In this document: positions 1-64,000 of the stretch, in pieces
How the letters are laid out: each line of letters opens with the position of its first letter
Position numbering within the stretch: position 1 is the stretch's first letter
Assembly: GCF_020523925.1 (NCBI RefSeq)
Contig: NZ_JAJAPW010000008.1
Location: 1-64,000, forward strand
DNA length: 64,000 nucleotides
Origin: Neotamlana laminarinivorans
GTDB taxonomy: Bacteria > Bacteroidota > Bacteroidia > Flavobacteriales > Flavobacteriaceae
Reading direction: 5' to 3'
The notes under the pieces: model-generated
Database searches by the model: none
What the model was told of the DNA's origin: nothing
Seen by the model: the letters and a program-made list of their open reading frames with translations, nothing else
Program-made: the position numbers and the translations under genes

Positions 1-432
1 CTGCTTTCGCTGCTGCAGCCTCTGCTTCTGCTCTTTCTTGTGCTAAACGCTTAGCTTCTGCTTCTGCTTCTGCTTTTGATTTTGCTTCTGCTGCTAAACG
101 TTCTTGTTCTGCTTTCGCTGCTGCAGCTTCTGCTTCTGCTCTTTCTTGTGCTAAACGCTTAGCTTCTGCTTCTGCTTCTGCTTTTGATTTTGCTTCTGCT
201 GCTAAACGTTCTTGTTCTGCTTTCGCTGCTGCAGCTTCTGCTTCTGCTCTTTCTTGTGCTAAACGCTTAGCTTCTGCTTCTGCTTCTGCTTTTGATTTTG
301 CTTCTGCTGCTAAACGTTCTTGTTCTGCTTTCGCTGCTGCAGCCTCTGCTTCTGCTCTTTCTTGTGCTAAACGCTTAGCTTCTGCTTCTGCTTCTGCTTT
401 TGATTTTGCTTCTGCTGCTAAACGTTCTTGTT
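1..432 (-). repeat. Four tandem 108-bp (36-codon) repeats inside the PorP/SprF gene
   Basis: Units begin at 1, 109, 217 and 325, each 108 bp and each encoding the same 36 residues (starting EQERLAAEAKSK on the minus strand). The only difference seen is one synonymous GAA/GAG position: the units at 1 and 325 carry GAG and the middle two carry GAA. The array may continue beyond base 1. Near-identity at silent positions indicates recent expansion or ongoing homogenisation. Confidence 0.95.
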
Positions 433-1624
433 CTGCTTTAGAAGTTTGTTCAACTTTTCTTTTTTGTTGTGCTTCTAATTCTAATCGTTTAGCTTCCGCT
501 TCTTCTTTTGCTTTAGCTGCTGCTATACGCCTTTGTTCTGCTTTCGCTTCAGCTTCTGCTTTTCTTTGAGCCGCTGCTTCTATACGTTTTGCTCTTTCTG
601 CTTCAATTTGAGCAGCTGTTTTTGCTTTTGGTTTTCTATTACTAGAACTACTTTTTCTTTTATTTGATTTTAATAAAGCTTCTTCATCATCATCTCCACT
701 GTAAAGAAATCTATTATTGTCTTTAAATTTATAAGCTAGTGTTAACTCATGGGAACTACCAAAACTAGCTAAATCACCAATAGCTTTTTCATAATTGTAT
801 TCTACAGCTATAGTATTTGTTATATTAAAACCAATTCCTCCTGAAGCTCCATACAAAGTATTATAACCTACCTGACCCCAAATACCTTTTGGAACAGTAA
901 GCATGACTATTCCAGAAACAACCGTGGTTTCTTTTTTTAATTCTGTACGTGCAAAAGCAGTAAATTTACTCTCATCGAAAAAACCTCGACTATCCATGTA
1001 GCCCGTATACATAATATGACCTTGTATGGATTGCTCTGGGTTATCTTCCAACATTTTAGATGTTGTAAAATTATAAGCTACTATATTATTTAATGATACA
1101 CCAAAATCTAAGAATGTTGTACCATAGTTAATACCCGGATTAATTGATATTACAGTATTTGATTGTATATTTTGTAGAGAAGGATCATCAAAATTAATAA
1201 CAACATTACCTTCGTTAAGTCCACTACTATATGCCCCTAGATTAATACCAAATGTTAAATTTTGATTGCGACTTATTACAGCATTATACGCCATGTTTAA
1301 AACACCTCCAAAAGTAGTCATTACACCATAATTTTGTTGAAACAAACTAACTCCTGCACCTATGTTTTCTTTAAATCGACCATTATAACTAAACAAATAT
1401 GTTTGTGGGGCATCTGTAAAACCAACCCATTCACGCTTATTTGTTATGCTTATATATTTATTTTGTTCTCTAACAAAGCTAAAAGTAGGGTTAATATTAA
1501 ATTTATTAAATCTTAAGCCATTTCTTACTGGTAACTGAAAAGCCACAACGCCATCTTCATTTTGAGCAACTATATGTTGCACAAAAAAAATTGTAAAAAA
1601 CATGTATGGCATTAACTTTTTCAT
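1..1624 (-). CDS. PorP/SprF family T9SS membrane protein with repeat-rich C-terminal extension (3' end outside window)
   Basis: The gene starts at the ATG at 1624 and is still open at base 1, so at least 541 codons are present. An N-terminal signal peptide ends near VQHIVAQ. Residues of about 20-320 resemble the PorP/SprF family, outer-membrane barrel proteins that accompany T9SS-exported adhesins. PorP/SprF proteins normally stop at 300-350 residues. This one continues through a lysine/serine-rich linker into an Ala/Glu/Lys/Arg-rich segment that should form a long helix or coiled coil, ending in exact 36-residue repeats from about residue 398. What follows the repeats cannot be seen; an OmpA-like peptidoglycan-binding domain is possible but is a guess. 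It lies one base after the T9SS cargo gene at 1626-3059 and is surely co-transcribed. Family call is solid; the role of the tail is unknown. Confidence 0.85.
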   Translation of the reverse strand, partial: MKKLMPYMFFTIFFVQHIVAQNEDGVVAFQLPVRNGLRFNKFNINPTFSFVREQNKYISITNKREWVGFTDAPQTYLFSYNGRFKENIGAGVSLFQQNYGVMTTFGGVLNMAYNAVISRNQNLTFGINLGAYSSGLNEGNVVINFDDPSLQNIQSNTVISINPGINYGTTFLDFGVSLNNIVAYNFTTSKMLEDNPEQSIQGHIMYTGYMDSRGFFDESKFTAFARTELKKETTVVSGIVMLTVPKGIWGQVGYNTLYGASGGIGFNITNTIAVEYNYEKAIGDLASFGSSHELTLAYKFKDNNRFLYSGDDDEEALLKSNKRKSSSSNRKPKAKTAAQIEAERAKRIEAAAQRKAEAEAKAEQRRIAAAKAKEEAEAKRLELEAQQKRKVEQTSKAEQERLAAEAKSKAEAEAEAKRLAQERAEAEAAAAKAEQERLAAEAKSKAEAEAEAKRLAQERAEAEAAAAKAEQERLAAEAKSKAEAEAEAKRLAQERAEAEAAAAKAEQERLAAEAKSKAEAEAEAKRLAQERAEAEAAAAKA

Positions 1625-1625
1625 T

Positions 1626-3059
1626 CTATTTTATTACTGTAATGGAACCTTTTTTAGTTTCGCTATCGTTTGTAATTATGTAATAATAAACTGGATTAAT
1701 ACTGGTAAAATTAATTTCTGTTTCTGGCCAATTATTTAAATAATCGTTAGTTTGATAGACTATTTTCCCTTGAGCAGTTAAAATTTTAATTTCTGTATTT
1801 GTACCACTCACATATTTTTGCGGAATTACCCAAGTATCATTCACCCCATCATTGTTAGGGCTAATTACATTTGGTATATTTTCTACACTTGGAAACGGAT
1901 CTGTTACCACAAATTGAAAAGATTGTGATGCTTCACAACCTATAGTTTCTGTAACATTTACTATATATGTCCCAGTTTGGGCAACATTTAAAGTATTTGA
2001 TGTTTCGGAACTTAATAAAACATCATCTAAATACCATTGAAAAACAGGAGAATCTGCATCAGTTGTAATTATTACCTCTATTGTTTCTCCACTGTTTATA
2101 GTAAAATCTTCTTCTACATTTATACTGCTTGAAAAATCTAAAGTTTCTAAAGTAATTGATGCCGTTGTATTGCAACCTCCTAAATCTATATCTACTGAAT
2201 AAGTACCAGGTTCATCTGTTAAATATTCTTGATTTGTAGCTTCTTCAATCAACTCACCATCTTTGTACCACTGATAAGTACTAGCATTAATAGTACTAAG
2301 AGTTGTTTCACCATCACCCGAACAAAATGGATTTCCTAAACTTGAAGTTATTTCTGCATCAGCAGCCGAAGAAGATTCAATAACTTCTACTCTATTTGAA
2401 TGCGAATTAGAGGTACAAGAACCATAATCTGTTTCTGCATAATATATACCCGGTTCTGTAACTTCTAGAGTTAGTCCAGTTGAAACATATTCTGAAGTTG
2501 TATCTGAAGTAGCTTTGAACCAATTAAATGTTAAGCTAGGATATTGTAAAGGAGAATCGTTAGTATCACTACCTGGATTATCTATGGTTAACAAATAACT
2601 TCCTCCTGAACAAAACAAAGCTGTTTCCTCTAAATTGTTTATTGTAAATGGTGTATCTTGAATTTTAAAATAAGCAGCAAATGAATTGGATGAGGTACTT
2701 GTGGCAACAGGACTACTACTTTTTACTCTAATTTTATATGCCTCTCCAGCTATTGTCTCTGGAAATGAAAACGTTATTGTTGCAGGTGATGAAGTAAATT
2801 CGTTTTCTGCTGATGTGTAAATAACTTCTGAATTAGTAAAATCTCCATCTGCATCAGATAATTCTAAGATAAATTGATTAGTTGGTAACAAACTAGAATC
2901 TGGAGAAAAAGTAAATGTTACATTATATTGATTAAATGAAGCACTAGCACATGCTTGAGTAAAGCCTAAAGAAGGTTTACCTATAATAATTTGTCCATGC
3001 AATAATTTGGGAAAGAATAAGGTGAGCAAAAATGCGAAAGTAACAGCTAAATTCTTCAT
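1626..3059 (-). CDS. T9SS type B (gliding-motility C-terminal) surface protein
   Basis: 477 residues with a signal peptide (MKNLAVTFAFLLTLFFPKLLHG) and several Ig-like, Thr/Ser-rich segments with paired cysteines of the CHU/SprB-associated type. The last ~85 residues begin VENIPNVISPNNDGVNDTW, the hallmark of the gliding-motility-associated C-terminal domain, which directs export through the type IX system and surface retention. It probably acts as a cell-surface adhesin or filament component. The PorP/SprF gene follows after one base, the same cargo-plus-SprF pairing known for SprB and SprF. The ligand cannot be inferred. Confidence 0.88.
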   Translation of the reverse strand: MKNLAVTFAFLLTLFFPKLLHGQIIIGKPSLGFTQACASASFNQYNVTFTFSPDSSLLPTNQFILELSDADGDFTNSEVIYTSAENEFTSSPATITFSFPETIAGEAYKIRVKSSSPVATSTSSNSFAAYFKIQDTPFTINNLEETALFCSGGSYLLTIDNPGSDTNDSPLQYPSLTFNWFKATSDTTSEYVSTGLTLEVTEPGIYYAETDYGSCTSNSHSNRVEVIESSSAADAEITSSLGNPFCSGDGETTLSTINASTYQWYKDGELIEEATNQEYLTDEPGTYSVDIDLGGCNTTASITLETLDFSSSINVEEDFTINSGETIEVIITTDADSPVFQWYLDDVLLSSETSNTLNVAQTGTYIVNVTETIGCEASQSFQFVVTDPFPSVENIPNVISPNNDGVNDTWVIPQKYVSGTNTEIKILTAQGKIVYQTNDYLNNWPETEINFTSINPVYYYIITNDSETKKGSITVIK

Positions 3060-3178
3060 GTAATTCTAATTTTAAAGCACTCACTTCCTTCTACACCTTT
3101 AAATATAATAAAAAGCGCACATTTTTAAATTAAAATGAATGAAATTGAGAGTCGTTATTTTGCGTAGGGATTATTTTG

Positions 3179-4495
3179 CTAATCTGTTACTATATTTGTT
3201 GCCATTATTTTATTAATTCGCAATCTATAATCTGGTTTCTTTGGGTTATTAGAATCTATAAATGTTTCAGTATCATCACCTTTTGAATACACATTGAAAA
3301 ATGCAGAATTTCCATACCAGTTTTCTAAATCCTCATTATTATTATTGTTTTCAACAAAAATATTCCCTTTACAATTGTTAAAATACATCTCAGAAAACTT
3401 AATTTTATCTAGATTCTCCTGATTAATTTTTATTGAATTTTGAAAGATAACTGCAGGGTTAAAACCAGATATAACACTTTTTGATATGTCTAAAGATGCA
3501 TTTTCACCTACATAAATAGCCTCATTAACTAAACCTTTATCGATATCTGAATTAATATCTTTACTTTCTGTAACAAAAGTTAAATTTACTGCTGTAACAA
3601 AAGTATTTTTCTTTGAAAAATCTACACCTTGAATATCATCATAAGACTTTACCTGTAAACATCTAGCCACTTCACTATTTGATGCATACGGAGAACGAAT
3701 AGCTATCGAGTTTTCTAAATTAACTTGAGCACCAAAGGTTAATTTAAAATCATTCCCACTAGCCTTATATGATACCGCTCTTTTATAATGAGGTGCTCCA
3801 CCCCAAGCTTTAAACGAATCTCCTGCACTGTGGCTTACCATGACATGATCTAAAACAGTTTGACTCCCTACCCCTGCTAAAAACAAACCATTCATGTAAG
3901 TATTATTACTCAAACGATTCCCAGCAAATTCTATCCGAACGTATTTTAATATTCCTGAATTATCTTCAATATTATTTCCACCAAAACTAGCATTTACGTA
4001 TGCACTTGGATCTAAGTCCTTATAATACTGAGCAACAGAACCATTACCAAACCTATTAGAAGGAGCATCACCTAGTATCACTAAACCACCCCAGTCGCCT
4101 GGACGCTTTGAAATTTTCTCTGAAGTAAAAACAATAGGATCTGTTTCATAACCATCAGCTATAATTTTAGAACCTTTTGATATTGTTAAAGAAGCTTTAG
4201 TTTCGTAATCTCCAACTATTACTGTTCCTGCTTCTATAGTTAATGTTGCACTATCTTTTACAAATACATTACCTACTAATAAATAAATATCACGCTTGTT
4301 TAACTTAGTATCCTCAGTTATATAACCCGACAATATTTTATTAGGCTCTCCATAATCATGAGTACTAGCATTAAACTCTGTCCAATAATTCAGCCAATTG
4401 GATGCACCTATAATTCCTTTTTCTTGCTGAGCATAACCAACTGAAATACAAACGCATATTATGCACAAGGTATAAATAGAGTTTTTCATAGTCAT
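3179..4495 (-). CDS. Exported protein, predicted right-handed beta-helix
   Basis: 438 residues. The signal peptide ends at about CISVGYA-Q. The repeated short strands with motifs such as LTIEAGTVIVGD, GDWGGLVILGDAP and VRIEFAG are typical of Bacteroidota parallel beta-helix proteins that public annotation often labels simply as hypothetical or, wrongly, as multidrug transporter. No T9SS sorting domain is evident at the C-terminus, which ends IMATNIVTD. The alternative start at MKNSIY, two codons in, is equally acceptable. Transcribed alone: 119 bp separate it from the T9SS operon downstream. Function unknown; a surface or periplasmic carbohydrate-related role is possible. Confidence 0.6.
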   Translation of the reverse strand: MTMKNSIYTLCIICVCISVGYAQQEKGIIGASNWLNYWTEFNASTHDYGEPNKILSGYITEDTKLNKRDIYLLVGNVFVKDSATLTIEAGTVIVGDYETKASLTISKGSKIIADGYETDPIVFTSEKISKRPGDWGGLVILGDAPSNRFGNGSVAQYYKDLDPSAYVNASFGGNNIEDNSGILKYVRIEFAGNRLSNNTYMNGLFLAGVGSQTVLDHVMVSHSAGDSFKAWGGAPHYKRAVSYKASGNDFKLTFGAQVNLENSIAIRSPYASNSEVARCLQVKSYDDIQGVDFSKKNTFVTAVNLTFVTESKDINSDIDKGLVNEAIYVGENASLDISKSVISGFNPAVIFQNSIKINQENLDKIKFSEMYFNNCKGNIFVENNNNNEDLENWYGNSAFFNVYSKGDDTETFIDSNNPKKPDYRLRINKIMATNIVTD

Positions 4496-4757
4496 AAATT
4501 TAAGTTAATAGTAGATTGAGTTTGTGTAATAATTAATCAAAAATATAATAAAATCCACGAAATACCAATTTTTTCGATTAAACACATTGATTTAATGCTT
4601 TTTTAAATCATTTCATCGATAATATATATGAAATGAGATTGTCTTCTTTTTTTTTAATATTTTTTTTTGTAAACAAACTTAAATTGATTTAATTTTTTTA
4701 GCTTCTATAAAATAGAATTCATTTACTTAACAATAAATAAATAGCTAAGCTATAAAT

Positions 4758-5204
4758 TTAACGGAATTCGTTATATTGATGTAGCGATTTCATAATTTCT
4801 TCGTAAAATAATATAGCAGCTATTAAATTTCTGGTATCTGAATATGGTAGAAACGTATTTTCAAATTCTTTTGTACTCATAATATAAGCATTTGTTTCTT
4901 CAAACTGAGTATCTAATTTTTTTCGATTGTCACTCGTATTAGGAATCCCAAGCGTAGTCATAGTTATTCCTGGTTTTGTAGCAAAAGCAATATATGGCAG
5001 TGTTTTAGCTAGACTTTCTAAACGCTCAATGTACAAAGTTAGTAATTGCCCCTTCTGCATACTTTCTAATTCACTTTTATTATGGTATTTTTTTATAGCA
5101 ACATTGGGAGAAATAATACTTTTAGCTCCCGAAGATTTTTGAGCGGAAACTTTAGCAATAGTAAAAAATACAGTTAAAAAAAGAAATAAAATTTTGGTTT
5201 TCAT
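4758..5204 (-). CDS. Small exported protein of unknown function
   Basis: An upstream in-frame start at 5258 exists, but the stretch before 5204 is poor coding sequence, and the ATG at 5204 opens directly into a clear signal peptide (MKTKILFLFLTVFFTIAKVSAQ), so 5204 is preferred (148 residues). The mature part is mostly helical, with no cysteines and no motif I recognise. It sits alone between two intergenic stretches of more than 220 bp. Probably periplasmic; function unknown. Confidence 0.6.
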   Translation of the reverse strand: MKTKILFLFLTVFFTIAKVSAQKSSGAKSIISPNVAIKKYHNKSELESMQKGQLLTLYIERLESLAKTLPYIAFATKPGITMTTLGIPNTSDNRKKLDTQFEETNAYIMSTKEFENTFLPYSDTRNLIAAILFYEEIMKSLHQYNEFR

Positions 5205-5430
5205 TTTATAAAATTTAGGGTTCTGATGCAAATTTATGTAATTTAACGCAAAAAACAAGCGTTTTATCGATTTATTTTAATTTGAGAGTTAATTTTTTAA
5301 TCATAATACTAATAAACTCACAAAAAACAATGCTAAAATAAACCTTTAAATTAGATAAAAAAGAGATATGGTTAAAAACTAGTATAAACTTTTAAATAAA
5401 TTAATTTTAATCGATTAGACTTTGAATAAT

Positions 5431-5787
5431 TTAATTACTTGGTTGATTATTATTAATTCGAAAACAACATTCTTCTCCTAAAAATAATGGATTACCATGT
5501 TTCTCAGACCAAAAACCTTCAAAAATATCTTTACTTAAACATTTGTAAACAACAACACCTTTATATATGTTGTTTTCTTCATCAGCATAATTAAAGTTAA
5601 TTACCAAAATATTATTTTTGAAAAAGCCAGTTCCTTTTTGTATTTGTGTTCCACTTATTAACCATTGTACCTTTATTTGTTTATTGGTGTTTAACGAGAG
5701 AGTTAATATGCCTTTGTATATAGTTTGTTCTTCATTTTGATTATTACCTATTACAGAGAATTCACCTATTAAATCTTCTATGACCAT
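5431..5787 (-). CDS. Small conserved-looking cytosolic protein, coupled to mnmE
   Basis: 118 residues, no signal peptide or membrane segment. The alternating hydrophobic pattern (GILTLSLNTN, ILVINFNYAD, GVVVYKCLS) suggests a beta-barrel or lipocalin-like sheet fold. Its ATG overlaps the mnmE stop codon by one base (TAATG on the minus strand), so the two are probably translationally coupled. I do not recognise the family. The coupling is the only hint of function, and a link to tRNA modification is speculative. Confidence 0.6.
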   Translation of the reverse strand: MVIEDLIGEFSVIGNNQNEEQTIYKGILTLSLNTNKQIKVQWLISGTQIQKGTGFFKNNILVINFNYADEENNIYKGVVVYKCLSKDIFEGFWSEKHGNPLFLGEECCFRINNNQPSN

Positions 5788-7202
5788 TACTTACCAATAC
5801 AGAAATTAGCAAAAATATTACCAAGTAAATCATCACTAGTAATCTCTCCTGTTATTTCTCCAAAATGATATAATGCCTGACGAATATCAATCGCCATTAA
5901 ATCGCCTGACAATCCCGTTTCTAAACCATATTTTACTTTTTGAATTTCTTGAAAAGCTTTTAATAGCGAATCATAATGCCTGGTGTTTGTTATAATAGTT
6001 TCGTTGTTTTTTAGAGCGCCTGTATTTACAAAATTTAATAGTTGAGTTTTTAAATCTTCTACACCTTTACCACTCTTTGCAGATATCGATAAATATTGAG
6101 AACCTTCAACTTTGCTCAAAATACTGTTTAAACTTTGTTTTTTATCTTCAGTTAATTTATCAGTTTTATTCGCGATGATTAGGAGCGGTTTTAATGGGTA
6201 TTTGTTCTTAATTTTTTCTATTTCAATTATAATATTTTCAGATTTCTTATCATCGTGCGAAATAACATCTGCATCGAATAAATAAACTACAACTTGGGCT
6301 TGTTCTATTTTTTCAAAAGTTTTTTTAATACCTATACTCTCTACCACATCATTAGTATCGCGAATTCCTGCCGTATCAATAAACCTAAACCCTATTCCAT
6401 TTATTACTAATTCATCTTCAATAGTATCGCGTGTGGTTCCTGCAATATCACTAACTATAGCGCGTTCTTCATTTAAAAGTGCATTTAATAATGTAGATTT
6501 ACCAACATTAGGTTCTCCCACAATGGCTACTGGTATACCGTTTTTTATTACGTTACCAACAGCAAAACTGTCTATTAAACGTTTTAAAACAAAAGTTATA
6601 CGTTCTACTAATTCTTTAAACTGAGAGCGATCGGCAAATTCTACATCTTCTTCTGCAAAATCGAGTTCAAGTTCTATTAAAGAAGCAAAGTTAAGTAGCT
6701 CTTCACGTAGCTTTGCTATTTCACTAGAAAACCCACCACGCATTTGTTGCATAGCAATTTGGTGAGACGCTTCATTATCACTGGCTATTAAATCGGCAAC
6801 GGCTTCTGCTTGACTTAAATCTAATTTTCCGTTTAAAAAAGCACGTAGAGTAAATTCTCCCGGATTTGCCATTCGGCAGCCTTTGCGTAAAAATAACTGA
6901 ATAATTTCTTGCTGTATATAAACCGAACCATGGCAAGACACCTCAACCACATCTTCACCTGTATAAGAATTCGGGTTCTTAAAAACAGACACTAAAACTT
7001 GATCTATAACTCTTTGTCCATCAACAATATGCCCTAAATGTATTGTGTGTGTGTTTACTTTATTTAGGGTTTTATTTTCGGTAACCGATTTAAAATTTTT
7101 CGAAGCCATTTCTATTGCATCTTTTCCTGACAATCTTATTATGGCTACTGCTCCTGCTCCTGAAGCTGTTGCTAATGCAACTATAGTATCGTTGTAAATC
7201 AT
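5787..7202 (-). CDS. mnmE: tRNA-modification GTPase MnmE
   Basis: 471 residues, normal for the family. With MnmG it builds the 5-carboxymethylaminomethyl group (or related) on uridine-34 of tRNAs. The N-terminal formyl-THF-binding domain covers about residues 1-115, then a helical domain with an inserted GTPase domain. Visible G motifs are GEPNVGKS (229-236), DIAGTTRDT, DTAGIRDT and NKTD. The C-terminus is FCIGK, carrying the invariant CxGK motif. The start at 7202 puts the MIYNDTIVALAT motif at the N-terminus as expected. Divergent from the small gene at 7354. Confidence 0.97.
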   Translation of the reverse strand: MIYNDTIVALATASGAGAVAIIRLSGKDAIEMASKNFKSVTENKTLNKVNTHTIHLGHIVDGQRVIDQVLVSVFKNPNSYTGEDVVEVSCHGSVYIQQEIIQLFLRKGCRMANPGEFTLRAFLNGKLDLSQAEAVADLIASDNEASHQIAMQQMRGGFSSEIAKLREELLNFASLIELELDFAEEDVEFADRSQFKELVERITFVLKRLIDSFAVGNVIKNGIPVAIVGEPNVGKSTLLNALLNEERAIVSDIAGTTRDTIEDELVINGIGFRFIDTAGIRDTNDVVESIGIKKTFEKIEQAQVVVYLFDADVISHDDKKSENIIIEIEKIKNKYPLKPLLIIANKTDKLTEDKKQSLNSILSKVEGSQYLSISAKSGKGVEDLKTQLLNFVNTGALKNNETIITNTRHYDSLLKAFQEIQKVKYGLETGLSGDLMAIDIRQALYHFGEITGEITSDDLLGNIFANFCIGK

Positions 7203-7353
7203 TTTGCAAAAATAGAAAAAATAAGGCTTTATATATTTTAATTAAAAAAAAACAACAAACCATAACAAACTCATTGTGACTTATTTAAAAAAATCGTGTC
7301 TTAATAAAGCAAATTAATTAATGCCTTAAAATCCCTAAAAATTTTGTGTTGTT

Positions 7354-7776
7354 ATGAGTATAAAAGATTCCGATTTAAAACACCTTATAACTATGTCTTG
7401 TAAAAATAACCTTGGTTATATGTATTTTCTTAATAATATTGTAATTATTGAATTTGATGAAGGCGTACATGTTGACCTAAAAAACACAAAATCGCTTTTT
7501 AAACAATTAAAAAAATATTTTGGAGAAAATAAGCCATTTGGTGTTGTTGCCAATAGGGTAAACTCTTACTCTGTTAAACTTTTAGATATTCCCGCCTTTA
7601 GAAATCAATTAAAAAACTTGAGTGGATATGCTGTTGTTGGCCACGATCCTGCGAGTATTATGAATGCAGCTATTGAAAGTAATTTTTGTTTATCTGATGA
7701 TGTGGGTCACGACAATATTTACGAAGCAATTTTTAGCGTTAATAACAAAGTAAAAAAACGCCTTAAGGCTAGTTAA
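7354..7776 (+). CDS. Small cytosolic protein, possibly STAS-like
   Basis: 140 residues with no signal peptide or transmembrane segment. The order of predicted strands and helices (IVIIEFDEGVHVDL, a helix, then FGVVANRVNSYSV and GYAVVGHD) resembles the small SpoIIAA/STAS-like proteins common in Flavobacteriia, but no diagnostic motif was seen, so this is inference. It is divergent from mnmE and overlaps the end of the convergent cvfB-like gene by 8 bp. Function unknown. Confidence 0.6.
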   Translation: MSIKDSDLKHLITMSCKNNLGYMYFLNNIVIIEFDEGVHVDLKNTKSLFKQLKKYFGENKPFGVVANRVNSYSVKLLDIPAFRNQLKNLSGYAVVGHDPASIMNAAIESNFCLSDDVGHDNIYEAIFSVNNKVKKRLKAS

Positions 7777-8599
7777 CTAAATAAATACCATCTGTTTTTA
7801 TTTCTATTTGGCGTTGCTTATACAATGTTCCTATTGCTTTTTTAAAACTTTTTTTACTCATTTGAAGCTGCTCTTTTATAGCTTCTGGAGATGATTTATC
7901 TGTTAGTTTTATAAACCCACTATTATCTTCTAATTCATTTAAAATACGTTGTGCATTAGGCTCTATGTTTCTGTAACCTATCTGCCCTAAAACAATATCT
8001 ATTTTATTTCCTGGACGTATTTTTTTTACTACACCTTTTAATTTATCGCCCACACTTAAATCTTTAAAAATAGTATCTTTAAAAATTAAACCATGGTGTT
8101 TATTGTTTACTATAACATTCATACCTATTTCTGATGGATGCGATACAATTAAATCTACCTCATCAAACTCATTAACGGTTAAATCTTTATTATCTAAAAA
8201 TCTATTCGTTTTGCTTGACGCAACTAATCTATTACTTTTTTCATCTAAATAACAATAAACTAGATACCAACCGCCTGGTTTCATTTTAAAGGCTTGTTCT
8301 TGAAACGGACAAAATAATTCTTTAACTAAGCCCCAATCTAAAAAAGCACCATATTCTGTAACTTGGTTACAACGTAATAAGGCAAAATTATTACGGGTAA
8401 TGTAGGGCTTATCGGTTGTTGCTACAGGACGTTCTTCGTTATCTAAATACACAAAAACATCAATTTTGTCCCAAATTTTAAATTCTGCTGGCACATATCT
8501 GTTTGGCAATAATACTTCTTCATCATTTACATCAATTAAATAAATGCCATGATCTGTTTCGCGAAGTATTTCTAGTGTATTTATTTTTCCTAATTCCAT
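7769..8599 (-). CDS. CvfB/YitL-like S1 RNA-binding protein
   Basis: 276 residues. The CvfB family has three S1-type OB-fold domains followed by a winged helix. Here the OB-type segments cover roughly residues 1-65, 66-135 and 140-210 (for example GAFLDWGLVKELFCP and KLKGVVKKIRPGNKIDIVLG), and the winged-helix tail runs from about 220 (EAIKEQLQMSKKSFKKAIGTLYKQRQI). The Staphylococcus homologue binds RNA and affects virulence-gene expression; here a general RNA-binding role is inferred. The gene ends by converging on the 7354 gene. Confidence 0.85.
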   Translation of the reverse strand: MELGKINTLEILRETDHGIYLIDVNDEEVLLPNRYVPAEFKIWDKIDVFVYLDNEERPVATTDKPYITRNNFALLRCNQVTEYGAFLDWGLVKELFCPFQEQAFKMKPGGWYLVYCYLDEKSNRLVASSKTNRFLDNKDLTVNEFDEVDLIVSHPSEIGMNVIVNNKHHGLIFKDTIFKDLSVGDKLKGVVKKIRPGNKIDIVLGQIGYRNIEPNAQRILNELEDNSGFIKLTDKSSPEAIKEQLQMSKKSFKKAIGTLYKQRQIEIKTDGIYLVN

Positions 8600-8633
8600 G
8601 CCGCAAAGGTAATGATATTAGTTTTTGATAAAA

Positions 8634-8661
8634 TAAAAAAGCACTACAATATTGCAGTGCT
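8634..8661 (-). terminator. Rho-independent terminator after the DUF2853 gene
   Basis: The hairpin arms AGCACT and AGTGCT (8640-8645 and 8656-8661) enclose a short AT-rich centre. On the minus-strand transcript the inner mismatch becomes a G-U wobble pair, and the hairpin is followed by a U-run (A-run at 8634-8639 on the plus strand). It lies 28 bp beyond the stop of the DUF2853 gene. Confidence 0.8.
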
Positions 8662-8688
8662 TCCTTAATAATTTATTTATTATTTATT

Positions 8689-9027
8689 CTAGTAAATAGA
8701 TTCTTTACCAAAATGTTTAGTTAATAAGTAATATACAACAGCTCTGTATTTAGTTCTGTTAGACTTACCATATTGCTCTATTACGCTAGCAATTGCACCA
8801 TCTAAATCGTCGCTTTCACTAAGACCTAGTTTTTTAATTAAAAAATTGTTTTTTACTGTAGCTAACTCAGATGCATCTGATCCTGAAACAGTTGAAGCAT
8901 CTGCATTATAAATTGATGGACCGCAACCAATGGTTACTTTTTTTAATAAATCCATATCTGCTTCTACTCCACATTTTTCTTTTAAATCTACTGCGTATTT
9001 TGCAATAAGTTCGTCACGTTTACTCAT
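8689..9027 (-). CDS. DUF2853 family protein
   Basis: 112 residues, all-helical, soluble, matching the DUF2853 family (about 100-110 residues) with the typical start MSKRDELIAKYA and an ending containing YYLLTKHFGKE. The family function is unknown. It lies 100 bp downstream of menD on the same strand and ends in a strong terminator, so it may be the last gene of the menD transcript or have its own promoter in that gap. Confidence 0.85.
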   Translation of the reverse strand: MSKRDELIAKYAVDLKEKCGVEADMDLLKKVTIGCGPSIYNADASTVSGSDASELATVKNNFLIKKLGLSESDDLDGAIASVIEQYGKSNRTKYRAVVYYLLTKHFGKESIY

Positions 9028-9126
9028 GATGTTATTTGTGTTTAAAATTGATTAATAATTTAACTAATATCTCTCTTTAAAGATACTATTTTTTAGACAC
9101 TACACATGGTAAAATAGTCACATTTT

Positions 9127-10887
9127 TTAGCTTATAAATTTAAAATAATTTAAAAGTATCTCGTCGTTTACTTGTTTTGGTGAAAATATTTCTAGTAATT
9201 TTGGTTGGTTATCTTCGCTGTAAAAATTGTTTAAAGCTTCAGCTAAACTGTCATCATCTGAAGCTGATGAATACGAAAAACCATACATTTTACATAAATA
9301 CTCTGCATTTAAATTATGGTTAGTTTCAAAATAAGTATTAAAATTTTCGGTGTTTTTATGTCCTGGTAAAATTCTAAAAATACCTCCACCAGCATTATTT
9401 ACAACAATAATTCTAAAATTATTAGGCATATAATTGTTCCATAGCGCATTACTATCGTAAAAAAAGCTTAAATCGCCTGTAATAAAAACCGTAGGTTCAC
9501 TATTTGCTACGGCACACCCAATAGCTGTAGAAGTACTACCATCTATACCACTTGTACCTCTATTACAAAACACTTTTATTGATTTATTTATATTAAACAA
9601 TTGCGTGTAGCGAATTGCAGAACTATTACTTACTTGCAATATAGACTGCTTTGGAATAGATTTTAAAACTTTATGAAATACTGTAAAATCTGAAAACGGT
9701 ATTTCTGCTAAATAATCTTTATGTTTTTTTATACGATGTTTTTTTACAGCTGTTAAAAATGGTAAATAGTCGCTTTTTACGTAATGTTTTACTTTTGGTA
9801 AAAACATATTAAAAAACACATTTGGCTGAAGCTTAATATGATTGTTAAGGCTAAAAAAGGTATCGTTCGCCATTTTTGCATCGATATGCCAATGCTGCTT
9901 AGGTTTATACTTTCGTAAGAACTGTTTTATTTTTTTTGAAACTATTAAACCTCCAAAAGTTACTAATATATCTGGTTGCAGTTTTTTTAATTCTTCGTCA
10001 TTTAAAGGTGCTATAATTTGATCTATTCTAGGAAAAAAACTTTTATGATGTAGGTTTGATGTAGTTTCTGTAAATACCACAATACTATCATCTTTCGATA
10101 TTTCTTCTAACCACTGCTCATCAATTTCGTTAGGATAATTTACACCCACTAAAATCATTTTTTTTGTAGCATTGTTCCAATCCTCTAAACACGACTGTAT
10201 AACATAATCTTCAACCTTTGCTGGTTTTAAAACGGGTTCAATAACTTTTGGAGTTACACTAAGTGTATCTACAATATCGTACAAAGGTTCATCAAAAGGA
10301 ATGTTAATATGTACAGGCCCTTTTTTTATAATTGCTGAATTTATAGCTACGTTAATTTCTTCTTCGTTGTACTGTTGTATATCTTTTTGTAAGCCTAAAA
10401 AACGCTCAAATTTATTTTCTAAATTTTTAATTATAGGAATATCTTCATGCTCTGGAATATTATGTTCGTCTTTTAAATCTAGCTTTAAATTTGCTGAATA
10501 TAATATATGATTCTCAAAAACGTTTTTTTGATTTATAGTTTGCCCATCTCCTATACCAACCAAGTGTTTTGGTCTGTCTGCCGATAAAACCACTAAAGGA
10601 ATATTACTATAAAAAGCTTCGGCTACAGCCGGATAATAATTTAAAACCGCACTACCCGATGTACACACAACAGCTGTAGGTTCTTGTAATTGTTGTGCTA
10701 TCCCTAAAGCAAAAAAGGCAGCAGCGCGCTCGTCTACAATACTATAACAATTAAAAAAATCATCGTGAGTAAATCCAATGGTTAATGGCGCATTTCGACT
10801 TCCTGGAGATAAAATAATATGTTTTATATTTTTGGCTTTGCAAAGCTGAATTACAGTTTGTGCCAATGGAATTTTTGGGTATTTCAT
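9127..10887 (-). CDS. menD: Menaquinone biosynthesis enzyme MenD (SEPHCHC synthase)
   Basis: 586 residues. It is a thiamine-diphosphate enzyme that joins 2-oxoglutarate-derived succinic semialdehyde to isochorismate, the first committed step of menaquinone synthesis. Visible family features are SPGSRNAPLT near residue 27, DERAAAFFALG, the central domain with VVFTETTSN, and the C-terminal ThDP/Mg site GTSGIDGSTSTAIG followed by FITGDLSFFYDSNALWNN. Length and start fit the family. Its substrate supplier, isochorismate synthase, lies 15 kb away at 26165 on the same strand, with an efflux block between them. Confidence 0.97.
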   Translation of the reverse strand: MKYPKIPLAQTVIQLCKAKNIKHIILSPGSRNAPLTIGFTHDDFFNCYSIVDERAAAFFALGIAQQLQEPTAVVCTSGSAVLNYYPAVAEAFYSNIPLVVLSADRPKHLVGIGDGQTINQKNVFENHILYSANLKLDLKDEHNIPEHEDIPIIKNLENKFERFLGLQKDIQQYNEEEINVAINSAIIKKGPVHINIPFDEPLYDIVDTLSVTPKVIEPVLKPAKVEDYVIQSCLEDWNNATKKMILVGVNYPNEIDEQWLEEISKDDSIVVFTETTSNLHHKSFFPRIDQIIAPLNDEELKKLQPDILVTFGGLIVSKKIKQFLRKYKPKQHWHIDAKMANDTFFSLNNHIKLQPNVFFNMFLPKVKHYVKSDYLPFLTAVKKHRIKKHKDYLAEIPFSDFTVFHKVLKSIPKQSILQVSNSSAIRYTQLFNINKSIKVFCNRGTSGIDGSTSTAIGCAVANSEPTVFITGDLSFFYDSNALWNNYMPNNFRIIVVNNAGGGIFRILPGHKNTENFNTYFETNHNLNAEYLCKMYGFSYSSASDDDSLAEALNNFYSEDNQPKLLEIFSPKQVNDEILLNYFKFIS

Positions 10888-10967
10888 TTAGCTATTTAAA
10901 TAGAAATACAAAATTAACGAATATTAGCTGTTTTTGTATAAAATGATACTAGATTATTAAAACTGCT

Positions 10968-11708
10968 TCAAATATCATTATTTAAAGTGGCTATTAATAT
11001 CTTTGTTTTGCTTAATAATATTTTACTGTTTTCTAGTTGTTTCTGAGTTTCTAATAACCTATCTATTATACTATTTTGGTATTTTTTGTTATTTAACAAT
11101 GTAGAATAATTTGATTTATTCCCATATTGTTTAATATGCTTGTATTTTTCACCTTCTGGTAAAATTTCGGTTAGTGACACAAATTCTTCTAAAACAGGTT
11201 TTAGTTTCTCTGAAATAATAGCTTCAATTACCTTTTCTTGATTTTTAAATTTTTCGATTTTATGATAATACAACGACAGTAAATCTTTTAGCTTAACGTT
11301 ACTTATTTGCTCTAATTTACTGGTTGTTAATACCGAATTTAGTGTGCTTTCCAATAACTGAACCTCAACGTGGGCAATGTTTGTGATGGTATCTTTAGCT
11401 CCTTGACTTAATTCTGCATCGTTTTTGCCAACATATTTTAAGGTATTTTGTAAATATGCAACCATCTCGGAATCAATATCTATTTTACGCTTTAGTAAAC
11501 GCAAATTAGCACTTAATTCTTCATTTAAATTAACCTCTATTTTATGAGTTAATATTTTACTTTTTCTAATATCGTTTAAATCGTTAATTTTCCATGCGAT
11601 AGTGACACCAATTACAATAAGTACAATTTCGCCTAGCGCATAAACAATATACGATTTAAATTTACCTGAAAAAATAAGGTTTCTTCTAAATTTGTGAAGC
11701 AGTTTCAT
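10968..11708 (-). CDS. DUF6090 family membrane protein
   Basis: 246 residues. The N-terminus has the family hallmark: a basic stretch (LHKFRRNLIFSGKF), then one transmembrane helix YIVYALGEIVLIVIGVTIAW and KINDLND. The remainder is a long helical, Lys/Glu-rich extracytoplasmic or cytoplasmic domain. The family is widespread in Flavobacteriia with no known function. It follows the LytTR regulator by 17 bp, so it belongs to that operon and might be a target or partner of the two-component system (inference). Confidence 0.8.
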   Translation of the reverse strand: MKLLHKFRRNLIFSGKFKSYIVYALGEIVLIVIGVTIAWKINDLNDIRKSKILTHKIEVNLNEELSANLRLLKRKIDIDSEMVAYLQNTLKYVGKNDAELSQGAKDTITNIAHVEVQLLESTLNSVLTTSKLEQISNVKLKDLLSLYYHKIEKFKNQEKVIEAIISEKLKPVLEEFVSLTEILPEGEKYKHIKQYGNKSNYSTLLNNKKYQNSIIDRLLETQKQLENSKILLSKTKILIATLNNDI

Positions 11709-11725
11709 AATAAGTTTTGCTCTAT

Positions 11726-12460
11726 TTAAAGTGAATTACGATCTAGAAACTCTATAAATTTAGCTTTGTATTGTTCTGAGATGGTAATTCTTTGTTTATT
11801 TATTATTATTTGGCTTCGTTCTATTACATCAATATTATTTAATGCTACAATAAACGACCGATGTACACGCATAAATTTAGTTTCTGGTAATTCTTTTTCT
11901 AGTGCCTTTAAACTTAATAACGTTAAAATGGGTTTTGGTGTATCTTTTAACCAAATTTTAATATAATCTTTTAACCCCTCAAAATACAATACATCTGCTA
12001 ACCTAACACGAAGCTGTTTGTATTCAGATTTTACAAATAAAAACTCTTTTTCGTTTAAAGGTTTAGTGGTTTGGTTTTCTTTATTTTTCACTAAATTAAA
12101 CCATTGCTGCGCTTTATTTGCAGCGGTTAAAAATTCGGCATAATCAAAAGGTTTTAATAAGTAATCGATAGCATCTACTTTAAAGCCTTCAAGTGCATAT
12201 TCGTTAAAGGCTGTTGTAAAAATAACACGAGTGCCTTTTGGTAACATTTTCGAAAATTCTACACCAGTTAAATCAGGCATTTGTATGTCTAGAAACAATA
12301 AATCCACCGGATTTTCTTTTATAAAATCCATAGCTTCAATGGCATTACTAAACTTTCCTTTTAACTCTAAAAAAGGCGTTTTTTCAACATAACTTTCAAC
12401 CAGATTTAGCGCCATTGGCTCATCATCAACTACAATACAAGATATTTTTAAAACACTCAT
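11726..12460 (-). CDS. LytTR-family response regulator
   Basis: 244 residues. The receiver domain covers 1-120, with acidic pocket VVDDEP and phospho-acceptor Asp in LLFLDIQMPD. The C-terminal LytTR DNA-binding domain is at about 145-240 (FLFVKSEYKQLRVRLADVLY, MRVHRSFIVALNNI). It begins 2 bp after the stop of the histidine kinase gene, which is the obvious partner. It probably binds a pair of short direct repeats upstream of targets. The neighbouring efflux genes are candidate targets, but no operator was identified. Confidence 0.95.
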   Translation of the reverse strand: MSVLKISCIVVDDEPMALNLVESYVEKTPFLELKGKFSNAIEAMDFIKENPVDLLFLDIQMPDLTGVEFSKMLPKGTRVIFTTAFNEYALEGFKVDAIDYLLKPFDYAEFLTAANKAQQWFNLVKNKENQTTKPLNEKEFLFVKSEYKQLRVRLADVLYFEGLKDYIKIWLKDTPKPILTLLSLKALEKELPETKFMRVHRSFIVALNNIDVIERSQIIINKQRITISEQYKAKFIEFLDRNSL

Positions 12461-12462
12461 TT

Positions 12463-13506
12463 TTAACTAGTTTCTATTTTTAAAATGACCGAGAAAATAT
12501 TATTTTCTAAAGTATTATTAAATTCAAATTTGTTAGGATATAATAATTGCAAACGTTTTTCTAAATTTTGCAAACCAATACCAGAACCACTTTTATCGGT
12601 TGTTTGTTTCGGGTAATTATTATTATTTATTTTGAAAATTACTGCTGTGTTTTCACAAATCATTTCCATGTTAATATGGCTTACATTACTTGCCGACACG
12701 CCGTGTTTAAAAGCGTTTTCAATTAATGAAATAAAAAGTAAAGGTGCTATTTTAATGCCTGTTTCAGTTGAAGGAAATGTGTAATTCACCTTTGTTTTAT
12801 CGGATAAGCGAAGCTTCATTAACTCGATATATTTTTGTAGAAATTCTATTTCTTTCGATAAAAAAACCTTATCCACATTAGTTTCGTAAAGCATATAACG
12901 CATTAACTTACTTAAGCTATGAATCGAGCTTTTTGCTTCAACCGGAGAAATATCTACCAGTGCGTAAATGTTGTTTAATGAATTAAAAAAGAAATGCGGC
13001 TGTAACTGATAATGTAGATGTTGTAGTTCGGATTGTAACTTAAAGTTAGCAGCTTCCTTACGTTCGGCTTCTGTTTTTACCCAGCGTTTTGTTGTTTTTA
13101 TAGCTATTGAAAATAATAACGGCGCCAAATATGAAAACATTTGTACGTAAATCATCATTTTTAACGATGGGCCATCTCCATCCCTAATTATTGGACGACT
13201 AATATCGGGGAAAACCGCACTTTCAATCTGCTCTTTTATAGTTATACAAATCGTGATTATTAAAACGTTAATAAGAATAAACAACAAGGTTTCTTTCTTA
13301 AATAAAAACCGATCTACTAAAACAAAATAATTTGAATAAAATATAACAGCATAAAACAGAATAGGAATCCAGAAATGCGCTATAATTCTATTAATATTTT
13401 GTTCTTGCCCATACGATAAAATGTATGGTATACTAAATAATACCAACCAAGCTAATAAATGAGCGAATAAAGTTATTTTATTATTTTTGGACATGTATAC
13501 GTTCAA
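12463..13506 (-). CDS. LytS-type sensor histidine kinase
   Basis: 347 residues. Four predicted transmembrane helices lie in the first ~140 residues, with no periplasmic sensor domain, then a coiled segment and a His_kinase (PF06580-type) domain. The phospho-acceptor motif is LQPHFFFNSLNNIYALV, the N box LISLIENAFKHG and the G box GSGIGLQNLEKRL. The kinase, regulator, DoxX and DUF6090 genes are spaced by 2-17 bp and form one minus-strand operon. The alternative start MSKNNKITLF, four codons in, is possible. The signal is unknown. Confidence 0.93.
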   Translation of the reverse strand: MNVYMSKNNKITLFAHLLAWLVLFSIPYILSYGQEQNINRIIAHFWIPILFYAVIFYSNYFVLVDRFLFKKETLLFILINVLIITICITIKEQIESAVFPDISRPIIRDGDGPSLKMMIYVQMFSYLAPLLFSIAIKTTKRWVKTEAERKEAANFKLQSELQHLHYQLQPHFFFNSLNNIYALVDISPVEAKSSIHSLSKLMRYMLYETNVDKVFLSKEIEFLQKYIELMKLRLSDKTKVNYTFPSTETGIKIAPLLFISLIENAFKHGVSASNVSHINMEMICENTAVIFKINNNNYPKQTTDKSGSGIGLQNLEKRLQLLYPNKFEFNNTLENNIFSVILKIETS

Positions 13507-13509
13507 GAT

Positions 13510-13908
13510 TTAATCCCAAGTATTTTTATGAGATAAAGCATATTTTCCTGCTCCTGTAAAAAACAAAGCTAAGGCTCCGAAGGCATACAACAAAATCAAT
13601 TCTATTTCTAATCCTCCTGTTTTACTTAATGCAAACATATTTTCTGAATGCGCTAAAAATAAAGCCATAAGCATTCCGAAGAAAAAGGTTATCGATGCTA
13701 AACGCGTTCTAAAACCTATAATTATTAAAATTGGGGCAATTATCTCTGTAATATACGACCCATAAGCCATAAGTTCTGGCAAGCCATTAGACGATAACAT
13801 ACTTTTAATACCGTTTAAATTACTTAATTTGGCTACACCATGAAATAACATTAAACCTGCGACTGTAATTCTTAAAATCAATAGTCCTAAATCTGAGTTT
13901 TTTTTCAT
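13510..13908 (-). CDS. DoxX family membrane protein
   Basis: 132 residues with four predicted transmembrane helices. It matches the DoxX/SURF4-like family, with LRITVAGLMLFHGVAKL at the N-terminus and a short Gly-rich loop near the C-terminus (FFTGAGKYAL). The first gene of the kinase/regulator operon, its stop lies 3 bp before the kinase start. DoxX proteins have been linked to respiration and redox stress, but no specific role can be assigned. A 142-bp gap separates it from the RND operon downstream of it on the map. Confidence 0.88.
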   Translation of the reverse strand: MKKNSDLGLLILRITVAGLMLFHGVAKLSNLNGIKSMLSSNGLPELMAYGSYITEIIAPILIIIGFRTRLASITFFFGMLMALFLAHSENMFALSKTGGLEIELILLYAFGALALFFTGAGKYALSHKNTWD

Positions 13909-14050
13909 TTTTATAAATTTAATAACTCTCTAATATAAGGTTACTTTTGCTTTTTTCAATCTAAAATAGACGTTTACAAGTATTAGCTATACCAATAGTA
14001 TTATTTTTACCGATGGAAAATCGTGATCTTCGTTGTCTTTTATAAAAACA

Positions 14051-15463
14051 TTAATTCATCCAACCACCACCAAGGGCGCGGTACAATTCTATAATAGCTT
14101 GTAACTCATCTTTTTTATCTTCAACACTATCTAACTGTGCGGATAATAAACTGTTTTTAGTAGTTAATACATCGGTATAATTGGTGCTTGATGAATATTC
14201 CAATAAAGCTTCGGTAAATTCTACAGATTTTTCAAGCGCATTTATTTGATGTGCTCTAGACTCTTGCTTTTCCTTAGTCTTATTGTAGGAATATAAGGCC
14301 TTCGATATTTCTGAACCGGCATTTAACCATGCTGCTTTATAATCATAAAACGACTGTTGTTGAACCGATTTATTAATTTTCAGTCTTGCCTTATTTTCTC
14401 CGTTCGCAAAAATAGGCTGTGTTAAGCCCCCAATTAGATTATAGAAAATGGAGTTGTCGAAAAAATTGGATAAATCTAAGGAAGACAAACCTCCACTTGC
14501 CGTAATGGTCAAGGATGGATAAAAATAGGTTTTAGCCATATTTACATCTTCAAAAGCACTTCTGAAAGCCATTTCCGCTTCTTGAATGTCCGGTCTATTT
14601 CTTAACAATGAAGATGGTACTCCTATTTTTAAATCGGCGTATGCCTCCTGTTCTTTTAAAGATGTTCTTTCAATAGTGCCAGGTAATCTGCCCAATAGAA
14701 TCGCCAAGGCATTTTCCTGTTCTAAAATGGATATTTCAATATCTGGTATTGAGGTTTCTATCTCATACCTACTCGCCTCACTTTGAACCACTGCTGCACC
14801 ATCAACCACAGCCGATTCTTTCAAATACTTCATCGTCTCTTGGTCACCAATTCTATTTTCTAAAGTTTTTTTAGTGATCTCTAATTGTTCATCTAAAGTC
14901 AGTAAATTATAATATGCTGTGGCTATGTCCGAAATTAACTGGGTATGGACCGCTCTCGTTGCTGCTTCGGTTTCTAAAAATGAAGCCAAAACAGCCCGTT
15001 TGTTACTGCGTAACTTTCCCCAAACATCTAGCTCCCAACTACTACTTAATTGCCCTATATAAGAAGTGGTGTTTAAATTTATGCCACTTACACTTCCTAA
15101 ATTTAGAGAGGACTCCGATGTTTTTGAACGCGTAACACTGGCGCTTCCTTCTAAACTTGGCAACACCGCTAATTTTGCTTCAACCAAACTCGCCTTCGCC
15201 TGATATATGTTTTCAATAGCAACTTTTAAATCGAGGTTGTTTTGCAAACCTTCTTCTATCAAATTTTGCAAAATACTGTCGGAAATTATTTCTTTCCAAG
15301 GCATTGTTGCCATGGATGTTGTATCATTAACCAAGGTATCTCTGTATTGTTCTGCAAATTCACTATCTGGCGTGGTATATCTTTTATTGATCACTCCACA
15401 AGAATTCATCAGTAAAACAAGTACAGCGATAGGAATGATGTATGTTATAGTATTAGATTTCAT
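14051..15463 (-). CDS. RND efflux outer-membrane channel (OprM/TolC family lipoprotein)
   Basis: 470 residues. The signal peptide ends in the lipobox LLMNSC, so the channel is lipid-anchored as in OprM/CusC. Two repeated OEP halves form the coiled-coil tunnel, and the family motif LRNRPDIQEAEMAFRSAFEDV lies in the second half. It is the last gene of a three-gene operon: it begins 13 bp after the RND pump stop, which itself follows the adaptor by 15 bp. It provides the outer-membrane exit for the pump encoded upstream. Confidence 0.95.
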   Translation of the reverse strand: MKSNTITYIIPIAVLVLLMNSCGVINKRYTTPDSEFAEQYRDTLVNDTTSMATMPWKEIISDSILQNLIEEGLQNNLDLKVAIENIYQAKASLVEAKLAVLPSLEGSASVTRSKTSESSLNLGSVSGINLNTTSYIGQLSSSWELDVWGKLRSNKRAVLASFLETEAATRAVHTQLISDIATAYYNLLTLDEQLEITKKTLENRIGDQETMKYLKESAVVDGAAVVQSEASRYEIETSIPDIEISILEQENALAILLGRLPGTIERTSLKEQEAYADLKIGVPSSLLRNRPDIQEAEMAFRSAFEDVNMAKTYFYPSLTITASGGLSSLDLSNFFDNSIFYNLIGGLTQPIFANGENKARLKINKSVQQQSFYDYKAAWLNAGSEISKALYSYNKTKEKQESRAHQINALEKSVEFTEALLEYSSSTNYTDVLTTKNSLLSAQLDSVEDKKDELQAIIELYRALGGGWMN

Positions 15464-15476
15464 ATCTGTATTCGCT

Positions 15477-18400
15477 TTAATTTAATTGTTCTTTTTTAGT
15501 ATCAATATCATCTTCATCTCCCCAATCGTGATTGGTGTCACCTACTATTTTTTCTTGAAGGTTCTGGAATATGATAAACAATACCGGTATCACCATTACA
15601 CCTAATAGGGTACCAACCAGCATACCGCCAATGGCTCCTGTACCAATAGCTCTGTTTCCAACAGCACCAGCACCAGTTGATATCATTAACGGAAATAATC
15701 CGAAAATAAAGGCAAACGATGTCATTAAAATTGGTCTAAAACGTGCTATGGCTCCATCTAATGCCGACTGTAGTATTGTTTCTCCTTCTCGTCTTCGTTG
15801 TATGGCAAACTCCACAATTAAAATGGCATTTTTAGCCAGCAACCCAATCAGCATCACCAAGGTAATCTGTATATAAATGTTGTTACTAATACCAAATAAG
15901 TTTGCAAAGATTAATACTCCTGACAGTCCTGCCGGTACCGATAATAAAACGGCAATAGGAAGTATAAAGCTCTCGTACTGTGCGCACAATAGGAAATACA
16001 CGAATATGAAGCACAGCATAAAAATATAAACGGTTTGGCTACCTGCGGAAATCTCTTCTCTAGTAATTCCAGAATATTCATATCCGTACCCTGTTGGTAA
16101 GGTTTCTGCCGCTACTTCTTCAATAGCGTTAATGGCATCACCAGAACTATAACCTGAGTTGGGAGCGCCACTTATTTTTGCCGCTGTAAATAAATTAAAA
16201 CGCGTTAAACTTTGTGGGCCATAAACCCTTTTTAAGGTTACAAATTCGGTAATAGGTGCCATAACACCGTTGCCATTTTTAACTTTTATAGCATTTAAAC
16301 TCTCAAGGTTGGCTCTAAAGTTTGGTTCGCCTTGATAATACACACGATATTGCTTTCCAAATTTATTGAAATTAGAAGCATACACACCACTTAAATAGCC
16401 TTGCATTACACTTAAAACACCTTCTACATCTAAACCTGCAAGCTTGGTTTTAGCAACATCTACCACCACTTCATATTGTGGAAAAGTTGGATCAAACGTT
16501 GTGCTGGCATATTGTATTTCTGGTCGTTGACTTAATGCTTCAATAAAATCTTGACTTACATCATAAAGCGCGTCAACGGTACCACCGCTTTGGTCTTGTA
16601 ATTGCACTTCAAAACCGTTACTTAAACCAAACCCTGTAACCGTTGGCGGAGCAAAAAATATCATATTAGCATCTTTTATAGATGCCGTTCTTGCGAACAA
16701 CTGACCAATGATTTCTTGTACACTTTGTCCCTCTCCACTACGCTCATCCCAAGGTTTCAGTTTTAAAATAAACATACCATAATTAGACCCTGTACCACTT
16801 ATAAATCCACGACCAGTAGATCTTAAATAGGCGTTTACTTCTGGGATATCTTCAATAATTTTTTGTAGTTCATCTAAAACTTCATCCGTTCTTTCCATAG
16901 AAGATGCAGCAGGTAAACTAACATCGGCAAAAACAATACCTTGATCTTCATCGGGTACAAAGCCTGTTGCTGTTGTATTCATTAGATAAACGAATACACC
17001 AATAAATACAATGATGACACCAAGCGCAATTGCTTTTTTGCGAATTAAAAAGTTTAACGCATTCTTATATTTTGAGGTTGTTTTCTCAAACCCTACGTTA
17101 AAAGCGACATAAAAACGTTGCACAAAACTTTTTGATTTATGCTCTTCGTGTGGTTTTAATAATAAGGCACATAACGCCGGACTCAACGTCAATGCATTTA
17201 CAGCCGATAATATAATGGCAATGGCTAGGGTAATACCAAATTGTTGGTAAAACACTCCAGATGATCCACTAATAAATGTTACCGGAATAAACACGGCAGA
17301 CATCACCAAGGTGATAGAAATAATAGCCCCAGAAATCTCGCTCATGGCATCTAAACTCGCCTTTCGGGCAGATTTATAACCCGAATCCAGTTTGGCGTGT
17401 ACTGCCTCTACTACCACAATGGCATCATCTACCACAATGCCAATGGCAAGCATTAATGCAAATAAGGTTAATAAGTTAATAGTAAACCCAAATACGCTTA
17501 AGAAAAAGAAGGTTCCTACAATAGCCACAGGTACCGAAATAGCCGGGATCAATGTAGAACGCCAATCTTGTAAGAAGATAAATACGACAATAAAAACCAA
17601 TAAAAATGCTTCGATTAATGTACTAATTACCTTTTCGATAGATGCATCTAAAAAGTCATTGGCATTTACCATTTCTGCATATTCTAAACCTTCAGGAAAG
17701 TTTTTAGAAGCTTCTTCTAAGGTTGCAATGGATTGTGCCACTACCTCTTGGGCATTTGATCCCGCAGATTGTGCAATGGCAACACCAGTACCAGGCTGAC
17801 CTTTAATGGTGGTTATTGTACTATAGGATTGTGACCCTAATTCTACTCTAGCTACATCTTTTAAACGTAGAATACGCCCATCATCTGTAGTTTTAATGAT
17901 GATATCTTCAAATTCTTCAGCATTTTGTAATTTACCTTTGTATTTTAAGGTATATTGATACGCTTGTGCCCCTTGTAAACCTAATTCTCCTGGTGCAGCT
18001 TCTAAGTTTTGATCATCAAGCGCTGTGGTAATATCAGAAGGAATTAACCCGTAATTCGCCATGATATTCGCCTTTAGCCAAATACGCATACTATATTCTC
18101 TAGAACTAAATGCCGATGCACTACCAACACCATCTATCCTTTTTAGAACAGGTATTAAATTAATTTCAGCGTAATTCTGAATAAATTCCTCGTCATATCT
18201 GCCATCTTCACTATACAACCCAAAAATAAAAACATTACTACTTTGCTGTTTTTGTGTAGTAACACCCGATTGCGTAACCTCTGAAGGCAATAAGTTTGAC
18301 GCTGTAGATACACTATTTTGAACATTTACTGCTGCGATATCAGGATCGGTACCTAATTCGAAATAAACAGTTATACTAGCCGAACCACTAGTTGCAGTTG

Positions 18401-18638
18401 AGGTCATGTAGGTCATGCCTTCAACACCATTAATTGCTTCTTCTAATGGAACAATAACACTATTTAATACGGCTTCTGCATTTGCACCATCATAAGAGGC
18501 TGAAACCTGTACTGTAGGTGGTGCAATATCTGGATATTGAGATATTGGTAATGTGGTTATTCCTATAATCCCTAAAATCAAAATGATAATAGAAATTACA
18601 GCCGAAAGAACCGGTCGTTTTATAAATTTATTAAACAT
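15477..18638 (-). CDS. RND efflux pump permease (AcrB/HAE1 family)
   Basis: 1053 residues, the usual length. It begins MFNKFIKRPVLSAVISIIIL with the classic ISQYPDIAPP motif; twelve transmembrane helices and two large periplasmic loops are expected. The proton-relay aspartates are present in TM4 (GIVVDDAIVVVE), and the family motifs GFVPDEDQG and FGLFPLMISTGAG are visible. The sequence fits the hydrophobe/amphiphile (drug and detergent) class rather than the heavy-metal class. Encoded between its adaptor and outer-membrane channel, so the tripartite pump is complete. Confidence 0.97.
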   Translation of the reverse strand: MFNKFIKRPVLSAVISIIILILGIIGITTLPISQYPDIAPPTVQVSASYDGANAEAVLNSVIVPLEEAINGVEGMTYMTSTATSGSASITVYFELGTDPDIAAVNVQNSVSTASNLLPSEVTQSGVTTQKQQSSNVFIFGLYSEDGRYDEEFIQNYAEINLIPVLKRIDGVGSASAFSSREYSMRIWLKANIMANYGLIPSDITTALDDQNLEAAPGELGLQGAQAYQYTLKYKGKLQNAEEFEDIIIKTTDDGRILRLKDVARVELGSQSYSTITTIKGQPGTGVAIAQSAGSNAQEVVAQSIATLEEASKNFPEGLEYAEMVNANDFLDASIEKVISTLIEAFLLVFIVVFIFLQDWRSTLIPAISVPVAIVGTFFFLSVFGFTINLLTLFALMLAIGIVVDDAIVVVEAVHAKLDSGYKSARKASLDAMSEISGAIISITLVMSAVFIPVTFISGSSGVFYQQFGITLAIAIILSAVNALTLSPALCALLLKPHEEHKSKSFVQRFYVAFNVGFEKTTSKYKNALNFLIRKKAIALGVIIVFIGVFVYLMNTTATGFVPDEDQGIVFADVSLPAASSMERTDEVLDELQKIIEDIPEVNAYLRSTGRGFISGTGSNYGMFILKLKPWDERSGEGQSVQEIIGQLFARTASIKDANMIFFAPPTVTGFGLSNGFEVQLQDQSGGTVDALYDVSQDFIEALSQRPEIQYASTTFDPTFPQYEVVVDVAKTKLAGLDVEGVLSVMQGYLSGVYASNFNKFGKQYRVYYQGEPNFRANLESLNAIKVKNGNGVMAPITEFVTLKRVYGPQSLTRFNLFTAAKISGAPNSGYSSGDAINAIEEVAAETLPTGYGYEYSGITREEISAGSQTVYIFMLCFIFVYFLLCAQYESFILPIAVLLSVPAGLSGVLIFANLFGISNNIYIQITLVMLIGLLAKNAILIVEFAIQRRREGETILQSALDGAIARFRPILMTSFAFIFGLFPLMISTGAGAVGNRAIGTGAIGGMLVGTLLGVMVIPVLFIIFQNLQEKIVGDTNHDWGDEDDIDTKKEQLN

Positions 18639-18653
18639 AATTTCTACTATTTA

Positions 18654-19823
18654 TTAGTTGGTAGTTGTTACTTTTTCTGTGATTTGCTGTAGCGCCTTTA
18701 TCGCACTTTCTTTTACTGGAACCGGCTTTATTACTTTACCGCTGGATAATCCTGAAATGCCTTCAAGAACCACCTGGTCGCCTTCTTTGAGTCCTTCTGT
18801 AACAATATAGGCCTGACCCGAATTTGTGGCGGTTACTGTAATTTTAGTAGATTGTACTTGCGATTGTTCGTTTACCAAATACACGTAGATACCTCCTTGA
18901 ATTTCGTAGGTAGCCGATTGCGGAATAAGAAAAGCAGCTTCAATAGTTCTCGGAATTTGTATCGTTGCACTATTTCCTGTTCTCAATAAATTATCTGGAT
19001 TGTCAAAAATAGCACGTACATTAAACGAGCCTGTTTCTTCGTCTACTTGACCACTAACGGTTTGGATTTTTCCTTTTTGGTCAAAAGCGGTATAATCTGG
19101 AAGTAAAAGAGAAACTTCATCTAAACTCTTCAGCAAACCTGCCTTTGCAAATTCTAAATACGTTTTTTCATTGATTGAAAAATAAGCGTACACCTGTTTA
19201 ATATTAGACACCGTAGTCAAAGGTTCAGAAATGCTACTACTTACCAAACTCCCTAATTTATAGGGTAGAGAGCCAATATAGCCCGAAACCGGAGCTGTAA
19301 TTTTGGTGTAGTTATAACTGGTAAGTGCGTTGGAATAATTGGCTTGCGCCTGTTCTAAAGCTGCATTTGCCGCGGTAAGTGAGTTTTCGGCAGAGGTTAG
19401 CTCAAACTTGCTAATGATTTCTCTTTCCACTAAAGGCTTTGCTTTTTCCACATCAACCTGAGCAGAACTAACATCTGCTTTTGCACTGCTAATTGCAGCC
19501 TTTGTACTTAAAAGGTCTTGCTGATATTCGGGTGCATTCAATGAAAAAAGGAGTTGCCCCTTTTTTACATATTCGCCCTCATCTACATGTACCTTTTCTA
19601 TAAAACCTTCAATTTTAGGGTAAATCTCTATGTTTTCTGTACCTTCAATAGTTACTGGAAATTCTCTGAAGATTTCTATGTCTTTTGAAGAAACGGTAAG
19701 TACTTCGTAATCGGCTACGCCATTTCTCTGTTCAGGCTTCTTTTCGTTATTACATGATAGTGTAATAAAAGCTACAACAAGCCCAATACATGTAATTCTA
19801 AAATTATTTATTTGATGTTTCAT
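18654..19823 (-). CDS. RND efflux periplasmic adaptor (AcrA family lipoprotein)
   Basis: 389 residues. The signal peptide ends in a lipobox (VVAFITLSC, then NNEKKPEQ). Barrel-sandwich and helical hairpin domains are visible: GFIEKVHVDEGEYVKKGQLLF, an Ala-rich coiled coil at about 105-165, and ITAPVSGYIGS after the hairpin. First gene of the pump operon. The 175-bp gap upstream, before the MATE gene, is the likely promoter region; no TetR or AraC regulator is encoded next to it, unlike many pumps, and the nearest regulator is the LytTR system at 11.7-13.5 kb. Confidence 0.95.
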   Translation of the reverse strand: MKHQINNFRITCIGLVVAFITLSCNNEKKPEQRNGVADYEVLTVSSKDIEIFREFPVTIEGTENIEIYPKIEGFIEKVHVDEGEYVKKGQLLFSLNAPEYQQDLLSTKAAISSAKADVSSAQVDVEKAKPLVEREIISKFELTSAENSLTAANAALEQAQANYSNALTSYNYTKITAPVSGYIGSLPYKLGSLVSSSISEPLTTVSNIKQVYAYFSINEKTYLEFAKAGLLKSLDEVSLLLPDYTAFDQKGKIQTVSGQVDEETGSFNVRAIFDNPDNLLRTGNSATIQIPRTIEAAFLIPQSATYEIQGGIYVYLVNEQSQVQSTKITVTATNSGQAYIVTEGLKEGDQVVLEGISGLSSGKVIKPVPVKESAIKALQQITEKVTTTN

Positions 19824-19998
19824 ATGATTATTAGGTGATTTTTTGTTATTGTAAAAGTCTCTTTTTTATAAATAGTTCTCAAAACAAATAGAAGAACTTG
19901 CTAAACACATCTAACTTTAGGTTGATTTTATCGACGGTTTTTTTATATAAAAACACATTCATTTTTATTTGTTGTACCTAAGCAGCCGAAGTAGTATT

Positions 19999-21432
19999 TT
20001 ATTTTGTAACGGTTAAAGTATTTACTGCATATTTTTTAACTAATAGCAATGATACCACAGCAGCAATACCATCGCTAACAGGAAAGGCGAGCCAAACACC
20101 TGTTAAACCATAACAATTATTAAGTAAATATGCTATTGGAAAAAATAAAATTATAGGTCTTAGTAAGGCTAAAAACATTGCTGTTTTGTTTTTCTGAAGC
20201 GCTTGAAAATGTCTAGTAATTAATATTTGAATAGCATAAAAAGGAATCGAAATCGCAAAAATTTGCAATGCTTTTTTTGAGATGGAGATTACATTTTGGT
20301 TACCATCACTTTCTATAAAAACACTTGAAATCTGTGTTGGAAACAATTCCAAAACTAAAAGACCAAAAATGGTTATTACACTTACTATTTTAATTGCTAT
20401 CTCTAATGTTTTACTGGCTCTATCGAAACGTTTTGCACCGTAATTAAAACTTACAATAGGCTGCATACCATCGCCTGTACCTAAAGCAATCATCATGAAA
20501 AAAACATTTACTCCAAATAGAATTCCCATAGCGGCAACACCGTCTGTTCCTCCAGAATTTAATAATAAATTATTAGCAAAAATATTCTGAAAACTAATGG
20601 CTAAATCCATTAAAAAAGGTGCTAATCCCACTAATAATATAGGGAAAATAATTGATTTTTGTAGCCTTATTTGCTTCCGTTTTAATTTTACTAAGCTTTG
20701 TCCATTTGCATAATATCTAATTAATAGTAAAGCATTTGTAGCTTGAGCAATTATAGTCGCTAATGCAGCACCACGAATACCTAGATTAAATATTTTCATA
20801 AAAACATAATCTAAGCATAGATTTATTACACAAGAAAGCACTATTAATTTTGCTGGTAATTTTGGATTTCCTTCTGCTCTACATGTAAATTCTAAGGCTA
20901 AAAAAAAACTAAGAGGAAAACCTAATATTATAACTAATAAATATTCTGCAGACAAGTTTAATAAGGTTCCACTTGCACCAAATAGCTCCAGTAAAGGTCT
21001 GTAATATATAAGCCCGAGGCTTGTAAAAATCAGCATAACTATAAATATACCAGCTATAGCATTTCCTAAAACGTTACTGGCTTTTTCGGGTTGAGATTCC
21101 CCTAAATGTTTAGCAATTAAAATTCCAGAACCACTACCAAACAATAACACTAATCCAAATTGTAAAAGTGTAACAGGAAACACCATCGTAACTGCAGATA
21201 ATCCTTCTACACCAACATACTGCCCAACAAAAATACGATCCACAAAATTGTAAAGTGCATTAATTAGCATACCTAAAACTGCAGGACCAACAAAAATTAA
21301 TAGTAGTTTTAAAATACTATCGTCTTTGAGTGAATATACTTCTCCCTGTTTTTTGGTTTGTTTTGTATCTGCAATTGAATTTCCTTTTACGAAACACAAT
21401 AATTGCTGAGATGTTGATTTTAATGGATTCAT
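19999..21432 (-). CDS. MATE family multidrug exporter
   Basis: 477 residues, about 12 transmembrane helices, with the MATE signature near the start of the membrane domain (LIFVGPAVLGMLINALYNFVDRIFVG) and GDGMQPIVSFNYGA in the second half, as in the NorM/DinF-like Na+- or H+-driven exporters. It has an unusually long hydrophilic N-terminal stretch of about 40 residues before the first helix; an alternative start at about MLINAL would cut helix 1, so the upstream ATG is kept. Single gene, same strand as the flanking efflux operons. Confidence 0.92.
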   Translation of the reverse strand: MNPLKSTSQQLLCFVKGNSIADTKQTKKQGEVYSLKDDSILKLLLIFVGPAVLGMLINALYNFVDRIFVGQYVGVEGLSAVTMVFPVTLLQFGLVLLFGSGSGILIAKHLGESQPEKASNVLGNAIAGIFIVMLIFTSLGLIYYRPLLELFGASGTLLNLSAEYLLVIILGFPLSFFLALEFTCRAEGNPKLPAKLIVLSCVINLCLDYVFMKIFNLGIRGAALATIIAQATNALLLIRYYANGQSLVKLKRKQIRLQKSIIFPILLVGLAPFLMDLAISFQNIFANNLLLNSGGTDGVAAMGILFGVNVFFMMIALGTGDGMQPIVSFNYGAKRFDRASKTLEIAIKIVSVITIFGLLVLELFPTQISSVFIESDGNQNVISISKKALQIFAISIPFYAIQILITRHFQALQKNKTAMFLALLRPIILFFPIAYLLNNCYGLTGVWLAFPVSDGIAAVVSLLLVKKYAVNTLTVTK

Positions 21433-21526
21433 TTAAACCAGATTTAATAGGGAGAAGTAAGAATTATTAAAATTTAATATTCTAAATCACCATTTATTCA
21501 ACTCTAATAATTTTAAAGCCATTGAA

Positions 21527-22747
21527 TTATTCGTAACGTAAAGCTGTTATTGGATCTAAGGCTGAAGCTTTTCTAGCCGGATACCATCCAAAAAATATAC
21601 CAGTTACAGCACAAACAGCAAAAGAAACCACTATAGAATAAAGAGCTACACTTGTTGGCCAATGCAAAAATTTCTCGATAAAAAAGGTTGCACCTAAGCC
21701 TAATGCCACTCCTAAAACGCCACCGGTTACACTTATTAAAATAGCTTCAATTAAAAACTGCATTAAAATGTCTGAACCTTTACCACCTACAGCCATACGT
21801 AAACCAATTTCTTTGGTACGTTCTTTAACAGACACATACATAATATTCATAATACCAATACCTCCAATTAAAAGTGATATTCCTGCAACGGCAACTAATA
21901 ATACGGTTAACATCTCACTGGTTGAACTAAATGTTGAAATTAATTCTTCCATAGAACGCACATTAAAATCATCATCTTCATTATCTGCCAACTTATGCTG
22001 AGTTCTTAAAATTTCTGTTACTTGAGTTACAGCATCTGGCGCTTGCTCTTCGCTTGCTGCCGAAGCCATTATTTGGTTTAAATAATCTATAGCTAAAATA
22101 CGTTTTTGCACAGTGGTGTATGGTGCAATAACAACATCATCTTGATCTTGCCCAAAAGTATTTTCTCCTTTTTCTGATAAAACACCAATAACTTTAAACG
22201 GAATATTACCAAAACGAATGGTAGCACCAACAGGATCTTCGCCATCTGGAAAAATATTATCGACCACAGTTTGCCCTAACAATACCACTTTTGAAGCCGA
22301 TTTAACTTCGGCATCTGTAAACATACTTCCGCTTTGTAAATCTAAAACCTTAATATTTAAATACTCAGGATTTACACCATAAATAGAAGATGGCCAGTTG
22401 TTCGATCCATTAATTACTTGTCCGCTACCATTAACCATTGGTGTCGTATAGGTTAATAAATCGGCTTGTTCTTTTATAGCGTAATAATCGTCTAGAGTTA
22501 AGGTTTCCATGGCGCTGGCTTCCTGCCTAACACCGCCACGTGTATCTTCACCAGGACGAATATTAATCATATTCGAGCCCATGCTAGAAATTGTAGTACG
22601 AATACTTTCTTTAGAGCCTTCACCAATAGCCAACATAGCAATTACAGATGCAACACCTATTATAATACCAAGCATGGTGAGTAATGTTCTCATTTTATTA
22701 AGAACAATGGCTTTAAATGCAATTTTTACTAAGTTTAAAATTCTCAT
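21527..22747 (-). CDS. MacB-type ABC exporter permease
   Basis: 406 residues: one N-terminal transmembrane helix with the motif MRTLLTMLGIIIGVASVIA, a periplasmic MacB_PCD domain at about 40-240, and three C-terminal helices with the FtsX signature (GGIGIMNIMYVSVKERTKEIGLRMAVG). It begins 2 bp after the ATPase stop. In E. coli MacB the ATPase and permease are fused; here they are separate, as in the Lol/YknYZ-type arrangement. Likely substrates are antimicrobial compounds or peptides; not determinable from sequence. Confidence 0.94.
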   Translation of the reverse strand: MRILNLVKIAFKAIVLNKMRTLLTMLGIIIGVASVIAMLAIGEGSKESIRTTISSMGSNMINIRPGEDTRGGVRQEASAMETLTLDDYYAIKEQADLLTYTTPMVNGSGQVINGSNNWPSSIYGVNPEYLNIKVLDLQSGSMFTDAEVKSASKVVLLGQTVVDNIFPDGEDPVGATIRFGNIPFKVIGVLSEKGENTFGQDQDDVVIAPYTTVQKRILAIDYLNQIMASAASEEQAPDAVTQVTEILRTQHKLADNEDDDFNVRSMEELISTFSSTSEMLTVLLVAVAGISLLIGGIGIMNIMYVSVKERTKEIGLRMAVGGKGSDILMQFLIEAILISVTGGVLGVALGLGATFFIEKFLHWPTSVALYSIVVSFAVCAVTGIFFGWYPARKASALDPITALRYE

Positions 22748-22749
22748 AA

Positions 22750-23493
22750 CTAATGATTTTCTTTCGGTAATTTTGCTAATTGTTCTGCTGCCGATTGTAC
22801 GTTGTGATTTTTATAATCTTGAATAATATCGCCATCTTTTAACACAATAGTTCTACTACTAAATGTGGCTATATCTGGCTCGTGGGTAACAAACGTAATA
22901 GTTATACCTTGTTTATTTAATTCTTGAAAAAGTGCCATTATTTCGTACGATGTTCGGGTATCTAAGTTACCTGTGGCTTCATCAGCAAGAATCATTACCG
23001 GATTATTTACCAACGATCTCGCAATAGCAACACGTTGTTGCTGCCCTCCTGAAAGCTGAGAAGGAGTATGATGCAATCGTTCACCTAAACCAACCATCTC
23101 TAAGGCTTTAATTGCGCGTTCCCTTCGCTCTTCAGAAGTTACTTTACTGTTATACAATAAGGGCAATTCTACGTTTTCAATAGCTGTTGTTCTTGCCAAC
23201 AAGTTATACGATTGAAAAATAAACCCTATTTTTTCGTTTCTAATGGTAGCGAGTTCGTTTTTACTTAAATCTTTCATTTTAACGCCATCAATCTCGTAAG
23301 TTCCAGACGTTGGCTGATCTAAACAACCTAAAATATTTAGCATGGTACTTTTACCAGATCCACTAGATCCCATAATGGTTACAAATTCGCCTTCTGTAAT
23401 GCTATAAGAAATACCTTTTAAAGCATGTACAGTTTCCGATCCCATGGTAAACTCTCGCTTAAGGTTTTCTATTTTTATAATTTCTTTTGCCAT
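22750..23493 (-). CDS. ABC transporter ATP-binding protein (MacB/LolD type)
   Basis: 247 residues. The nucleotide-binding motifs are complete: Walker [11 protein letters not shown]-loop FIFQSYNLL, signature [15 protein letters not shown], Walker [13 protein letters not shown] and switch His in FVTHEPD. The TGNLD form and overall sequence place it in the MacB/LolD/FtsE subfamily. It lies between the adaptor (5 bp upstream) and the permease, as part of a four-gene tripartite exporter. Confidence 0.96.
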
Positions 23494-23498
23494 GATTT

Positions 23499-24713
23499 CT
23501 ATTTTTTTCCTGGTGGTTTTGGCATAAATGGACTCTCGCTTGAACCACCGTCTTGTGGGCCGTTTATTGCGTTAGGATTAGAACTTTTTAAGCTATAAAC
23601 CAATTTATCACCTTCATTTAATCCTTCTAAAACTTGTACATTAACCCCATCGCTAGCACCTAATTTTACTGGTTTTGGTGTAATAGACTTATCGTTATTT
23701 AAAACCCAAAGTACTGTAGCATCATTATTTGCTTCTGGTTTCCCGTTTCGTGGTGTTATATTTTCCTGTTGCATATATTGCATCATTACATCGGGTTCTG
23801 GCTTAAAGTTTATAGCTTTAGCTTCGGCCGTTAATACATCGTTTAATTCTAAAGTGTAAATAGAAACAGTTGCTGTTAACCCTGGTTTTAATTTTAAATC
23901 AGGATTATCGGCTTTAATTACAACAGTATAGGTTATTACATTTGATGTTTCGGTATAATCTAAACGCACTTGAGTTACTTCACCTTCAAAGGTTTCACCT
24001 ATAAAAGCATCAACAGTAAAGGTTACACGTTGTCCTTCTTTTACATTACCAATATCGGCTTCATCTACATCGGCTTCCACTTGCATTTCTTTTAAATCTT
24101 GAGCAATGGTAAATAATGTTGGCGTGCTATAACTTGCCGCAACGGTTTGTCCTTCGTCTATATCTCGCGATAAAACCACACCATTTATTGGTGAATAAAT
24201 ATTGGCATATTCTAAATTTGTTTGTGCTGTTTTTAGTTCTGATAAACGTTGAGAAACCGTTCCTTTTGCTATTTGATAATCGTAATTAGCATCATCGAAA
24301 TCTGATTTACTTATAACTTGATTATCGTATAACGTTTTTTGCCTTTTGTAAATGGTTTCTGTATAACTTTTTTGGCTAACAGCGTTGTTATAACTGGCTT
24401 GTGCTTGTACTACTGCCGCTTTTAAATTTGTTTTATCTAACTCTGCAATTAGCTGACCTGCTTTCACTTCGCTATTGTAGTCTACATAAATTTTTTCTAC
24501 AACACCAGATACTTGTGTACCAACATCAACTTGTGTTATAGGTTCTATGGTTCCTGTTGATGTTACTACAGTGGTAACATCTCCTTTTTTTGCTGCTATA
24601 GTTTTAACTTCTACAACTGCATCCTGACTAGGCTTAAAAATATTGTAAAGTACCAATGCAATAATGGCAGTAATTATTCCTGCTATAATTAGTTTTTTGT
24701 TTTTATTTTTCAT
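23499..24713 (-). CDS. MacA-type periplasmic adaptor (HlyD family)
   Basis: 404 residues. One N-terminal membrane anchor (KLIIAGIITAIIALVLYNIF), then a biotinyl-lipoyl/barrel-sandwich domain (TQVSGVVEKIYVDYNSEVKAGQ split by the helical hairpin at about 95-165) and a C-terminal beta-barrel domain. The tail after residue 370 is Pro/Gly/Ser-rich and ends PFMPKPPGKK, a low-complexity extension common in flavobacterial MacA proteins. It begins 10 bp after the TolC-type gene stop and bridges the ABC permease to that channel. Confidence 0.94.
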   Translation of the reverse strand: MKNKNKKLIIAGIITAIIALVLYNIFKPSQDAVVEVKTIAAKKGDVTTVVTSTGTIEPITQVDVGTQVSGVVEKIYVDYNSEVKAGQLIAELDKTNLKAAVVQAQASYNNAVSQKSYTETIYKRQKTLYDNQVISKSDFDDANYDYQIAKGTVSQRLSELKTAQTNLEYANIYSPINGVVLSRDIDEGQTVAASYSTPTLFTIAQDLKEMQVEADVDEADIGNVKEGQRVTFTVDAFIGETFEGEVTQVRLDYTETSNVITYTVVIKADNPDLKLKPGLTATVSIYTLELNDVLTAEAKAINFKPEPDVMMQYMQQENITPRNGKPEANNDATVLWVLNNDKSITPKPVKLGASDGVNVQVLEGLNEGDKLVYSLKSSNPNAINGPQDGGSSESPFMPKPPGKK

Positions 24714-24723
24714 GATGTTGATA

Positions 24724-26046
24724 TTAAAGTGTTATCGCGTTTCCTTGATAATATTGTAATAATTGGTTGTAAAGAATATTTAAGTATTTAGCTTGTAAAT
24801 AGTTTAATTGTGCGTTGGTAAAAGTGTTTTGGCTTACTACTAAATCTGTGGTACTTAAAGCGCCTAAATCGTATTTTTTTTGAGCCAGTTTATACGATTC
24901 CTCTGCCGCTTTATTAGCTGCTTTTGCTGCTTCTAGTTGTTCTTGAGACGACAGCGCATTTTGATAAGCGGTTGCTACATTTTTATAAATTTCCTTTTGA
25001 AGACTAACAACTTCTAGTTTAGATTGATCGATTGCTATTTTAGCCTTTTGCACTTCGGCTTTTGTTTGAAATCCGTTAAAAATGGGAATAGTTAACGATA
25101 AACCTACGGTTTGATTAAAATTACCATTTAATTGATTTGAAAAATTCATGTCCTGAGAACTTGTATAACCAGTACCCAAACTACTTGTTAAAGCCAATGT
25201 TGGTAAATAATCGCCTTTGGCAATATCTAAGTCTTTTTCGGTAACATCGACATCCAATTTTACAGCTTCGTATTCTGGCAACATACCTAAAGCTGCTTGA
25301 TAAACGGCTATTTTATTTGGTAAAATAGGCGCTGAATAAATGTCATTATTAGGCGTTACAATATCAAATTCTACTTCGGGCTCTAACTCTAATAATTGTT
25401 TTAAAACAATAACTTGCTGCTCGTAATTATTTTTAGCTTCAATTAAATCGTATCGGTTTGTTGCTTCTTGTGAAATAGCATCTGTATAATCTTGCATAGC
25501 AATACTTCCAGCATCTAATCTGGCTTTCGCTTGTTGGGCTTCTTTAGTTGAAGCTTCTAATGTTTTTTCTGCTACAACAATACCTTCTTTAGCATACAAC
25601 GCTTGCAAATAAGCTTCGGCTACGCTTAACTTAATACTGTTTTTAGCTTCTTCAACATATAAACTGTTTTGGTCGGCTAATAACGTGTTCTGCTTAATTC
25701 TATTTTTAATTTGATTGCCTTGAAACAAATTAACCGATGCATTTACACCAAAACTAGTGGTGTTAATTTGCTGATCGACAAACTCGCTGGTAATTGGGTC
25801 GATAGACTGCCCATTTCTAAAAGCCTGAGATGCGCTTCCGTTTACAATTGGCAAACGACTATCTTTAGATTGCTGAAGCGTTACATTGGCAGTTTCTGCA
25901 GAATATTCAATATTTTTTATACTAATATTATGTTCTACAGCATACTCCAAACACTCTTGGAACGTCCATTGCTTAACTTGGCTTTCTTGAGCAAAAACAC
26001 CCAAGCTGCTAAGAGCAAAAAAACAGATGTATATAAATGGTTTCAT
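24724..26046 (-). CDS. TolC family outer-membrane channel of the MacAB-type exporter
   Basis: 440 residues. Signal peptide ends LGVFAQ. Two OEP repeats are visible (WTFQECLEYAVEHNISIKN at the start; DLVVSQNTFTNAQLNYLQAKY at the end). No lipobox cysteine, unlike the RND channel at 14051. First gene of the order TolC, MacA, ATPase, permease. The 118-bp gap up to the menF stop separates it from the menaquinone genes, leaving room for its own promoter, though read-through is also possible. Confidence 0.93.
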   Translation of the reverse strand: MKPFIYICFFALSSLGVFAQESQVKQWTFQECLEYAVEHNISIKNIEYSAETANVTLQQSKDSRLPIVNGSASQAFRNGQSIDPITSEFVDQQINTTSFGVNASVNLFQGNQIKNRIKQNTLLADQNSLYVEEAKNSIKLSVAEAYLQALYAKEGIVVAEKTLEASTKEAQQAKARLDAGSIAMQDYTDAISQEATNRYDLIEAKNNYEQQVIVLKQLLELEPEVEFDIVTPNNDIYSAPILPNKIAVYQAALGMLPEYEAVKLDVDVTEKDLDIAKGDYLPTLALTSSLGTGYTSSQDMNFSNQLNGNFNQTVGLSLTIPIFNGFQTKAEVQKAKIAIDQSKLEVVSLQKEIYKNVATAYQNALSSQEQLEAAKAANKAAEESYKLAQKKYDLGALSTTDLVVSQNTFTNAQLNYLQAKYLNILYNQLLQYYQGNAITL

Positions 26047-26164
26047 TTTTAAAGTATTTAATTTTACACTTCAAAATTGAAACAATTACTTCTTATATTA
26101 TAAGGTAATGGAAGTTCTGGGTGATTGTCTCGACGGAAATCAACTTTCTATCGACGGCAATTTT

Positions 26165-27283
26165 TTAGGAAAGCACATTTTTAATAACTTTCGATTTAAA
26201 AACCGTTTCTTGCCATTCGTTTTCTGGCACCGAAGTTTCGGTAATTCCACCACCAACATAGACTATTGCCTTATTATTCTGTATTTGCATACAACGTAAA
26301 TTAACGTATAGTTGCGTACTTTTTTTAGGAATCGCGTAAGCTCTATTTTCAATATTTCTTTTTCCTGATCGTGGTTTTGCGATGGTTTCAAAATTTAATT
26401 CGCCTAAAAACCCGGTGTAAAACGCGCGGTTGTAATTTTCGTTTTCTAAAATAAAAGTTTTGGTTTTAGCTTTTGGCAAACCGCAAACTGCTGGTGTTGG
26501 GTGAATACTTTCAATAATATTTTTTAATGGAATTTCTGGTTTTAAGCGTGCATTAATCATGGTTTTTAAATGCAGTAAATTTCCAGCTTTTACAGTTTCT
26601 ACATCCGATATTTTACAGTTTGAAACCCATGGTTTTAATTGCTCTACAATAAAATCGGTTACAAATTGCTGCTCTTCTTTTTCTTTATCTTGCCAAACTA
26701 CTTTCCCCTCGCGTTTGTACTCTTGCGTGCCCGCCAATGCCATAATTGAAAAATTTGCGCCTTCAATTTTCATAAGGGTTTCTGGCGTAGCGCCCAACCA
26801 CAACCCTACTTTTGGGTGAAACCAACAATACGCAAACGCCGATTTATATTTATGTACTAAACGTTTAAATATTAAAAACGGGTTTGGTTCGTCCAGTTGT
26901 ATAGCTTCAGCACGCGACACCACCACTTTTTTAAAAGCACCACTTTTAATAGCTTTTACGCTTTTTTCTACTAATTTTAGATGATGATTTTCTTCGGAAG
27001 TATTGCTGCTATCAATAGAATTTTCAACTGAATTTAAATCTGGAAAATCGGTTTCGCTTTCTAAATATTCTGAAGCATCGGTTGGAATTAGCACCGATTC
27101 ATTTAAATTTTCAAACGGCGAAAACACAAAACCTTTCTCTGTAAAATTTGATGTAAAATGTAATTTATCATCCTTTTGAAGCATCGCAAAAACTGAAGCT
27201 TCATTAGGTTTTCTATAAACAACAAAAGGTAAATTATTTTGGTATTGAGTTTCAATACGCTTAAAAAATTCGTTTGAGGTCAT
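26165..27283 (-). CDS. menF: Isochorismate synthase (chorismate-binding enzyme), menaquinone pathway
   Basis: 372 residues, matching MenF/EntC-type isochorismate synthases. Visible family segments are VVVSRAEAI, GATPETLMKIEG, LAGTQ, HPTPAVCGLPK and NRAFYTGFLGE, with catalytic Glu/Lys and Mg ligands in the last third. The enzyme converts chorismate to isochorismate, the substrate of MenD. A siderophore role (EntC) is less likely because no siderophore genes are nearby while menD and a DHNA-CoA-type thioesterase are. It begins 2 bp after the thioesterase stop, so they form an operon. Confidence 0.9.
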   Translation of the reverse strand: MTSNEFFKRIETQYQNNLPFVVYRKPNEASVFAMLQKDDKLHFTSNFTEKGFVFSPFENLNESVLIPTDASEYLESETDFPDLNSVENSIDSSNTSEENHHLKLVEKSVKAIKSGAFKKVVVSRAEAIQLDEPNPFLIFKRLVHKYKSAFAYCWFHPKVGLWLGATPETLMKIEGANFSIMALAGTQEYKREGKVVWQDKEKEEQQFVTDFIVEQLKPWVSNCKISDVETVKAGNLLHLKTMINARLKPEIPLKNIIESIHPTPAVCGLPKAKTKTFILENENYNRAFYTGFLGELNFETIAKPRSGKRNIENRAYAIPKKSTQLYVNLRCMQIQNNKAIVYVGGGITETSVPENEWQETVFKSKVIKNVLS

Positions 27284-27285
27284 CT

Positions 27286-27708
27286 TTATTTTTTAGGCAA
27301 CGAAATAGTAGATAATTTACATACCGATATTAAATTATCGGCTTCATCTGTCACTCTAATATCTAACAATTGGGTCGTTCTTCCTTTATGAATAAAAGTG
27401 GCTTTGGCATAAACAAAACCTTCCTTTACACTTTTTAAATGGTTGGCTGTAATTTCTAAACCGCGAACAAATAAATTTTTAGTATCTACAAACACGTGTG
27501 TTGCAAAACTACCAACACTTTCGGCTAAAGCTGCTGTTGCTCCGCCATGTAAAACACCATCTGGCTGATGTACTCTAGAATTTACGGGCATTCTGGCAAC
27601 TAAAAAATCTTCGCCATAATCTATCATTTCAATATTCAACGTTTCCATTAATGTATTTTTACAAGCCAAATTTGCTTGTTTTAAAACTTCTTCTTTAGAT
27701 AATTGCAT
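27286..27708 (-). CDS. Hotdog-fold PaaI-type thioesterase, probable DHNA-CoA thioesterase
   Basis: 140 residues with the hotdog thioesterase signature: VHQPDGVLHGGATAALAESVGS, carrying the conserved HGG(x)7E pattern of the 4-hydroxybenzoyl-CoA thioesterase/PaaI superfamily. Co-transcribed with isochorismate synthase, so the best guess is hydrolysis of 1,4-dihydroxy-2-naphthoyl-CoA (MenI role) in menaquinone synthesis. Substrate is inferred from context; sequence alone only gives a small-acyl-CoA thioesterase. Confidence 0.85.
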   Translation of the reverse strand: MQLSKEEVLKQANLACKNTLMETLNIEMIDYGEDFLVARMPVNSRVHQPDGVLHGGATAALAESVGSFATHVFVDTKNLFVRGLEITANHLKSVKEGFVYAKATFIHKGRTTQLLDIRVTDEADNLISVCKLSTISLPKK

Positions 27709-27784
27709 AGAATACCGTAATTTTATTTAAGATTACAAAAGTACAAAACACCTAAGTAAAACATTCAGAATTCATTCTTAAAAA

Positions 27785-28366
27785 ATGGAAAAACTAAGCG
27801 TGCCAACTCTAGAAAATAATCGTGTAAAATTATTGCCTTTAACCTTAAGTAATTATACCGATCTAATTGCTATTGCTAAAGAAGATAAGTTGGTGCAATA
27901 TTCGCCATCAATTATTAATACGCCTAAGGATTTAAAGGAATATGTAGAAGCGACAATTGAACAACAAGAGAAAAACAATGCCATTCCCTTTATTATTTTT
28001 GATAAAAAAAAGAATGCTTTTGCGGGTTCTACGCGTTTAGGTAATATAAATTGGAAAAATAAAGTGATTTATTTAGGTTGGACTTGGATTGGACGAGATT
28101 TTCAAGGTACAGGATTAAACACAAATATGAAGTTTTTAATGTTAGAATACACTTTTGAAACTTTAAAATTTGACAAGGTCGTTTTTACTGTTGATGAACG
28201 AAATTTACGCTCAAGAAAAGCCGTTGAAAAACTAGGTGCTACTCTAGAAGGTTTATTAAGAAAAGATGTACTTATGCCAGATGGTTTTAAACGAAATACT
28301 TGTGTGTATGGTATTTTAAATAATGAATGGCCAACAATAAAAGGAAATCTAGCAACCAAAATTTAA
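27785..28366 (+). CDS. GNAT family N-acetyltransferase (RimJ/RimL-like)
   Basis: 193 residues of the RimJ/RimL/SpeG branch of GNAT enzymes. The acetyl-CoA-binding segment is represented by WIGRDFQGTGLNTNMKFLML (Q/R-x-x-G-x-G/A variant) and the late strand motif by VDERNLRSRKAVEKLGATLEG. Substrate (protein N-terminus or small amine) is not determinable. Divergent from the thioesterase/menF operon with a 76-bp shared promoter region; no clear partner genes. Confidence 0.9.
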   Translation: MEKLSVPTLENNRVKLLPLTLSNYTDLIAIAKEDKLVQYSPSIINTPKDLKEYVEATIEQQEKNNAIPFIIFDKKKNAFAGSTRLGNINWKNKVIYLGWTWIGRDFQGTGLNTNMKFLMLEYTFETLKFDKVVFTVDERNLRSRKAVEKLGATLEGLLRKDVLMPDGFKRNTCVYGILNNEWPTIKGNLATKI

Positions 28367-28458
28367 AAATTATATTTTTTAGCTTTTATTCATTTCAACA
28401 AATAAATTATAACTAACTTTGTAACAGACAGTTCCCCGAAACGCTGTAAATTATCATT

Positions 28459-28803
28459 TTGAAAGCTTTTATAATTTTTATATCCTTTTTAACCTACGCT
28501 AATTTTTGTTTTAGCCAAAATATAACCGAAGATCAATTTAAACACTTTGGTGCTGGCGTTGTAATTTCTAACGGAACATATGCTACAATTTATTCTTTAA
28601 CAAAAAACAAAAAGAAAGCATTTTGGTACAGCATGGGTGCTTCCATTATAGCTGGTTTTGCTAAAGAATTAAGAGATAGTGAAAAATTTCATACCCCTTT
28701 AGATACTAATGAAGCTTTAGCAACTAGTTTTGGAGGATTAACTGTTACCTTCAATTTATTTGAAAAGAAAAAGAAAAATAAACACGTTGCATTAAACAAC
28801 TAG
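28459..28803 (+). CDS. Small exported protein, YfiM-like
   Basis: 114 residues starting at a TTG codon; no better ATG exists before the signal peptide (MKAFIIFISFLTYANFCFSQ). After cleavage the protein starts NITEDQFKHFGAGVVIS, resembling the DKxxHFxAG segment of YfiM-type putative periplasmic proteins, followed by a Gly-rich membrane-like stretch (WYSMGASIIAGFAKELRD) and a basic tail. Converges with and overlaps the flavin oxidoreductase gene by 12 bp. Family resemblance is tentative and the function unknown. Confidence 0.6.
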   Translation: MKAFIIFISFLTYANFCFSQNITEDQFKHFGAGVVISNGTYATIYSLTKNKKKAFWYSMGASIIAGFAKELRDSEKFHTPLDTNEALATSFGGLTVTFNLFEKKKKNKHVALNN

Positions 28804-29739
28804 TTTTTTTACTATTTCTTTTACAGGAAGTATTTCTGTAGTATGTTCAATACTTGGGCCTGCAACCCAAACCGTTTTATAAGTGGCTTTAGTAGCTGCA
28901 TTTTCTGTAGCTTTCATACCAATTGAAAACCGAATCATTTTTACCCATTTTTTAAGTTTTCGGTTTTTGTTCAATAAATTTTCAATCCAAGTGGCTTTTG
29001 TTCCTATTTTTTTAACATAAGGCGTATTTATAACAGTACATGGTGTTCCAGAAATTCGTTCAGTCATAACAATATCATCAGCGCCATAATCTACACATGC
29101 TTGTTTGTACTCGTCGGTAACCCCAGCTTCAACCGAGGCTATAAACGGGCTTCCAACAGAAACACCATCGGCTCCGTAAGCCAACATAATATCTAAATCT
29201 TCTTTTACACCAACACCCCCGGCAGAAATAACCGGAATACTACAGTTACTTTTTAATTGCTTTATTAATTCTCCTGGTGATATATTTCCTCTATGACCAC
29301 CAGCTTCATTGTTTACAGCTATAATTGCATCGGCTCCTAAATCTTGAACTTTTTGGGCAAATTTTAAATCGGTAACATCACACAACACTTTTATGCCTAC
29401 TTTGTGTGCTTTTTCTATAGTTTCTTTCGGGTTTCCTAGAGATGTTATTATAAAATCGCAACCTATTTCGCAAATTGCATTAAGTTGGTCGCGATATTTT
29501 ATATTCGATTTATTTACAATTAAATTAAAACCAAAGGCGCCACCTTTTGGCTTTGCAGCTTTTAATTCGCGCAAAGCAACTTTAAGCTCATCTATGGTTC
29601 TGTAATTTAAAGCTGGTATACAACCTGCAATTCCACAATCCATAGCTTCTCGAACCATACTAACGTTAGACACCAAAAACATAGGCGCCATAATTATAGG
29701 ATGATTAATTTTTAATAAAGTAGTAAGCTTAGTAGACAT
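28792..29739 (-). CDS. NAD(P)H-dependent flavin oxidoreductase (nitronate monooxygenase family)
   Basis: 315 residues, a TIM-barrel FMN enzyme of the nitronate monooxygenase/FabK-like superfamily. Visible features are the N-terminal IKHPIIMAPM-type strand (here INHPIIMAPM), the catalytic segment NNEAGGHRGN with its conserved histidine, and the phosphate-binding SAGGVGVKEDLDIMLAYGADGVSVGSPF. It may detoxify propionate 3-nitronate or act as an enoyl reductase; the C-terminal part does not decide it. Monocistronic. Confidence 0.88.
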   Translation of the reverse strand: MSTKLTTLLKINHPIIMAPMFLVSNVSMVREAMDCGIAGCIPALNYRTIDELKVALRELKAAKPKGGAFGFNLIVNKSNIKYRDQLNAICEIGCDFIITSLGNPKETIEKAHKVGIKVLCDVTDLKFAQKVQDLGADAIIAVNNEAGGHRGNISPGELIKQLKSNCSIPVISAGGVGVKEDLDIMLAYGADGVSVGSPFIASVEAGVTDEYKQACVDYGADDIVMTERISGTPCTVINTPYVKKIGTKATWIENLLNKNRKLKKWVKMIRFSIGMKATENAATKATYKTVWVAGPSIEHTTEILPVKEIVKKLVV

Positions 29740-29911
29740 AATTTTTAGTTTTTGTTGATAAACAAATATAATAAATATTATGCATGCATAACAAATAGAT
29801 TTTATGAGAAAAAATCGATATAATGCATAGTTTAAGACTTTATCGATATTTTTGGAGTAAAAAAGACTATTGAATATAAAAATGGCCTTTTTTTACACAA
29901 AAAATAATATT

Positions 29912-30502
29912 ATGAAACTATTTAAAACCTTAGTACTTTTTATTTCTTGCATTACTATAATTTCTTGTAGTTCTGATTCTGATGATAACTCAGAATACCC
30001 AATAACCCTTAATTATAATAGAGTTGAAGACAGCTTTTTATTTTATCAAAATGGAAATGAAACTGACGTTCCCACAGATGTATTAGACTATTATTATAAT
30101 ACGGATGTTGCAATTTCTATAGAAAATTTGGAAGCTGATTATGGCAATGATTATTTTATGTTTTTGAGTGATACAGAACTTGAGTTAAAAGAAAACGGTG
30201 AAACTTTTACAGTTAATTATGCTTTTGAAAATGGTTATCTATTCTTAATTGATACTGATGATAATAAATATCTTTATGGGAAAGGTGATAAAACAAAACT
30301 AGAGTATTTAATTGCTTCTGGAATTTCAGTATATGAAAATGGTAGCAGCGCTTATCGTTCTAGTTTTGAAGACGAAGGTGATATTGATTACTTTCCTGCT
30401 ACATTTGAAAACCATAAGGATTGGCATAATTATAATAGTATTGAGGAAGTTCAAGGCGATAACTACGTTTTATTCCATAATGTTTCTATTGTTTACGAAT
30501 AA
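29912..30502 (+). CDS. Small lipoprotein of unknown function
   Basis: An in-frame TTG start exists at 29870, but the ATG at 29912 opens directly into a lipoprotein signal (MKLFKTLVLFISCITIISCSSDSDD), with the lipobox IISC followed by Ser/Asp residues that in Bacteroidota favour surface or outer-membrane export. The mature part (about 175 residues) is acidic and rich in Asp/Glu/Tyr, with no recognised domain. Convergent with rlmI, 23 bp apart. 196 residues in total. Confidence 0.65.
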   Translation: MKLFKTLVLFISCITIISCSSDSDDNSEYPITLNYNRVEDSFLFYQNGNETDVPTDVLDYYYNTDVAISIENLEADYGNDYFMFLSDTELELKENGETFTVNYAFENGYLFLIDTDDNKYLYGKGDKTKLEYLIASGISVYENGSSAYRSSFEDEGDIDYFPATFENHKDWHNYNSIEEVQGDNYVLFHNVSIVYE

Positions 30503-30525
30503 TAAAAACAAATTCAATTACTCTT

Positions 30526-31752
30526 TTAATCAAACTTATAATATCCACATTTTAAATAAGCGCCTTCAGGAAAACCAATAGGATGATCGGTATCGTGATA
30601 GGTTTTTAAAATATTTTTATAGGTTCTGTTCGATGTATTTAAAACCTCAGCATTAATACTAAAAAACACATCGGCAGTTACTCTTGATGAGCACGAAGCT
30701 AACACTAAAAGTCCATTTTTACTGGTAAGTTTCACACCTAATTCAGCTAATTGTGCATACTTTTTTTGTGCTAAGGCAATTTCGGAAGCTTGTTTTGCAA
30801 AACTTGGCGGATCTATAACTACAACATCAAAAGTGACACGGTTTTTTATAAGTTTATTTAACTCATCAAAAGCATCACCTGCAATGGTTTTATGCTTACC
30901 GGTATATTCGTTTAGTTTACCGTTTTCAACAGCAATTTCAAGGGCTTGCTTGCTAATATCTAAACTGGTTACTTCTTTTGCATTATTAGCTAAAGCATGT
31001 ACCGAAAACCCTCCGGCATAACTAAAAACATCTAAAACAGTTTTACCTGTGCTCCACTCGCCTACTTGTTTTCTGTTGGCTCTATGATCTAAAAAATAAC
31101 CGGTTTTATGTCCTTTTATAACATTTGCAGAAAAATTAATACTGTGTTCTACAAATTTTACAACTTCATTTTCTAATGTGCCATAAATAACTTCGCCATC
31201 TGTAAAATGATGTGCTTTTGAGTTTTGTAGACCTCTACTTAAACGTAATACTACTGTTGCTGCTTTAGACGTTTGCTGCAAGTCTTGAAAAATAGATTCT
31301 AAATAAGGCAACCAAATTTCAGAGTATAATTTTATTACTAAAACCGAAGCATACACATCGGCAATTAAACCAGGAAAACCATCATTTTCCCCAAAAATTA
31401 ATCTGTAACTATTCGTATTCGTTTTTAACAACGAGGCTCGTTTTTTAAAGGCTTGTTGTATTTTGTTTTTAAAAAAAGCCGCATTAATTTCAACCTTTTC
31501 CATGCCACTATGCAGCATTTTAATACGAATGGGCGAATTGGCATCGTACAAACCTAAACCTATAACCCTATTTTTATTTTTACTAAAAACTATAGCTAAA
31601 TCGCCTGTTTTAGCATCGTCGTTAATTTTGGTAATGTTATTTGAAAACACCCACGGATGGCCTTTTAAGACGAACTGTTCGCCTTTAGCATTAAGCTTTA
31701 CAGCCAATCGTTTAGATGAATATTTTGATTTTATTTTTTCTGAAAATGACAT
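30526..31752 (-). CDS. rlmI: 23S rRNA m5C methyltransferase, RlmI-like
   Basis: 408 residues. An N-terminal PUA domain (residues 15-90, KGHPWVFSNNITKI and GLGLYDANSPIRIKML) is followed by a Rossmann SAM-dependent methyltransferase: SYAGGFSVHALANNAKEVTSLD for SAM binding, VVIDPPSFAK as motif IV, and the SCSSRV cysteine motif. This matches E. coli RlmI (YccW), which methylates C1962 of 23S rRNA. The site specificity is inferred from the family. Monocistronic; the upstream gap has no recognised feature. Confidence 0.92.
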   Translation of the reverse strand: MSFSEKIKSKYSSKRLAVKLNAKGEQFVLKGHPWVFSNNITKINDDAKTGDLAIVFSKNKNRVIGLGLYDANSPIRIKMLHSGMEKVEINAAFFKNKIQQAFKKRASLLKTNTNSYRLIFGENDGFPGLIADVYASVLVIKLYSEIWLPYLESIFQDLQQTSKAATVVLRLSRGLQNSKAHHFTDGEVIYGTLENEVVKFVEHSINFSANVIKGHKTGYFLDHRANRKQVGEWSTGKTVLDVFSYAGGFSVHALANNAKEVTSLDISKQALEIAVENGKLNEYTGKHKTIAGDAFDELNKLIKNRVTFDVVVIDPPSFAKQASEIALAQKKYAQLAELGVKLTSKNGLLVLASCSSRVTADVFFSINAEVLNTSNRTYKNILKTYHDTDHPIGFPEGAYLKCGYYKFD

Positions 31753-31826
31753 TGAAAATCGTTAAGACTGCGAAAGTACGAAAGATATAAAAGAATGCTT
31801 CTGTTTAAAATTGAAGAATTATAAAC

Positions 31827-32744
31827 CTAATTTCCTTTTTGCATCCAGGAAACTAATTCTTTGGTGTTTACAATAGACCAAGAATGCGGATGACGTTCGC
31901 CATTAGCGCGATAACCTTTGTTTTCCGTTTCAATTAATTCTACATCAATTCCTTTAAATTCAGACTTTAAGATATTACTTAGTTGTTTTAAATAATAGGC
32001 ATTTAAATCTTCGTAATTGTTTTGTCGTTGTTCTTTCCACCACTGTAAATCGGGTTCTGTATAAAAACGCAATTTTGTGTTTTTTAAAGCTGAAAGATTT
32101 GAAATATTTTCTGTTTGAAATGTAAAAGGTGCTCGCATTTCGTAAACTGCTAAACTATCCTTAGGGTTTCCAAACTCAGCATCGAACATTTGCTTTAAAA
32201 ACTGAGATTCTTGAACCGAAACTTCGGCTGTATTCAGTTTTAAATTCTTTTCTGCTGTTTTGTATAAAGCCAATAAATCTAACGGAGAATCAACTACAAA
32301 AACACCATCGGGTTGTATATTTTTATTGTTTTTTATAAGATGATTACTAATTAATAAAGCCATGTTACCTCCACTTGAAAAGCCACCGAAATAAACATTT
32401 TTAGTAACTAAACTTTGCTTTTTAATTATATTTTGAAGCATCAAAGTTATTTCTTCCTTTTCATTTTCAGAAAGAAATAATTTTCTATTAATGTTTAAAG
32501 CTAAAACCGAAAAACCGTTTGTAGTCGCTAAATCTGCTATTTTAAACTCATTCAACGTATTTTCGGCATCGCAAGGAAAACAAGGAAACAATACTAACAA
32601 ACCAGTTTCATTAGGCGATTTTACCAATTGAAAATCATCAGACTTAATTAATTCAGCAACTTTATCTGTACTAACTTGGTTCTCAATTTTATTTTTACAG
32701 GAAAAAATTAAAACGCAAAAGATGCATATAAAATATTTTTGCAT
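31827..32744 (-). CDS. Lipoprotein alpha/beta hydrolase
   Basis: A TTG start at 32753 is possible, but the ATG at 32744 gives a standard lipoprotein signal (MQKYFICIFCVLIFSCKN) and is preferred, giving 305 residues. The hydrolase fold is supported by LLVLFPCFPCDAE, the nucleophile elbow YFGGFSSGGNMALLIS (GxSxG), DGVFVVDSPLD (acid strand) and the late histidine in HPHSWSIV. Substrate unknown. It follows the lipoprotein gene at 32758 by only 13 bp, so the two are probably one transcript. Confidence 0.75.
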   Translation of the reverse strand: MQKYFICIFCVLIFSCKNKIENQVSTDKVAELIKSDDFQLVKSPNETGLLVLFPCFPCDAENTLNEFKIADLATTNGFSVLALNINRKLFLSENEKEEITLMLQNIIKKQSLVTKNVYFGGFSSGGNMALLISNHLIKNNKNIQPDGVFVVDSPLDLLALYKTAEKNLKLNTAEVSVQESQFLKQMFDAEFGNPKDSLAVYEMRAPFTFQTENISNLSALKNTKLRFYTEPDLQWWKEQRQNNYEDLNAYYLKQLSNILKSEFKGIDVELIETENKGYRANGERHPHSWSIVNTKELVSWMQKGN

Positions 32745-32757
32745 TAAATACAATGTT

Positions 32758-33279
32758 TTATTCTTTTATAAAAGTCATTTCAATATTTATAGTTGTAGTG
32801 TAATCTATATCATTTTCTGTAAACTCTTCGGTTTGTGTATTACTTAAAATTAGTGATGTTTCTGTAAGCTCTTCAATAGTAAAAATAGTGGTTACTCCAC
32901 TTTCTGTGGTTATTAACTGGTTACCATCTTGAGACCACAAACCGCTTCCCATAAATTCTAAATCTTCAGAATTTTCGGTAATAGTTTCTCCTAAAAAATT
33001 TGTCGTTACTTCTAAGCTATACGAGCCTTCCGAAGTAAACTCGTTTGGGTTTTCTGTAAACGTTAATGTATAATCTACGTCGTAAGCCTCACCTGTAAAA
33101 GGCGTTTCAAAGGTTGTTCCAAAATAATCAAAACTTGTAGTTCCAGAGTATTCAACATCTTCACCTATCCAAGTTCCTAATAATAAATTTACTTCTACAT
33201 CATTTGTATTTGAGTCATCACTACCAGAACATGCAAAAACTAAAGCGGTAAATAAAAATAATAATGCATTTTTTTTCAT
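32758..33279 (-). CDS. Lipocalin-like lipoprotein
   Basis: 173 residues. The signal peptide ends in the lipobox VFACSGSDDSN. The mature domain begins LLLGTWIGEDVEYSG and alternates strands of Thr/Glu-rich sequence, the pattern of Bacteroidota lipocalin-like (META/lipocalin_5-type) lipoproteins. Function unknown. First gene of a likely two-gene unit with the hydrolase at 31827. The dnaK terminator lies just upstream, so it should have its own promoter around 33285-33340. Confidence 0.7.
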   Translation of the reverse strand: MKKNALLFLFTALVFACSGSDDSNTNDVEVNLLLGTWIGEDVEYSGTTSFDYFGTTFETPFTGEAYDVDYTLTFTENPNEFTSEGSYSLEVTTNFLGETITENSEDLEFMGSGLWSQDGNQLITTESGVTTIFTIEELTETSLILSNTQTEEFTENDIDYTTTINIEMTFIKE

Positions 33280-33350
33280 TGTTTTAAAGATTTTAGGGTT
33301 AATTAGCTAATCTAAAATATTTTAATTTGTTGATAAAATTTTTCTTAAAT

Positions 33351-33385
33351 AAAAAAACGCAACCAAATAAATGATTGCGTTTTTT
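33351..33385 (-). terminator. Rho-independent terminator downstream of dnaK
   Basis: The arms AAAAAACGCAA and TTGCGTTTTTT are separated by about 11 bases. The A-run becomes a U-run on the minus strand, where dnaK is transcribed. The hairpin is symmetrical enough to act in both directions. Confidence 0.8.
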
Positions 33386-33410
33386 AACTCAAGCTGTAAG
33401 CTTATTATTT

Positions 33411-33437
33411 TTGAGATGCTGACGAGTTCAGCGTGAC
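33411..33437. repeat. Short palindromic intergenic repeat at the 3' end of dnaK
   Basis: The stretch TTGAGATGCTGACGAGTTCA and what follows can fold with stem GCTGA/TCAGC. It resembles the short GC-richer palindromes scattered in many Bacteroidota genomes. It lies between the dnaK stop and its terminator, so it would be transcribed in the dnaK 3' UTR. Confidence 0.45.
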
Positions 33438-33440
33438 AAA

Positions 33441-35348
33441 TTATTTTACTTCTTCGAAGTCTACGTCTTCTACATCGCTACCTTCGTTAGCATCGCCACC
33501 GGCGCTTGCATCTGGTCCTGGTTGCGCACCAGCACCTTGAGCTTCAGCTTGTGCTTTGTACATTTCTTCGCTAGCTACTTTCCAAGCTTCGTTAATTTTA
33601 TCTAAAGCTGGTGTAATAACTGCTAAATCTTTGCTTTCGTAAGCTTTCTTAAGTTCTTCTAAAGCTTCTTCAATTGGCTTTTTCTTATCATCAGATAATT
33701 TATCGCCAAACTCTTCTAATTGCTTTTCTGTTTGGAAAATCATAGAATCTGCTTCGTTTAGCTTTTGTGCCGTTTCAGCAGCAGCTTTATCCGCTTCAGC
33801 GTTAGCTTCAGCATCAGCTTTCATTTTCTCGATTTCTTCCTCAGTTAATCCAGAAGACGCTTCAATTCTAATATCTTGTTTTTTACCAGTCGCTTTATCT
33901 TCCGCAGATACTTTAATAATACCGTTTGCATCAATATCGAAAGTTACTTCAATTTGTGGCGTACCACGACGTGCTGGTGGAATACCATCTAAGTGAAAAC
34001 GTCCAATAGTTTTATTATCGGCAGCCATGGCTCTTTCACCTTGTAATACATGAATTTCTACAGAAGGCTGATTATCGGCCGCTGTTGAGAATACTTGCGA
34101 TTTTTTGGTAGGAATAGTTGTATTTGCCTCGATTAACTTAGTAAATACATTACCCATAGTTTCAATACCAAGAGATAAAGGTGTTACATCTAAAAGTAAT
34201 ACATCTTTAACATCTCCTGTTAATACACCACCTTGTATACCAGCACCTAAAGATACAACCTCATCTGGGTTAACACCTTTACTTGGCGCTTTACCAAAGA
34301 ATTTTTCTACGGCTGCTTGTACAGCAGGAATACGTGTAGAACCACCTACTAAAATTACCTCGTCGATATCAGATTTCGATAAACCTGCTGCTTTAAGTGC
34401 AGACTCACAAGGCTCGATAGTACGTTTTACTAAATCGTCAATTAATTGCTCAAATTTACTACGTGTTAACGTGCGCACTAAGTGCTTTGGCCCACTAGCA
34501 GTAGCCGTAATATATGGTAAGTTAATTTCTGTTTGTGCAGACGATGATAATTCAATCTTCGCTTTTTCAGCAGCTTCTTTTAAACGTTGTAAAGACATTG
34601 GGTCTTTACGTAAGTCCATGTTTTCTTCAGCTTGAAACTCATCGGCTAACCAGTTAATAATTTTTTCATCAACATCGTCACCACCTAAGTGTGTATCACC
34701 ATCTGTAGATAATACTTCAAAAACGCCATCACCTAATTCTAGGATAGAAACGTCATGTGTACCTCCACCAAAATCAAATACTACAATTTTTTGGTCCGAT
34801 CCTTTTTTATCTAAACCGTAAGCTAACGCTGCAGCTGTAGGCTCGTTAATAATACGCTCTACTTTTAAACCAGCAATTTCACCAGCTTCTTTAGTAGCTT
34901 GACGTTGGCTATCGTTAAAATAAGCAGGCACTGTAATTACCGCACGACTTACATCGGTACCTAAGTAATCTTCAGCTGTTTTTTTCATTTTTTGTAGCAC
35001 CATCGCACTTAATTCTTGTGGTGTATATAAACGACCATCAATATCAACACGAGGTGTATCGTTATCTCCCTTTACAACTTTGTAAGGTACACGTTCTGCT
35101 TCGTTTTTAGACTCAGAGTATTTATTACCCATAAAACGTTTAATAGAATAAACCGTTTTTGTAGGGTTAGTTACCGCTTGTCTTTTTGCAGGGTCACCAA
35201 CTTTAATTTCACCGCCTTCAACAAAAGCAATTACAGATGGTGTTGTTCTTTTTCCTTCTGCATTAGGTATTACAACAGGCTCGTTACCTTCCATTACCGA
35301 AACGCAAGAGTTTGTTGTTCCTAAATCAATTCCAATAATTTTACTCAT
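33441..35348 (-). CDS. dnaK: Molecular chaperone DnaK (Hsp70)
   Basis: The frame stays open to 35393, but the true start is the ATG at 35348, giving [21 protein letters not shown] and 635 residues, the standard Hsp70 length. The nucleotide-binding domain shows [37 protein letters not shown] and [10 protein letters not shown]; the linker is [18 protein letters not shown]; the substrate-binding domain and a helical lid end in a Gly/Ala/Pro-rich tail and EDVDFEEVK. No dnaJ or grpE lies beside it. Upstream there is an inverted repeat that may be part of its heat-shock control. Confidence 0.98.
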
Positions 35349-35419
35349 AATGTTTATTTGTGTTTTATATATTTCCGATTTAACGGAAAACATTTATTCA
35401 TTTTTAATTTCGGTTAATA

Positions 35420-35463
35420 TTAGTCAATCATTATGCCAACCAAAAAATACTGACACACTGTCA
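35420..35463 (-). promoter_or_regulatory. Candidate dnaK promoter/operator region
   Basis: An inverted repeat TGACA-CAC-TGTCA lies at 35451-35463, about 100 bp upstream of the dnaK start. Between it and the gene, on the minus strand, the stretch TTGGCATAATGATTGAC has the spacing of a sigma-54-like -24/-12 element (TGGCAT, 5 bp, TTGAC), though the -12 GC is not matched. There is no CIRCE element. The assignment is tentative. Confidence 0.35.
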
Positions 35464-35489
35464 TATTAAGCTATTTAAAACTGCTATTT

Positions 35490-35570
35490 GGGCGTTACCA
35501 CAAGGGTCAGGCTATCCGTTACAAGTCCTCGCTACGCTGTGGGCTTTCCACTACTATCCTTAACGCGGGC
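35490..35570 (+). repeat. Intergenic repeat with GCGTTA/TAACGC ends, copy A
   Basis: It begins GGGCGTTACCACAAGGGTC and ends TTTCCACTACTATCCTTAACGC, so the ends are inverted (GCGTTA/TAACGC). The reverse complement of 60726-60812 shares the same blocks (GGGCGTTACC, GGGTC, GGCT, CGTT, CAA, TTTCCACTAC, ATCC, TAACGC) with diverged middles. It lies between dnaK and sdaA, divergently transcribed genes. Confidence 0.7.
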
Positions 35571-35647
35571 TTCACAATTAACATTAAATAATATTGTACG
35601 CCTGTAAAATCCGTATATATTTGTTATTACAATTAAGGTGTTATTTT

Positions 35648-37069
35648 ATGGAATGTATCTCTGTTTTCGATATGCTAAAAATTGGCATTGGGCCTTCTAG
35701 TTCGCACACGTTAGGTCCTTGGCGTGCTGCCGAACGTTGGATTAACAAACTAAAAGAAAAAAACACATTTCAGAACGTAGATAAAATTACCGTAAACCTT
35801 TACGGTTCGTTATCACTTACCGGTAAAGGTCATGCCACAGATTATGCTGTTATGCTCGGGTTAAGTGGTAAAGATCCAGTAACCATTCCACCAGAAAACA
35901 TTCATAATATTGTAAATAGCATAAAAGCAACCAAGACTATAAATTTTGGCAACGAAAAACTATTGCCTTTTAATCCAGAAACCGATATTATTTTTAATAA
36001 AGAGTTTCTACCCTTTCATGCCAATGGTATGAGTTTTACAGCCCATATTAATGGTAAAAAACAAACCAAAAAATACTATTCTATAGGTGGAGGATTTGTA
36101 GTAAAGAAAAAACGCAAAAACGCAAAAAAGAATATTGAAATAAAATGCAGCTTTCCTTACCCAATAGATAAAGGGACAGAACTCCTCAATTTTTGTAAAT
36201 CGTTAAACATGTCTATTTCTCAAGTGGTTTTCGAAAACGAAAAATCTATACGACCAGAAAAAGAAATAGATAAAGAGCTACAAGATATTTGGCATGTTAT
36301 GCTAGAATGTATGTACACGGGTTGCCACACCGAAGGCACATTACCTGGCGGGTTAAACGTGAGGCGTCGTGCGTTCGATATGCATAAAAATCTTATAGGG
36401 ACCAAACCATATACTAATGGCACAGAATGGATTTACACCATTCGAGACACAAAAGTAAAGTTCAGACAAATTTTTAAATGGGTAAGTTGTTTTGCTTTGG
36501 CTGTTAACGAAGTTAATGCATCGCTTGGTCGTGTGGTTACTGCACCTACAAACGGAAGCGCAGGCGTAATTCCTGCCGTTTTAATGTATTATTTAGTTAT
36601 AGAAAACCACGACGGAAATTTCGAAGACATTAAAAAGTTCCTATTAGTTGCAGGCGAAATTGGTAGCATATTTAAAAAAGGGGCTACTATTAGTGCCGCC
36701 ATGGGTGGTTGTCAAGCCGAAATTGGCGTATCGTCTGCTATGGCTGCAGGAGCACTTTGCGAACTTTTAGGCGGCTCGCCAGAGCAAGTTTTAATTGCCG
36801 CCGAAATTGCTATGGAACATCATTTAGGTTTAACCTGCGATCCTATTGGTGGTTTAGTACAAATACCTTGTATTGAGCGCAATGCTATGGGCGCTATAAA
36901 AGCTATAAATGCAGCCGAACTTGCACTAGATACCTCGCCAGAAAACATAAAAGTGCCTTTAGACAAAGTGGTTTCTACCATGTGGGAAACCGCCAAAGAC
37001 ATGAACACTAAATATAAAGAAACCAGCGAAGGTGGTTTAGCTGTTGGTGTTAACTTAACCGATTGCTAA
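35648..37069 (+). CDS. sdaA: L-serine ammonia-lyase (iron-sulfur type)
   Basis: The frame opens at 35594, but [24 protein letters not shown] starting at 35648 matches the family N-terminus (473 residues, single-chain alpha-beta form). The enzyme deaminates L-serine to pyruvate and ammonia using a 4Fe-4S cluster. Visible features are [10 protein letters not shown], the [13 protein letters not shown] segment, and the cluster cysteines in GGCQAEIG and [17 protein letters not shown]. Divergent from dnaK; next gene panB is 89 bp downstream and may or may not share the transcript. Confidence 0.95.
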
Positions 37070-37158
37070 TATTTTAATAAACCCATATTAAAATTTAAAA
37101 TTCAAAAAAGTTTCAGCTATTAATTTATTACTTTAGCATCTCCAAAAAATAATACAAA

Positions 37159-37977
37159 ATGTCTACAGCTAAAAAAGAATATAAACGCATTACCGTTAAA
37201 ACATTGGTTGATATGAAAGCCAATGGCGAAAAAATATCTATGCTAACTGCTTACGATTATACCATGGCCAAAATTGTAGATGGCGCAGGTATAGATGTTA
37301 TTTTAGTTGGTGATTCGGCTAGTAATGTTATGGCAGGCCATGAAACAACTTTGCCTATTACTCTAGATCAAATGATTTACCATGCATCTTCTGTTGTAAG
37401 AGCTGTAAGCCGTAGTTTAGTGGTTGTAGATTTACCTTTTGGAAGCTACCAAAGCGACCCTAAAGAAGCGTTGCGTTCTGCGATTAGAATTATGAAAGAA
37501 AGCGGTGGACACGCCGTAAAGCTTGAAGGTGGAAAGGAAATAAAAGACTCTATAAAACGTATTTTAAATGCCGGAATTCCTGTTATGGGGCATTTAGGTT
37601 TAACACCGCAATCTATTTATAAATTCGGGACTTATACCGTACGTGCCAAAGAGGAAGCTGAAGCTGAAAAATTAATTGAAGATGCTAAAATGCTAGAACG
37701 TATTGGCTGTTTTGGTGTGGTTTTAGAAAAGATTCCTTCCGATTTAGCGAAAAAAGTGGCAGAAAGCATTAGCATTCCTGTAATTGGTATTGGTGCCGGA
37801 CCAGATGTTGATGGTCAAGTTTTAGTATTACATGATATGATTGGAATGACACATGAATTTAATCCGCGTTTTTTACGTCGTTATTTAAACTTATTTGATG
37901 ATATGACGGATGCCATCGCACAATATGTTGATGATGTTAAAACTCAAGATTTCCCTAATGATAGCGAGAAGTATTAG
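37159..37977 (+). CDS. panB: 3-methyl-2-oxobutanoate hydroxymethyltransferase
   Basis: 272 residues of the PanB TIM-barrel family. It transfers a hydroxymethyl group from 5,10-methylene-THF to alpha-ketoisovalerate, the first step of pantothenate synthesis. Visible are [19 protein letters not shown], the Mg-binding [29 protein letters not shown] with catalytic glutamate further on ([10 protein letters not shown]), and [20 protein letters not shown]. Other pantothenate genes are not in the window. The pseudouridine synthase follows after 43 bp. Confidence 0.97.
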
Positions 37978-38020
37978 TTGATTTTAGTAGTTAGTTATTA
38001 GCAACAATATTTCTGTATTT

Positions 38021-38719
38021 GTGATAAAAAAAATACTTTCCAATAAAAATAACCTAAACGTACTTTACGAAGACAATCATCTTATTATAGTAAATAAGCG
38101 TGCAGGCGATATTGTTCAGGGCGATAAAACAGGCGATAAACCACTTAGTGATGTTGTAAAAGAATATATCGCTGAAAAGCATAATAAACCAGGAAATGTA
38201 TATCTTGGTGTTGTACATAGGCTAGACCGACCAACCACTGGCATTGTTGTTTTTGCCAGAACAAGCAAAGCTTTACCACGCCTAAATAAGTTGTTTGCCG
38301 AAAAAGATGCTAAAAAAACGTATTGGGCTGTAGTTAAAAACGAACCGCCAAAATCAAAAGACACTTTAATACATTGGTTGAAAAAGAATCCTAAAAACAA
38401 TAAATCTTACCCACATAATAAAGAAGTTAAAGATAGTAAAAAAGCCATTTTACATTACGAGCTTATAAAAAAGTTAAACTCTTATTTTCTGCTTGAAATA
38501 AACTTAGAAACTGGTCGTCATCACCAAATACGAACACAATTGGCTTCAATTGGATGCCCTATTAAAGGCGATTTAAAATATGGTTTTTATAGAAGTAATA
38601 AAGATGCTAGTATTCATTTACACGCACGCTATTTAGCCTTTGAACATCCTGTAAAAAAAGAACCTTTGTTTATTGAAGCACCATTACCTAATGATGCACT
38701 TTGGAAGGCTTGTTTGTAA
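38021..38719 (+). CDS. RluA-family pseudouridine synthase
   Basis: 232 residues from a GTG start at 38021. Catalytic segment GVVHRLDRPTTGIVVFARTS contains the invariant Asp of the RluA class; ETGRHHQIRTQLASIGCPIKGDLKYG is the second signature. No S4 domain is present, as in the short RluA/TruC-type members, so it could act on tRNA position 32/65 or on rRNA; substrate unknown. It lies just before the palindromic repeat array at 38771. Confidence 0.92.
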   Translation: MIKKILSNKNNLNVLYEDNHLIIVNKRAGDIVQGDKTGDKPLSDVVKEYIAEKHNKPGNVYLGVVHRLDRPTTGIVVFARTSKALPRLNKLFAEKDAKKTYWAVVKNEPPKSKDTLIHWLKKNPKNNKSYPHNKEVKDSKKAILHYELIKKLNSYFLLEINLETGRHHQIRTQLASIGCPIKGDLKYGFYRSNKDASIHLHARYLAFEHPVKKEPLFIEAPLPNDALWKACL

Positions 38720-38770
38720 TTTAAAATTGGTTTTGACTACTACACTTATCAAGACTAGAAAATTAAACGT

Positions 38771-38859
38771 AATGTCACACTGAGCGCAGTCGAAGTGATT
38801 TCATTTCTAAAATCATATAAATTACTTCATTGGGTTTCGACTGCGCTCAACCTGACATT
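38771..38859. repeat. Palindromic repeat element 1 (left of the GIY-YIG gene)
   Basis: The left arm reads CACTGAGCGCAGTCGAAGTG and the right arm GTTTCGACTGCGCTCAACCT. TGAGCGCAGTCGAA pairs with TTCGACTGCGCTCA to make a long hairpin with an AT-rich loop that includes ATATAAATTACTTC. The same element occurs in full at 39340 and 39457. Confidence 0.92.
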
Positions 38860-38934
38860 TGAATTTAAATATATTAAAATAAAAATAACATCACTGTTAC
38901 CGTTTAAGCGCTTATTATCTTTAAAACATTACAA

Positions 38935-39249
38935 CTAATCACCTTTATACTTAAAATGAGTAGCATTTCTACATTCAGATAAAATTTGCAACATATCAAA
39001 ATCACCTTTTATTAACGCCTCTTTTTTTGACCTTGACCATTTTTTGATTTTCTTTTCAAAATAAATGGCTTGAAGAACATCATTAAAGGATTCATAAAAA
39101 ACAATTTCTAGAGGTCTTCTTTTATAAGTATAACAATCTCTTTTTATACCATTTTGATGTTCTAAAAATCTTCTTTCTAAATTATTAGTTATACCAGTGT
39201 AATATGAACTATCAGAACACTTAAGTATGTAACCTTGGTACGTTAACAT
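38935..39249 (-). CDS. Small GIY-YIG nuclease-domain protein
   Basis: Starting at the ATG at 39249 gives 104 residues (MLTYQGYILKCSDSSYYTGI). The frame stays open to 39327, but that extension only translates the neighbouring repeat arm, so the shorter start is chosen. The UPF0213/YhbQ-type GIY-YIG motif is complete: YIL-x10-YTG, then TNNLERRFLEHQNG with the catalytic Arg, and the metal-ligand Glu in YESFNDVLQAIYFEKKIKKW. It is likely a stand-alone single-domain endonuclease. It sits inside an array of palindromic repeats, and its 5' region abuts a half-repeat. Confidence 0.9.
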   Translation of the reverse strand: MLTYQGYILKCSDSSYYTGITNNLERRFLEHQNGIKRDCYTYKRRPLEIVFYESFNDVLQAIYFEKKIKKWSRSKKEALIKGDFDMLQILSECRNATHFKYKGD

Positions 39250-39284
39250 ATTCTCTTTATTTGTTATATAAATTTTAGTAATTA

Positions 39285-39312
39285 GGGTTTCGACTGCGCT
39301 CAACCTGACATT
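39285..39312. repeat. Right arm only of the palindromic repeat (truncated element 2)
   Basis: GGGTTTCGACTGCGCTCAAC followed by CTGACATT, identical to the right arm of element 1. The left arm and loop are missing: at the expected place there is GIY-YIG upstream sequence. It is followed by a 27-bp spacer and then element 3. Confidence 0.92.
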
Positions 39313-39339
39313 TGAACTTAATAACATTAAACTAAACGC

Positions 39340-39429
39340 AATGTTTCACTGAGCGTAGTCGAAGTGATTTTTATTTCTGAAACAATATAAATTACTTCAT
39401 TGGGTTTTGGCTGCGCTCAACCTGACATT
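39340..39429. repeat. Palindromic repeat element 3
   Basis: Full element of 90 bp: left arm CACTGAGCGTAGTCGAAGTG, AT-rich loop (TTTCTGAAACAATATAAATT), right arm with one change (TTTTGGCTGCGCTCAACCTG). A 27-bp spacer (TGAACTTAACAACTTTAAAA then CAAACGC) leads to element 4; the preceding spacer has the same length and nearly the same sequence. Confidence 0.92.
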
Positions 39430-39456
39430 TGAACTTAACAACTTTAAAACAAACGC

Positions 39457-39547
39457 AATGTCTCACTGAGCGTAGTCGAAGTGCTTTTTATTTCTGAAAC
39501 AATATAAATTACTTCCATTAGGTTTCGACTGCGCTCAACCTGACATT
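39457..39547. repeat. Palindromic repeat element 4
   Basis: Full element of 91 bp with the same arms and loop as element 3. The start-to-start distance from element 3 is 117 bp, so elements 2, 3 and 4 form a head-to-tail tandem array of repeat plus spacer. It ends 28 bp before the stop of the sensor kinase gene. Confidence 0.92.
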
Positions 39548-39575
39548 GAACTAAAGAAGTAACATTCCTAAAATG

Positions 39576-40397
39576 TTAATCAAACGGATATTTAATAACC
39601 ATTTTAACGCCTTCGTTGGGTTGTGATATAAGTTCAAAACTCGCATTAACTAAATTGGCTCTGCTATTCATATTTAATAACCCTGCGCCTTTTTTAACTG
39701 TGTTTACATCAAAACCTATTCCGTCGTCTTCTGCGGTTATTATTAAATCTTCTGGGGTGTAATTGAGAGTAACGCTTAAGTTTTCGGCTTCAGAATATTT
39801 AACTGAGTTAGATAGAAATTCTTGTAAAATTCTAAAAATAATTATTTCGTGCTTTTTATTTGAAAACTCAATTTTATCACCAATTATTTTTAATTCCGCG
39901 GAAGCGAATTTCATTTTTTGTAAACGCTTCAATTCATTGCTTATAGATTTTTCAAAACCAATATTTAAAACAACCTCGTTATTTAACGTTCTTGAGAGTT
40001 GCCTAACTTCGTGTAGGCTTTGGCTTAAGGCTTCGGTAGTGTCTTTAAATTTTTCTTTTACATCATCTTGAACTTGCATTTTTAATATACTTAATTGCAT
40101 GCTAGCAAATGAGAGCAGTTGGCCAACATTATCGTGCAATTCCCAACCTATGTTTTTTAAAGTTTGTTCCTGTGTTTCGGTTTGCGCTAATACAATTTCT
40201 TGTTCAAAGGCTTGTTTCTGTTTTATTTTTTCGAGTAACAACTTATTTTTTCGTTTTTGAAAAACAATAAAAAACAGAATAACTAAGGAGGTAATAATAA
40301 CCAAAACGGCTATCATATAAACCAATAAATAACGTTCGGCAGCTGTAGTAGCTATACGATCTGTGTTTTGAACGAAAATAAAATTAAAATAAAACAT
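39576..40397 (-). CDS. NarX/DesK-type (HisKA_3) sensor histidine kinase
   Basis: The frame opens at 40505, but the ATG at 40397 leaves a compact N-terminus before a single transmembrane helix (LLVYMIAVLVIITSLVILFFIVF) and is preferred: 273 residues. The H-box is IGWELHDNVGQLLSFASMQL; the ATPase part shows LQEFLSNSVKYS, EDDGIGFD and GAGLLNMNSRANLV. Kinases of this type normally pair with a NarL/LuxR regulator encoded next door, but none is present; downstream is only the repeat array. Signal and partner unknown. Divergent from the TonB-C gene. Confidence 0.92.
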   Translation of the reverse strand: MFYFNFIFVQNTDRIATTAAERYLLVYMIAVLVIITSLVILFFIVFQKRKNKLLLEKIKQKQAFEQEIVLAQTETQEQTLKNIGWELHDNVGQLLSFASMQLSILKMQVQDDVKEKFKDTTEALSQSLHEVRQLSRTLNNEVVLNIGFEKSISNELKRLQKMKFASAELKIIGDKIEFSNKKHEIIIFRILQEFLSNSVKYSEAENLSVTLNYTPEDLIITAEDDGIGFDVNTVKKGAGLLNMNSRANLVNASFELISQPNEGVKMVIKYPFD

Positions 40398-40703
40398 AAA
40401 ACTATTTGCAAATTTTAAAATTTGCCTACTCAAAAATACATAATTAAACATGTATGCAATATTACAAACCAGAAATATAATTATTTTACAAAATGTTATA
40501 AGCAATGTATTAAAACCTTAAACACGAATATTTAAATAAAACATAAGATTTAACTTACTAAAAAACACTTAATAGGCAACAAAAAACATCTTATAGACAA
40601 AAATTGTAGTTTATCTCATTTTTTTTAATAAATTTAACACTTTAACTTGTTTTTGTGCAGTTAAACAAAACAAACATAATCACAAACCCAAATTATTACT
40701 AAC

Positions 40704-41177
40704 ATGAATAAAAACTACTTAACACAAAAAAAACATTACTTATTTGTAATGCTTTTAATTATTTTAATTGTGCCAACCACCAGCGCTTTTAAACCTGTAA
40801 TATTAAACTCTGATGAAATTATAGAATTTTATTCTGCCGATAATGTTCCCTTGTTTAAAGGTTGCGAACGATCTGGATCTCGTAAAGAAGATGTTGCTTG
40901 TTTTAACGAAAAAATAACAAAACACATTAAACGCAATTTTGTTTATCCTGAAGAGGCTTACAGAAAAAAAATAGAAGGACGCGTTTGGGTTACGTTTATT
41001 ATAGATAACGCAGGTAAGGTAAAAGACATTAAAGCAAACGAACCTAACCACAGCAAAACACTAGAAGATGAAGCTGTACGTATTGTTTCTTTACTTAGAA
41101 AATTTACACCTGGTGTACACAATGGCAAAATTGTAAACGTAAAATACGGTATGCCAATTACATTTAAATTACATTAA
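40704..41177 (+). CDS. TonB C-terminal-domain protein
   Basis: 157 residues. An N-terminal hydrophobic segment (YLFVMLLIILIVPTTSAF) acts as signal or anchor, then a TonB_C domain: PLFKGCERSGSRKEDVACFN, YPEEAYRKKIEGRVWVTFII and GMPITFKLH. This is the short energy-transducer-like form common in Flavobacteriia, without a Pro-rich spanner or ExbB/D genes nearby, so a full TonB energising role is doubtful; it may instead interact with SusC-type receptors or act in the periplasm. Followed by a strong terminator. Confidence 0.85.
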   Translation: MNKNYLTQKKHYLFVMLLIILIVPTTSAFKPVILNSDEIIEFYSADNVPLFKGCERSGSRKEDVACFNEKITKHIKRNFVYPEEAYRKKIEGRVWVTFIIDNAGKVKDIKANEPNHSKTLEDEAVRIVSLLRKFTPGVHNGKIVNVKYGMPITFKLH

Positions 41178-41204
41178 TTGTTTTTATAACTACAACGTTA
41201 TAGA

Positions 41205-41243
41205 TAAAAAAAGCTGCAATTTTAAAATTGCAGTTTTTTTTAT
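41205..41243. terminator. Bidirectional Rho-independent terminator
   Basis: The perfect 20-bp palindrome CTGCAATTTTAAAATTGCAG at 41214-41233 is flanked by an A-run on the left and a T-run on the right. It sits between the convergent TonB-C gene and the membrane gene at 41255, so it serves both. Confidence 0.9.
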
Positions 41244-41254
41244 CTTATTCTTTT

Positions 41255-41968
41255 TTAAGACGACTTAACCTCTATTTCTGGCTTACAATAAATTAATGCA
41301 AAAGTAAAAGTGAAGTACATAAAAGCATTTGCAAACAAATAAATTTGCCATTTTAAGAAAATAAAATTCCAATCGCCATTATGGTGGTACAAATCGTAAA
41401 ACACTAAAGGCGTTATAATTAACCACCAAATAAAAATTGCAGCACTTATATAAAAGTTTAAACTTTTATAAAAGGTTAATATACTATTACTCTGTAATAC
41501 CTCTATAAAATAAAAAATAGTACACATAAAAATTATTACAGCTCCTAATATACTTATAATAGGGAAAGATTTGATAAAATAATCATCCCAATTAAATATT
41601 ATATAAATAATACAGAATACTAAAAATAGATAACTAGCGTACTTTAAAACAGTTTTAAAAACTATGTTTTTTAAAATTTTGCGGTAATAAAAAGCAAAAA
41701 ATAGAATAGCTCCCAGACTCCAAAATAAAGTAGACCACCAGTAATTCCAAGATAACTTGGTATTATGTAGAAACTTTAAAATACCATTTTTAATAAAAAG
41801 AGGATAAAATGATAAAGTATCGCAAATGGTTAAATAAACTAAAAACCATATAAAATACTTAGCAGCTGTAAGTTTATAGTTTTTGTATAAAACTAAACCC
41901 GTAACAGCTGCCAAACATTCTATCAAAAAAGTTATTAAATAATAATAATCTTTTAAAAAATCATTCAT
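41255..41968 (-). CDS. Multi-pass membrane protein of unknown function
   Basis: 237 residues with about seven predicted transmembrane helices and short, mostly aromatic- and Lys-rich loops; no charged catalytic motif stands out. It starts 7 bp after the stop of the 41976 gene and ends at the shared terminator. I do not recognise the family; topology resembles small 7TM sensory-type membrane proteins of Bacteroidota, which is only an impression. Confidence 0.65.
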   Translation of the reverse strand: MNDFLKDYYYLITFLIECLAAVTGLVLYKNYKLTAAKYFIWFLVYLTICDTLSFYPLFIKNGILKFLHNTKLSWNYWWSTLFWSLGAILFFAFYYRKILKNIVFKTVLKYASYLFLVFCIIYIIFNWDDYFIKSFPIISILGAVIIFMCTIFYFIEVLQSNSILTFYKSLNFYISAAIFIWWLIITPLVFYDLYHHNGDWNFIFLKWQIYLFANAFMYFTFTFALIYCKPEIEVKSS

Positions 41969-41975
41969 TTAAAAA

Positions 41976-42500
41976 TCATGGGTATTCTCCTGTACCATTA
42001 CCGCCATTATTTAACGGAGGTAAAGGAATATTATCGTCAGTAGGTGGTAAACTAATATTAAAACTACTAGCCATAGCTTTATTTTCCTGGCCAGTTGGTG
42101 CAATAAATAAGGTGTTGCGGTGGCGCTTTGTTGGCCTACCAGTATCGTTGCCATAATTTGCAAAATACACACGTAACCCAGTAAACGTGTAACCTAAAGA
42201 GTCGGCACCGTATTCTGCGTATGCTAAATACTCGTTTATATCTTCTATAGACCACCAAACCGAAAGGGTTTGTTTTCTAGGGCCTTCAACCTCAAAAGTA
42301 GAGTCTATTTCTTTAGGGTTGTATATTCCCCAATTTTGACTATACTTAGTTGCTTCTGCAATAGAAATAGTATCCTTTGGTGGTTTTGCTGCCATTTTTT
42401 TAATGGGTGGCATTTTTGATGTTGCATCTTTTGGGCAAAAATAATAGGTAACTATACTACCTATAATAATCCCTAAAAAAAGGTAAAGTAATTTTTTCAT
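41976..42500 (-). CDS. Single-pass membrane-anchored protein of unknown function
   Basis: 174 residues. One N-terminal transmembrane helix (LLYLFLGIIIGSIVTYYF), then a soluble domain with WWSIEDINEYLAYAEYGADS and FTGLRVYFANYG, and a Pro/Asn/Gly-rich tail ending NGGNGTGEYP. The domain is not one I can name, though the segment looks conserved (aromatic and Gly residues in a compact fold). Upstream of the 7TM gene in what looks like an operon (7-bp gap). Confidence 0.6.
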   Translation of the reverse strand: MKKLLYLFLGIIIGSIVTYYFCPKDATSKMPPIKKMAAKPPKDTISIAEATKYSQNWGIYNPKEIDSTFEVEGPRKQTLSVWWSIEDINEYLAYAEYGADSLGYTFTGLRVYFANYGNDTGRPTKRHRNTLFIAPTGQENKAMASSFNISLPPTDDNIPLPPLNNGGNGTGEYP

Positions 42501-42565
42501 ATCATGTTATTATTGTTAATATGAGGTTAAAAGTAATAAAATCTTTTAACTATTAAATTATTTGT

Positions 42566-43192
42566 TTAAGAAGGAAATCCCAACATAGCTCCCATGCCTA
42601 CCGTAAACAACCAACACCCGTAAATGGCATGCTCTACAGATACTAATAGTGTAGATTTTGTTTTTGTATAGGTTAACGCAAATAAAACACCGCCTATAGC
42701 TGTTAATACCATTACCAAGATATTTTTAAAAAATATATGCCCTAAACTAAATACAATAGCATTTATAAAAATTAAAAGTTTAGTGCTTTTAAACAACTTA
42801 GTGTAACGTGTAAAAAAAAATGTACGATACAATAACTCCTGCGGATATACCGAAAACAAACTATAAACAAATAAAATAAATAGCCAGATTTTTGGTTTAT
42901 GCAACACCACTTTAAACAATACCTGTTGGTTGGTTAAAAGCACATAAACCGAGGTTATAATTGCAATAATTAAAAATTTTAGCAAAGTGGCTTGCCAAAA
43001 CTTGGGCCAATTAATGTGTTTATTTATTTTAAATTTTTGGTTTTCAATTTTTAATAACACATAAATTATATAAGCAAAACCTGTAACTCCTAAAGCTAAT
43101 TTTATGTAAACTGTGTACGGTAACGCAAAACTAACAGGCAATAAAATAAATATTATAAAAAACTCGGAGGCTTTATATAGTTTTGAGTTCAT
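42566..43192 (-). CDS. CPBP family intramembrane protease-like protein
   Basis: 208 residues, six or seven transmembrane helices. The CPBP/Abi (Rce1-like) signature is recognisable: VYPQELLYRTFFFTRY for motif 1 and FSLGHIFFKN for the histidine motif. Motif 1 has Gln-Glu where the classic form is Glu-Glu, a change that may weaken metal-dependent hydrolysis. Members act as prenyl-protein-type proteases or in bacteriocin self-immunity; the role here is unknown. It lies 65 bp upstream of the anchor-protein gene on the same strand. Confidence 0.82.
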   Translation of the reverse strand: MNSKLYKASEFFIIFILLPVSFALPYTVYIKLALGVTGFAYIIYVLLKIENQKFKINKHINWPKFWQATLLKFLIIAIITSVYVLLTNQQVLFKVVLHKPKIWLFILFVYSLFSVYPQELLYRTFFFTRYTKLFKSTKLLIFINAIVFSLGHIFFKNILVMVLTAIGGVLFALTYTKTKSTLLVSVEHAIYGCWLFTVGMGAMLGFPS

Positions 43193-43362
43193 TTATTTAC
43201 ATTTTTTAATAATCTGAAAATTAATATTTTTTAAGAGTTTATATTAAAAATTTTCAGGATTTTCAACTCTTTAATGCCTTCATAATTAAAAACCAAAGCG
43301 CATTTTAATTAAAAAAACTAACTAAAAATAACCCTTTAAAAAATTTTAAGAAAAATTAATTA

Positions 43363-43821
43363 CTAAAACTTAATAACTGTAGAGTGTTTAACTTCGTTAA
43401 TAACAAACATACTATGCGTACTGCCTATATGGCTAATTGTAGTAAGCTTACTAACCATAAAAGCTCTAAACTCATCCATATTTTCAACTAAAACTTTTAA
43501 TAAATAATCGTAATCGCCACTAAGGTGAAAACACTCCAAAACCTCAGGTATTTTGGCTACTTCACGCTCAAATTGCATAACATAATCTTGGGTGTGTTGC
43601 ACTAATTTAATATGGCAAAACACAACAAAGTTTTTATTAATTTTTGCTTTATTAACCAAAGCTACGTAACCATCAATAAAACCAGCACGCTCTAACTTTT
43701 TTATGCGTTCGTAAACTGCTGTAACCGATAAACTAAGCTTTAAAGACAACTCTTTATTAGTTTGTTTACTATCGGTTTGTAATAGTTCTAGTAGTTTCTT
43801 ATCGGTTGTATCGAAAATCAT
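43363..43821 (-). CDS. Lrp/AsnC family transcriptional regulator
   Basis: 152 residues. Winged helix-turn-helix at 1-60 (LLELLQTDSKQTNKELSLKL, SVTAVYERIKKLERAGFIDG), then a RAM effector domain (VFCHIKLVQHTQDYVMQFER, ECFHLSGDYDYLLKVLVENM). Divergent from the Cys/Met PLP enzyme at 44177 with a 355-bp intergenic region. The pairing suggests it senses an amino acid (for example methionine or branched-chain products) and controls that gene, as MdeR does for mdeA in Pseudomonas. Confidence 0.94.
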   Translation of the reverse strand: MIFDTTDKKLLELLQTDSKQTNKELSLKLSLSVTAVYERIKKLERAGFIDGYVALVNKAKINKNFVVFCHIKLVQHTQDYVMQFEREVAKIPEVLECFHLSGDYDYLLKVLVENMDEFRAFMVSKLTTISHIGSTHSMFVINEVKHSTVIKF

Positions 43822-44176
43822 AAGTGATAATTATTCTAAAAAAATGCCAAAAAACATATTATTTAGATTTATTTTTTACTGTAAAACATAAATATAAACT
43901 TATTTTCTAATAAAAACTATTTATATTGATTTTTAAACTAAATAGATTCATTTTTGATGACATTTTTAGTTTGACTTCAAGTTTTATGTTGTTCCGATTT
44001 ACTTCGGAATAACATAATCTGAAGTTATAATAAAAACAGCCTCTCGGTATAACAAGCGAAGCACCACCAATTGAAGCTACTAATTAACAAACAAGTGTTT
44101 GTTAGAGTTATTCTTAGGAAGTAGAACTGTATCGAGAATCAATCAACCATTAAATCAATCAAAAAAAATATTTTCT
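43822..44176. promoter_or_regulatory. Divergent control region between the Lrp gene and the PLP enzyme
   Basis: This 355-bp stretch is AT-rich on the Lrp side. It contains a hairpin at 43986-44015 and a longer leader toward the PLP enzyme with no coding sequence. Lrp-type binding sites are expected here but degenerate; none could be assigned with confidence. No riboswitch core was recognised. Confidence 0.4.
43986..44015. repeat. Palindrome ATGTTGTTCCGA/TCGGAATAACAT
   Basis: Arms of 12 bases with one mismatch around a short TTTAC-type loop. There is no following T-run on either strand, so it is not a good terminator. It may be a dispersed short repeat, an attenuator-like hairpin in the PLP-enzyme leader, or a regulator site. 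Confidence 0.5.
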
Positions 44177-45382
44177 ATGAGCTTTAAACCAGCAAACAAT
44201 ATACAAGACTTACAATATTTTGGTGAATTTGGAGGCGTAAACCCTTCTATTTCAGATTCTTCAACCTATACTTTTTTATCAGCAAAAACCATGTTCGATA
44301 CTTTTGAAGGTAATGCAGATGGCTGTTATTTATACTCACGCCACTCATCGCCTTCTAATTTATATTTAGGCGAAGCCTTAGCAGCTATGGAAGGCACCGA
44401 AACAGCAAATGTTACCGCTTCTGGAATGGGCGCTATAACAGCTGTTTTAATGCAACTCTGTAATGCAGGCGACCATATTGTTTCTAGCCGAACTATTTAC
44501 GGTGGTACTTATGCTTTTTTAAAAAACTTTACACCAAAATTTAATATAAAAACCTCGTTTGTAGATATTACTAAACTTGAAGCTGTTGAAGCTGCTATAA
44601 CACCAAATACTAAAGTAATTTACTGCGAAGCTGTAAGCAATCCGCTTTTAGAAATTGCAGACATTAAAAGCTTATCGCAACTGACAAAAAAACACGGCTT
44701 ACAATTAATTGTAGATAATACGTTTTCGCCTTTATCAATATCGCCTGCTGTTTTGGGTGCAGATGTAGTTATACACAGTTTAACAAAATTTATTAATGGC
44801 TCTAGCGATACTGTTGGTGGTGTAATTTGTGGCACACAAGAGTTTATAAACAACCTAAGAAATGTAAACAACGGTGCCGCCATGCTTTTTGGTAGCACTA
44901 TGGATAGTTTACGTGCTGCTTCTATTTTAAAAAACTTACGTACGTTGCATATTCGTATGCAACAACATAGTAAAAATGCTTTGTATTTAGCTAAAAAATT
45001 TGAATCTGATAGTTTAAAAACGGTTTATCCAGGCTTGGATTCGCACGCATCTCACGAGTTATTTAAAACAATGATGAATAAAAACTACGGGTTTGGAGGT
45101 ATGCTAACTATTGATGTTGGCTCTTTAGATAAAGCCAACGAACTCATGGAACTTATGCAACATAAAAATTTAGGTTATTTAGCAGTTAGTTTAGGGTTTT
45201 ATAAAACGTTGTTTAGTGCTCCTGGTACTTCAACATCTTCTGAAATACCTGAAGAAGAACAAAAAGAAATGGGTTTAAGTGATGGTTTAATACGTTTCTC
45301 TATTGGTTTAGATGATGATATTGAACGTACTTACCAAATGATTAAAACATGTATGGTTGAATTAAATATTCTTGAACATTAA
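44177..45382 (+). CDS. Cys/Met-metabolism PLP enzyme, methionine gamma-lyase-like
   Basis: The frame is open from 44099, but the ATG at 44177 (MSFKPANNIQDLQYFGEFGG) gives the expected start: 401 residues. PLP signature: the Schiff-base lysine is in VVIHSLTKFINGSSDTVGG, and substrate-side motifs YSRHSSPSNLYLGEALAAMEG and VTASGMGAITAVL are typical of the cystathionine gamma-synthase/methionine gamma-lyase fold. Whether it cleaves methionine, homocysteine or forms cystathionine is not decided. The divergent Lrp regulator argues for a catabolic lyase role. Confidence 0.88.
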   Translation: MSFKPANNIQDLQYFGEFGGVNPSISDSSTYTFLSAKTMFDTFEGNADGCYLYSRHSSPSNLYLGEALAAMEGTETANVTASGMGAITAVLMQLCNAGDHIVSSRTIYGGTYAFLKNFTPKFNIKTSFVDITKLEAVEAAITPNTKVIYCEAVSNPLLEIADIKSLSQLTKKHGLQLIVDNTFSPLSISPAVLGADVVIHSLTKFINGSSDTVGGVICGTQEFINNLRNVNNGAAMLFGSTMDSLRAASILKNLRTLHIRMQQHSKNALYLAKKFESDSLKTVYPGLDSHASHELFKTMMNKNYGFGGMLTIDVGSLDKANELMELMQHKNLGYLAVSLGFYKTLFSAPGTSTSSEIPEEEQKEMGLSDGLIRFSIGLDDDIERTYQMIKTCMVELNILEH

Positions 45383-45750
45383 TGTAATCGGTTAATTTTT
45401 TGAGTTAAATCAATAATATCTTTTTGCACTTTAGTTTTAATACTTAAAATTTCAGCTACTTGTTGTTCACCACCTTTATAACTTGTACTCATCTCTAAAG
45501 TTAGTATGTAATTTAATAATTTTAAATGGGCTTTTAGTTTTTTATTATAAACTTCGGTTAAATGGGCTTTTGTAGTGCAAATTCGTTTCACTGAACTATT
45601 TTTAACATAAACCGATTTTGATTTATTTATATTATTTGCAAAATAATTAATAAAAATAGGTTTTAATTGAAGTGCAAAAAACTGTTTATAAGTGGTGCAA
45701 ATAAATAGTAGTACCAAGCTAAAAATAAGTAGGCTAAAAAAGGGAGTCAT
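45379..45750 (-). CDS. Small membrane-anchored protein of unknown function
   Basis: 123 residues. One N-terminal transmembrane helix (FFSLLIFSLVLLFICTTY) followed by a basic, mostly helical domain that ends in a coiled-coil-like stretch (VAEILSIKTKVQKDIIDLTQ). It overlaps the end of the PLP enzyme gene by 4 bp on the opposite strand. No family recognised. Confidence 0.5.
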   Translation of the reverse strand: MTPFFSLLIFSLVLLFICTTYKQFFALQLKPIFINYFANNINKSKSVYVKNSSVKRICTTKAHLTEVYNKKLKAHLKLLNYILTLEMSTSYKGGEQQVAEILSIKTKVQKDIIDLTQKINRLH

Positions 45751-45900
45751 AAAATGGAATTAAATTAACTGTTCTATCTGATTGTTATACTATTACGACA
45801 CAAAATCTAATTTTTGGTCACACCAAACAAAAAGAGATAAGCCTCATAATTTGTAAAAAAACGAAGTTTATTGTAACATTACATCTGTAAAACTTTCCAA

Positions 45901-47370
45901 ATGCAAGACGATAAAAATATTTCTGAAATTAAAACCGACCAGCAATCTATTATAGAAAACTCTGAATTAAACATTTGGGAAGCCTTAATTCCTGTTATTA
46001 TACTAATGGGGCTTTTAGCTTACAACATATTTTTTGCCGATGGCGAAATGCTTGGTGGTTATTCTAATCAATTTATTTTACTTATTGGCGCTGCTATAGC
46101 TGTTGGTGTGGGCTTATTTAATAAAGTATCTATACCGTTAATGCTAAAAGAGGTTTGGGAGAATTTAAAAAGTGTATTTGTTCCGGTACTTATTTTACTT
46201 TTAGTTGGTGCATTAGCAGGAACTTGGTTAATTAGTGGTGTAATACCCGCTATGGTATATTACGGTTTAGAGGTGTTGAATCCTGCTATATTTTTACCAG
46301 CTTGCGTTGTAATTTGTGCTTTAATTTCAATATCAACAGGAAGTTCATGGACAACTTCGGCAACAGTTGGTATTGCATTAATTGGTATTGGTAACGCGTT
46401 AGGTGTAAACTCTGGCATGATTGCTGGGGCTGTAATTTCTGGAGCTTATTTTGGAGATAAAATGTCTCCATTAAGCGATACAACAAACCTTGCTCCTGCT
46501 GTAGCTGGCACAGATTTATTTACTCATATCAGGTATATGACCATTACCACAATACCATCTATAGTTATAACTTTAATAATATTTGCTATTATTAGTGCTA
46601 CTTCCAACGTTACGGGTAATGCCGATGTTAGTAATTTATTAAATACCATTAATGCTACATTTAATATTACACCTTGGCTATTTTTAGTACCTGTAACGGT
46701 AATAACTTTAATATTACTTAAAACCAAACCACTTATTGCTTTAGGTGCCGGTGTAATAATTGCAGCTGTGTTTGCATTTATTTTTCAACCAGAAATTTTA
46801 TCAAGCTTAAACACATCAAAATTAAATGCTGTAATTACTTCTATTTTTACAGATACTCAAATAACTACAGAAAACGAAAAATTAAACGAACTTTTCTCTG
46901 CTGGCGGAATGAATGGTATGCTATGGACCATTTATTTAATTATTAGCGCCATGGTTTTTGGTGGTGTTATGGATGGTATTGGTGCATTAGCCAGAATTAC
47001 TAAGGTTTTACTTTCTGTAGCTTCATCTATATTTGGTTTATTTGCAAGTACTGTAATTAGCTGTTTAGGTTTAAACACTATTGCATCCGATCAGTATTTA
47101 GCCATAGTAATTCCTGGGAAAATGTTTAAAAAAGCATTTGAAGATAAAGGCTTAGCTCCAGAAAACTTAAGCCGAACTCTAGAAGATTCAGGCACAGTAA
47201 CCTCTGTATTAATACCATGGAATACCTGTGGTGCTTACCAAAGTAGCGTTTTAGGCGTTGGTGTTGGCGAATATTTTGTTTATGCCTTTTTTAATTGGTT
47301 AAGCCCGTTTACCACTTTGTTATTTGCTGCATTAAAAATTAAAATAAAGCAAATAGCTAAAACAGATTAA
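45901..47370 (+). CDS. nhaC: NhaC family Na+/H+ antiporter
   Basis: 489 residues, about 11-12 transmembrane helices, matching the NhaC family, with the characteristic STGSSWTTSATVGIALIGIG, GAVISGAYFGDKMSPLSDTTNLAP and LEDSGTVTSVLIPWNTCGAY. It exchanges sodium for protons (possibly malate-lactate-type in some members) and would support salt tolerance in a marine bacterium. Monocistronic; the preceding 150-bp gap should hold its promoter. Confidence 0.93.
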   Translation: MQDDKNISEIKTDQQSIIENSELNIWEALIPVIILMGLLAYNIFFADGEMLGGYSNQFILLIGAAIAVGVGLFNKVSIPLMLKEVWENLKSVFVPVLILLLVGALAGTWLISGVIPAMVYYGLEVLNPAIFLPACVVICALISISTGSSWTTSATVGIALIGIGNALGVNSGMIAGAVISGAYFGDKMSPLSDTTNLAPAVAGTDLFTHIRYMTITTIPSIVITLIIFAIISATSNVTGNADVSNLLNTINATFNITPWLFLVPVTVITLILLKTKPLIALGAGVIIAAVFAFIFQPEILSSLNTSKLNAVITSIFTDTQITTENEKLNELFSAGGMNGMLWTIYLIISAMVFGGVMDGIGALARITKVLLSVASSIFGLFASTVISCLGLNTIASDQYLAIVIPGKMFKKAFEDKGLAPENLSRTLEDSGTVTSVLIPWNTCGAYQSSVLGVGVGEYFVYAFFNWLSPFTTLLFAALKIKIKQIAKTD

Positions 47371-47570
47371 AAGTGCTTTTTTAACGGTTATTTTATCATA
47401 TTCATATTTTACAACTCCTTTTTTTATCCAACTAATAAAAATAGCAGCCTGTTTTTAACACCATTCTTTAAGCTTATATACTTATAAGATTTTATAATTA
47501 TAACTTATTATAATAAGACTTGTATTGTACTAGATTTGCTAAAAGAATAACATTTAAAACAAAAACAAAT

Positions 47571-48209
47571 ATGTCATTAGTTGGAAAAAAATTCCCAGAT
47601 TTAAACGTAGACGCCATGAACGATATGGGCGACACTTTTAAATTAAACGTACTTGAAGAAGCTGTAAACCACAAGAAAAAAGTAGTATTATTTTGGTATC
47701 CAAAAGATTTCACTTTTGTTTGTCCAACAGAATTACACGCATTTCAAGCTGCTTTACCAGAATTTGAAAAACGTAACACTATTGTAATTGGAGCTTCTTG
47801 CGATACTCCAGAAGTACACTTTGCTTGGTTAAACACAGCTAAAGATAACGGAGGTATTGAAGGTGTAACTTACCCAATTCTTGCAGATAGCAACAGAAAC
47901 TTATCTAGCATTTTAGGTATTTTAGATATTACTAAAGAAACTTTTGACGAAGAAACCAATACTGTACAAGTTGAAGGTGATAACGTAACTTACAGAGCCA
48001 CTTACATTATTGATGAAGATGGGTTAGTACAACACGAAAGTATTAACAACATGCCATTAGGAAGAAACGTTGGTGAATACTTAAGATTAGTTGATGCCTT
48101 AACTCACGTACAAGAAAAAGGTGAAGTTTGTCCTGCAAACTGGGAAGAAGGTAAAGAAGCCATGAACGCTAACCGCGATGGTGTTGCCGAGTACCTTGCT
48201 GCTAACTAA
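47571..48209 (+). CDS. 2-Cys peroxiredoxin (AhpC/TSA family)
   Basis: Start at the ATG at 47571 (MSLVGKKFPDLNVDAMND), 212 residues; the upstream extension of the frame to 47520 is not protein-like. The peroxidatic Cys is in DFTFVCPTEL (about residue 51) and the resolving Cys in GEVCPANW (about 187), so it is a typical 2-Cys enzyme of the Prx1/AhpC class that reduces peroxides. A thioredoxin gene follows 15 bp later and is the likely reductant; no AhpF flavoprotein is present. Confidence 0.95.
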   Translation: MSLVGKKFPDLNVDAMNDMGDTFKLNVLEEAVNHKKKVVLFWYPKDFTFVCPTELHAFQAALPEFEKRNTIVIGASCDTPEVHFAWLNTAKDNGGIEGVTYPILADSNRNLSSILGILDITKETFDEETNTVQVEGDNVTYRATYIIDEDGLVQHESINNMPLGRNVGEYLRLVDALTHVQEKGEVCPANWEEGKEAMNANRDGVAEYLAAN

Positions 48210-48224
48210 TAAAACAAAACAGTC

Positions 48225-48539
48225 ATGATTAAAGAATTAGATCAAGATAATTTACCTGACTTAGTTTCAGGAAACGATACAGTAATCGTGCAGTATTCTG
48301 CCACTTGGTGTGGAAACTGTAGAATTATGAAACCAAAGTTTAAAAAACTTGCTACAGAAAACGAAAATGTAACTTTCGTTATTGCTGATGCTGAAAAATT
48401 TCCAGAATCTAGAAAACTTGCTACCGTTGATAATTTACCAACTTTTGCAACGTTTAAAGGAGGTTCTTTTGTAAACCAAGTGCAGACTAATAAGTTTGAC
48501 GTTCTAAAAGATTTAGTTAATGAAGTTACCAGTAATTAA
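48225..48539 (+). CDS. Thioredoxin-like protein with CGNC active site
   Basis: 104 residues with the thioredoxin fold and active site SATWCGNCRIMKPKF; the usual WCGPC is replaced by WCGNC, which should change its redox potential. The cis-Pro segment is VDNLPTFATF. It probably recycles the peroxiredoxin encoded 15 bp upstream. Its 3' end overlaps the start of the next gene by 20 bp in another frame, so the three genes are one operon with translational coupling. Confidence 0.93.
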   Translation: MIKELDQDNLPDLVSGNDTVIVQYSATWCGNCRIMKPKFKKLATENENVTFVIADAEKFPESRKLATVDNLPTFATFKGGSFVNQVQTNKFDVLKDLVNEVTSN

Positions 48540-48777
48540 GCAATTAACACAGTTTATTGAAGAGAACGATGAAGATTACGTATTAGAAACTATTGATACG
48601 CTTGAAAATTTAACCGAAGTACCATCGCTTAAAGATGAAGAGTTAGATGTAATAGGTGAATTAATTTCTAATATGTACGGTGCCATTGAAGTTAATAAAA
48701 TGATTAAAGATGGTAAGCCTAAAAAAGAGGCCTTAAACACATTTATGTCTCGAGTACTTGGCTCTATTGATAAATAA
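48520..48777 (+). CDS. DUF6952 family small protein
   Basis: 85 residues, acidic, all-helical (MKLPVIKQLTQFIEENDEDY ... KPKKEALNTFMSRVLGSIDK), resembling the DUF6952 family found right after peroxiredoxin/thioredoxin genes in Flavobacteriia. The ATG lies inside the end of the thioredoxin gene. No cysteine, so a direct thiol role is unlikely; a partner or regulator of the peroxiredoxin system is possible. Confidence 0.8.
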   Translation: MKLPVIKQLTQFIEENDEDYVLETIDTLENLTEVPSLKDEELDVIGELISNMYGAIEVNKMIKDGKPKKEALNTFMSRVLGSIDK

Positions 48778-48803
48778 AAGCATCTAAAAATCTCTCACAA
48801 CCC

Positions 48804-48838
48804 TAAAAAGTCACTTTTTAATAAAGTGGCTTTTTTTA
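48804..48838 (+). terminator. Terminator of the peroxiredoxin/thioredoxin operon
   Basis: The arms AAAAAGTCACTTT and AAAGTGGCTTTTT pair with one G-T wobble around a short AT loop and end in a T-run. It lies 26 bp after the stop of the DUF6952 gene. Confidence 0.88.
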
Positions 48839-49182
48839 TTTCCATAAAGCTAATTTAACGCTTGTAACATTTTATACTTAAAAATAAGACACGCATAAAG
48901 ACTATATTTAATGGTTCTAATTTTAAGCATATAAACTCATATAATTAATAAATAAATTTAATTGAGAGTTATTAACTAATAGCTTATCAGCAAAACATTA
49001 AATAAAACATACTTATTTGTACATTATTTAATTACTACAATACTTAAGAGTAGTTAGTAAATTGTTTTATTATAATAAGATTATATTAAATAAAAACGCC
49101 ACTTGAAACCAAGTGGCGCTTTTCTTGCTTAATAACATTTAAAACACTCAATAATATTAAGCCACATAAAAAATCGTTAAAA
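48839..49182. other. AT-rich intergenic region between peroxiredoxin and ankyrin genes
   Basis: About 340 bp without a gene. Apart from the terminator-like hairpin at 49096-49122, it contains only AT-rich, low-complexity sequence; no ORF, RNA gene or repeat was found. Confidence 0.5.
49096..49122 (-). terminator. Terminator of the katG-ankyrin transcript
   Basis: The arms CGCCACTT and AAGTGGCG enclose AAACC and are flanked by an A-run (left) and a TTTT run (right). On the minus strand the A-run becomes a U-run, fitting the ankyrin gene that stops at 49183. Confidence 0.85.
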
Positions 49183-49656
49183 CTAATTTGATAAAATATC
49201 TATAATTGGAGAAAGCTTTTTCTCCTTGGCGTAATCTAACGCTGTTTTACCATCGTTATCTACTATTAATGCATCTGCTTTGTTTGCTAATAAAATTTTA
49301 ACTACCTCGTATTGGTTATACATTGCTGCATATATTAAGGCTGTTGTTCCATTGGAGTTTTGTTTATTTAAATCGGCTCCATTTTCAATTAAATAATTAA
49401 CCAATTCTTGGCTTCCTTTAAATGAAACCCCTATTAATGCTGTATTTCCTGAAGCATCAACATCATTTAAATCGGCATTATTTTTAACAAGAGTTTTTAC
49501 GATTTCAACTTTATCAAAATAAGACGCTAAAATTAAAGGCGTAAAACCTCTAGTATCTTTTACATTTACTAAATCTGGATTAAGATTTAATAAACCAGAA
49601 ACCGCAGCTACATTTCCAGACTGTATAGCTCCAAAAAATTTATCTTTATCTGTCAT
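49183..49656 (-). CDS. Ankyrin-repeat protein next to katG
   Basis: 157 residues, cytosolic (no signal peptide), made almost entirely of four or five ankyrin repeats (for example TRGFTPLILASYFDKVEIVK, GNTALIGVSFKGSQELVNYL, GTTALIYAAMYNQYEVVKIL, GKTALDYAKEKK). It lies 71 bp downstream of katG on the same strand. Ankyrin proteins accompany catalases elsewhere (for example ankB with katB in Pseudomonas), where they support catalase activity; a similar role is inferred here. Confidence 0.9.
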   Translation of the reverse strand: MTDKDKFFGAIQSGNVAAVSGLLNLNPDLVNVKDTRGFTPLILASYFDKVEIVKTLVKNNADLNDVDASGNTALIGVSFKGSQELVNYLIENGADLNKQNSNGTTALIYAAMYNQYEVVKILLANKADALIVDNDGKTALDYAKEKKLSPIIDILSN

Positions 49657-49727
49657 AACGATGATAATTTTTTAACTAATTAGGGCAAGTAAAAACTTGC
49701 CCTAATACTCTACTTAACTTTTTACTA

Positions 49728-52251
<2,524 letters not shown>

Positions 52252-52752
52252 ATGGCAACAGTAACCTTAAAAGGAACCGAAATACATACTTCTGGAGACT
52301 TACCTAAAGTTGGAACTCAAGCTCCTGATTTTACATTAACTAATACAGATTTATCTACTAAAACCTTAAAAGATTTTGAAGGAAACAAAGTAGTTTTAAA
52401 CATTTTTCCTAGTGTAGATACAGGAACATGTGCACAATCTGTAAGACAATTTAACACAGAAGCAAACAAACTAGAAAACACAAAAGTACTTTGTATTTCT
52501 AAAGATTTACCATTTGCTCAAGCACGTTTTTGTGGTGCAGAAGGCTTAGAACAAGTGATTAGTTTATCTGATTTTAAAACTGGTGATTTTGGAAAAACGT
52601 ATGGTATTAATTTTATTGATGGACCATTAGAAGGTTTACTGTCTAGAAGCGTTGTAGTTTTAGATGAAACTGGTAAGGTAATTTACACAGAGCAGGTTGC
52701 TGAAACTGTAGACGAGCCAAATTACGAGGCAGCTTTAAACGCTTTAAAATAA
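52252..52752 (+). CDS. tpx: Thiol peroxidase Tpx
   Basis: 166 residues, matching the atypical 2-Cys Tpx family. Peroxidatic Cys in FPSVDTGTCAQSVRQFN and resolving Cys in PFAQARFCGAEGLE, followed by SRSVVVLDETGKVIYTEQV. It reduces hydroperoxides with thioredoxin. The third peroxide enzyme within 5 kb. The dgkA start is 9 bp after its stop, so the two may be co-transcribed. Confidence 0.97.
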   Translation: MATVTLKGTEIHTSGDLPKVGTQAPDFTLTNTDLSTKTLKDFEGNKVVLNIFPSVDTGTCAQSVRQFNTEANKLENTKVLCISKDLPFAQARFCGAEGLEQVISLSDFKTGDFGKTYGINFIDGPLEGLLSRSVVVLDETGKVIYTEQVAETVDEPNYEAALNALK

Positions 52753-52761
52753 ACCTATTTA

Positions 52762-53136
52762 ATGCAAAAAAAAGAACCTTTTATTATAAACCGACTTAAA
52801 AGTGTCGGTTATGCATTTAAGGGTATGATTTTACTTTTAAAAACCGAAGCAAGTATAAAAATACAATTTTCTATTGCTATACTTGTTACGGTTTTTGGTT
52901 TTTATTTTAATATCTCTACAAACGAATGGATTGTTCAAATTCTAGCTATCGCTCTAGTTATGAGTACCGAAGGCATTAATACAGCTATCGAGGAAATTGC
53001 TAATTTTATTCATCCAGAACATCATAGCAAAATAGGTGTAATAAAAGATATTGCAGCTGGAGCCGTTTTTATTGCTTCTATATTTGCTTCAATTATTGGT
53101 CTAATTATATACATTCCAAAAATTTTTAACTTATAA
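52762..53136 (+). CDS. dgkA: Diacylglycerol/undecaprenol kinase family protein
   Basis: 124 residues with three transmembrane helices, matching the DgkA family of small integral-membrane lipid kinases. The catalytic signature STEGINTAIEEIANFIHPEHHSKIGVIKDIAAGAV has the expected Glu residues, His and Asp. In Gram-positives the family phosphorylates undecaprenol; which lipid is used here is not decided. It starts 9 bp after tpx and precedes ftsK by 125 bp. Confidence 0.93.
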   Translation: MQKKEPFIINRLKSVGYAFKGMILLLKTEASIKIQFSIAILVTVFGFYFNISTNEWIVQILAIALVMSTEGINTAIEEIANFIHPEHHSKIGVIKDIAAGAVFIASIFASIIGLIIYIPKIFNL

Positions 53137-53261
53137 ATTGCAACCAATAATTAAACATAAAAGACTATCGGTCTGTTTTACTTTTCAGCCTTATGCAATT
53201 TTTTAAAATAAAGTTTCGTTAACGGTAGTAATTTGTATTTTTGCTTAAATTAAAACCGTGA

Positions 53262-55676
53262 ATGGCGAAACGTAAACCCAAAACTAAAAAAGCACCTAGA
53301 AAAAAAATTAAAATGCCTAGTTTAAAACTATCAAACCAGCAAAAACTGGTATTAGGTAGTTTTTTAATAATCTTTGGTATTGTTTTGTGTATAGCCTTCA
53401 TTTCATTTTTCTTTACCGGAGAAGCCGATCAAAGTAATCTTTCAAATTTTACAAACCGTAATGTTGCCACTAAAAATTGGTTAAGTAAATCTGGAGCTTG
53501 GTTAAGCGATTTGTTTATACAAAGAGGCTTTGGTGTTGCTTCCTTTATTTTTTCCGGATTAATATTTTTATCTGGTGTTTATGTTTTAATGAACTTAAAT
53601 ACAGTAAAACTTCGTAAACACTGGTTTTGGGGCACATTAATTGTTATTTGGTGTTCAATTTTATTAGGTTTTTTTAAAGATAAAATAGATATTTTAGGAG
53701 GCACTATTGGTTTTGAGTTAAACAGCTTTCTTCAAGATTATATTGGAAAAATTGGCACTTCACTCCTACTCGTTTTTGGTTTAATAACTTACTTAGCCAT
53801 TCGATTTAAAGTAACTTTCGAGAACATTACAAACTTATTTAAATCTGCAAAAAAAGATTTAAAAGATGAATTTGCCGATGCCAATAAAGACACCATAATT
53901 CCTATAGATAATAACCTATCGGAAGAAGCTCAAGCCATAAAAGATGCATTCGAAATAAATTTAGATAATAAACCCGAATCTAAACCCGAACCAACTCCAG
54001 AACCTGTAAAAGTTGTAAAAACTGAACCTGTTTCGGCTCCTTTAGAAGTTAATGTTGCTGAAGCTGAAGAAGAAGAAGACATTGAGCCAGAACTGGAAAT
54101 GGAAGTTAAAACAGTGGTTGATGAAGATGCTGAAAGAAAAAACCTAGCCAATAAATTGGTTGAAGATTTTGGCGAATTCGACCCTACACTAGAACTATCA
54201 AAATACCAATTCCCTCCGCTTGATTTATTAAAAAAATACAACACAGAAGGTATAACTATAAACCAAGAAGAGCTTGAAGCCAACAAAAACCGTATTGTTG
54301 AAACTTTAAGTAATTATAAAATAGGTATTGCTAGTATTAAAGCAACCATTGGGCCAACAGTAACACTTTATGAAATTGTTCCTGAAGCGGGTGTTAGAAT
54401 TTCAAAAATTAAAAACTTAGAAGACGATATTGCACTTTCGCTCTCTGCACTAGGTATACGTATTATTGCTCCAATTCCTGGAAAAGGAACTATTGGTATT
54501 GAGGTTCCAAACACAAACTCGACTATAGTTTCAATGCGTTCGGTTATTGCTGCAAAAAAGTTTCAAAGCTCCGAAATGCATTTACCTATAGCTCTTGGTA
54601 AAACCATTAGCAACGAAACCTTTGTTGTTGATTTGGCTAAAATGCCTCACTTACTTATGGCTGGTGCTACAGGACAGGGAAAATCGGTTGGTTTAAATGC
54701 CATTTTAACATCGTTACTTTACAAAAAACATCCTGCAGAAGTTAAATTTATTCTTGTAGATCCTAAAAAAGTAGAATTAACACTTTTTAATAAAATTGAG
54801 CGTCATTACTTAGCAAAATTACCAGATAGTGAAGAAGCCATAATTACAGATAACACAAAGGTTATAAATACATTAAACTCATTATGTATTGAAATGGACA
54901 ATCGTTACGAATTGCTGAAAAATGCGATGTGCCGTAACATTGTAGAGTATAACAATAAGTTTAAAGAAAGAAAATTAAACCCTAACGATGGGCATCAATT
55001 TTTACCATATATAGTATTGGTAGTAGATGAGTTTGCCGATTTAATAATGACAGCTGGTAAAGAAGTAGAAACACCCATAGCACGTCTAGCCCAATTAGCA
55101 CGTGCCATTGGTATACATTTAATTATTGCAACACAGCGCCCATCGGTTAATGTTATTACAGGTATCATTAAAGCTAACTTCCCTGCTAGAATTGCTTTTA
55201 GGGTAACTTCTAAAATAGATTCGCGTACTATTTTAGATGGTTCTGGCGCCGACCAACTTATTGGTCGTGGAGATTTACTTTACACACAAGGCAACGACCT
55301 TATTCGTGTACAATGTGCTTTTGTAGACACACCAGAAGTTGAGAAAATTACAGATTACATAGGCTCACAAAAAGCCTACCCCGAAGCTTATTTACTACCA
55401 GAATATGTAGGAGAAGAAAGTGGCACAAGTCTTGATATAGATATAGCAGATCGCGATAAACTATTTAAAGATGCTGCTATTGTAATTGTAACCGCTCAGC
55501 AAGGTTCGGCTTCATTATTACAGCGTAAACTTAAATTAGGTTATAACCGTGCTGGAAGAATTATAGATCAATTAGAAGCTGCTGGTATTGTAGGGCCATT
55601 TGAAGGTAGTAAAGCACGCCAAGTATTAATACCAGACTTAATTGCATTAGATCAACATTTAGAAAACGAAATTTAA
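53262..55676 (+). CDS. ftsK: DNA translocase FtsK/SpoIIIE
   Basis: 804 residues. A basic N-terminus and four transmembrane helices (about 25-185) anchor it at the septum; an acidic Pro/Glu-rich linker (about 230-290) joins the motor domain. Walker A is GATGQGKSVGLN (about 467), Walker B VVDEFADLIM (about 586), and the C-terminal gamma winged helix includes KLKLGYNRAGRIIDQLEAAG. It segregates chromosomes and resolves dimers at division, recruiting XerCD. First gene of a run with lolA, an LptF/G permease and ribB spaced by 7-16 bp. Confidence 0.97.
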   Translation: MAKRKPKTKKAPRKKIKMPSLKLSNQQKLVLGSFLIIFGIVLCIAFISFFFTGEADQSNLSNFTNRNVATKNWLSKSGAWLSDLFIQRGFGVASFIFSGLIFLSGVYVLMNLNTVKLRKHWFWGTLIVIWCSILLGFFKDKIDILGGTIGFELNSFLQDYIGKIGTSLLLVFGLITYLAIRFKVTFENITNLFKSAKKDLKDEFADANKDTIIPIDNNLSEEAQAIKDAFEINLDNKPESKPEPTPEPVKVVKTEPVSAPLEVNVAEAEEEEDIEPELEMEVKTVVDEDAERKNLANKLVEDFGEFDPTLELSKYQFPPLDLLKKYNTEGITINQEELEANKNRIVETLSNYKIGIASIKATIGPTVTLYEIVPEAGVRISKIKNLEDDIALSLSALGIRIIAPIPGKGTIGIEVPNTNSTIVSMRSVIAAKKFQSSEMHLPIALGKTISNETFVVDLAKMPHLLMAGATGQGKSVGLNAILTSLLYKKHPAEVKFILVDPKKVELTLFNKIERHYLAKLPDSEEAIITDNTKVINTLNSLCIEMDNRYELLKNAMCRNIVEYNNKFKERKLNPNDGHQFLPYIVLVVDEFADLIMTAGKEVETPIARLAQLARAIGIHLIIATQRPSVNVITGIIKANFPARIAFRVTSKIDSRTILDGSGADQLIGRGDLLYTQGNDLIRVQCAFVDTPEVEKITDYIGSQKAYPEAYLLPEYVGEESGTSLDIDIADRDKLFKDAAIVIVTAQQGSASLLQRKLKLGYNRAGRIIDQLEAAGIVGPFEGSKARQVLIPDLIALDQHLENEI

Positions 55677-55688
55677 TTAATAAAAAAA

Positions 55689-56324
55689 ATGAAAAAATTT
55701 ATAACACTTGTATTACTTACACTTTCAATAACAACATTTGCGCAAAACAAAGGCAAAGTGTTACTAAACGAAGTATCAGAAAAAGTAAAAAGTTATAATA
55801 ACATATCTATAGATTTTAAATACACACTGGAAAACACTTCAGAAAATGTAAAACAAGAAACTAAAGGCGATGTTATTATGCAAGGCGATAAATACCGCTT
55901 AAACATTTTAGGCGTTACAAGATTATTTGATGGTAAAAAATTGTACAGCATTAGTCCAGAAGATGAAGAAGTTACTATTTCTACAGAAAACGAAGACGAT
56001 GGCAATGCTATTACACCAAGTAAAATGTTATCATTTTATGAAGATGGTTACACTTATAAGCTAGATATTGAACAAAATATTAATGGTAGAAAAATTCAAT
56101 ACGTAAAATTAACACCTATTGATTCTAATTCTGAAATTAAAACCATTCATTTAGGTATCGATTCTAAAACAAAACACATTTACAACCTAATTCAGGTTGG
56201 TAAAAATGGAACAAAAACAACACTAACAGTAAATTCTTTTAAAACAAATACACCTTTATCAAAAACCTTATTTACCTTTGATTCGAGTAAATACAGCGAT
56301 TATTACATCAATTCTTTAGATTAA
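55689..56324 (+). CDS. LolA-like outer-membrane lipoprotein carrier
   Basis: 211 residues with a signal peptide (MKKFITLVLLTLSITTFA-Q). The LolA-like half-barrel is visible: VKSYNNISIDFKYTLEN, KGDVIMQGDKYRLNI and a long hydrophobic pocket. It ferries lipoproteins or other lipids across the periplasm. It starts 12 bp after ftsK and is followed 7 bp later by the LptF/G-type permease. Bacteroidota LolA paralogues are also involved in flexirubin or aryl-polyene export, but no such genes are nearby. Confidence 0.85.
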   Translation: MKKFITLVLLTLSITTFAQNKGKVLLNEVSEKVKSYNNISIDFKYTLENTSENVKQETKGDVIMQGDKYRLNILGVTRLFDGKKLYSISPEDEEVTISTENEDDGNAITPSKMLSFYEDGYTYKLDIEQNINGRKIQYVKLTPIDSNSEIKTIHLGIDSKTKHIYNLIQVGKNGTKTTLTVNSFKTNTPLSKTLFTFDSSKYSDYYINSLD

Positions 56325-56331
56325 GATTTTA

Positions 56332-58317
56332 GTGAAAATTTTAGATAGGTACATATTAACCACATACCTCCGTACATTTCTCAGCGTGTTTATTATTCTC
56401 ATGCTGATTTTTGTTTTACAAACTATTTGGCTTTACATACGAGAATTATCTGGTAAAGATTTAGACATCATTGTTATAGTAAAATTCTTAGTCTATTTCA
56501 TGCCCAAGCTAATACCTTTAGTATTACCACTTACAATTTTATTAGCCTCGATTATGGTTTTTGGTAGTTTTGCCGAAAATTATGAGTTCGCTGCAATGAA
56601 ATCTACTGGAATTTCTCTGCAACGTGCCATGTCTGGATTAAGCGTTTTTATAGTTATTCTTGCTGTAATTACCTTTTTCTTTTCAAATAATGTTATCCCT
56701 TGGGCAGAATATAACTCGTATAACCTACGTAAAAACATTGCCAAACTAAAACCGGCTATGTTACTTGCAAAAGGACAATTTAATGAGGTTGGTTTATATA
56801 ACATAAAGTTTACAGAAAAAACTGGTGAACGAGGTCAATATTTAAAAAATGTTACTATTCATGTAAGAAGTAGTAACGGCAGAGAAAATGCTACAACTAT
56901 AATTTCTAAAGATGGTGAATTAGCTAGTAAAGAAGATTCTAATGTTTTAAAACTAATATTAACCGATGGCTATTATTATAGCGACTTGTCTCCAAAAACT
57001 AAAAAAGATCGAGACAAAAAACCATTTGCTAAAAGTAAATTTGAAACAAAAATAATTAACATAGATTTATCTGAGCTTAACGATGTAGATATAGATGAAA
57101 AATCTCAAACTGATAAGTATAGCATGCTTAATGTTTCTGGTTTAAATAAATCTATTGATTCTTTAATTGAAAAAAGTATTGCAGACCATGGGGCATTTGC
57201 AAAAAATTTACACCAGCGCTCTAGTTTAATAAGTACTAAAAATATATCTAACACTAAAAAAGACAGCACAAAAGTTAGTAAAGACTCTACTTACTTAGGC
57301 AATTTGCTAGATATTTTTGATACTAAAAAGAAAATACAAATAATAGATAATACCACTCGCACATTATCTAGCCCTCAACAAATAATAAAATCTAAAGAAA
57401 CAAACATAAAAATTCAAGACGAACTTTTAAATAGGCATTTTATTTCGCTACACGAAAAATTTGCTTTAGGTTTTGCTTGTATAATTCTGTTTTTTGTAGG
57501 TGCACCTTTAGGCGCACTTATTAGAAAAGGAGGTATTGGGCTACCTATGGTAGTTGCAATACTTTTATTTTTAACCTACCACTTTATTGGTATTTTTGCT
57601 ACAAATAGTGCAAAAAAAGGTGGGTTCGATCCTGTTTTAGCACCTTGGTTTTCAACTTTAATTATGCTACCATTAGGTGTGTTTTTAACTAAACGTGCTA
57701 CTGCCGATAAAGGTTTATTCGATTTTGATAGTGTTTTAGATCCGCTTAAAAAAATATTCAAAATTAAAAATAATAACAGTCACGATTATAAATTTTTAAA
57801 CTCTAAGAAAAACACCGAATTAATCGATATTATTAATAATTACGAGGCTTTAGGTCATGATGAATTATGCCGATATGAAGCCTACAAAGTTTTAAAACAA
57901 AGAGGTAACGATATTGAAGATTTAAAAGAAAAAGGGCTATTAATTAATAATAATTATAAAACATCTGAAAACTTAATCTTCAATGAATACACACCTCACT
58001 CTACATATGCTATTGCTTTATTTATAACTGGAGTTGTATTACTTATTCTTCATTTTATATTTAAAAACAACAAATTACCTTCTGTGGCTGCTGCCTCAAT
58101 TCAATTAAGCATTATGGCTTTAATTTTATTCGTTGTTTATTACGTAAAATCACTAGTCAATTTATATTCATTTTATAAGTTCATTAAAAAACCAAGAAAA
58201 AAACCTCATATAATATTGGTTATTTTAGGTTTCCCGCTGTACTTTATATCTTATCTAATATTTAAAGAAAAAGTAAGAGAAGACTTAAAGTTAAATTATT
58301 TAGAATCTTTAAAATAA
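56332..58317 (+). CDS. Large LptF/LptG (YjgP/YjgQ) family permease
   Basis: 661 residues from a GTG start, nearly twice the usual 360. The N-terminal part (1-130: LDRYILTTYLRTFLSVFIIL, FMPKLIPLVLPLTILLASI) and the FACIILFFVGAPLGALIRKG segment near residue 385 match LptF/G, the membrane half of the LPS-export ABC system. A charged insertion splits them, and after residue ~480 there is an extra region: a soluble helical segment (HDELCRYEAYKVLKQRGNDI) and about three more transmembrane helices. Whether it works with LptB in LPS export or another lipid is unknown. Confidence 0.88.
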   Translation: MKILDRYILTTYLRTFLSVFIILMLIFVLQTIWLYIRELSGKDLDIIVIVKFLVYFMPKLIPLVLPLTILLASIMVFGSFAENYEFAAMKSTGISLQRAMSGLSVFIVILAVITFFFSNNVIPWAEYNSYNLRKNIAKLKPAMLLAKGQFNEVGLYNIKFTEKTGERGQYLKNVTIHVRSSNGRENATTIISKDGELASKEDSNVLKLILTDGYYYSDLSPKTKKDRDKKPFAKSKFETKIINIDLSELNDVDIDEKSQTDKYSMLNVSGLNKSIDSLIEKSIADHGAFAKNLHQRSSLISTKNISNTKKDSTKVSKDSTYLGNLLDIFDTKKKIQIIDNTTRTLSSPQQIIKSKETNIKIQDELLNRHFISLHEKFALGFACIILFFVGAPLGALIRKGGIGLPMVVAILLFLTYHFIGIFATNSAKKGGFDPVLAPWFSTLIMLPLGVFLTKRATADKGLFDFDSVLDPLKKIFKIKNNNSHDYKFLNSKKNTELIDIINNYEALGHDELCRYEAYKVLKQRGNDIEDLKEKGLLINNNYKTSENLIFNEYTPHSTYAIALFITGVVLLILHFIFKNNKLPSVAAASIQLSIMALILFVVYYVKSLVNLYSFYKFIKKPRKKPHIILVILGFPLYFISYLIFKEKVREDLKLNYLESLK

Positions 58318-58333
58318 GTAATATCTTTGTAAC

Positions 58334-59494
58334 ATGTTAGCAGAACCTATGACACCTAAGAAAGCTTCTACATTTCAACTAAACACCATTCAAGAAGCCA
58401 TTAACGATATTAAAAACGGTAAAGTTATTATTGTTGTTGATGATGAAAATCGTGAAAACGAGGGCGATTTTGTTGCAGCAGCCGAAACAGTTACGCCACA
58501 AATAATAAACTTTATGGCTAAACATGGCCGCGGTTTAATTTGTGCGCCACTAACCGAAAACCGCTGTAAAGAATTAGAGCTTAACATGATGGTTAACAAC
58601 AACACCGACCCTATGGAAACTGCATTTACAGTTTCTGTAGATTTAAGAGGTGGTGGAGTTACCACAGGTATTTCTGCAAGCGACAGAGCTAAAACTATTG
58701 AAGCCTTAATTAATGAAAACACTAAACCATTTGAACTAGCCAGACCTGGCCATATTTTTCCTTTAGTTGCCAAAGAAGGTGGTGTTTTAAGAAGAACTGG
58801 ACACACCGAAGCTGCTATAGATTTTGCAAGATTAGCTGGCCTAAAACCTGCTGGTGTAATTGTTGAAATTATGAATGATGATGGTAGTATGGCTAGACTA
58901 CCTCAACTTATGGAAGTTGCAAAAAAGTTAGATTTAAAAATAGTTTCTATTGAAGATTTAGTGGCTTACAGAATGCAACACGATTCGTTAATTGAAAAGA
59001 AAGAAGATTTCCAGATTGAAACGCGTTTTGGCAATTATAGGCTTAGAGCATACCAACAAACCACAAATAACCAAGTACATATTGCTTTAACAAAAGGAAC
59101 TTGGAGTGAAAATGAAGAAGTACTTACACGAATAAACTCTAACCCAACAAATAACGATGTTTTAGGTGCTATTACTAGTAATGTTGATGCCCAATTAAAC
59201 AATATGTTCGAGATAATTAATAAAGAAGGTAAAGGCGCCATACTTTTTATTAATCAAGAATCGCAATCGATGAATATTTTAAACCGATTGCAAACATTAA
59301 AAGCTCAACAAACACCTAACCAAATAACTAATGCACCAAAAATAAGTATGGATGCTCGAGATTTTGGTATTGGAGCTCAAATATTACACGATTTAAACAT
59401 TCACAAACTAAAACTTTTATCGAATAGCCAACAAACCAAACGTGTTGGTTTAATTGGCTATGGTTTAGAAATTGTTGAGTATGTAAATTATTAG
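58334..59494 (+). CDS. ribB: 3,4-dihydroxy-2-butanone-4-phosphate synthase with degenerate GCHII-like domain
   Basis: 386 residues. The N-terminal RibB domain (20-220) is intact: VVDDENRENEGDFVAAAE, HGRGLICAPL, RPGHIFPL and GHTEAAIDFARLAG, so it makes the four-carbon precursor of riboflavin. The C-terminal part (about 225-386) aligns in outline with GTP cyclohydrolase II and keeps MDARDFGIGAQILHDLNI, but where the zinc cysteines should be it has INSNPTNNDVLG; the last ~180 residues contain no cysteine at all, so GTP cyclohydrolase activity is unlikely. Last gene of the ftsK run, 16 bp after the permease. Confidence 0.92.
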   Translation: MLAEPMTPKKASTFQLNTIQEAINDIKNGKVIIVVDDENRENEGDFVAAAETVTPQIINFMAKHGRGLICAPLTENRCKELELNMMVNNNTDPMETAFTVSVDLRGGGVTTGISASDRAKTIEALINENTKPFELARPGHIFPLVAKEGGVLRRTGHTEAAIDFARLAGLKPAGVIVEIMNDDGSMARLPQLMEVAKKLDLKIVSIEDLVAYRMQHDSLIEKKEDFQIETRFGNYRLRAYQQTTNNQVHIALTKGTWSENEEVLTRINSNPTNNDVLGAITSNVDAQLNNMFEIINKEGKGAILFINQESQSMNILNRLQTLKAQQTPNQITNAPKISMDARDFGIGAQILHDLNIHKLKLLSNSQQTKRVGLIGYGLEIVEYVNY

Positions 59495-59506
59495 TTTTTT
59501 TACAAA

Positions 59507-60703
59507 CTAATTTAAAACTGACTTAATAATTTGAGCCATTTTAGTTGCTCTCTCTTTAACTTCATCTTCCGTCCATGAAAGTTTTATTAAGCATGAAATA
59601 TTTCGGCCAATAAAATGATCGGATTCTTGGAAATTGGCGTTTTCTAAATATTTTAAACCTGTTTTTACTTCCTCTGAAATTGGGAATAAAGATTTTAGCT
59701 CTTTTAAATGGTTCCATTTACGAATATAATGCCAATTATTATCGTAATAGTTCCAACATGCATCGATTCCGCCCTCTTTAAAGCCTTGAATTACTTTTCT
59801 AGCTGATTCTAAATCTGGTAAAAAGAAATTAAAAAAAGCACCACTTTCTATACCGCCTTCTGGCACTTTTCGTAAAGTTACTTCTGGTAAAGCGCCAACA
59901 ACTTCTTGAAATATTTTAAGGTATTTACGCTGAATTTCCAAAAACTCTGGTAAACGCTTTACTTGCGCTAAACCTACTGCAGCATGAAGTTCTGAAATTC
60001 TGAAATTATAACCTAAAAACGGATGTGTTTCTGCCCCACGATCGCTTCCTTCATGGTCGTGACCATGATCGCTATAATGGTCGGCATTGGTATAATAGCT
60101 TTCGTTATTGGTTATTACAGCACCGCCCTCGCCACAGGTTATAGTTTTTACAAAATCGAAGGAAAAGCAACCTAAATGGCCAATACTACCTAATGGTTTA
60201 CCATTAAAAGTACCGCCTATAGCTTGACAGGCATCTTCTACTAAAAGTAAATCATTATTTTCGGCTATGGTTTGTAACGCATCCATGCTTCCCATACTAC
60301 CACACATTTGCACGACCATTATGGCTTTGGTTTTTGGCGTTATGGCTTTTTTTACGGCTTCTGGGTTAAGGCAAAGTGTTTCGTCTATATCAACTAAAAC
60401 GGGTATGGCTCCTAGTAGCATTATAGCCTCGAAACTGGCTACAAAGGTAAAGGTTGGCATAATTACCTCATCTCCCGCTCCTACTCCTGCACTTGCTAAT
60501 GCAACGCTTACGGCTGCTGTACCGCTTGATACTAATTGTACGTGGTTTGTTTTAAATGTTTTAGATAATTCGGTTTCTAGTTCTTTTGCTTTCCAGTGGC
60601 CTTTTCGCATACCATCGAAGCCATAGCGCATTAGTACGCCATTATCTAGCACATCGTTTACTTGTTGTTTTTCTAATTCTCCAAATAGTTCAAATCCTGG
60701 CAT
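59507..60703 (-). CDS. DegT/DnrJ/EryC1/StrS family aminotransferase
   Basis: 398 residues. PLP-dependent sugar aminotransferase fold: QLVSSGTAAVSVALASAGVG at the phosphate site, EDACQAIGGTFNGKPLGS, and the Schiff-base lysine in FSFDFVKTITCGEGGAV. The insert DHGHDHEGSDRGAETHPFLG followed by YNFRISELHAAVGLAQ is a variant seen in a subset that transaminates keto-octulosonates or other non-nucleotide sugars (8-amino-Kdo type); this is a possibility, not a firm call. Convergent with ribB (12 bp apart), no sugar genes nearby. Confidence 0.9.
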   Translation of the reverse strand: MPGFELFGELEKQQVNDVLDNGVLMRYGFDGMRKGHWKAKELETELSKTFKTNHVQLVSSGTAAVSVALASAGVGAGDEVIMPTFTFVASFEAIMLLGAIPVLVDIDETLCLNPEAVKKAITPKTKAIMVVQMCGSMGSMDALQTIAENNDLLLVEDACQAIGGTFNGKPLGSIGHLGCFSFDFVKTITCGEGGAVITNNESYYTNADHYSDHGHDHEGSDRGAETHPFLGYNFRISELHAAVGLAQVKRLPEFLEIQRKYLKIFQEVVGALPEVTLRKVPEGGIESGAFFNFFLPDLESARKVIQGFKEGGIDACWNYYDNNWHYIRKWNHLKELKSLFPISEEVKTGLKYLENANFQESDHFIGRNISCLIKLSWTEDEVKERATKMAQIIKSVLN

Positions 60704-60725
60704 GATGTTTTTATTTTGTTGGGTA

Positions 60726-60812
60726 GTGCGTTAGGGATTGTAGTGGAAATCCTTTTTTGAGGTACGATAAAAAGATTGCAACGTAAAGCCCGACCCCTTT
60801 GGGGTAACGCCC
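60726..60812 (-). repeat. Intergenic repeat with GCGTTA/TAACGC ends, copy B
   Basis: Read on the minus strand it begins GGGCGTTACCCCAAAGGGGT and ends TTTCCACTACAATCCCTAAC; outer ends GCGTTA and TAACGC are inverted. It shares blocks with 35490-35570 (see copy A). It fills nearly the whole gap between the aminotransferase start and the nitroreductase stop. Confidence 0.75.
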
Positions 60813-60818
60813 TTATTT

Positions 60819-61448
60819 TTATATTTCTATTACTGTTTCGGTTATTGGTTTACGCACCTTTTTAAGTGTTGCAAACAAGTCGTCTTCGGCTCTTATACCC
60901 ACTGGTAAAAGTAGTACTGATTTTAAACCTAGTTTGGTTAAGCCTAAAATGTCGTCGTATTTTTCGGGTACGAAACCTTCCATTGGGCAGGCATCTACTT
61001 GTATGTTTGCACATACAGTCATTAAATTTCCTAAAGCTATGTAGGCTTGATTTTTTGACCATTGTTGACACTCTGCTTGTGTTTTTTTGTCGAGCATTGC
61101 TATTAGACCTTCTTGGTAAGGTTTTAAAATATGGTCTGGTGTGTTTCGTATTTGTTTTATATTGCTGTAATATTTTTTAACATCGGTAGCATCTACATGT
61201 TCTTGAATGCATATTACTAATAAATGTGAGGCATCTAAAACTTGATTTTGGTTATACGAGTGTGGCACCAATTGCTCGCGCTTAGTTTTATTTTCTACAA
61301 CTACCATGGCTATTGTTTGTAAACCATACGATGTTGCGGTTAGGTTAAAGGCTTGCTTTAATGTATCGAGCTGTTGGTCTGTTATTTTTTTTGTAGCGTC
61401 GAATTTTTTTGTGGCATAGCGCCAGTTTAATTGCTTTATTATATCCAT
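60819..61448 (-). CDS. Nitroreductase family NAD(P)H oxidoreductase
   Basis: The frame extends to 61604, but the ATG at 61448 (MDIIKQLNWRYATKKFDATK) gives the standard 209-residue NfsB-like enzyme; the extension overlaps the tRNA promoter. FMN-binding features: WRYATKKFD at the start (RxSxRxF-type), PTATSYGLQ-type segment (here LTATSYGLQTIAMVVV), and the C-terminal GLKSVLLLPVGIRAEDD. It reduces quinones or nitroaromatics with NAD(P)H. Substrate unknown. Confidence 0.92.
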   Translation of the reverse strand: MDIIKQLNWRYATKKFDATKKITDQQLDTLKQAFNLTATSYGLQTIAMVVVENKTKREQLVPHSYNQNQVLDASHLLVICIQEHVDATDVKKYYSNIKQIRNTPDHILKPYQEGLIAMLDKKTQAECQQWSKNQAYIALGNLMTVCANIQVDACPMEGFVPEKYDDILGLTKLGLKSVLLLPVGIRAEDDLFATLKKVRKPITETVIEI

Positions 61449-61563
61449 AAAATGTTTTGTAGCTAAGCAAAAATAATACTTGGGAATTTGTTTATTGCTA
61501 AAATTGTATAAAAATTCATTTTTTAATGCTTGAAATTTTTTTTGAAAAAAAAATTGAAATTTA

Positions 61564-61595
61564 TTTGAAAGAGTTAAAAAAGGATTATATATTTG
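61564..61595 (+). promoter_or_regulatory. Bacteroidetes-type promoter of tRNA-Ser
   Basis: TTTG at 61564-61567 and TATATTTG (TAnnTTTG) at 61588-61595 are separated by 20 bp, the arrangement of the primary sigma promoter in Bacteroidota. The tRNA starts 36 bp downstream. Confidence 0.85.
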
Positions 61596-61631
61596 CACCC
61601 GCATTAAGGAAATACCTTATGACGCACTCAA

Positions 61632-61716
61632 GGAGAAATGGCAGAGTGGTCGAATGCGGCAGTCTTGAAAACTGTTGAGGGTCACACCTCCGGGGGTTCG
61701 AATCCCTCTTTCTCCG
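61632..61716 (+). tRNA. tRNA-Ser (anticodon UGA)
   Basis: 85 nt with a full cloverleaf: acceptor GGAGAAA/TTTCTCC with discriminator G, D-arm, anticodon TGA at 61666-61668 in loop CTTGAAA, a long variable arm (GAGG...CCTC) typical of class II tRNA-Ser, and T-loop TTCGAAT. CCA is not encoded. It decodes UCA and probably other UCN codons. Confidence 0.97.
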
Positions 61717-61718
61717 CT

Positions 61719-61753
61719 AAAACCCGCAACTTAGTTGCGGGTTTTGTTTTTTA
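61719..61753 (+). terminator. Terminator of tRNA-Ser
   Basis: The arms AAAACCCGCAAC and GTTGCGGGTTTT with a TTA loop end in a T-run (GTTTTTT). It starts 3 bp after the tRNA. Confidence 0.95.
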
Positions 61754-61813
61754 TATACTTTTCGTTAAATTATACGACATCACATTTTTTAATTTTAATA
61801 AAAAGTATATAAA

Positions 61814-62281
61814 ATGAAAACTAAAAATTATACTACCTTTTTTTTAATGCTTGCTTGTTCTGCAGCTTCTATGTACATAACTATGTATTTTAATACTTAC
61901 GAACTAAATGATGTTTTTTTTAGTTGGACTAGGATGTACATGACTTTTATTGGAATTAGCGGAATGGCTTTAATTATGTTTATTTTTATGAAAAAAATGT
62001 ATAAGAATAAACTTAAGAACACAGCTATAGTGTTTGGAAGCCTATTGCTAATGGCAACTTCTACTTTTTTAGTTCGGAAACAAATTCCGATAAATGATGT
62101 TAAATGGATGAAAGCTATGATACCGCATCATTCTATTGCTATTCTTACTAGTAAAAACGCTGATTTAAACGATTCTGAGGTAAAAGAACTTGCTGAAAGT
62201 ATTATAAAAACTCAAGAAAAGGAGATTGCTAAAATGAAAGCAATGATTAAGCGCTTAGAAGCACAAAAAAATGTAGAATAA
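61814..62281 (+). CDS. DUF305 domain membrane protein
   Basis: 155 residues. Three predicted transmembrane helices (about 7-25, 38-58, 68-86), then a C-terminal DUF305 segment with the family motif WMKAMIPHHSIAIL and paired helices rich in Lys/Glu. DUF305 proteins have a ferritin-like fold and are often found with copper or silver-resistance genes, but none is here. Monocistronic; followed by the candidate island boundary at 62404. Confidence 0.88.
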   Translation: MKTKNYTTFFLMLACSAASMYITMYFNTYELNDVFFSWTRMYMTFIGISGMALIMFIFMKKMYKNKLKNTAIVFGSLLLMATSTFLVRKQIPINDVKWMKAMIPHHSIAILTSKNADLNDSEVKELAESIIKTQEKEIAKMKAMIKRLEAQKNVE

Positions 62282-62365
62282 ACAATTTGGGTTGAAATAA
62301 GCTTTGTTATTATAAATTAAATCATTTTATAATTTTAACAACTACCTATTGTTTAAGCTAAGTGA

Positions 62366-62403
62366 ATAAAAAAAATCCAAAAACATAAGTTTCTGGCTTT
62401 TTT
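62366..62403 (-). terminator. Terminator downstream of the truncated tRNA
   Basis: On the minus strand it reads AAAAAAGCCAGAAACTTATG and continues GTTTTTGG with a run of T. The arms CCAGAAAC/GTTTTTGG form a hairpin with one mismatch. It directly follows the tRNA 3'-end fragment, as a native tRNA terminator would. Confidence 0.7.
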
Positions 62404-62419
62404 GTCGGGGTGGCAGGAT
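62404..62419 (-). other. tRNA 3'-end fragment, candidate attachment site (attR type)
   Basis: Read on the minus strand it is ATCCTGCCACCCCGAC: the 3' half of a T-stem, then acceptor 3' strand CACCCCG with discriminator A, followed directly by its terminator. A tRNA starting CGGGGTG (as tRNA-Pro does) would fit. The 5' part of the tRNA is absent: the sequence above 62419 does not match. This is what the far end of an element integrated into a tRNA 3' end looks like. Confidence 0.6.
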
Positions 62420-62718
62420 AACACCCAAATTTAATATACCCTGTAAAATCAATACTTTTAAAAGTCTAGGCAATCCGTGTTGACCGAATAGTTAACCCTT
62501 TAAATAGTTTGTTTTAATAGAACGTCTTGTCTACAAATTCAAGACTTAACTAACACTAAATCAACATAAAAAGCATTAACATATACTAATAATTTATTTT
62601 TTAATTGCTATCTATTCTTCTCATTGATTATTAATAATTAAATGTATAAAATTTTATAATTAAATTATAGTAAAATTAACCGATAGCGCTGCTTAGTTTA
62701 AAATGACCTAAAGACCTA
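62420..62718. other. Non-coding AT-rich stretch right of the tRNA fragment
   Basis: About 300 bp with no reading frame, RNA gene or repeat that I can support. It would be the inner end of the integrated element if the tRNA fragment is an att site. Confidence 0.4.
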
Positions 62719-63035
62719 ATGGATAGATATTTAAACTTAATAATAATAGAAATTGAATTTATTGCTGACAACTATCTGATTGGAAAATCCGTAGAGCAAA
62801 CGCGAAAAAATTATCGAATAACGAAAATCACATCTTTTTTTACAGAAAATTTGAAAATGAAATAGTCGAAATCGTTAGATTTTTACACCAGAGAATGGAT
62901 ATAAAGAAACGACTGAAACAAAAAAACGGCACACTTAAGATGTATAACCGCAATTTCGTCGGATTCGACTACCTTTCGACTGCGCTCAGTGCTGGCTATA
63001 ATCCACTCGTAATTACTAATGTCAATGCTAATTGA
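62719..63035 (+). pseudogene. Possible decayed or frameshifted small gene
   Basis: Frame one opens with an ATG at 62719 (MDRYLNLIIIEIEFIADNYL) and stops at 62863-62865. A shift of one base at about 62859 gives a second open frame beginning EIVEIVRFLHQRMDIKKRLK and running to a stop at 63033. Together they would encode about 105 residues, but the last third translates a palindromic repeat arm (62974-62995). No homology recognised. It may instead be non-coding. Confidence 0.25.
62974..62995. repeat. Single arm of the 39-kb palindromic repeat family
   Basis: TTTCGACTGCGCTCAGTGCT shares 15 bases (TTTCGACTGCGCTCA) with the right arm of the elements at 38771-39547, without a matching left arm nearby. 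It lies in the accessory region right of the candidate att site. Confidence 0.6.
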
Positions 63036-63288
63036 AAAACTTCTTATATTTATATGTAACTAATGGTTATACGAGATCGTTAGCAGTAATACAAACTCAG
63101 ACAAGTTCTATTGTTATTATAAGTTTATTTATCAGAAATCGCATTTTTTCACGGAATTCAGGGTATTAGATAAAATACAATGGTTTTATTTTTGTAAACA
63201 ATCGTTGTACATTAAAAATCAACATGCAAACATTAATATTTATTGTTAGCAACAATTAAACAGAATATTAATAAATAATAATAAATTT

Positions 63289-63702
63289 ATGAAAAACAAA
63301 AACCTATTAAAACTTATCGTAATTTTTGTAATTGGATTTACAATGCTTACAAGTTGCAGCAGTGATGATGACAGTATTACAAATACTAACAATTCTTCTC
63401 TATTTGATAAATGGTGGTATGATTCCAATAATGTTACTGCAGATATTTATTTTCATGCAGATGGACAATATGAACAAAAAATAATATTATTAGGCAATGA
63501 AATTACAGGAACTGGAAATTGGACTTGGGAAAATGAAAGTTCTGGGATAATGAAAATTGATAATCTTGGAGGTAACGGACAAGTTGTATCATCAGTATGG
63601 TTTAAATTTTCTGACATACTGAACAATACTGTCACAATTCAACAATCTACTAACGGAACCGATTATTCTATTGAAGTATTTTATCAAGATACTGATAATT
63701 AA
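63289..63702 (+). CDS. Small lipoprotein, lipocalin-like
   Basis: 137 residues. Lipoprotein signal MKNKNLLKLIVIFVIGFTML followed by lipobox LTSCSSDDD. The mature part begins LFDKWWYDSNNVTADIYFHA and has alternating strands (NWTWENESSGIMKIDNLGG), like short Bacteroidota lipocalin-like lipoproteins. Flanked by GTTAGC-type repeats at 63243 and 63709, which makes it look like a cassette. Function unknown; probably accessory. Confidence 0.65.
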   Translation: MKNKNLLKLIVIFVIGFTMLTSCSSDDDSITNTNNSSLFDKWWYDSNNVTADIYFHADGQYEQKIILLGNEITGTGNWTWENESSGIMKIDNLGGNGQVVSSVWFKFSDILNNTVTIQQSTNGTDYSIEVFYQDTDN

Positions 63703-63837
63703 AACTTTTGCTAACACCTTTTAAATTAATTACTTGCTTCTAGCCAACTTACGAAAGTCCACTAGGACTTTCTATCTAATACTTAAACTACGCAACTTAT
63801 CTTATTAAAAACGATACATAATACTAAATAACATAAA

Positions 63838-64000
63838 ATGGATACAGTAAATTTTGACGAAATTTTTATACAACATTCAATTCTAGAAATATTAGAATGT
63901 AATGATCTTGAAGAATTACCTGAAGGGTTAGAAAAACTAAAATTACTTAAAACAGGAGCAATACCACTTATACTTCAACAAAAGGAGGCTCAAGGCGAAT
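63838..64000 (+). CDS. Unknown protein, 5' part only (runs off the window)
   Basis: ATG at 63838, open to the end of the window (54 codons). It begins MDTVNFDEIFIQHSILEILE and is acidic, soluble-looking and helical. Too short to classify; the presence of a start after an AT-rich spacer and good frame composition support a real gene. Confidence 0.5.
   Translation, partial: MDTVNFDEIFIQHSILEILECNDLEELPEGLEKLKLLKTGAIPLILQQKEAQGE

Follow-up and report, generated by a model that had tools for sequence, protein, structure and literature searches.

What does a small nuclease gene do in the middle of an array of palindromic repeats? The question arises at positions 38771-39547 of the window, a stretch of 64,000 nucleotides of Neotamlana laminarinivorans DNA, for which a sequence-only reading had proposed that a GIY-YIG protein might serve the repeats around it as RAYT transposases serve REP palindromes. 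Our analysis confirmed the arrangement on which this idea was built, with three inverted hairpin pairs and one lone arm around a GIY-YIG gene of 104 aa. The array had also been rightly read as tandem, with a period of about 117 bp, because repeat finding recovered a 32-nt right arm four times, at spacings of 453, 117 and 118 bp. Searches with the arm TGAGCGCAGTCGAA, allowing up to two mismatches, located eight copies in the window, seven of them within 38781-39537, against a shuffle expectation of 0.12 (maximum 1 in 100 shuffles). In the 3.62-Mb genome there are 36 copies of the core TGAGCGNAGTCGAA and none of the reversed control, and these two results together rule out chance inverted repeats; the wider pattern YGAGCGNAGTCGAR has 49 copies in the same genome. 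A solitary arm core that lacks the TGTC tag was found by arm search elsewhere in the window, at 62975-62988 on the minus strand. We also considered a known RNA family and rejected it, as Rfam gave five matches here, each to a microRNA precursor family and each below its gathering score, which were judged to be hairpin artefacts.

The repeat unit stands, although what had been described as a 90-bp element is better understood as two REP-like hairpins joined head to head into a dimer, much as in a REPIN, because each arm is itself a small hairpin with a 4-bp covarying stem. A dimer spans about 85 bp, with two inverted arms and the tags facing outwards, and is repeated every 117-118 bp. The three complete dimers, to which no strand is assigned, are located at 38773-38857 (arms 38773-38797 and 38832-38857, with the TGTC tags outside), 39342-39427 (left tag TGTT, and a right-arm core with two mismatches) and 39459-39545 (inverted arms recovered by arm search and repeat finding). 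Between the first two lies the nuclease gene, at 38935-39249 on the minus strand; its longest ORF has 130 aa and starts further up, and the start common to its relatives is at 39249. The lone arm, at 39285-39310 on the minus strand, has a TGTC tag, a stem and a GAGCGCAGTCGA core, with its end some 35 bp before the start codon. It had been taken for a right-arm-only half element; the arm is real, but it does have a partner, since alignment with the congener G139 (locus L035) identifies it as the 5' half of a dimer in which the gene is enclosed as cargo. The 3' half is a decayed arm just past the stop codon, at about 38887-38915 on the plus strand, and its better-kept counterpart in G139, TGAGTGTAGTCGAA, comes right after the stop codon. 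By this alignment, the gene forms the loop of a head-to-head dimer, the other half of which has decayed in the window and is better preserved in the congener. In both genomes the gene is placed between RluA-like and histidine-kinase-like genes (names by reading), and the two species differ in how many dimers flank it on each side.

The structure of the arm was deduced from 219 distinct arms, taken from the 80 best related loci and from loci of the window's own genome. The arm consists, in this order, of TGTC, one base, four stem bases, GAGCGNAGTCGA and four complementary bases; that is, a REP-like hairpin in which the TGTC tag stays unpaired, the 4-bp stem varies in sequence with its two strands covarying, and the 12-nt core is fixed. 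Watson-Crick pairing at the four stem positions amounts to 97, 96, 94 and 89% of these arms, compared to 57, 45, 31 and 42% after shuffling, with two to four pair types at each position, and the three pairs beyond the stem show no Watson-Crick excess. TGTC is found at the fixed position -9 to -6 in 186 of the 219 arms, and CGTC in three. As single-stranded DNA, dimer 1 (89 nt) folds with -22.4 kcal/mol (z -7.55) and dimer 2 with a z of -2.90; five single arms, of types A, Acg, C and D, fold no better than shuffles when nearest-neighbour energies are used. The tip base of the core is C in 270 copies, T in 12, A in 7 and G in 5, counted on copies that were not dereplicated. From this varying tip base, and by analogy with DNA mini-hairpins, one may conjecture that the core closes into a triloop of the GNA kind, held by sheared G-A pairing. 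Many of the copies in the genome lie between reading frames or at frame ends, and some directly upstream of start codons, as seen by eye and left uncounted.

PF01541 is the only Pfam family matched by the protein (E = 5.7e-17), in agreement with its first identification as a GIY-YIG protein, and no NCBIfam model matched it over a cut-off. Residues Y17, G19, R27 and E65 are invariant in 23 aligned proteins, the closer 22 of which share the C-terminal motif SECRNATH..KY. The AlphaFold model (pLDDT 89.8) has UPF0213 and then Slx1 proteins as best Foldseek matches; PDB 1zg2, the top one, was also matched by profile at E 6e-17. Identity amounts to 45% with Bacillus subtilis YazA and to 32% with the Neisseria homolog. 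A careful tree of 75 proteins (104 columns), with many forks open, separates two sides by a split with 100/100 support. One contains the Neisseria, most proteobacterial, L002-type and type-D proteins; the other contains the window protein, types Acg, B and C, YazA, and the proteins from Methylobacterium and Sphingomonas parapaucimobilis. On this tree, the window protein is not in the clade that holds the Neisseria homolog. Four GIY-YIG matches were obtained from the genome: the window gene, a second small gene (L002), and frames of 603 and 465 aa that, by their length, are presumably UvrC and a protein resembling DNA polymerase III epsilon.

Are gene and repeats specifically linked? One scan of genome contigs retrieved 243 relatives, and we examined the best 80 of these 243. 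In these loci, arms (TGAGCNNNGTCGAA, up to one mismatch) number 204 in the 147.5 kb within 800 bp of the gene, compared to 21 in the 741 kb farther away, and 62 of the 80 contain at least one such arm. In a frequent layout, a plus arm precedes the start codon by 30-60 bp and a minus arm follows soon after the stop. Likewise, either core occurs exactly within 300 bp of the gene in 78 of the 80 best loci and in 17 of 17 neighbourhood clusters; these derive from a lumping rule and 13 are single loci, so that the count of independent places is approximate. The 18 loci without the main core have beside the gene, as seen by eye, the variant CGAGCGCAGTCGAG. Thus, that the same gene might regularly occur without repeats was mostly not what we found, although small GIY-YIG genes without repeats do exist. 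We also searched the 250 bp on both sides of each gene for inverted pairs that begin with TGTC or CGTC and score at least 12. Such a pair flanks 51 of 74 best-related loci (six of the 80 were dropped for short flanks), 37 of 83 genes of a wider set, and only one of 503 control ORFs called mechanically on the same contigs; the remaining 46 of the 83 are below the threshold. The wider set comprises 85 GIY-YIG genes, two of them dropped here, from 80 stretches of 139 family genomes, among the matches listed. Its flanks revealed arms with a plan similar to that of the window arm and with different sequences: type B, TGTCACTTCGAGTG ... TATCGAGAA; type C, TGTC-stem-GAGC-2 nt-GTCGA-stem; and type D, GTCATTC..., GTCATTGCGA... 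and GTCACCCTGAACTTGTTTCAGGGTC.

These arm types follow the proteins closely. On a tree of 161 proteins, of which 148 were labelled and the 13 unlabelled left out, arm type changes seven times, compared to a mean of 70 and a minimum of 61 in 500 shuffles; six of the 85 genes in the wider set had been excluded because of their length or of stops. Removal of identical proteins left 145 rows and again seven changes (shuffled mean 69, minimum 59); these figures are to be read knowing that the labels were defined after viewing the flanks and that related loci share descent and are not independent.

The abundance of repeats also accompanies the gene. Copies of YGAGCGNAGTCGAR range from 11 to 134 (median 33) in the 17 genomes, the window's own included, with a match at E <= 1e-38. 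The median is 8 in 27 genomes with a match between 1e-38 and 1e-24, 11 in 11 genomes (1e-24 to 1e-15), 2 in 33 genomes (1e-15 to 1e-5) and 0, with a range of 0-51, in 51 genomes without a match at 1e-5. Matches up to 1e-15 compared to the rest give a Mann-Whitney p of 1e-11, with a Spearman coefficient of 0.63, for the 139 family genomes and not corrected for phylogeny. The possibility that copy number is unrelated to the gene, raised at the outset, is thus mostly contradicted, with exceptions. Twelve of the 139 genomes have at least 10 copies and no match better than 1e-15; for example, type-A arms in genomes without a close gene reach 51 in G070, 34 in G071, 32 in G017 and 29 in G133. A PF01541 search of 11 of these 12 genomes (G097 was left out) yielded no small GIY-YIG frame in G070 and G082. 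In the other nine, 15 small GIY-YIG loci, which are part of the small GIY-YIG frames of those genomes, showed no type-A or Acg core within 1.8-3.2 kb each. Conversely, 12 genomes with a match at E <= 1e-15 have at most three copies. The existence of repeat-rich genomes without a close gene, and of gene-bearing genomes with few copies, therefore indicates that the repeats outlive the gene or arrive without it.

Comparisons among congeners indicate turnover at individual sites. At the window's own site, G000 and G139 contain the gene and the array, G140 a single degenerate arm, and G141 another repeat family and no gene. This last stretch (L198), orthologous to 38720-39576 of the window, is a convergent intergenic site occupied by GTCATTGCGA-type repeats instead, which suggests a site preference common to unrelated repeat families. 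At a second site, G139 contains a type-B gene in a type-B array and G000 a single element without gene, whose left flank matches the first arm of G139 and whose interior matches the third. The G000 copy looks like a deletion by recombination between direct arms, its direction being read from the hybrid arm only. Of three sites compared, two (L015 and L016) are shared by G000 and G140 but missing from G139 and G141; the third, L020, occurs in all four congener genomes in a partly decayed state. The comparison with empty sites, which had been proposed as a check, thus revealed turnover, but at these three sites neither a clean insertion junction nor a target duplication, the intergenic DNA having diverged. 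Fourteen of 25 own sites have a counterpart among the element-bearing stretches of G139 and G140; only stretches with an exact core were compared, and the other 11 sites are not to be called absent, L020 being an example of a shared one. Copy numbers in the congeners are 37 in G139, 22 in G140 (no match at 1e-15) and 53 in G141.

Repeats of this kind have a precedent, and it was too strong to state that no such system had been described. According to Di Nocera et al. (2013; PMC3733652), CGTC REPs have an unpaired tag at one end (CGTC, often TGTC), a hairpin body with alternative complementary stem bases and, in the superfamily, a short unpaired 3' tail with the consensus CCA. Head-to-head dimers predominate among them, and Bacteroidetes are one of the five phyla named (PMC3733652). 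The four described families have stems of 8-9 bp and loops of 4-5 nt, CGTC-1 being the dRS3 of Neisseria; a dedicated transposase is apparently lacking, and their origin was left open (PMC3733652). The term GIY is absent from the main text of that article, which has excinuclease ABC complex proteins among its REP-decorated proteins. The window repeats resemble CGTC REPs in their tag and in their head-to-head dimers; in contrast, they have a 4-bp stem and a 12-nt core, dimers in tandem arrays, and a GIY-YIG gene inside. With four covarying pairs around a 12-nt core, they therefore fall outside the four described CGTC families.

A second precedent is the REPtron formed by RAYT, or TnpA-REP, and its repeats. 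TnpA-REP processes single-stranded REPs together with the motif preceding them and has co-evolved with its own REPs, according to Corneloup et al. (2021; PMC8266576). As in those REPtrons (PMC3733652, PMC8266576), the window gene is flanked by tagged hairpins, enzyme and repeat have evolved in step, and the dimer is the unit. Unlike them, the window enzyme is a GIY-YIG protein and not an HUH tyrosine transposase (Y1_Tnp), and the tag is TGTC instead of GTAG. Because it has neither HUH enzyme nor GTAG, the window system would be REPtron-like in its working and not a REPtron by membership. The original interpretation is therefore partly supported, with a specific association between gene and repeats and with an analogy to RAYT that holds for the architecture: tag and hairpin, head-to-head dimers, a gene inside a dimer, and joint change of protein and arm. 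A RAYT protein was rejected as the partner of these repeats, as the only Y1_Tnp match of the genome lacks flanking arms, with none within about 700 bp; the core nearest to it lies inside a neighbouring transposase-like frame.

On the side of the enzyme, Ssn of Neisseria is reportedly a published, site-specific GIY-YIG nuclease of single-stranded DNA that works with NTS repeats and has many homologs with their own specificities. The window protein is similar to it in being a small, single-domain GIY-YIG protein with conserved catalytic residues and a cognate repeat in many copies, but it belongs to the UPF0213/YazA side of the 100/100 split, has 32% identity to the Neisseria homolog, and is associated with another hairpin design. 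UPF0213/YazA proteins (PDB 1zg2, 1ywl) are, by sequence and fold, its nearest solved relatives. In contrast to the window gene, with its tagged arrays and its RluA-like and histidine-kinase-like neighbours, B. subtilis yazA lies between trmNF and rsmI without tagged hairpins, within a yabA-trmNF-yazA-rsmI context seen in two Bacillaceae. A literature search through titles and the starts of abstracts, with preprints and most subscription papers outside it, retrieved no paper that we recognised as dealing with a pair of GIY-YIG protein and REP.

Homologs beyond the Flavobacteriaceae were sought in the plasmid collection PLSDB, where 33 records matched the L002 protein and six the window protein; 16 of these 39 were examined. 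An automatic scan detected tagged hairpins on both sides of six genes (from S. meliloti, Rhizobium, Shinella, Sphingobium, Novosphingobium and Spirosoma) and on one side of four (N. gonorrhoeae, Azospirillum, Aeromonas and Planktothrix). The same scan detected none at the other six, those of Methylobacterium, S. parapaucimobilis, Photobacterium, Sinorhizobium C101, B. subtilis yazA and Radiobacillus. The N. gonorrhoeae locus contains 11 dRS3 (CGTC-1) motifs in 2.66 kb, and we assume that the Neisseria homolog found among dRS3 repeats is Ssn itself. Several individual loci deserve mention. In S. parapaucimobilis an inverted pair of TGAGCGAAGTCGAA hairpins, seen by eye, precedes the window-like gene, with GTTCA replacing the tag. 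A Planktothrix agardhii plasmid (L286) has a Neisseria-side GIY-YIG gene and TGTC repeats between an MmeI-type restriction gene and the DISARM gene drmA. L273 (NZ_CP119142.1), filed in PLSDB as a plasmid, is a 2.17-Mb replicon of Neisseria gonorrhoeae, and its GIY-YIG frame has no annotated feature.

How, then, is the association best explained? Beyond the observed anatomy, covarying stem, tag, specific association, agreement of arm type with protein subfamily, and correlation between copy number and presence of the gene, we consider it highly probable that nuclease and hairpin are a cognate pair. That the two merely hitchhike together, with intergenic hot spots gathering REP-like repeats and small nuclease genes that have no functional link, would agree with the different repeat family, without gene, at the orthologous site of G141 and with the small GIY-YIG genes that lack repeats. 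We nevertheless hold it to be very improbable, as it is opposed by the enrichment of arms near the gene, by the tagged inverted pairs that flank it closely, and by the way in which arm type tracks the protein subfamily and copy number the gene. An equally remote chance is that RAYT transposases mobilise the repeats and that these are ordinary hairpins serving to terminate transcription or to stabilise mRNA: many copies do lie between or at the ends of reading frames (by eye), and the genome has one Y1_Tnp family match, but this match has no arm within about 700 bp, the tag is TGTC and not GTAG, and copies are also seen by eye just upstream of start codons. It is somewhat less improbable, and still unlikely, that the protein is a housekeeping nuclease of the host, selective for structure like UvrC, Slx1 or YazA, that clears the hairpins or cruciforms of parasitic repeats. 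Its best Foldseek matches, UPF0213 and Slx1, and its 45% identity to B. subtilis YazA point that way; however, a generic structure-selective enzyme needs neither a subfamily-specific arm sequence nor repeats beside its gene, and yazA has none.

A more serious alternative, to which we give a substantial chance short of an even one, is a role like that of Ssn without mobility, in which the repeat would be cut in single-stranded DNA, for instance during transformation uptake, so shaping genome dynamics, and would spread by other means. It draws on reported work on Ssn and NTS in Neisseria, on the position of the Neisseria homolog among dRS3 repeats, and on Riemerella, of the Flavobacteriaceae, being reported as naturally competent. 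Against it, the window protein lies opposite the Neisseria homolog across the 100/100 split, at 32% identity, and the place of the gene in the loop of a dimer is left unexplained. This place would make gene and arms together a REPtron in which a GIY-YIG protein replaces the RAYT/TnpA-REP tyrosine transposase. The explanation we prefer, and consider reasonably probable with its mechanism included, is therefore a cognate pair of enzyme and target, a GIY-YIG REPtron composed of an endonuclease from the UPF0213-like side and its TGTC-tagged hairpins. In such a GIY-YIG REPtron, a copy would become single-stranded on the lagging strand, during repair or upon DNA uptake, and the arm would then fold by means of its 4-bp stem and its conserved core. 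Reading the core together with the TGTC tag, the nuclease would nick the strand, after which dimers could be deleted, duplicated or copied in the course of repair or through exchange with a strand from another copy. That the nuclease recognises folded single-stranded DNA and nicks it is a natural inference and rather likely. A causal part of the nicking in the spread of the repeats is more weakly inferred, at somewhat less than an even chance.

The gene and a family of short hairpin repeats dispersed through the genome seem to have co-evolved, and the gene product thus becomes a candidate for the enzyme that one class of palindromic repeats in bacteria has long lacked. A concrete enzyme can now be proposed for each repeat family of the CGTC-tagged REPs, which according to PMC3733652 apparently have no dedicated one. 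GIY-YIG subfamilies pair with their own tagged hairpins in Flavobacteriaceae, and 10 of the 16 named loci, which belong to Alphaproteobacteria, Neisseria, Aeromonas, Spirosoma and Planktothrix, have the same layout. The pairing also gives a meaning to small proteins annotated as excinuclease ABC subunit C or as GIY-YIG nuclease family protein. As a tentative generalisation, somewhat below an even chance, small GIY-YIG nucleases from both sides of the split and from several phyla could be the missing enzymes of CGTC/TGTC REPs, each nicking its own hairpin in single-stranded DNA and thereby multiplying it, independently of RAYT. If GIY-YIG REPtrons are real, REP mobility would have an origin independent of RAYT transposases.

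Finally, some further loci came up during the searches. In G140, neither L252 nor L262 has a type-A or Acg core; L252 (C23:38255) is a small GIY-YIG frame that, as judged by eye, lies among apparent tRNA sequences; its surroundings lack tagged hairpins, and it possibly represents another way of life of small GIY-YIG genes. In the window's own genome, the repeat core lies in frame within two transposase-like ORFs (by eye), at 1501-1514 of both L005 (C37:18927) and L006 (C37:33603), where the peptides ...AFPERSRRVHF... and ...ACPERSRRVHL... correspond to ...SNHLHL... of the relative L338, in the region of the HUH motif. The same genome also contains, at 1438-1800 of L002 (C70:88339), the second small GIY-YIG gene, around which lies a different palindrome, with GTCATGCTGAACTCGTTTCAGCATC upstream and GATTCCGAAACAAGTTCGGAATGAC downstream; gene and palindrome constitute a second, type-D-like pair within one genome.
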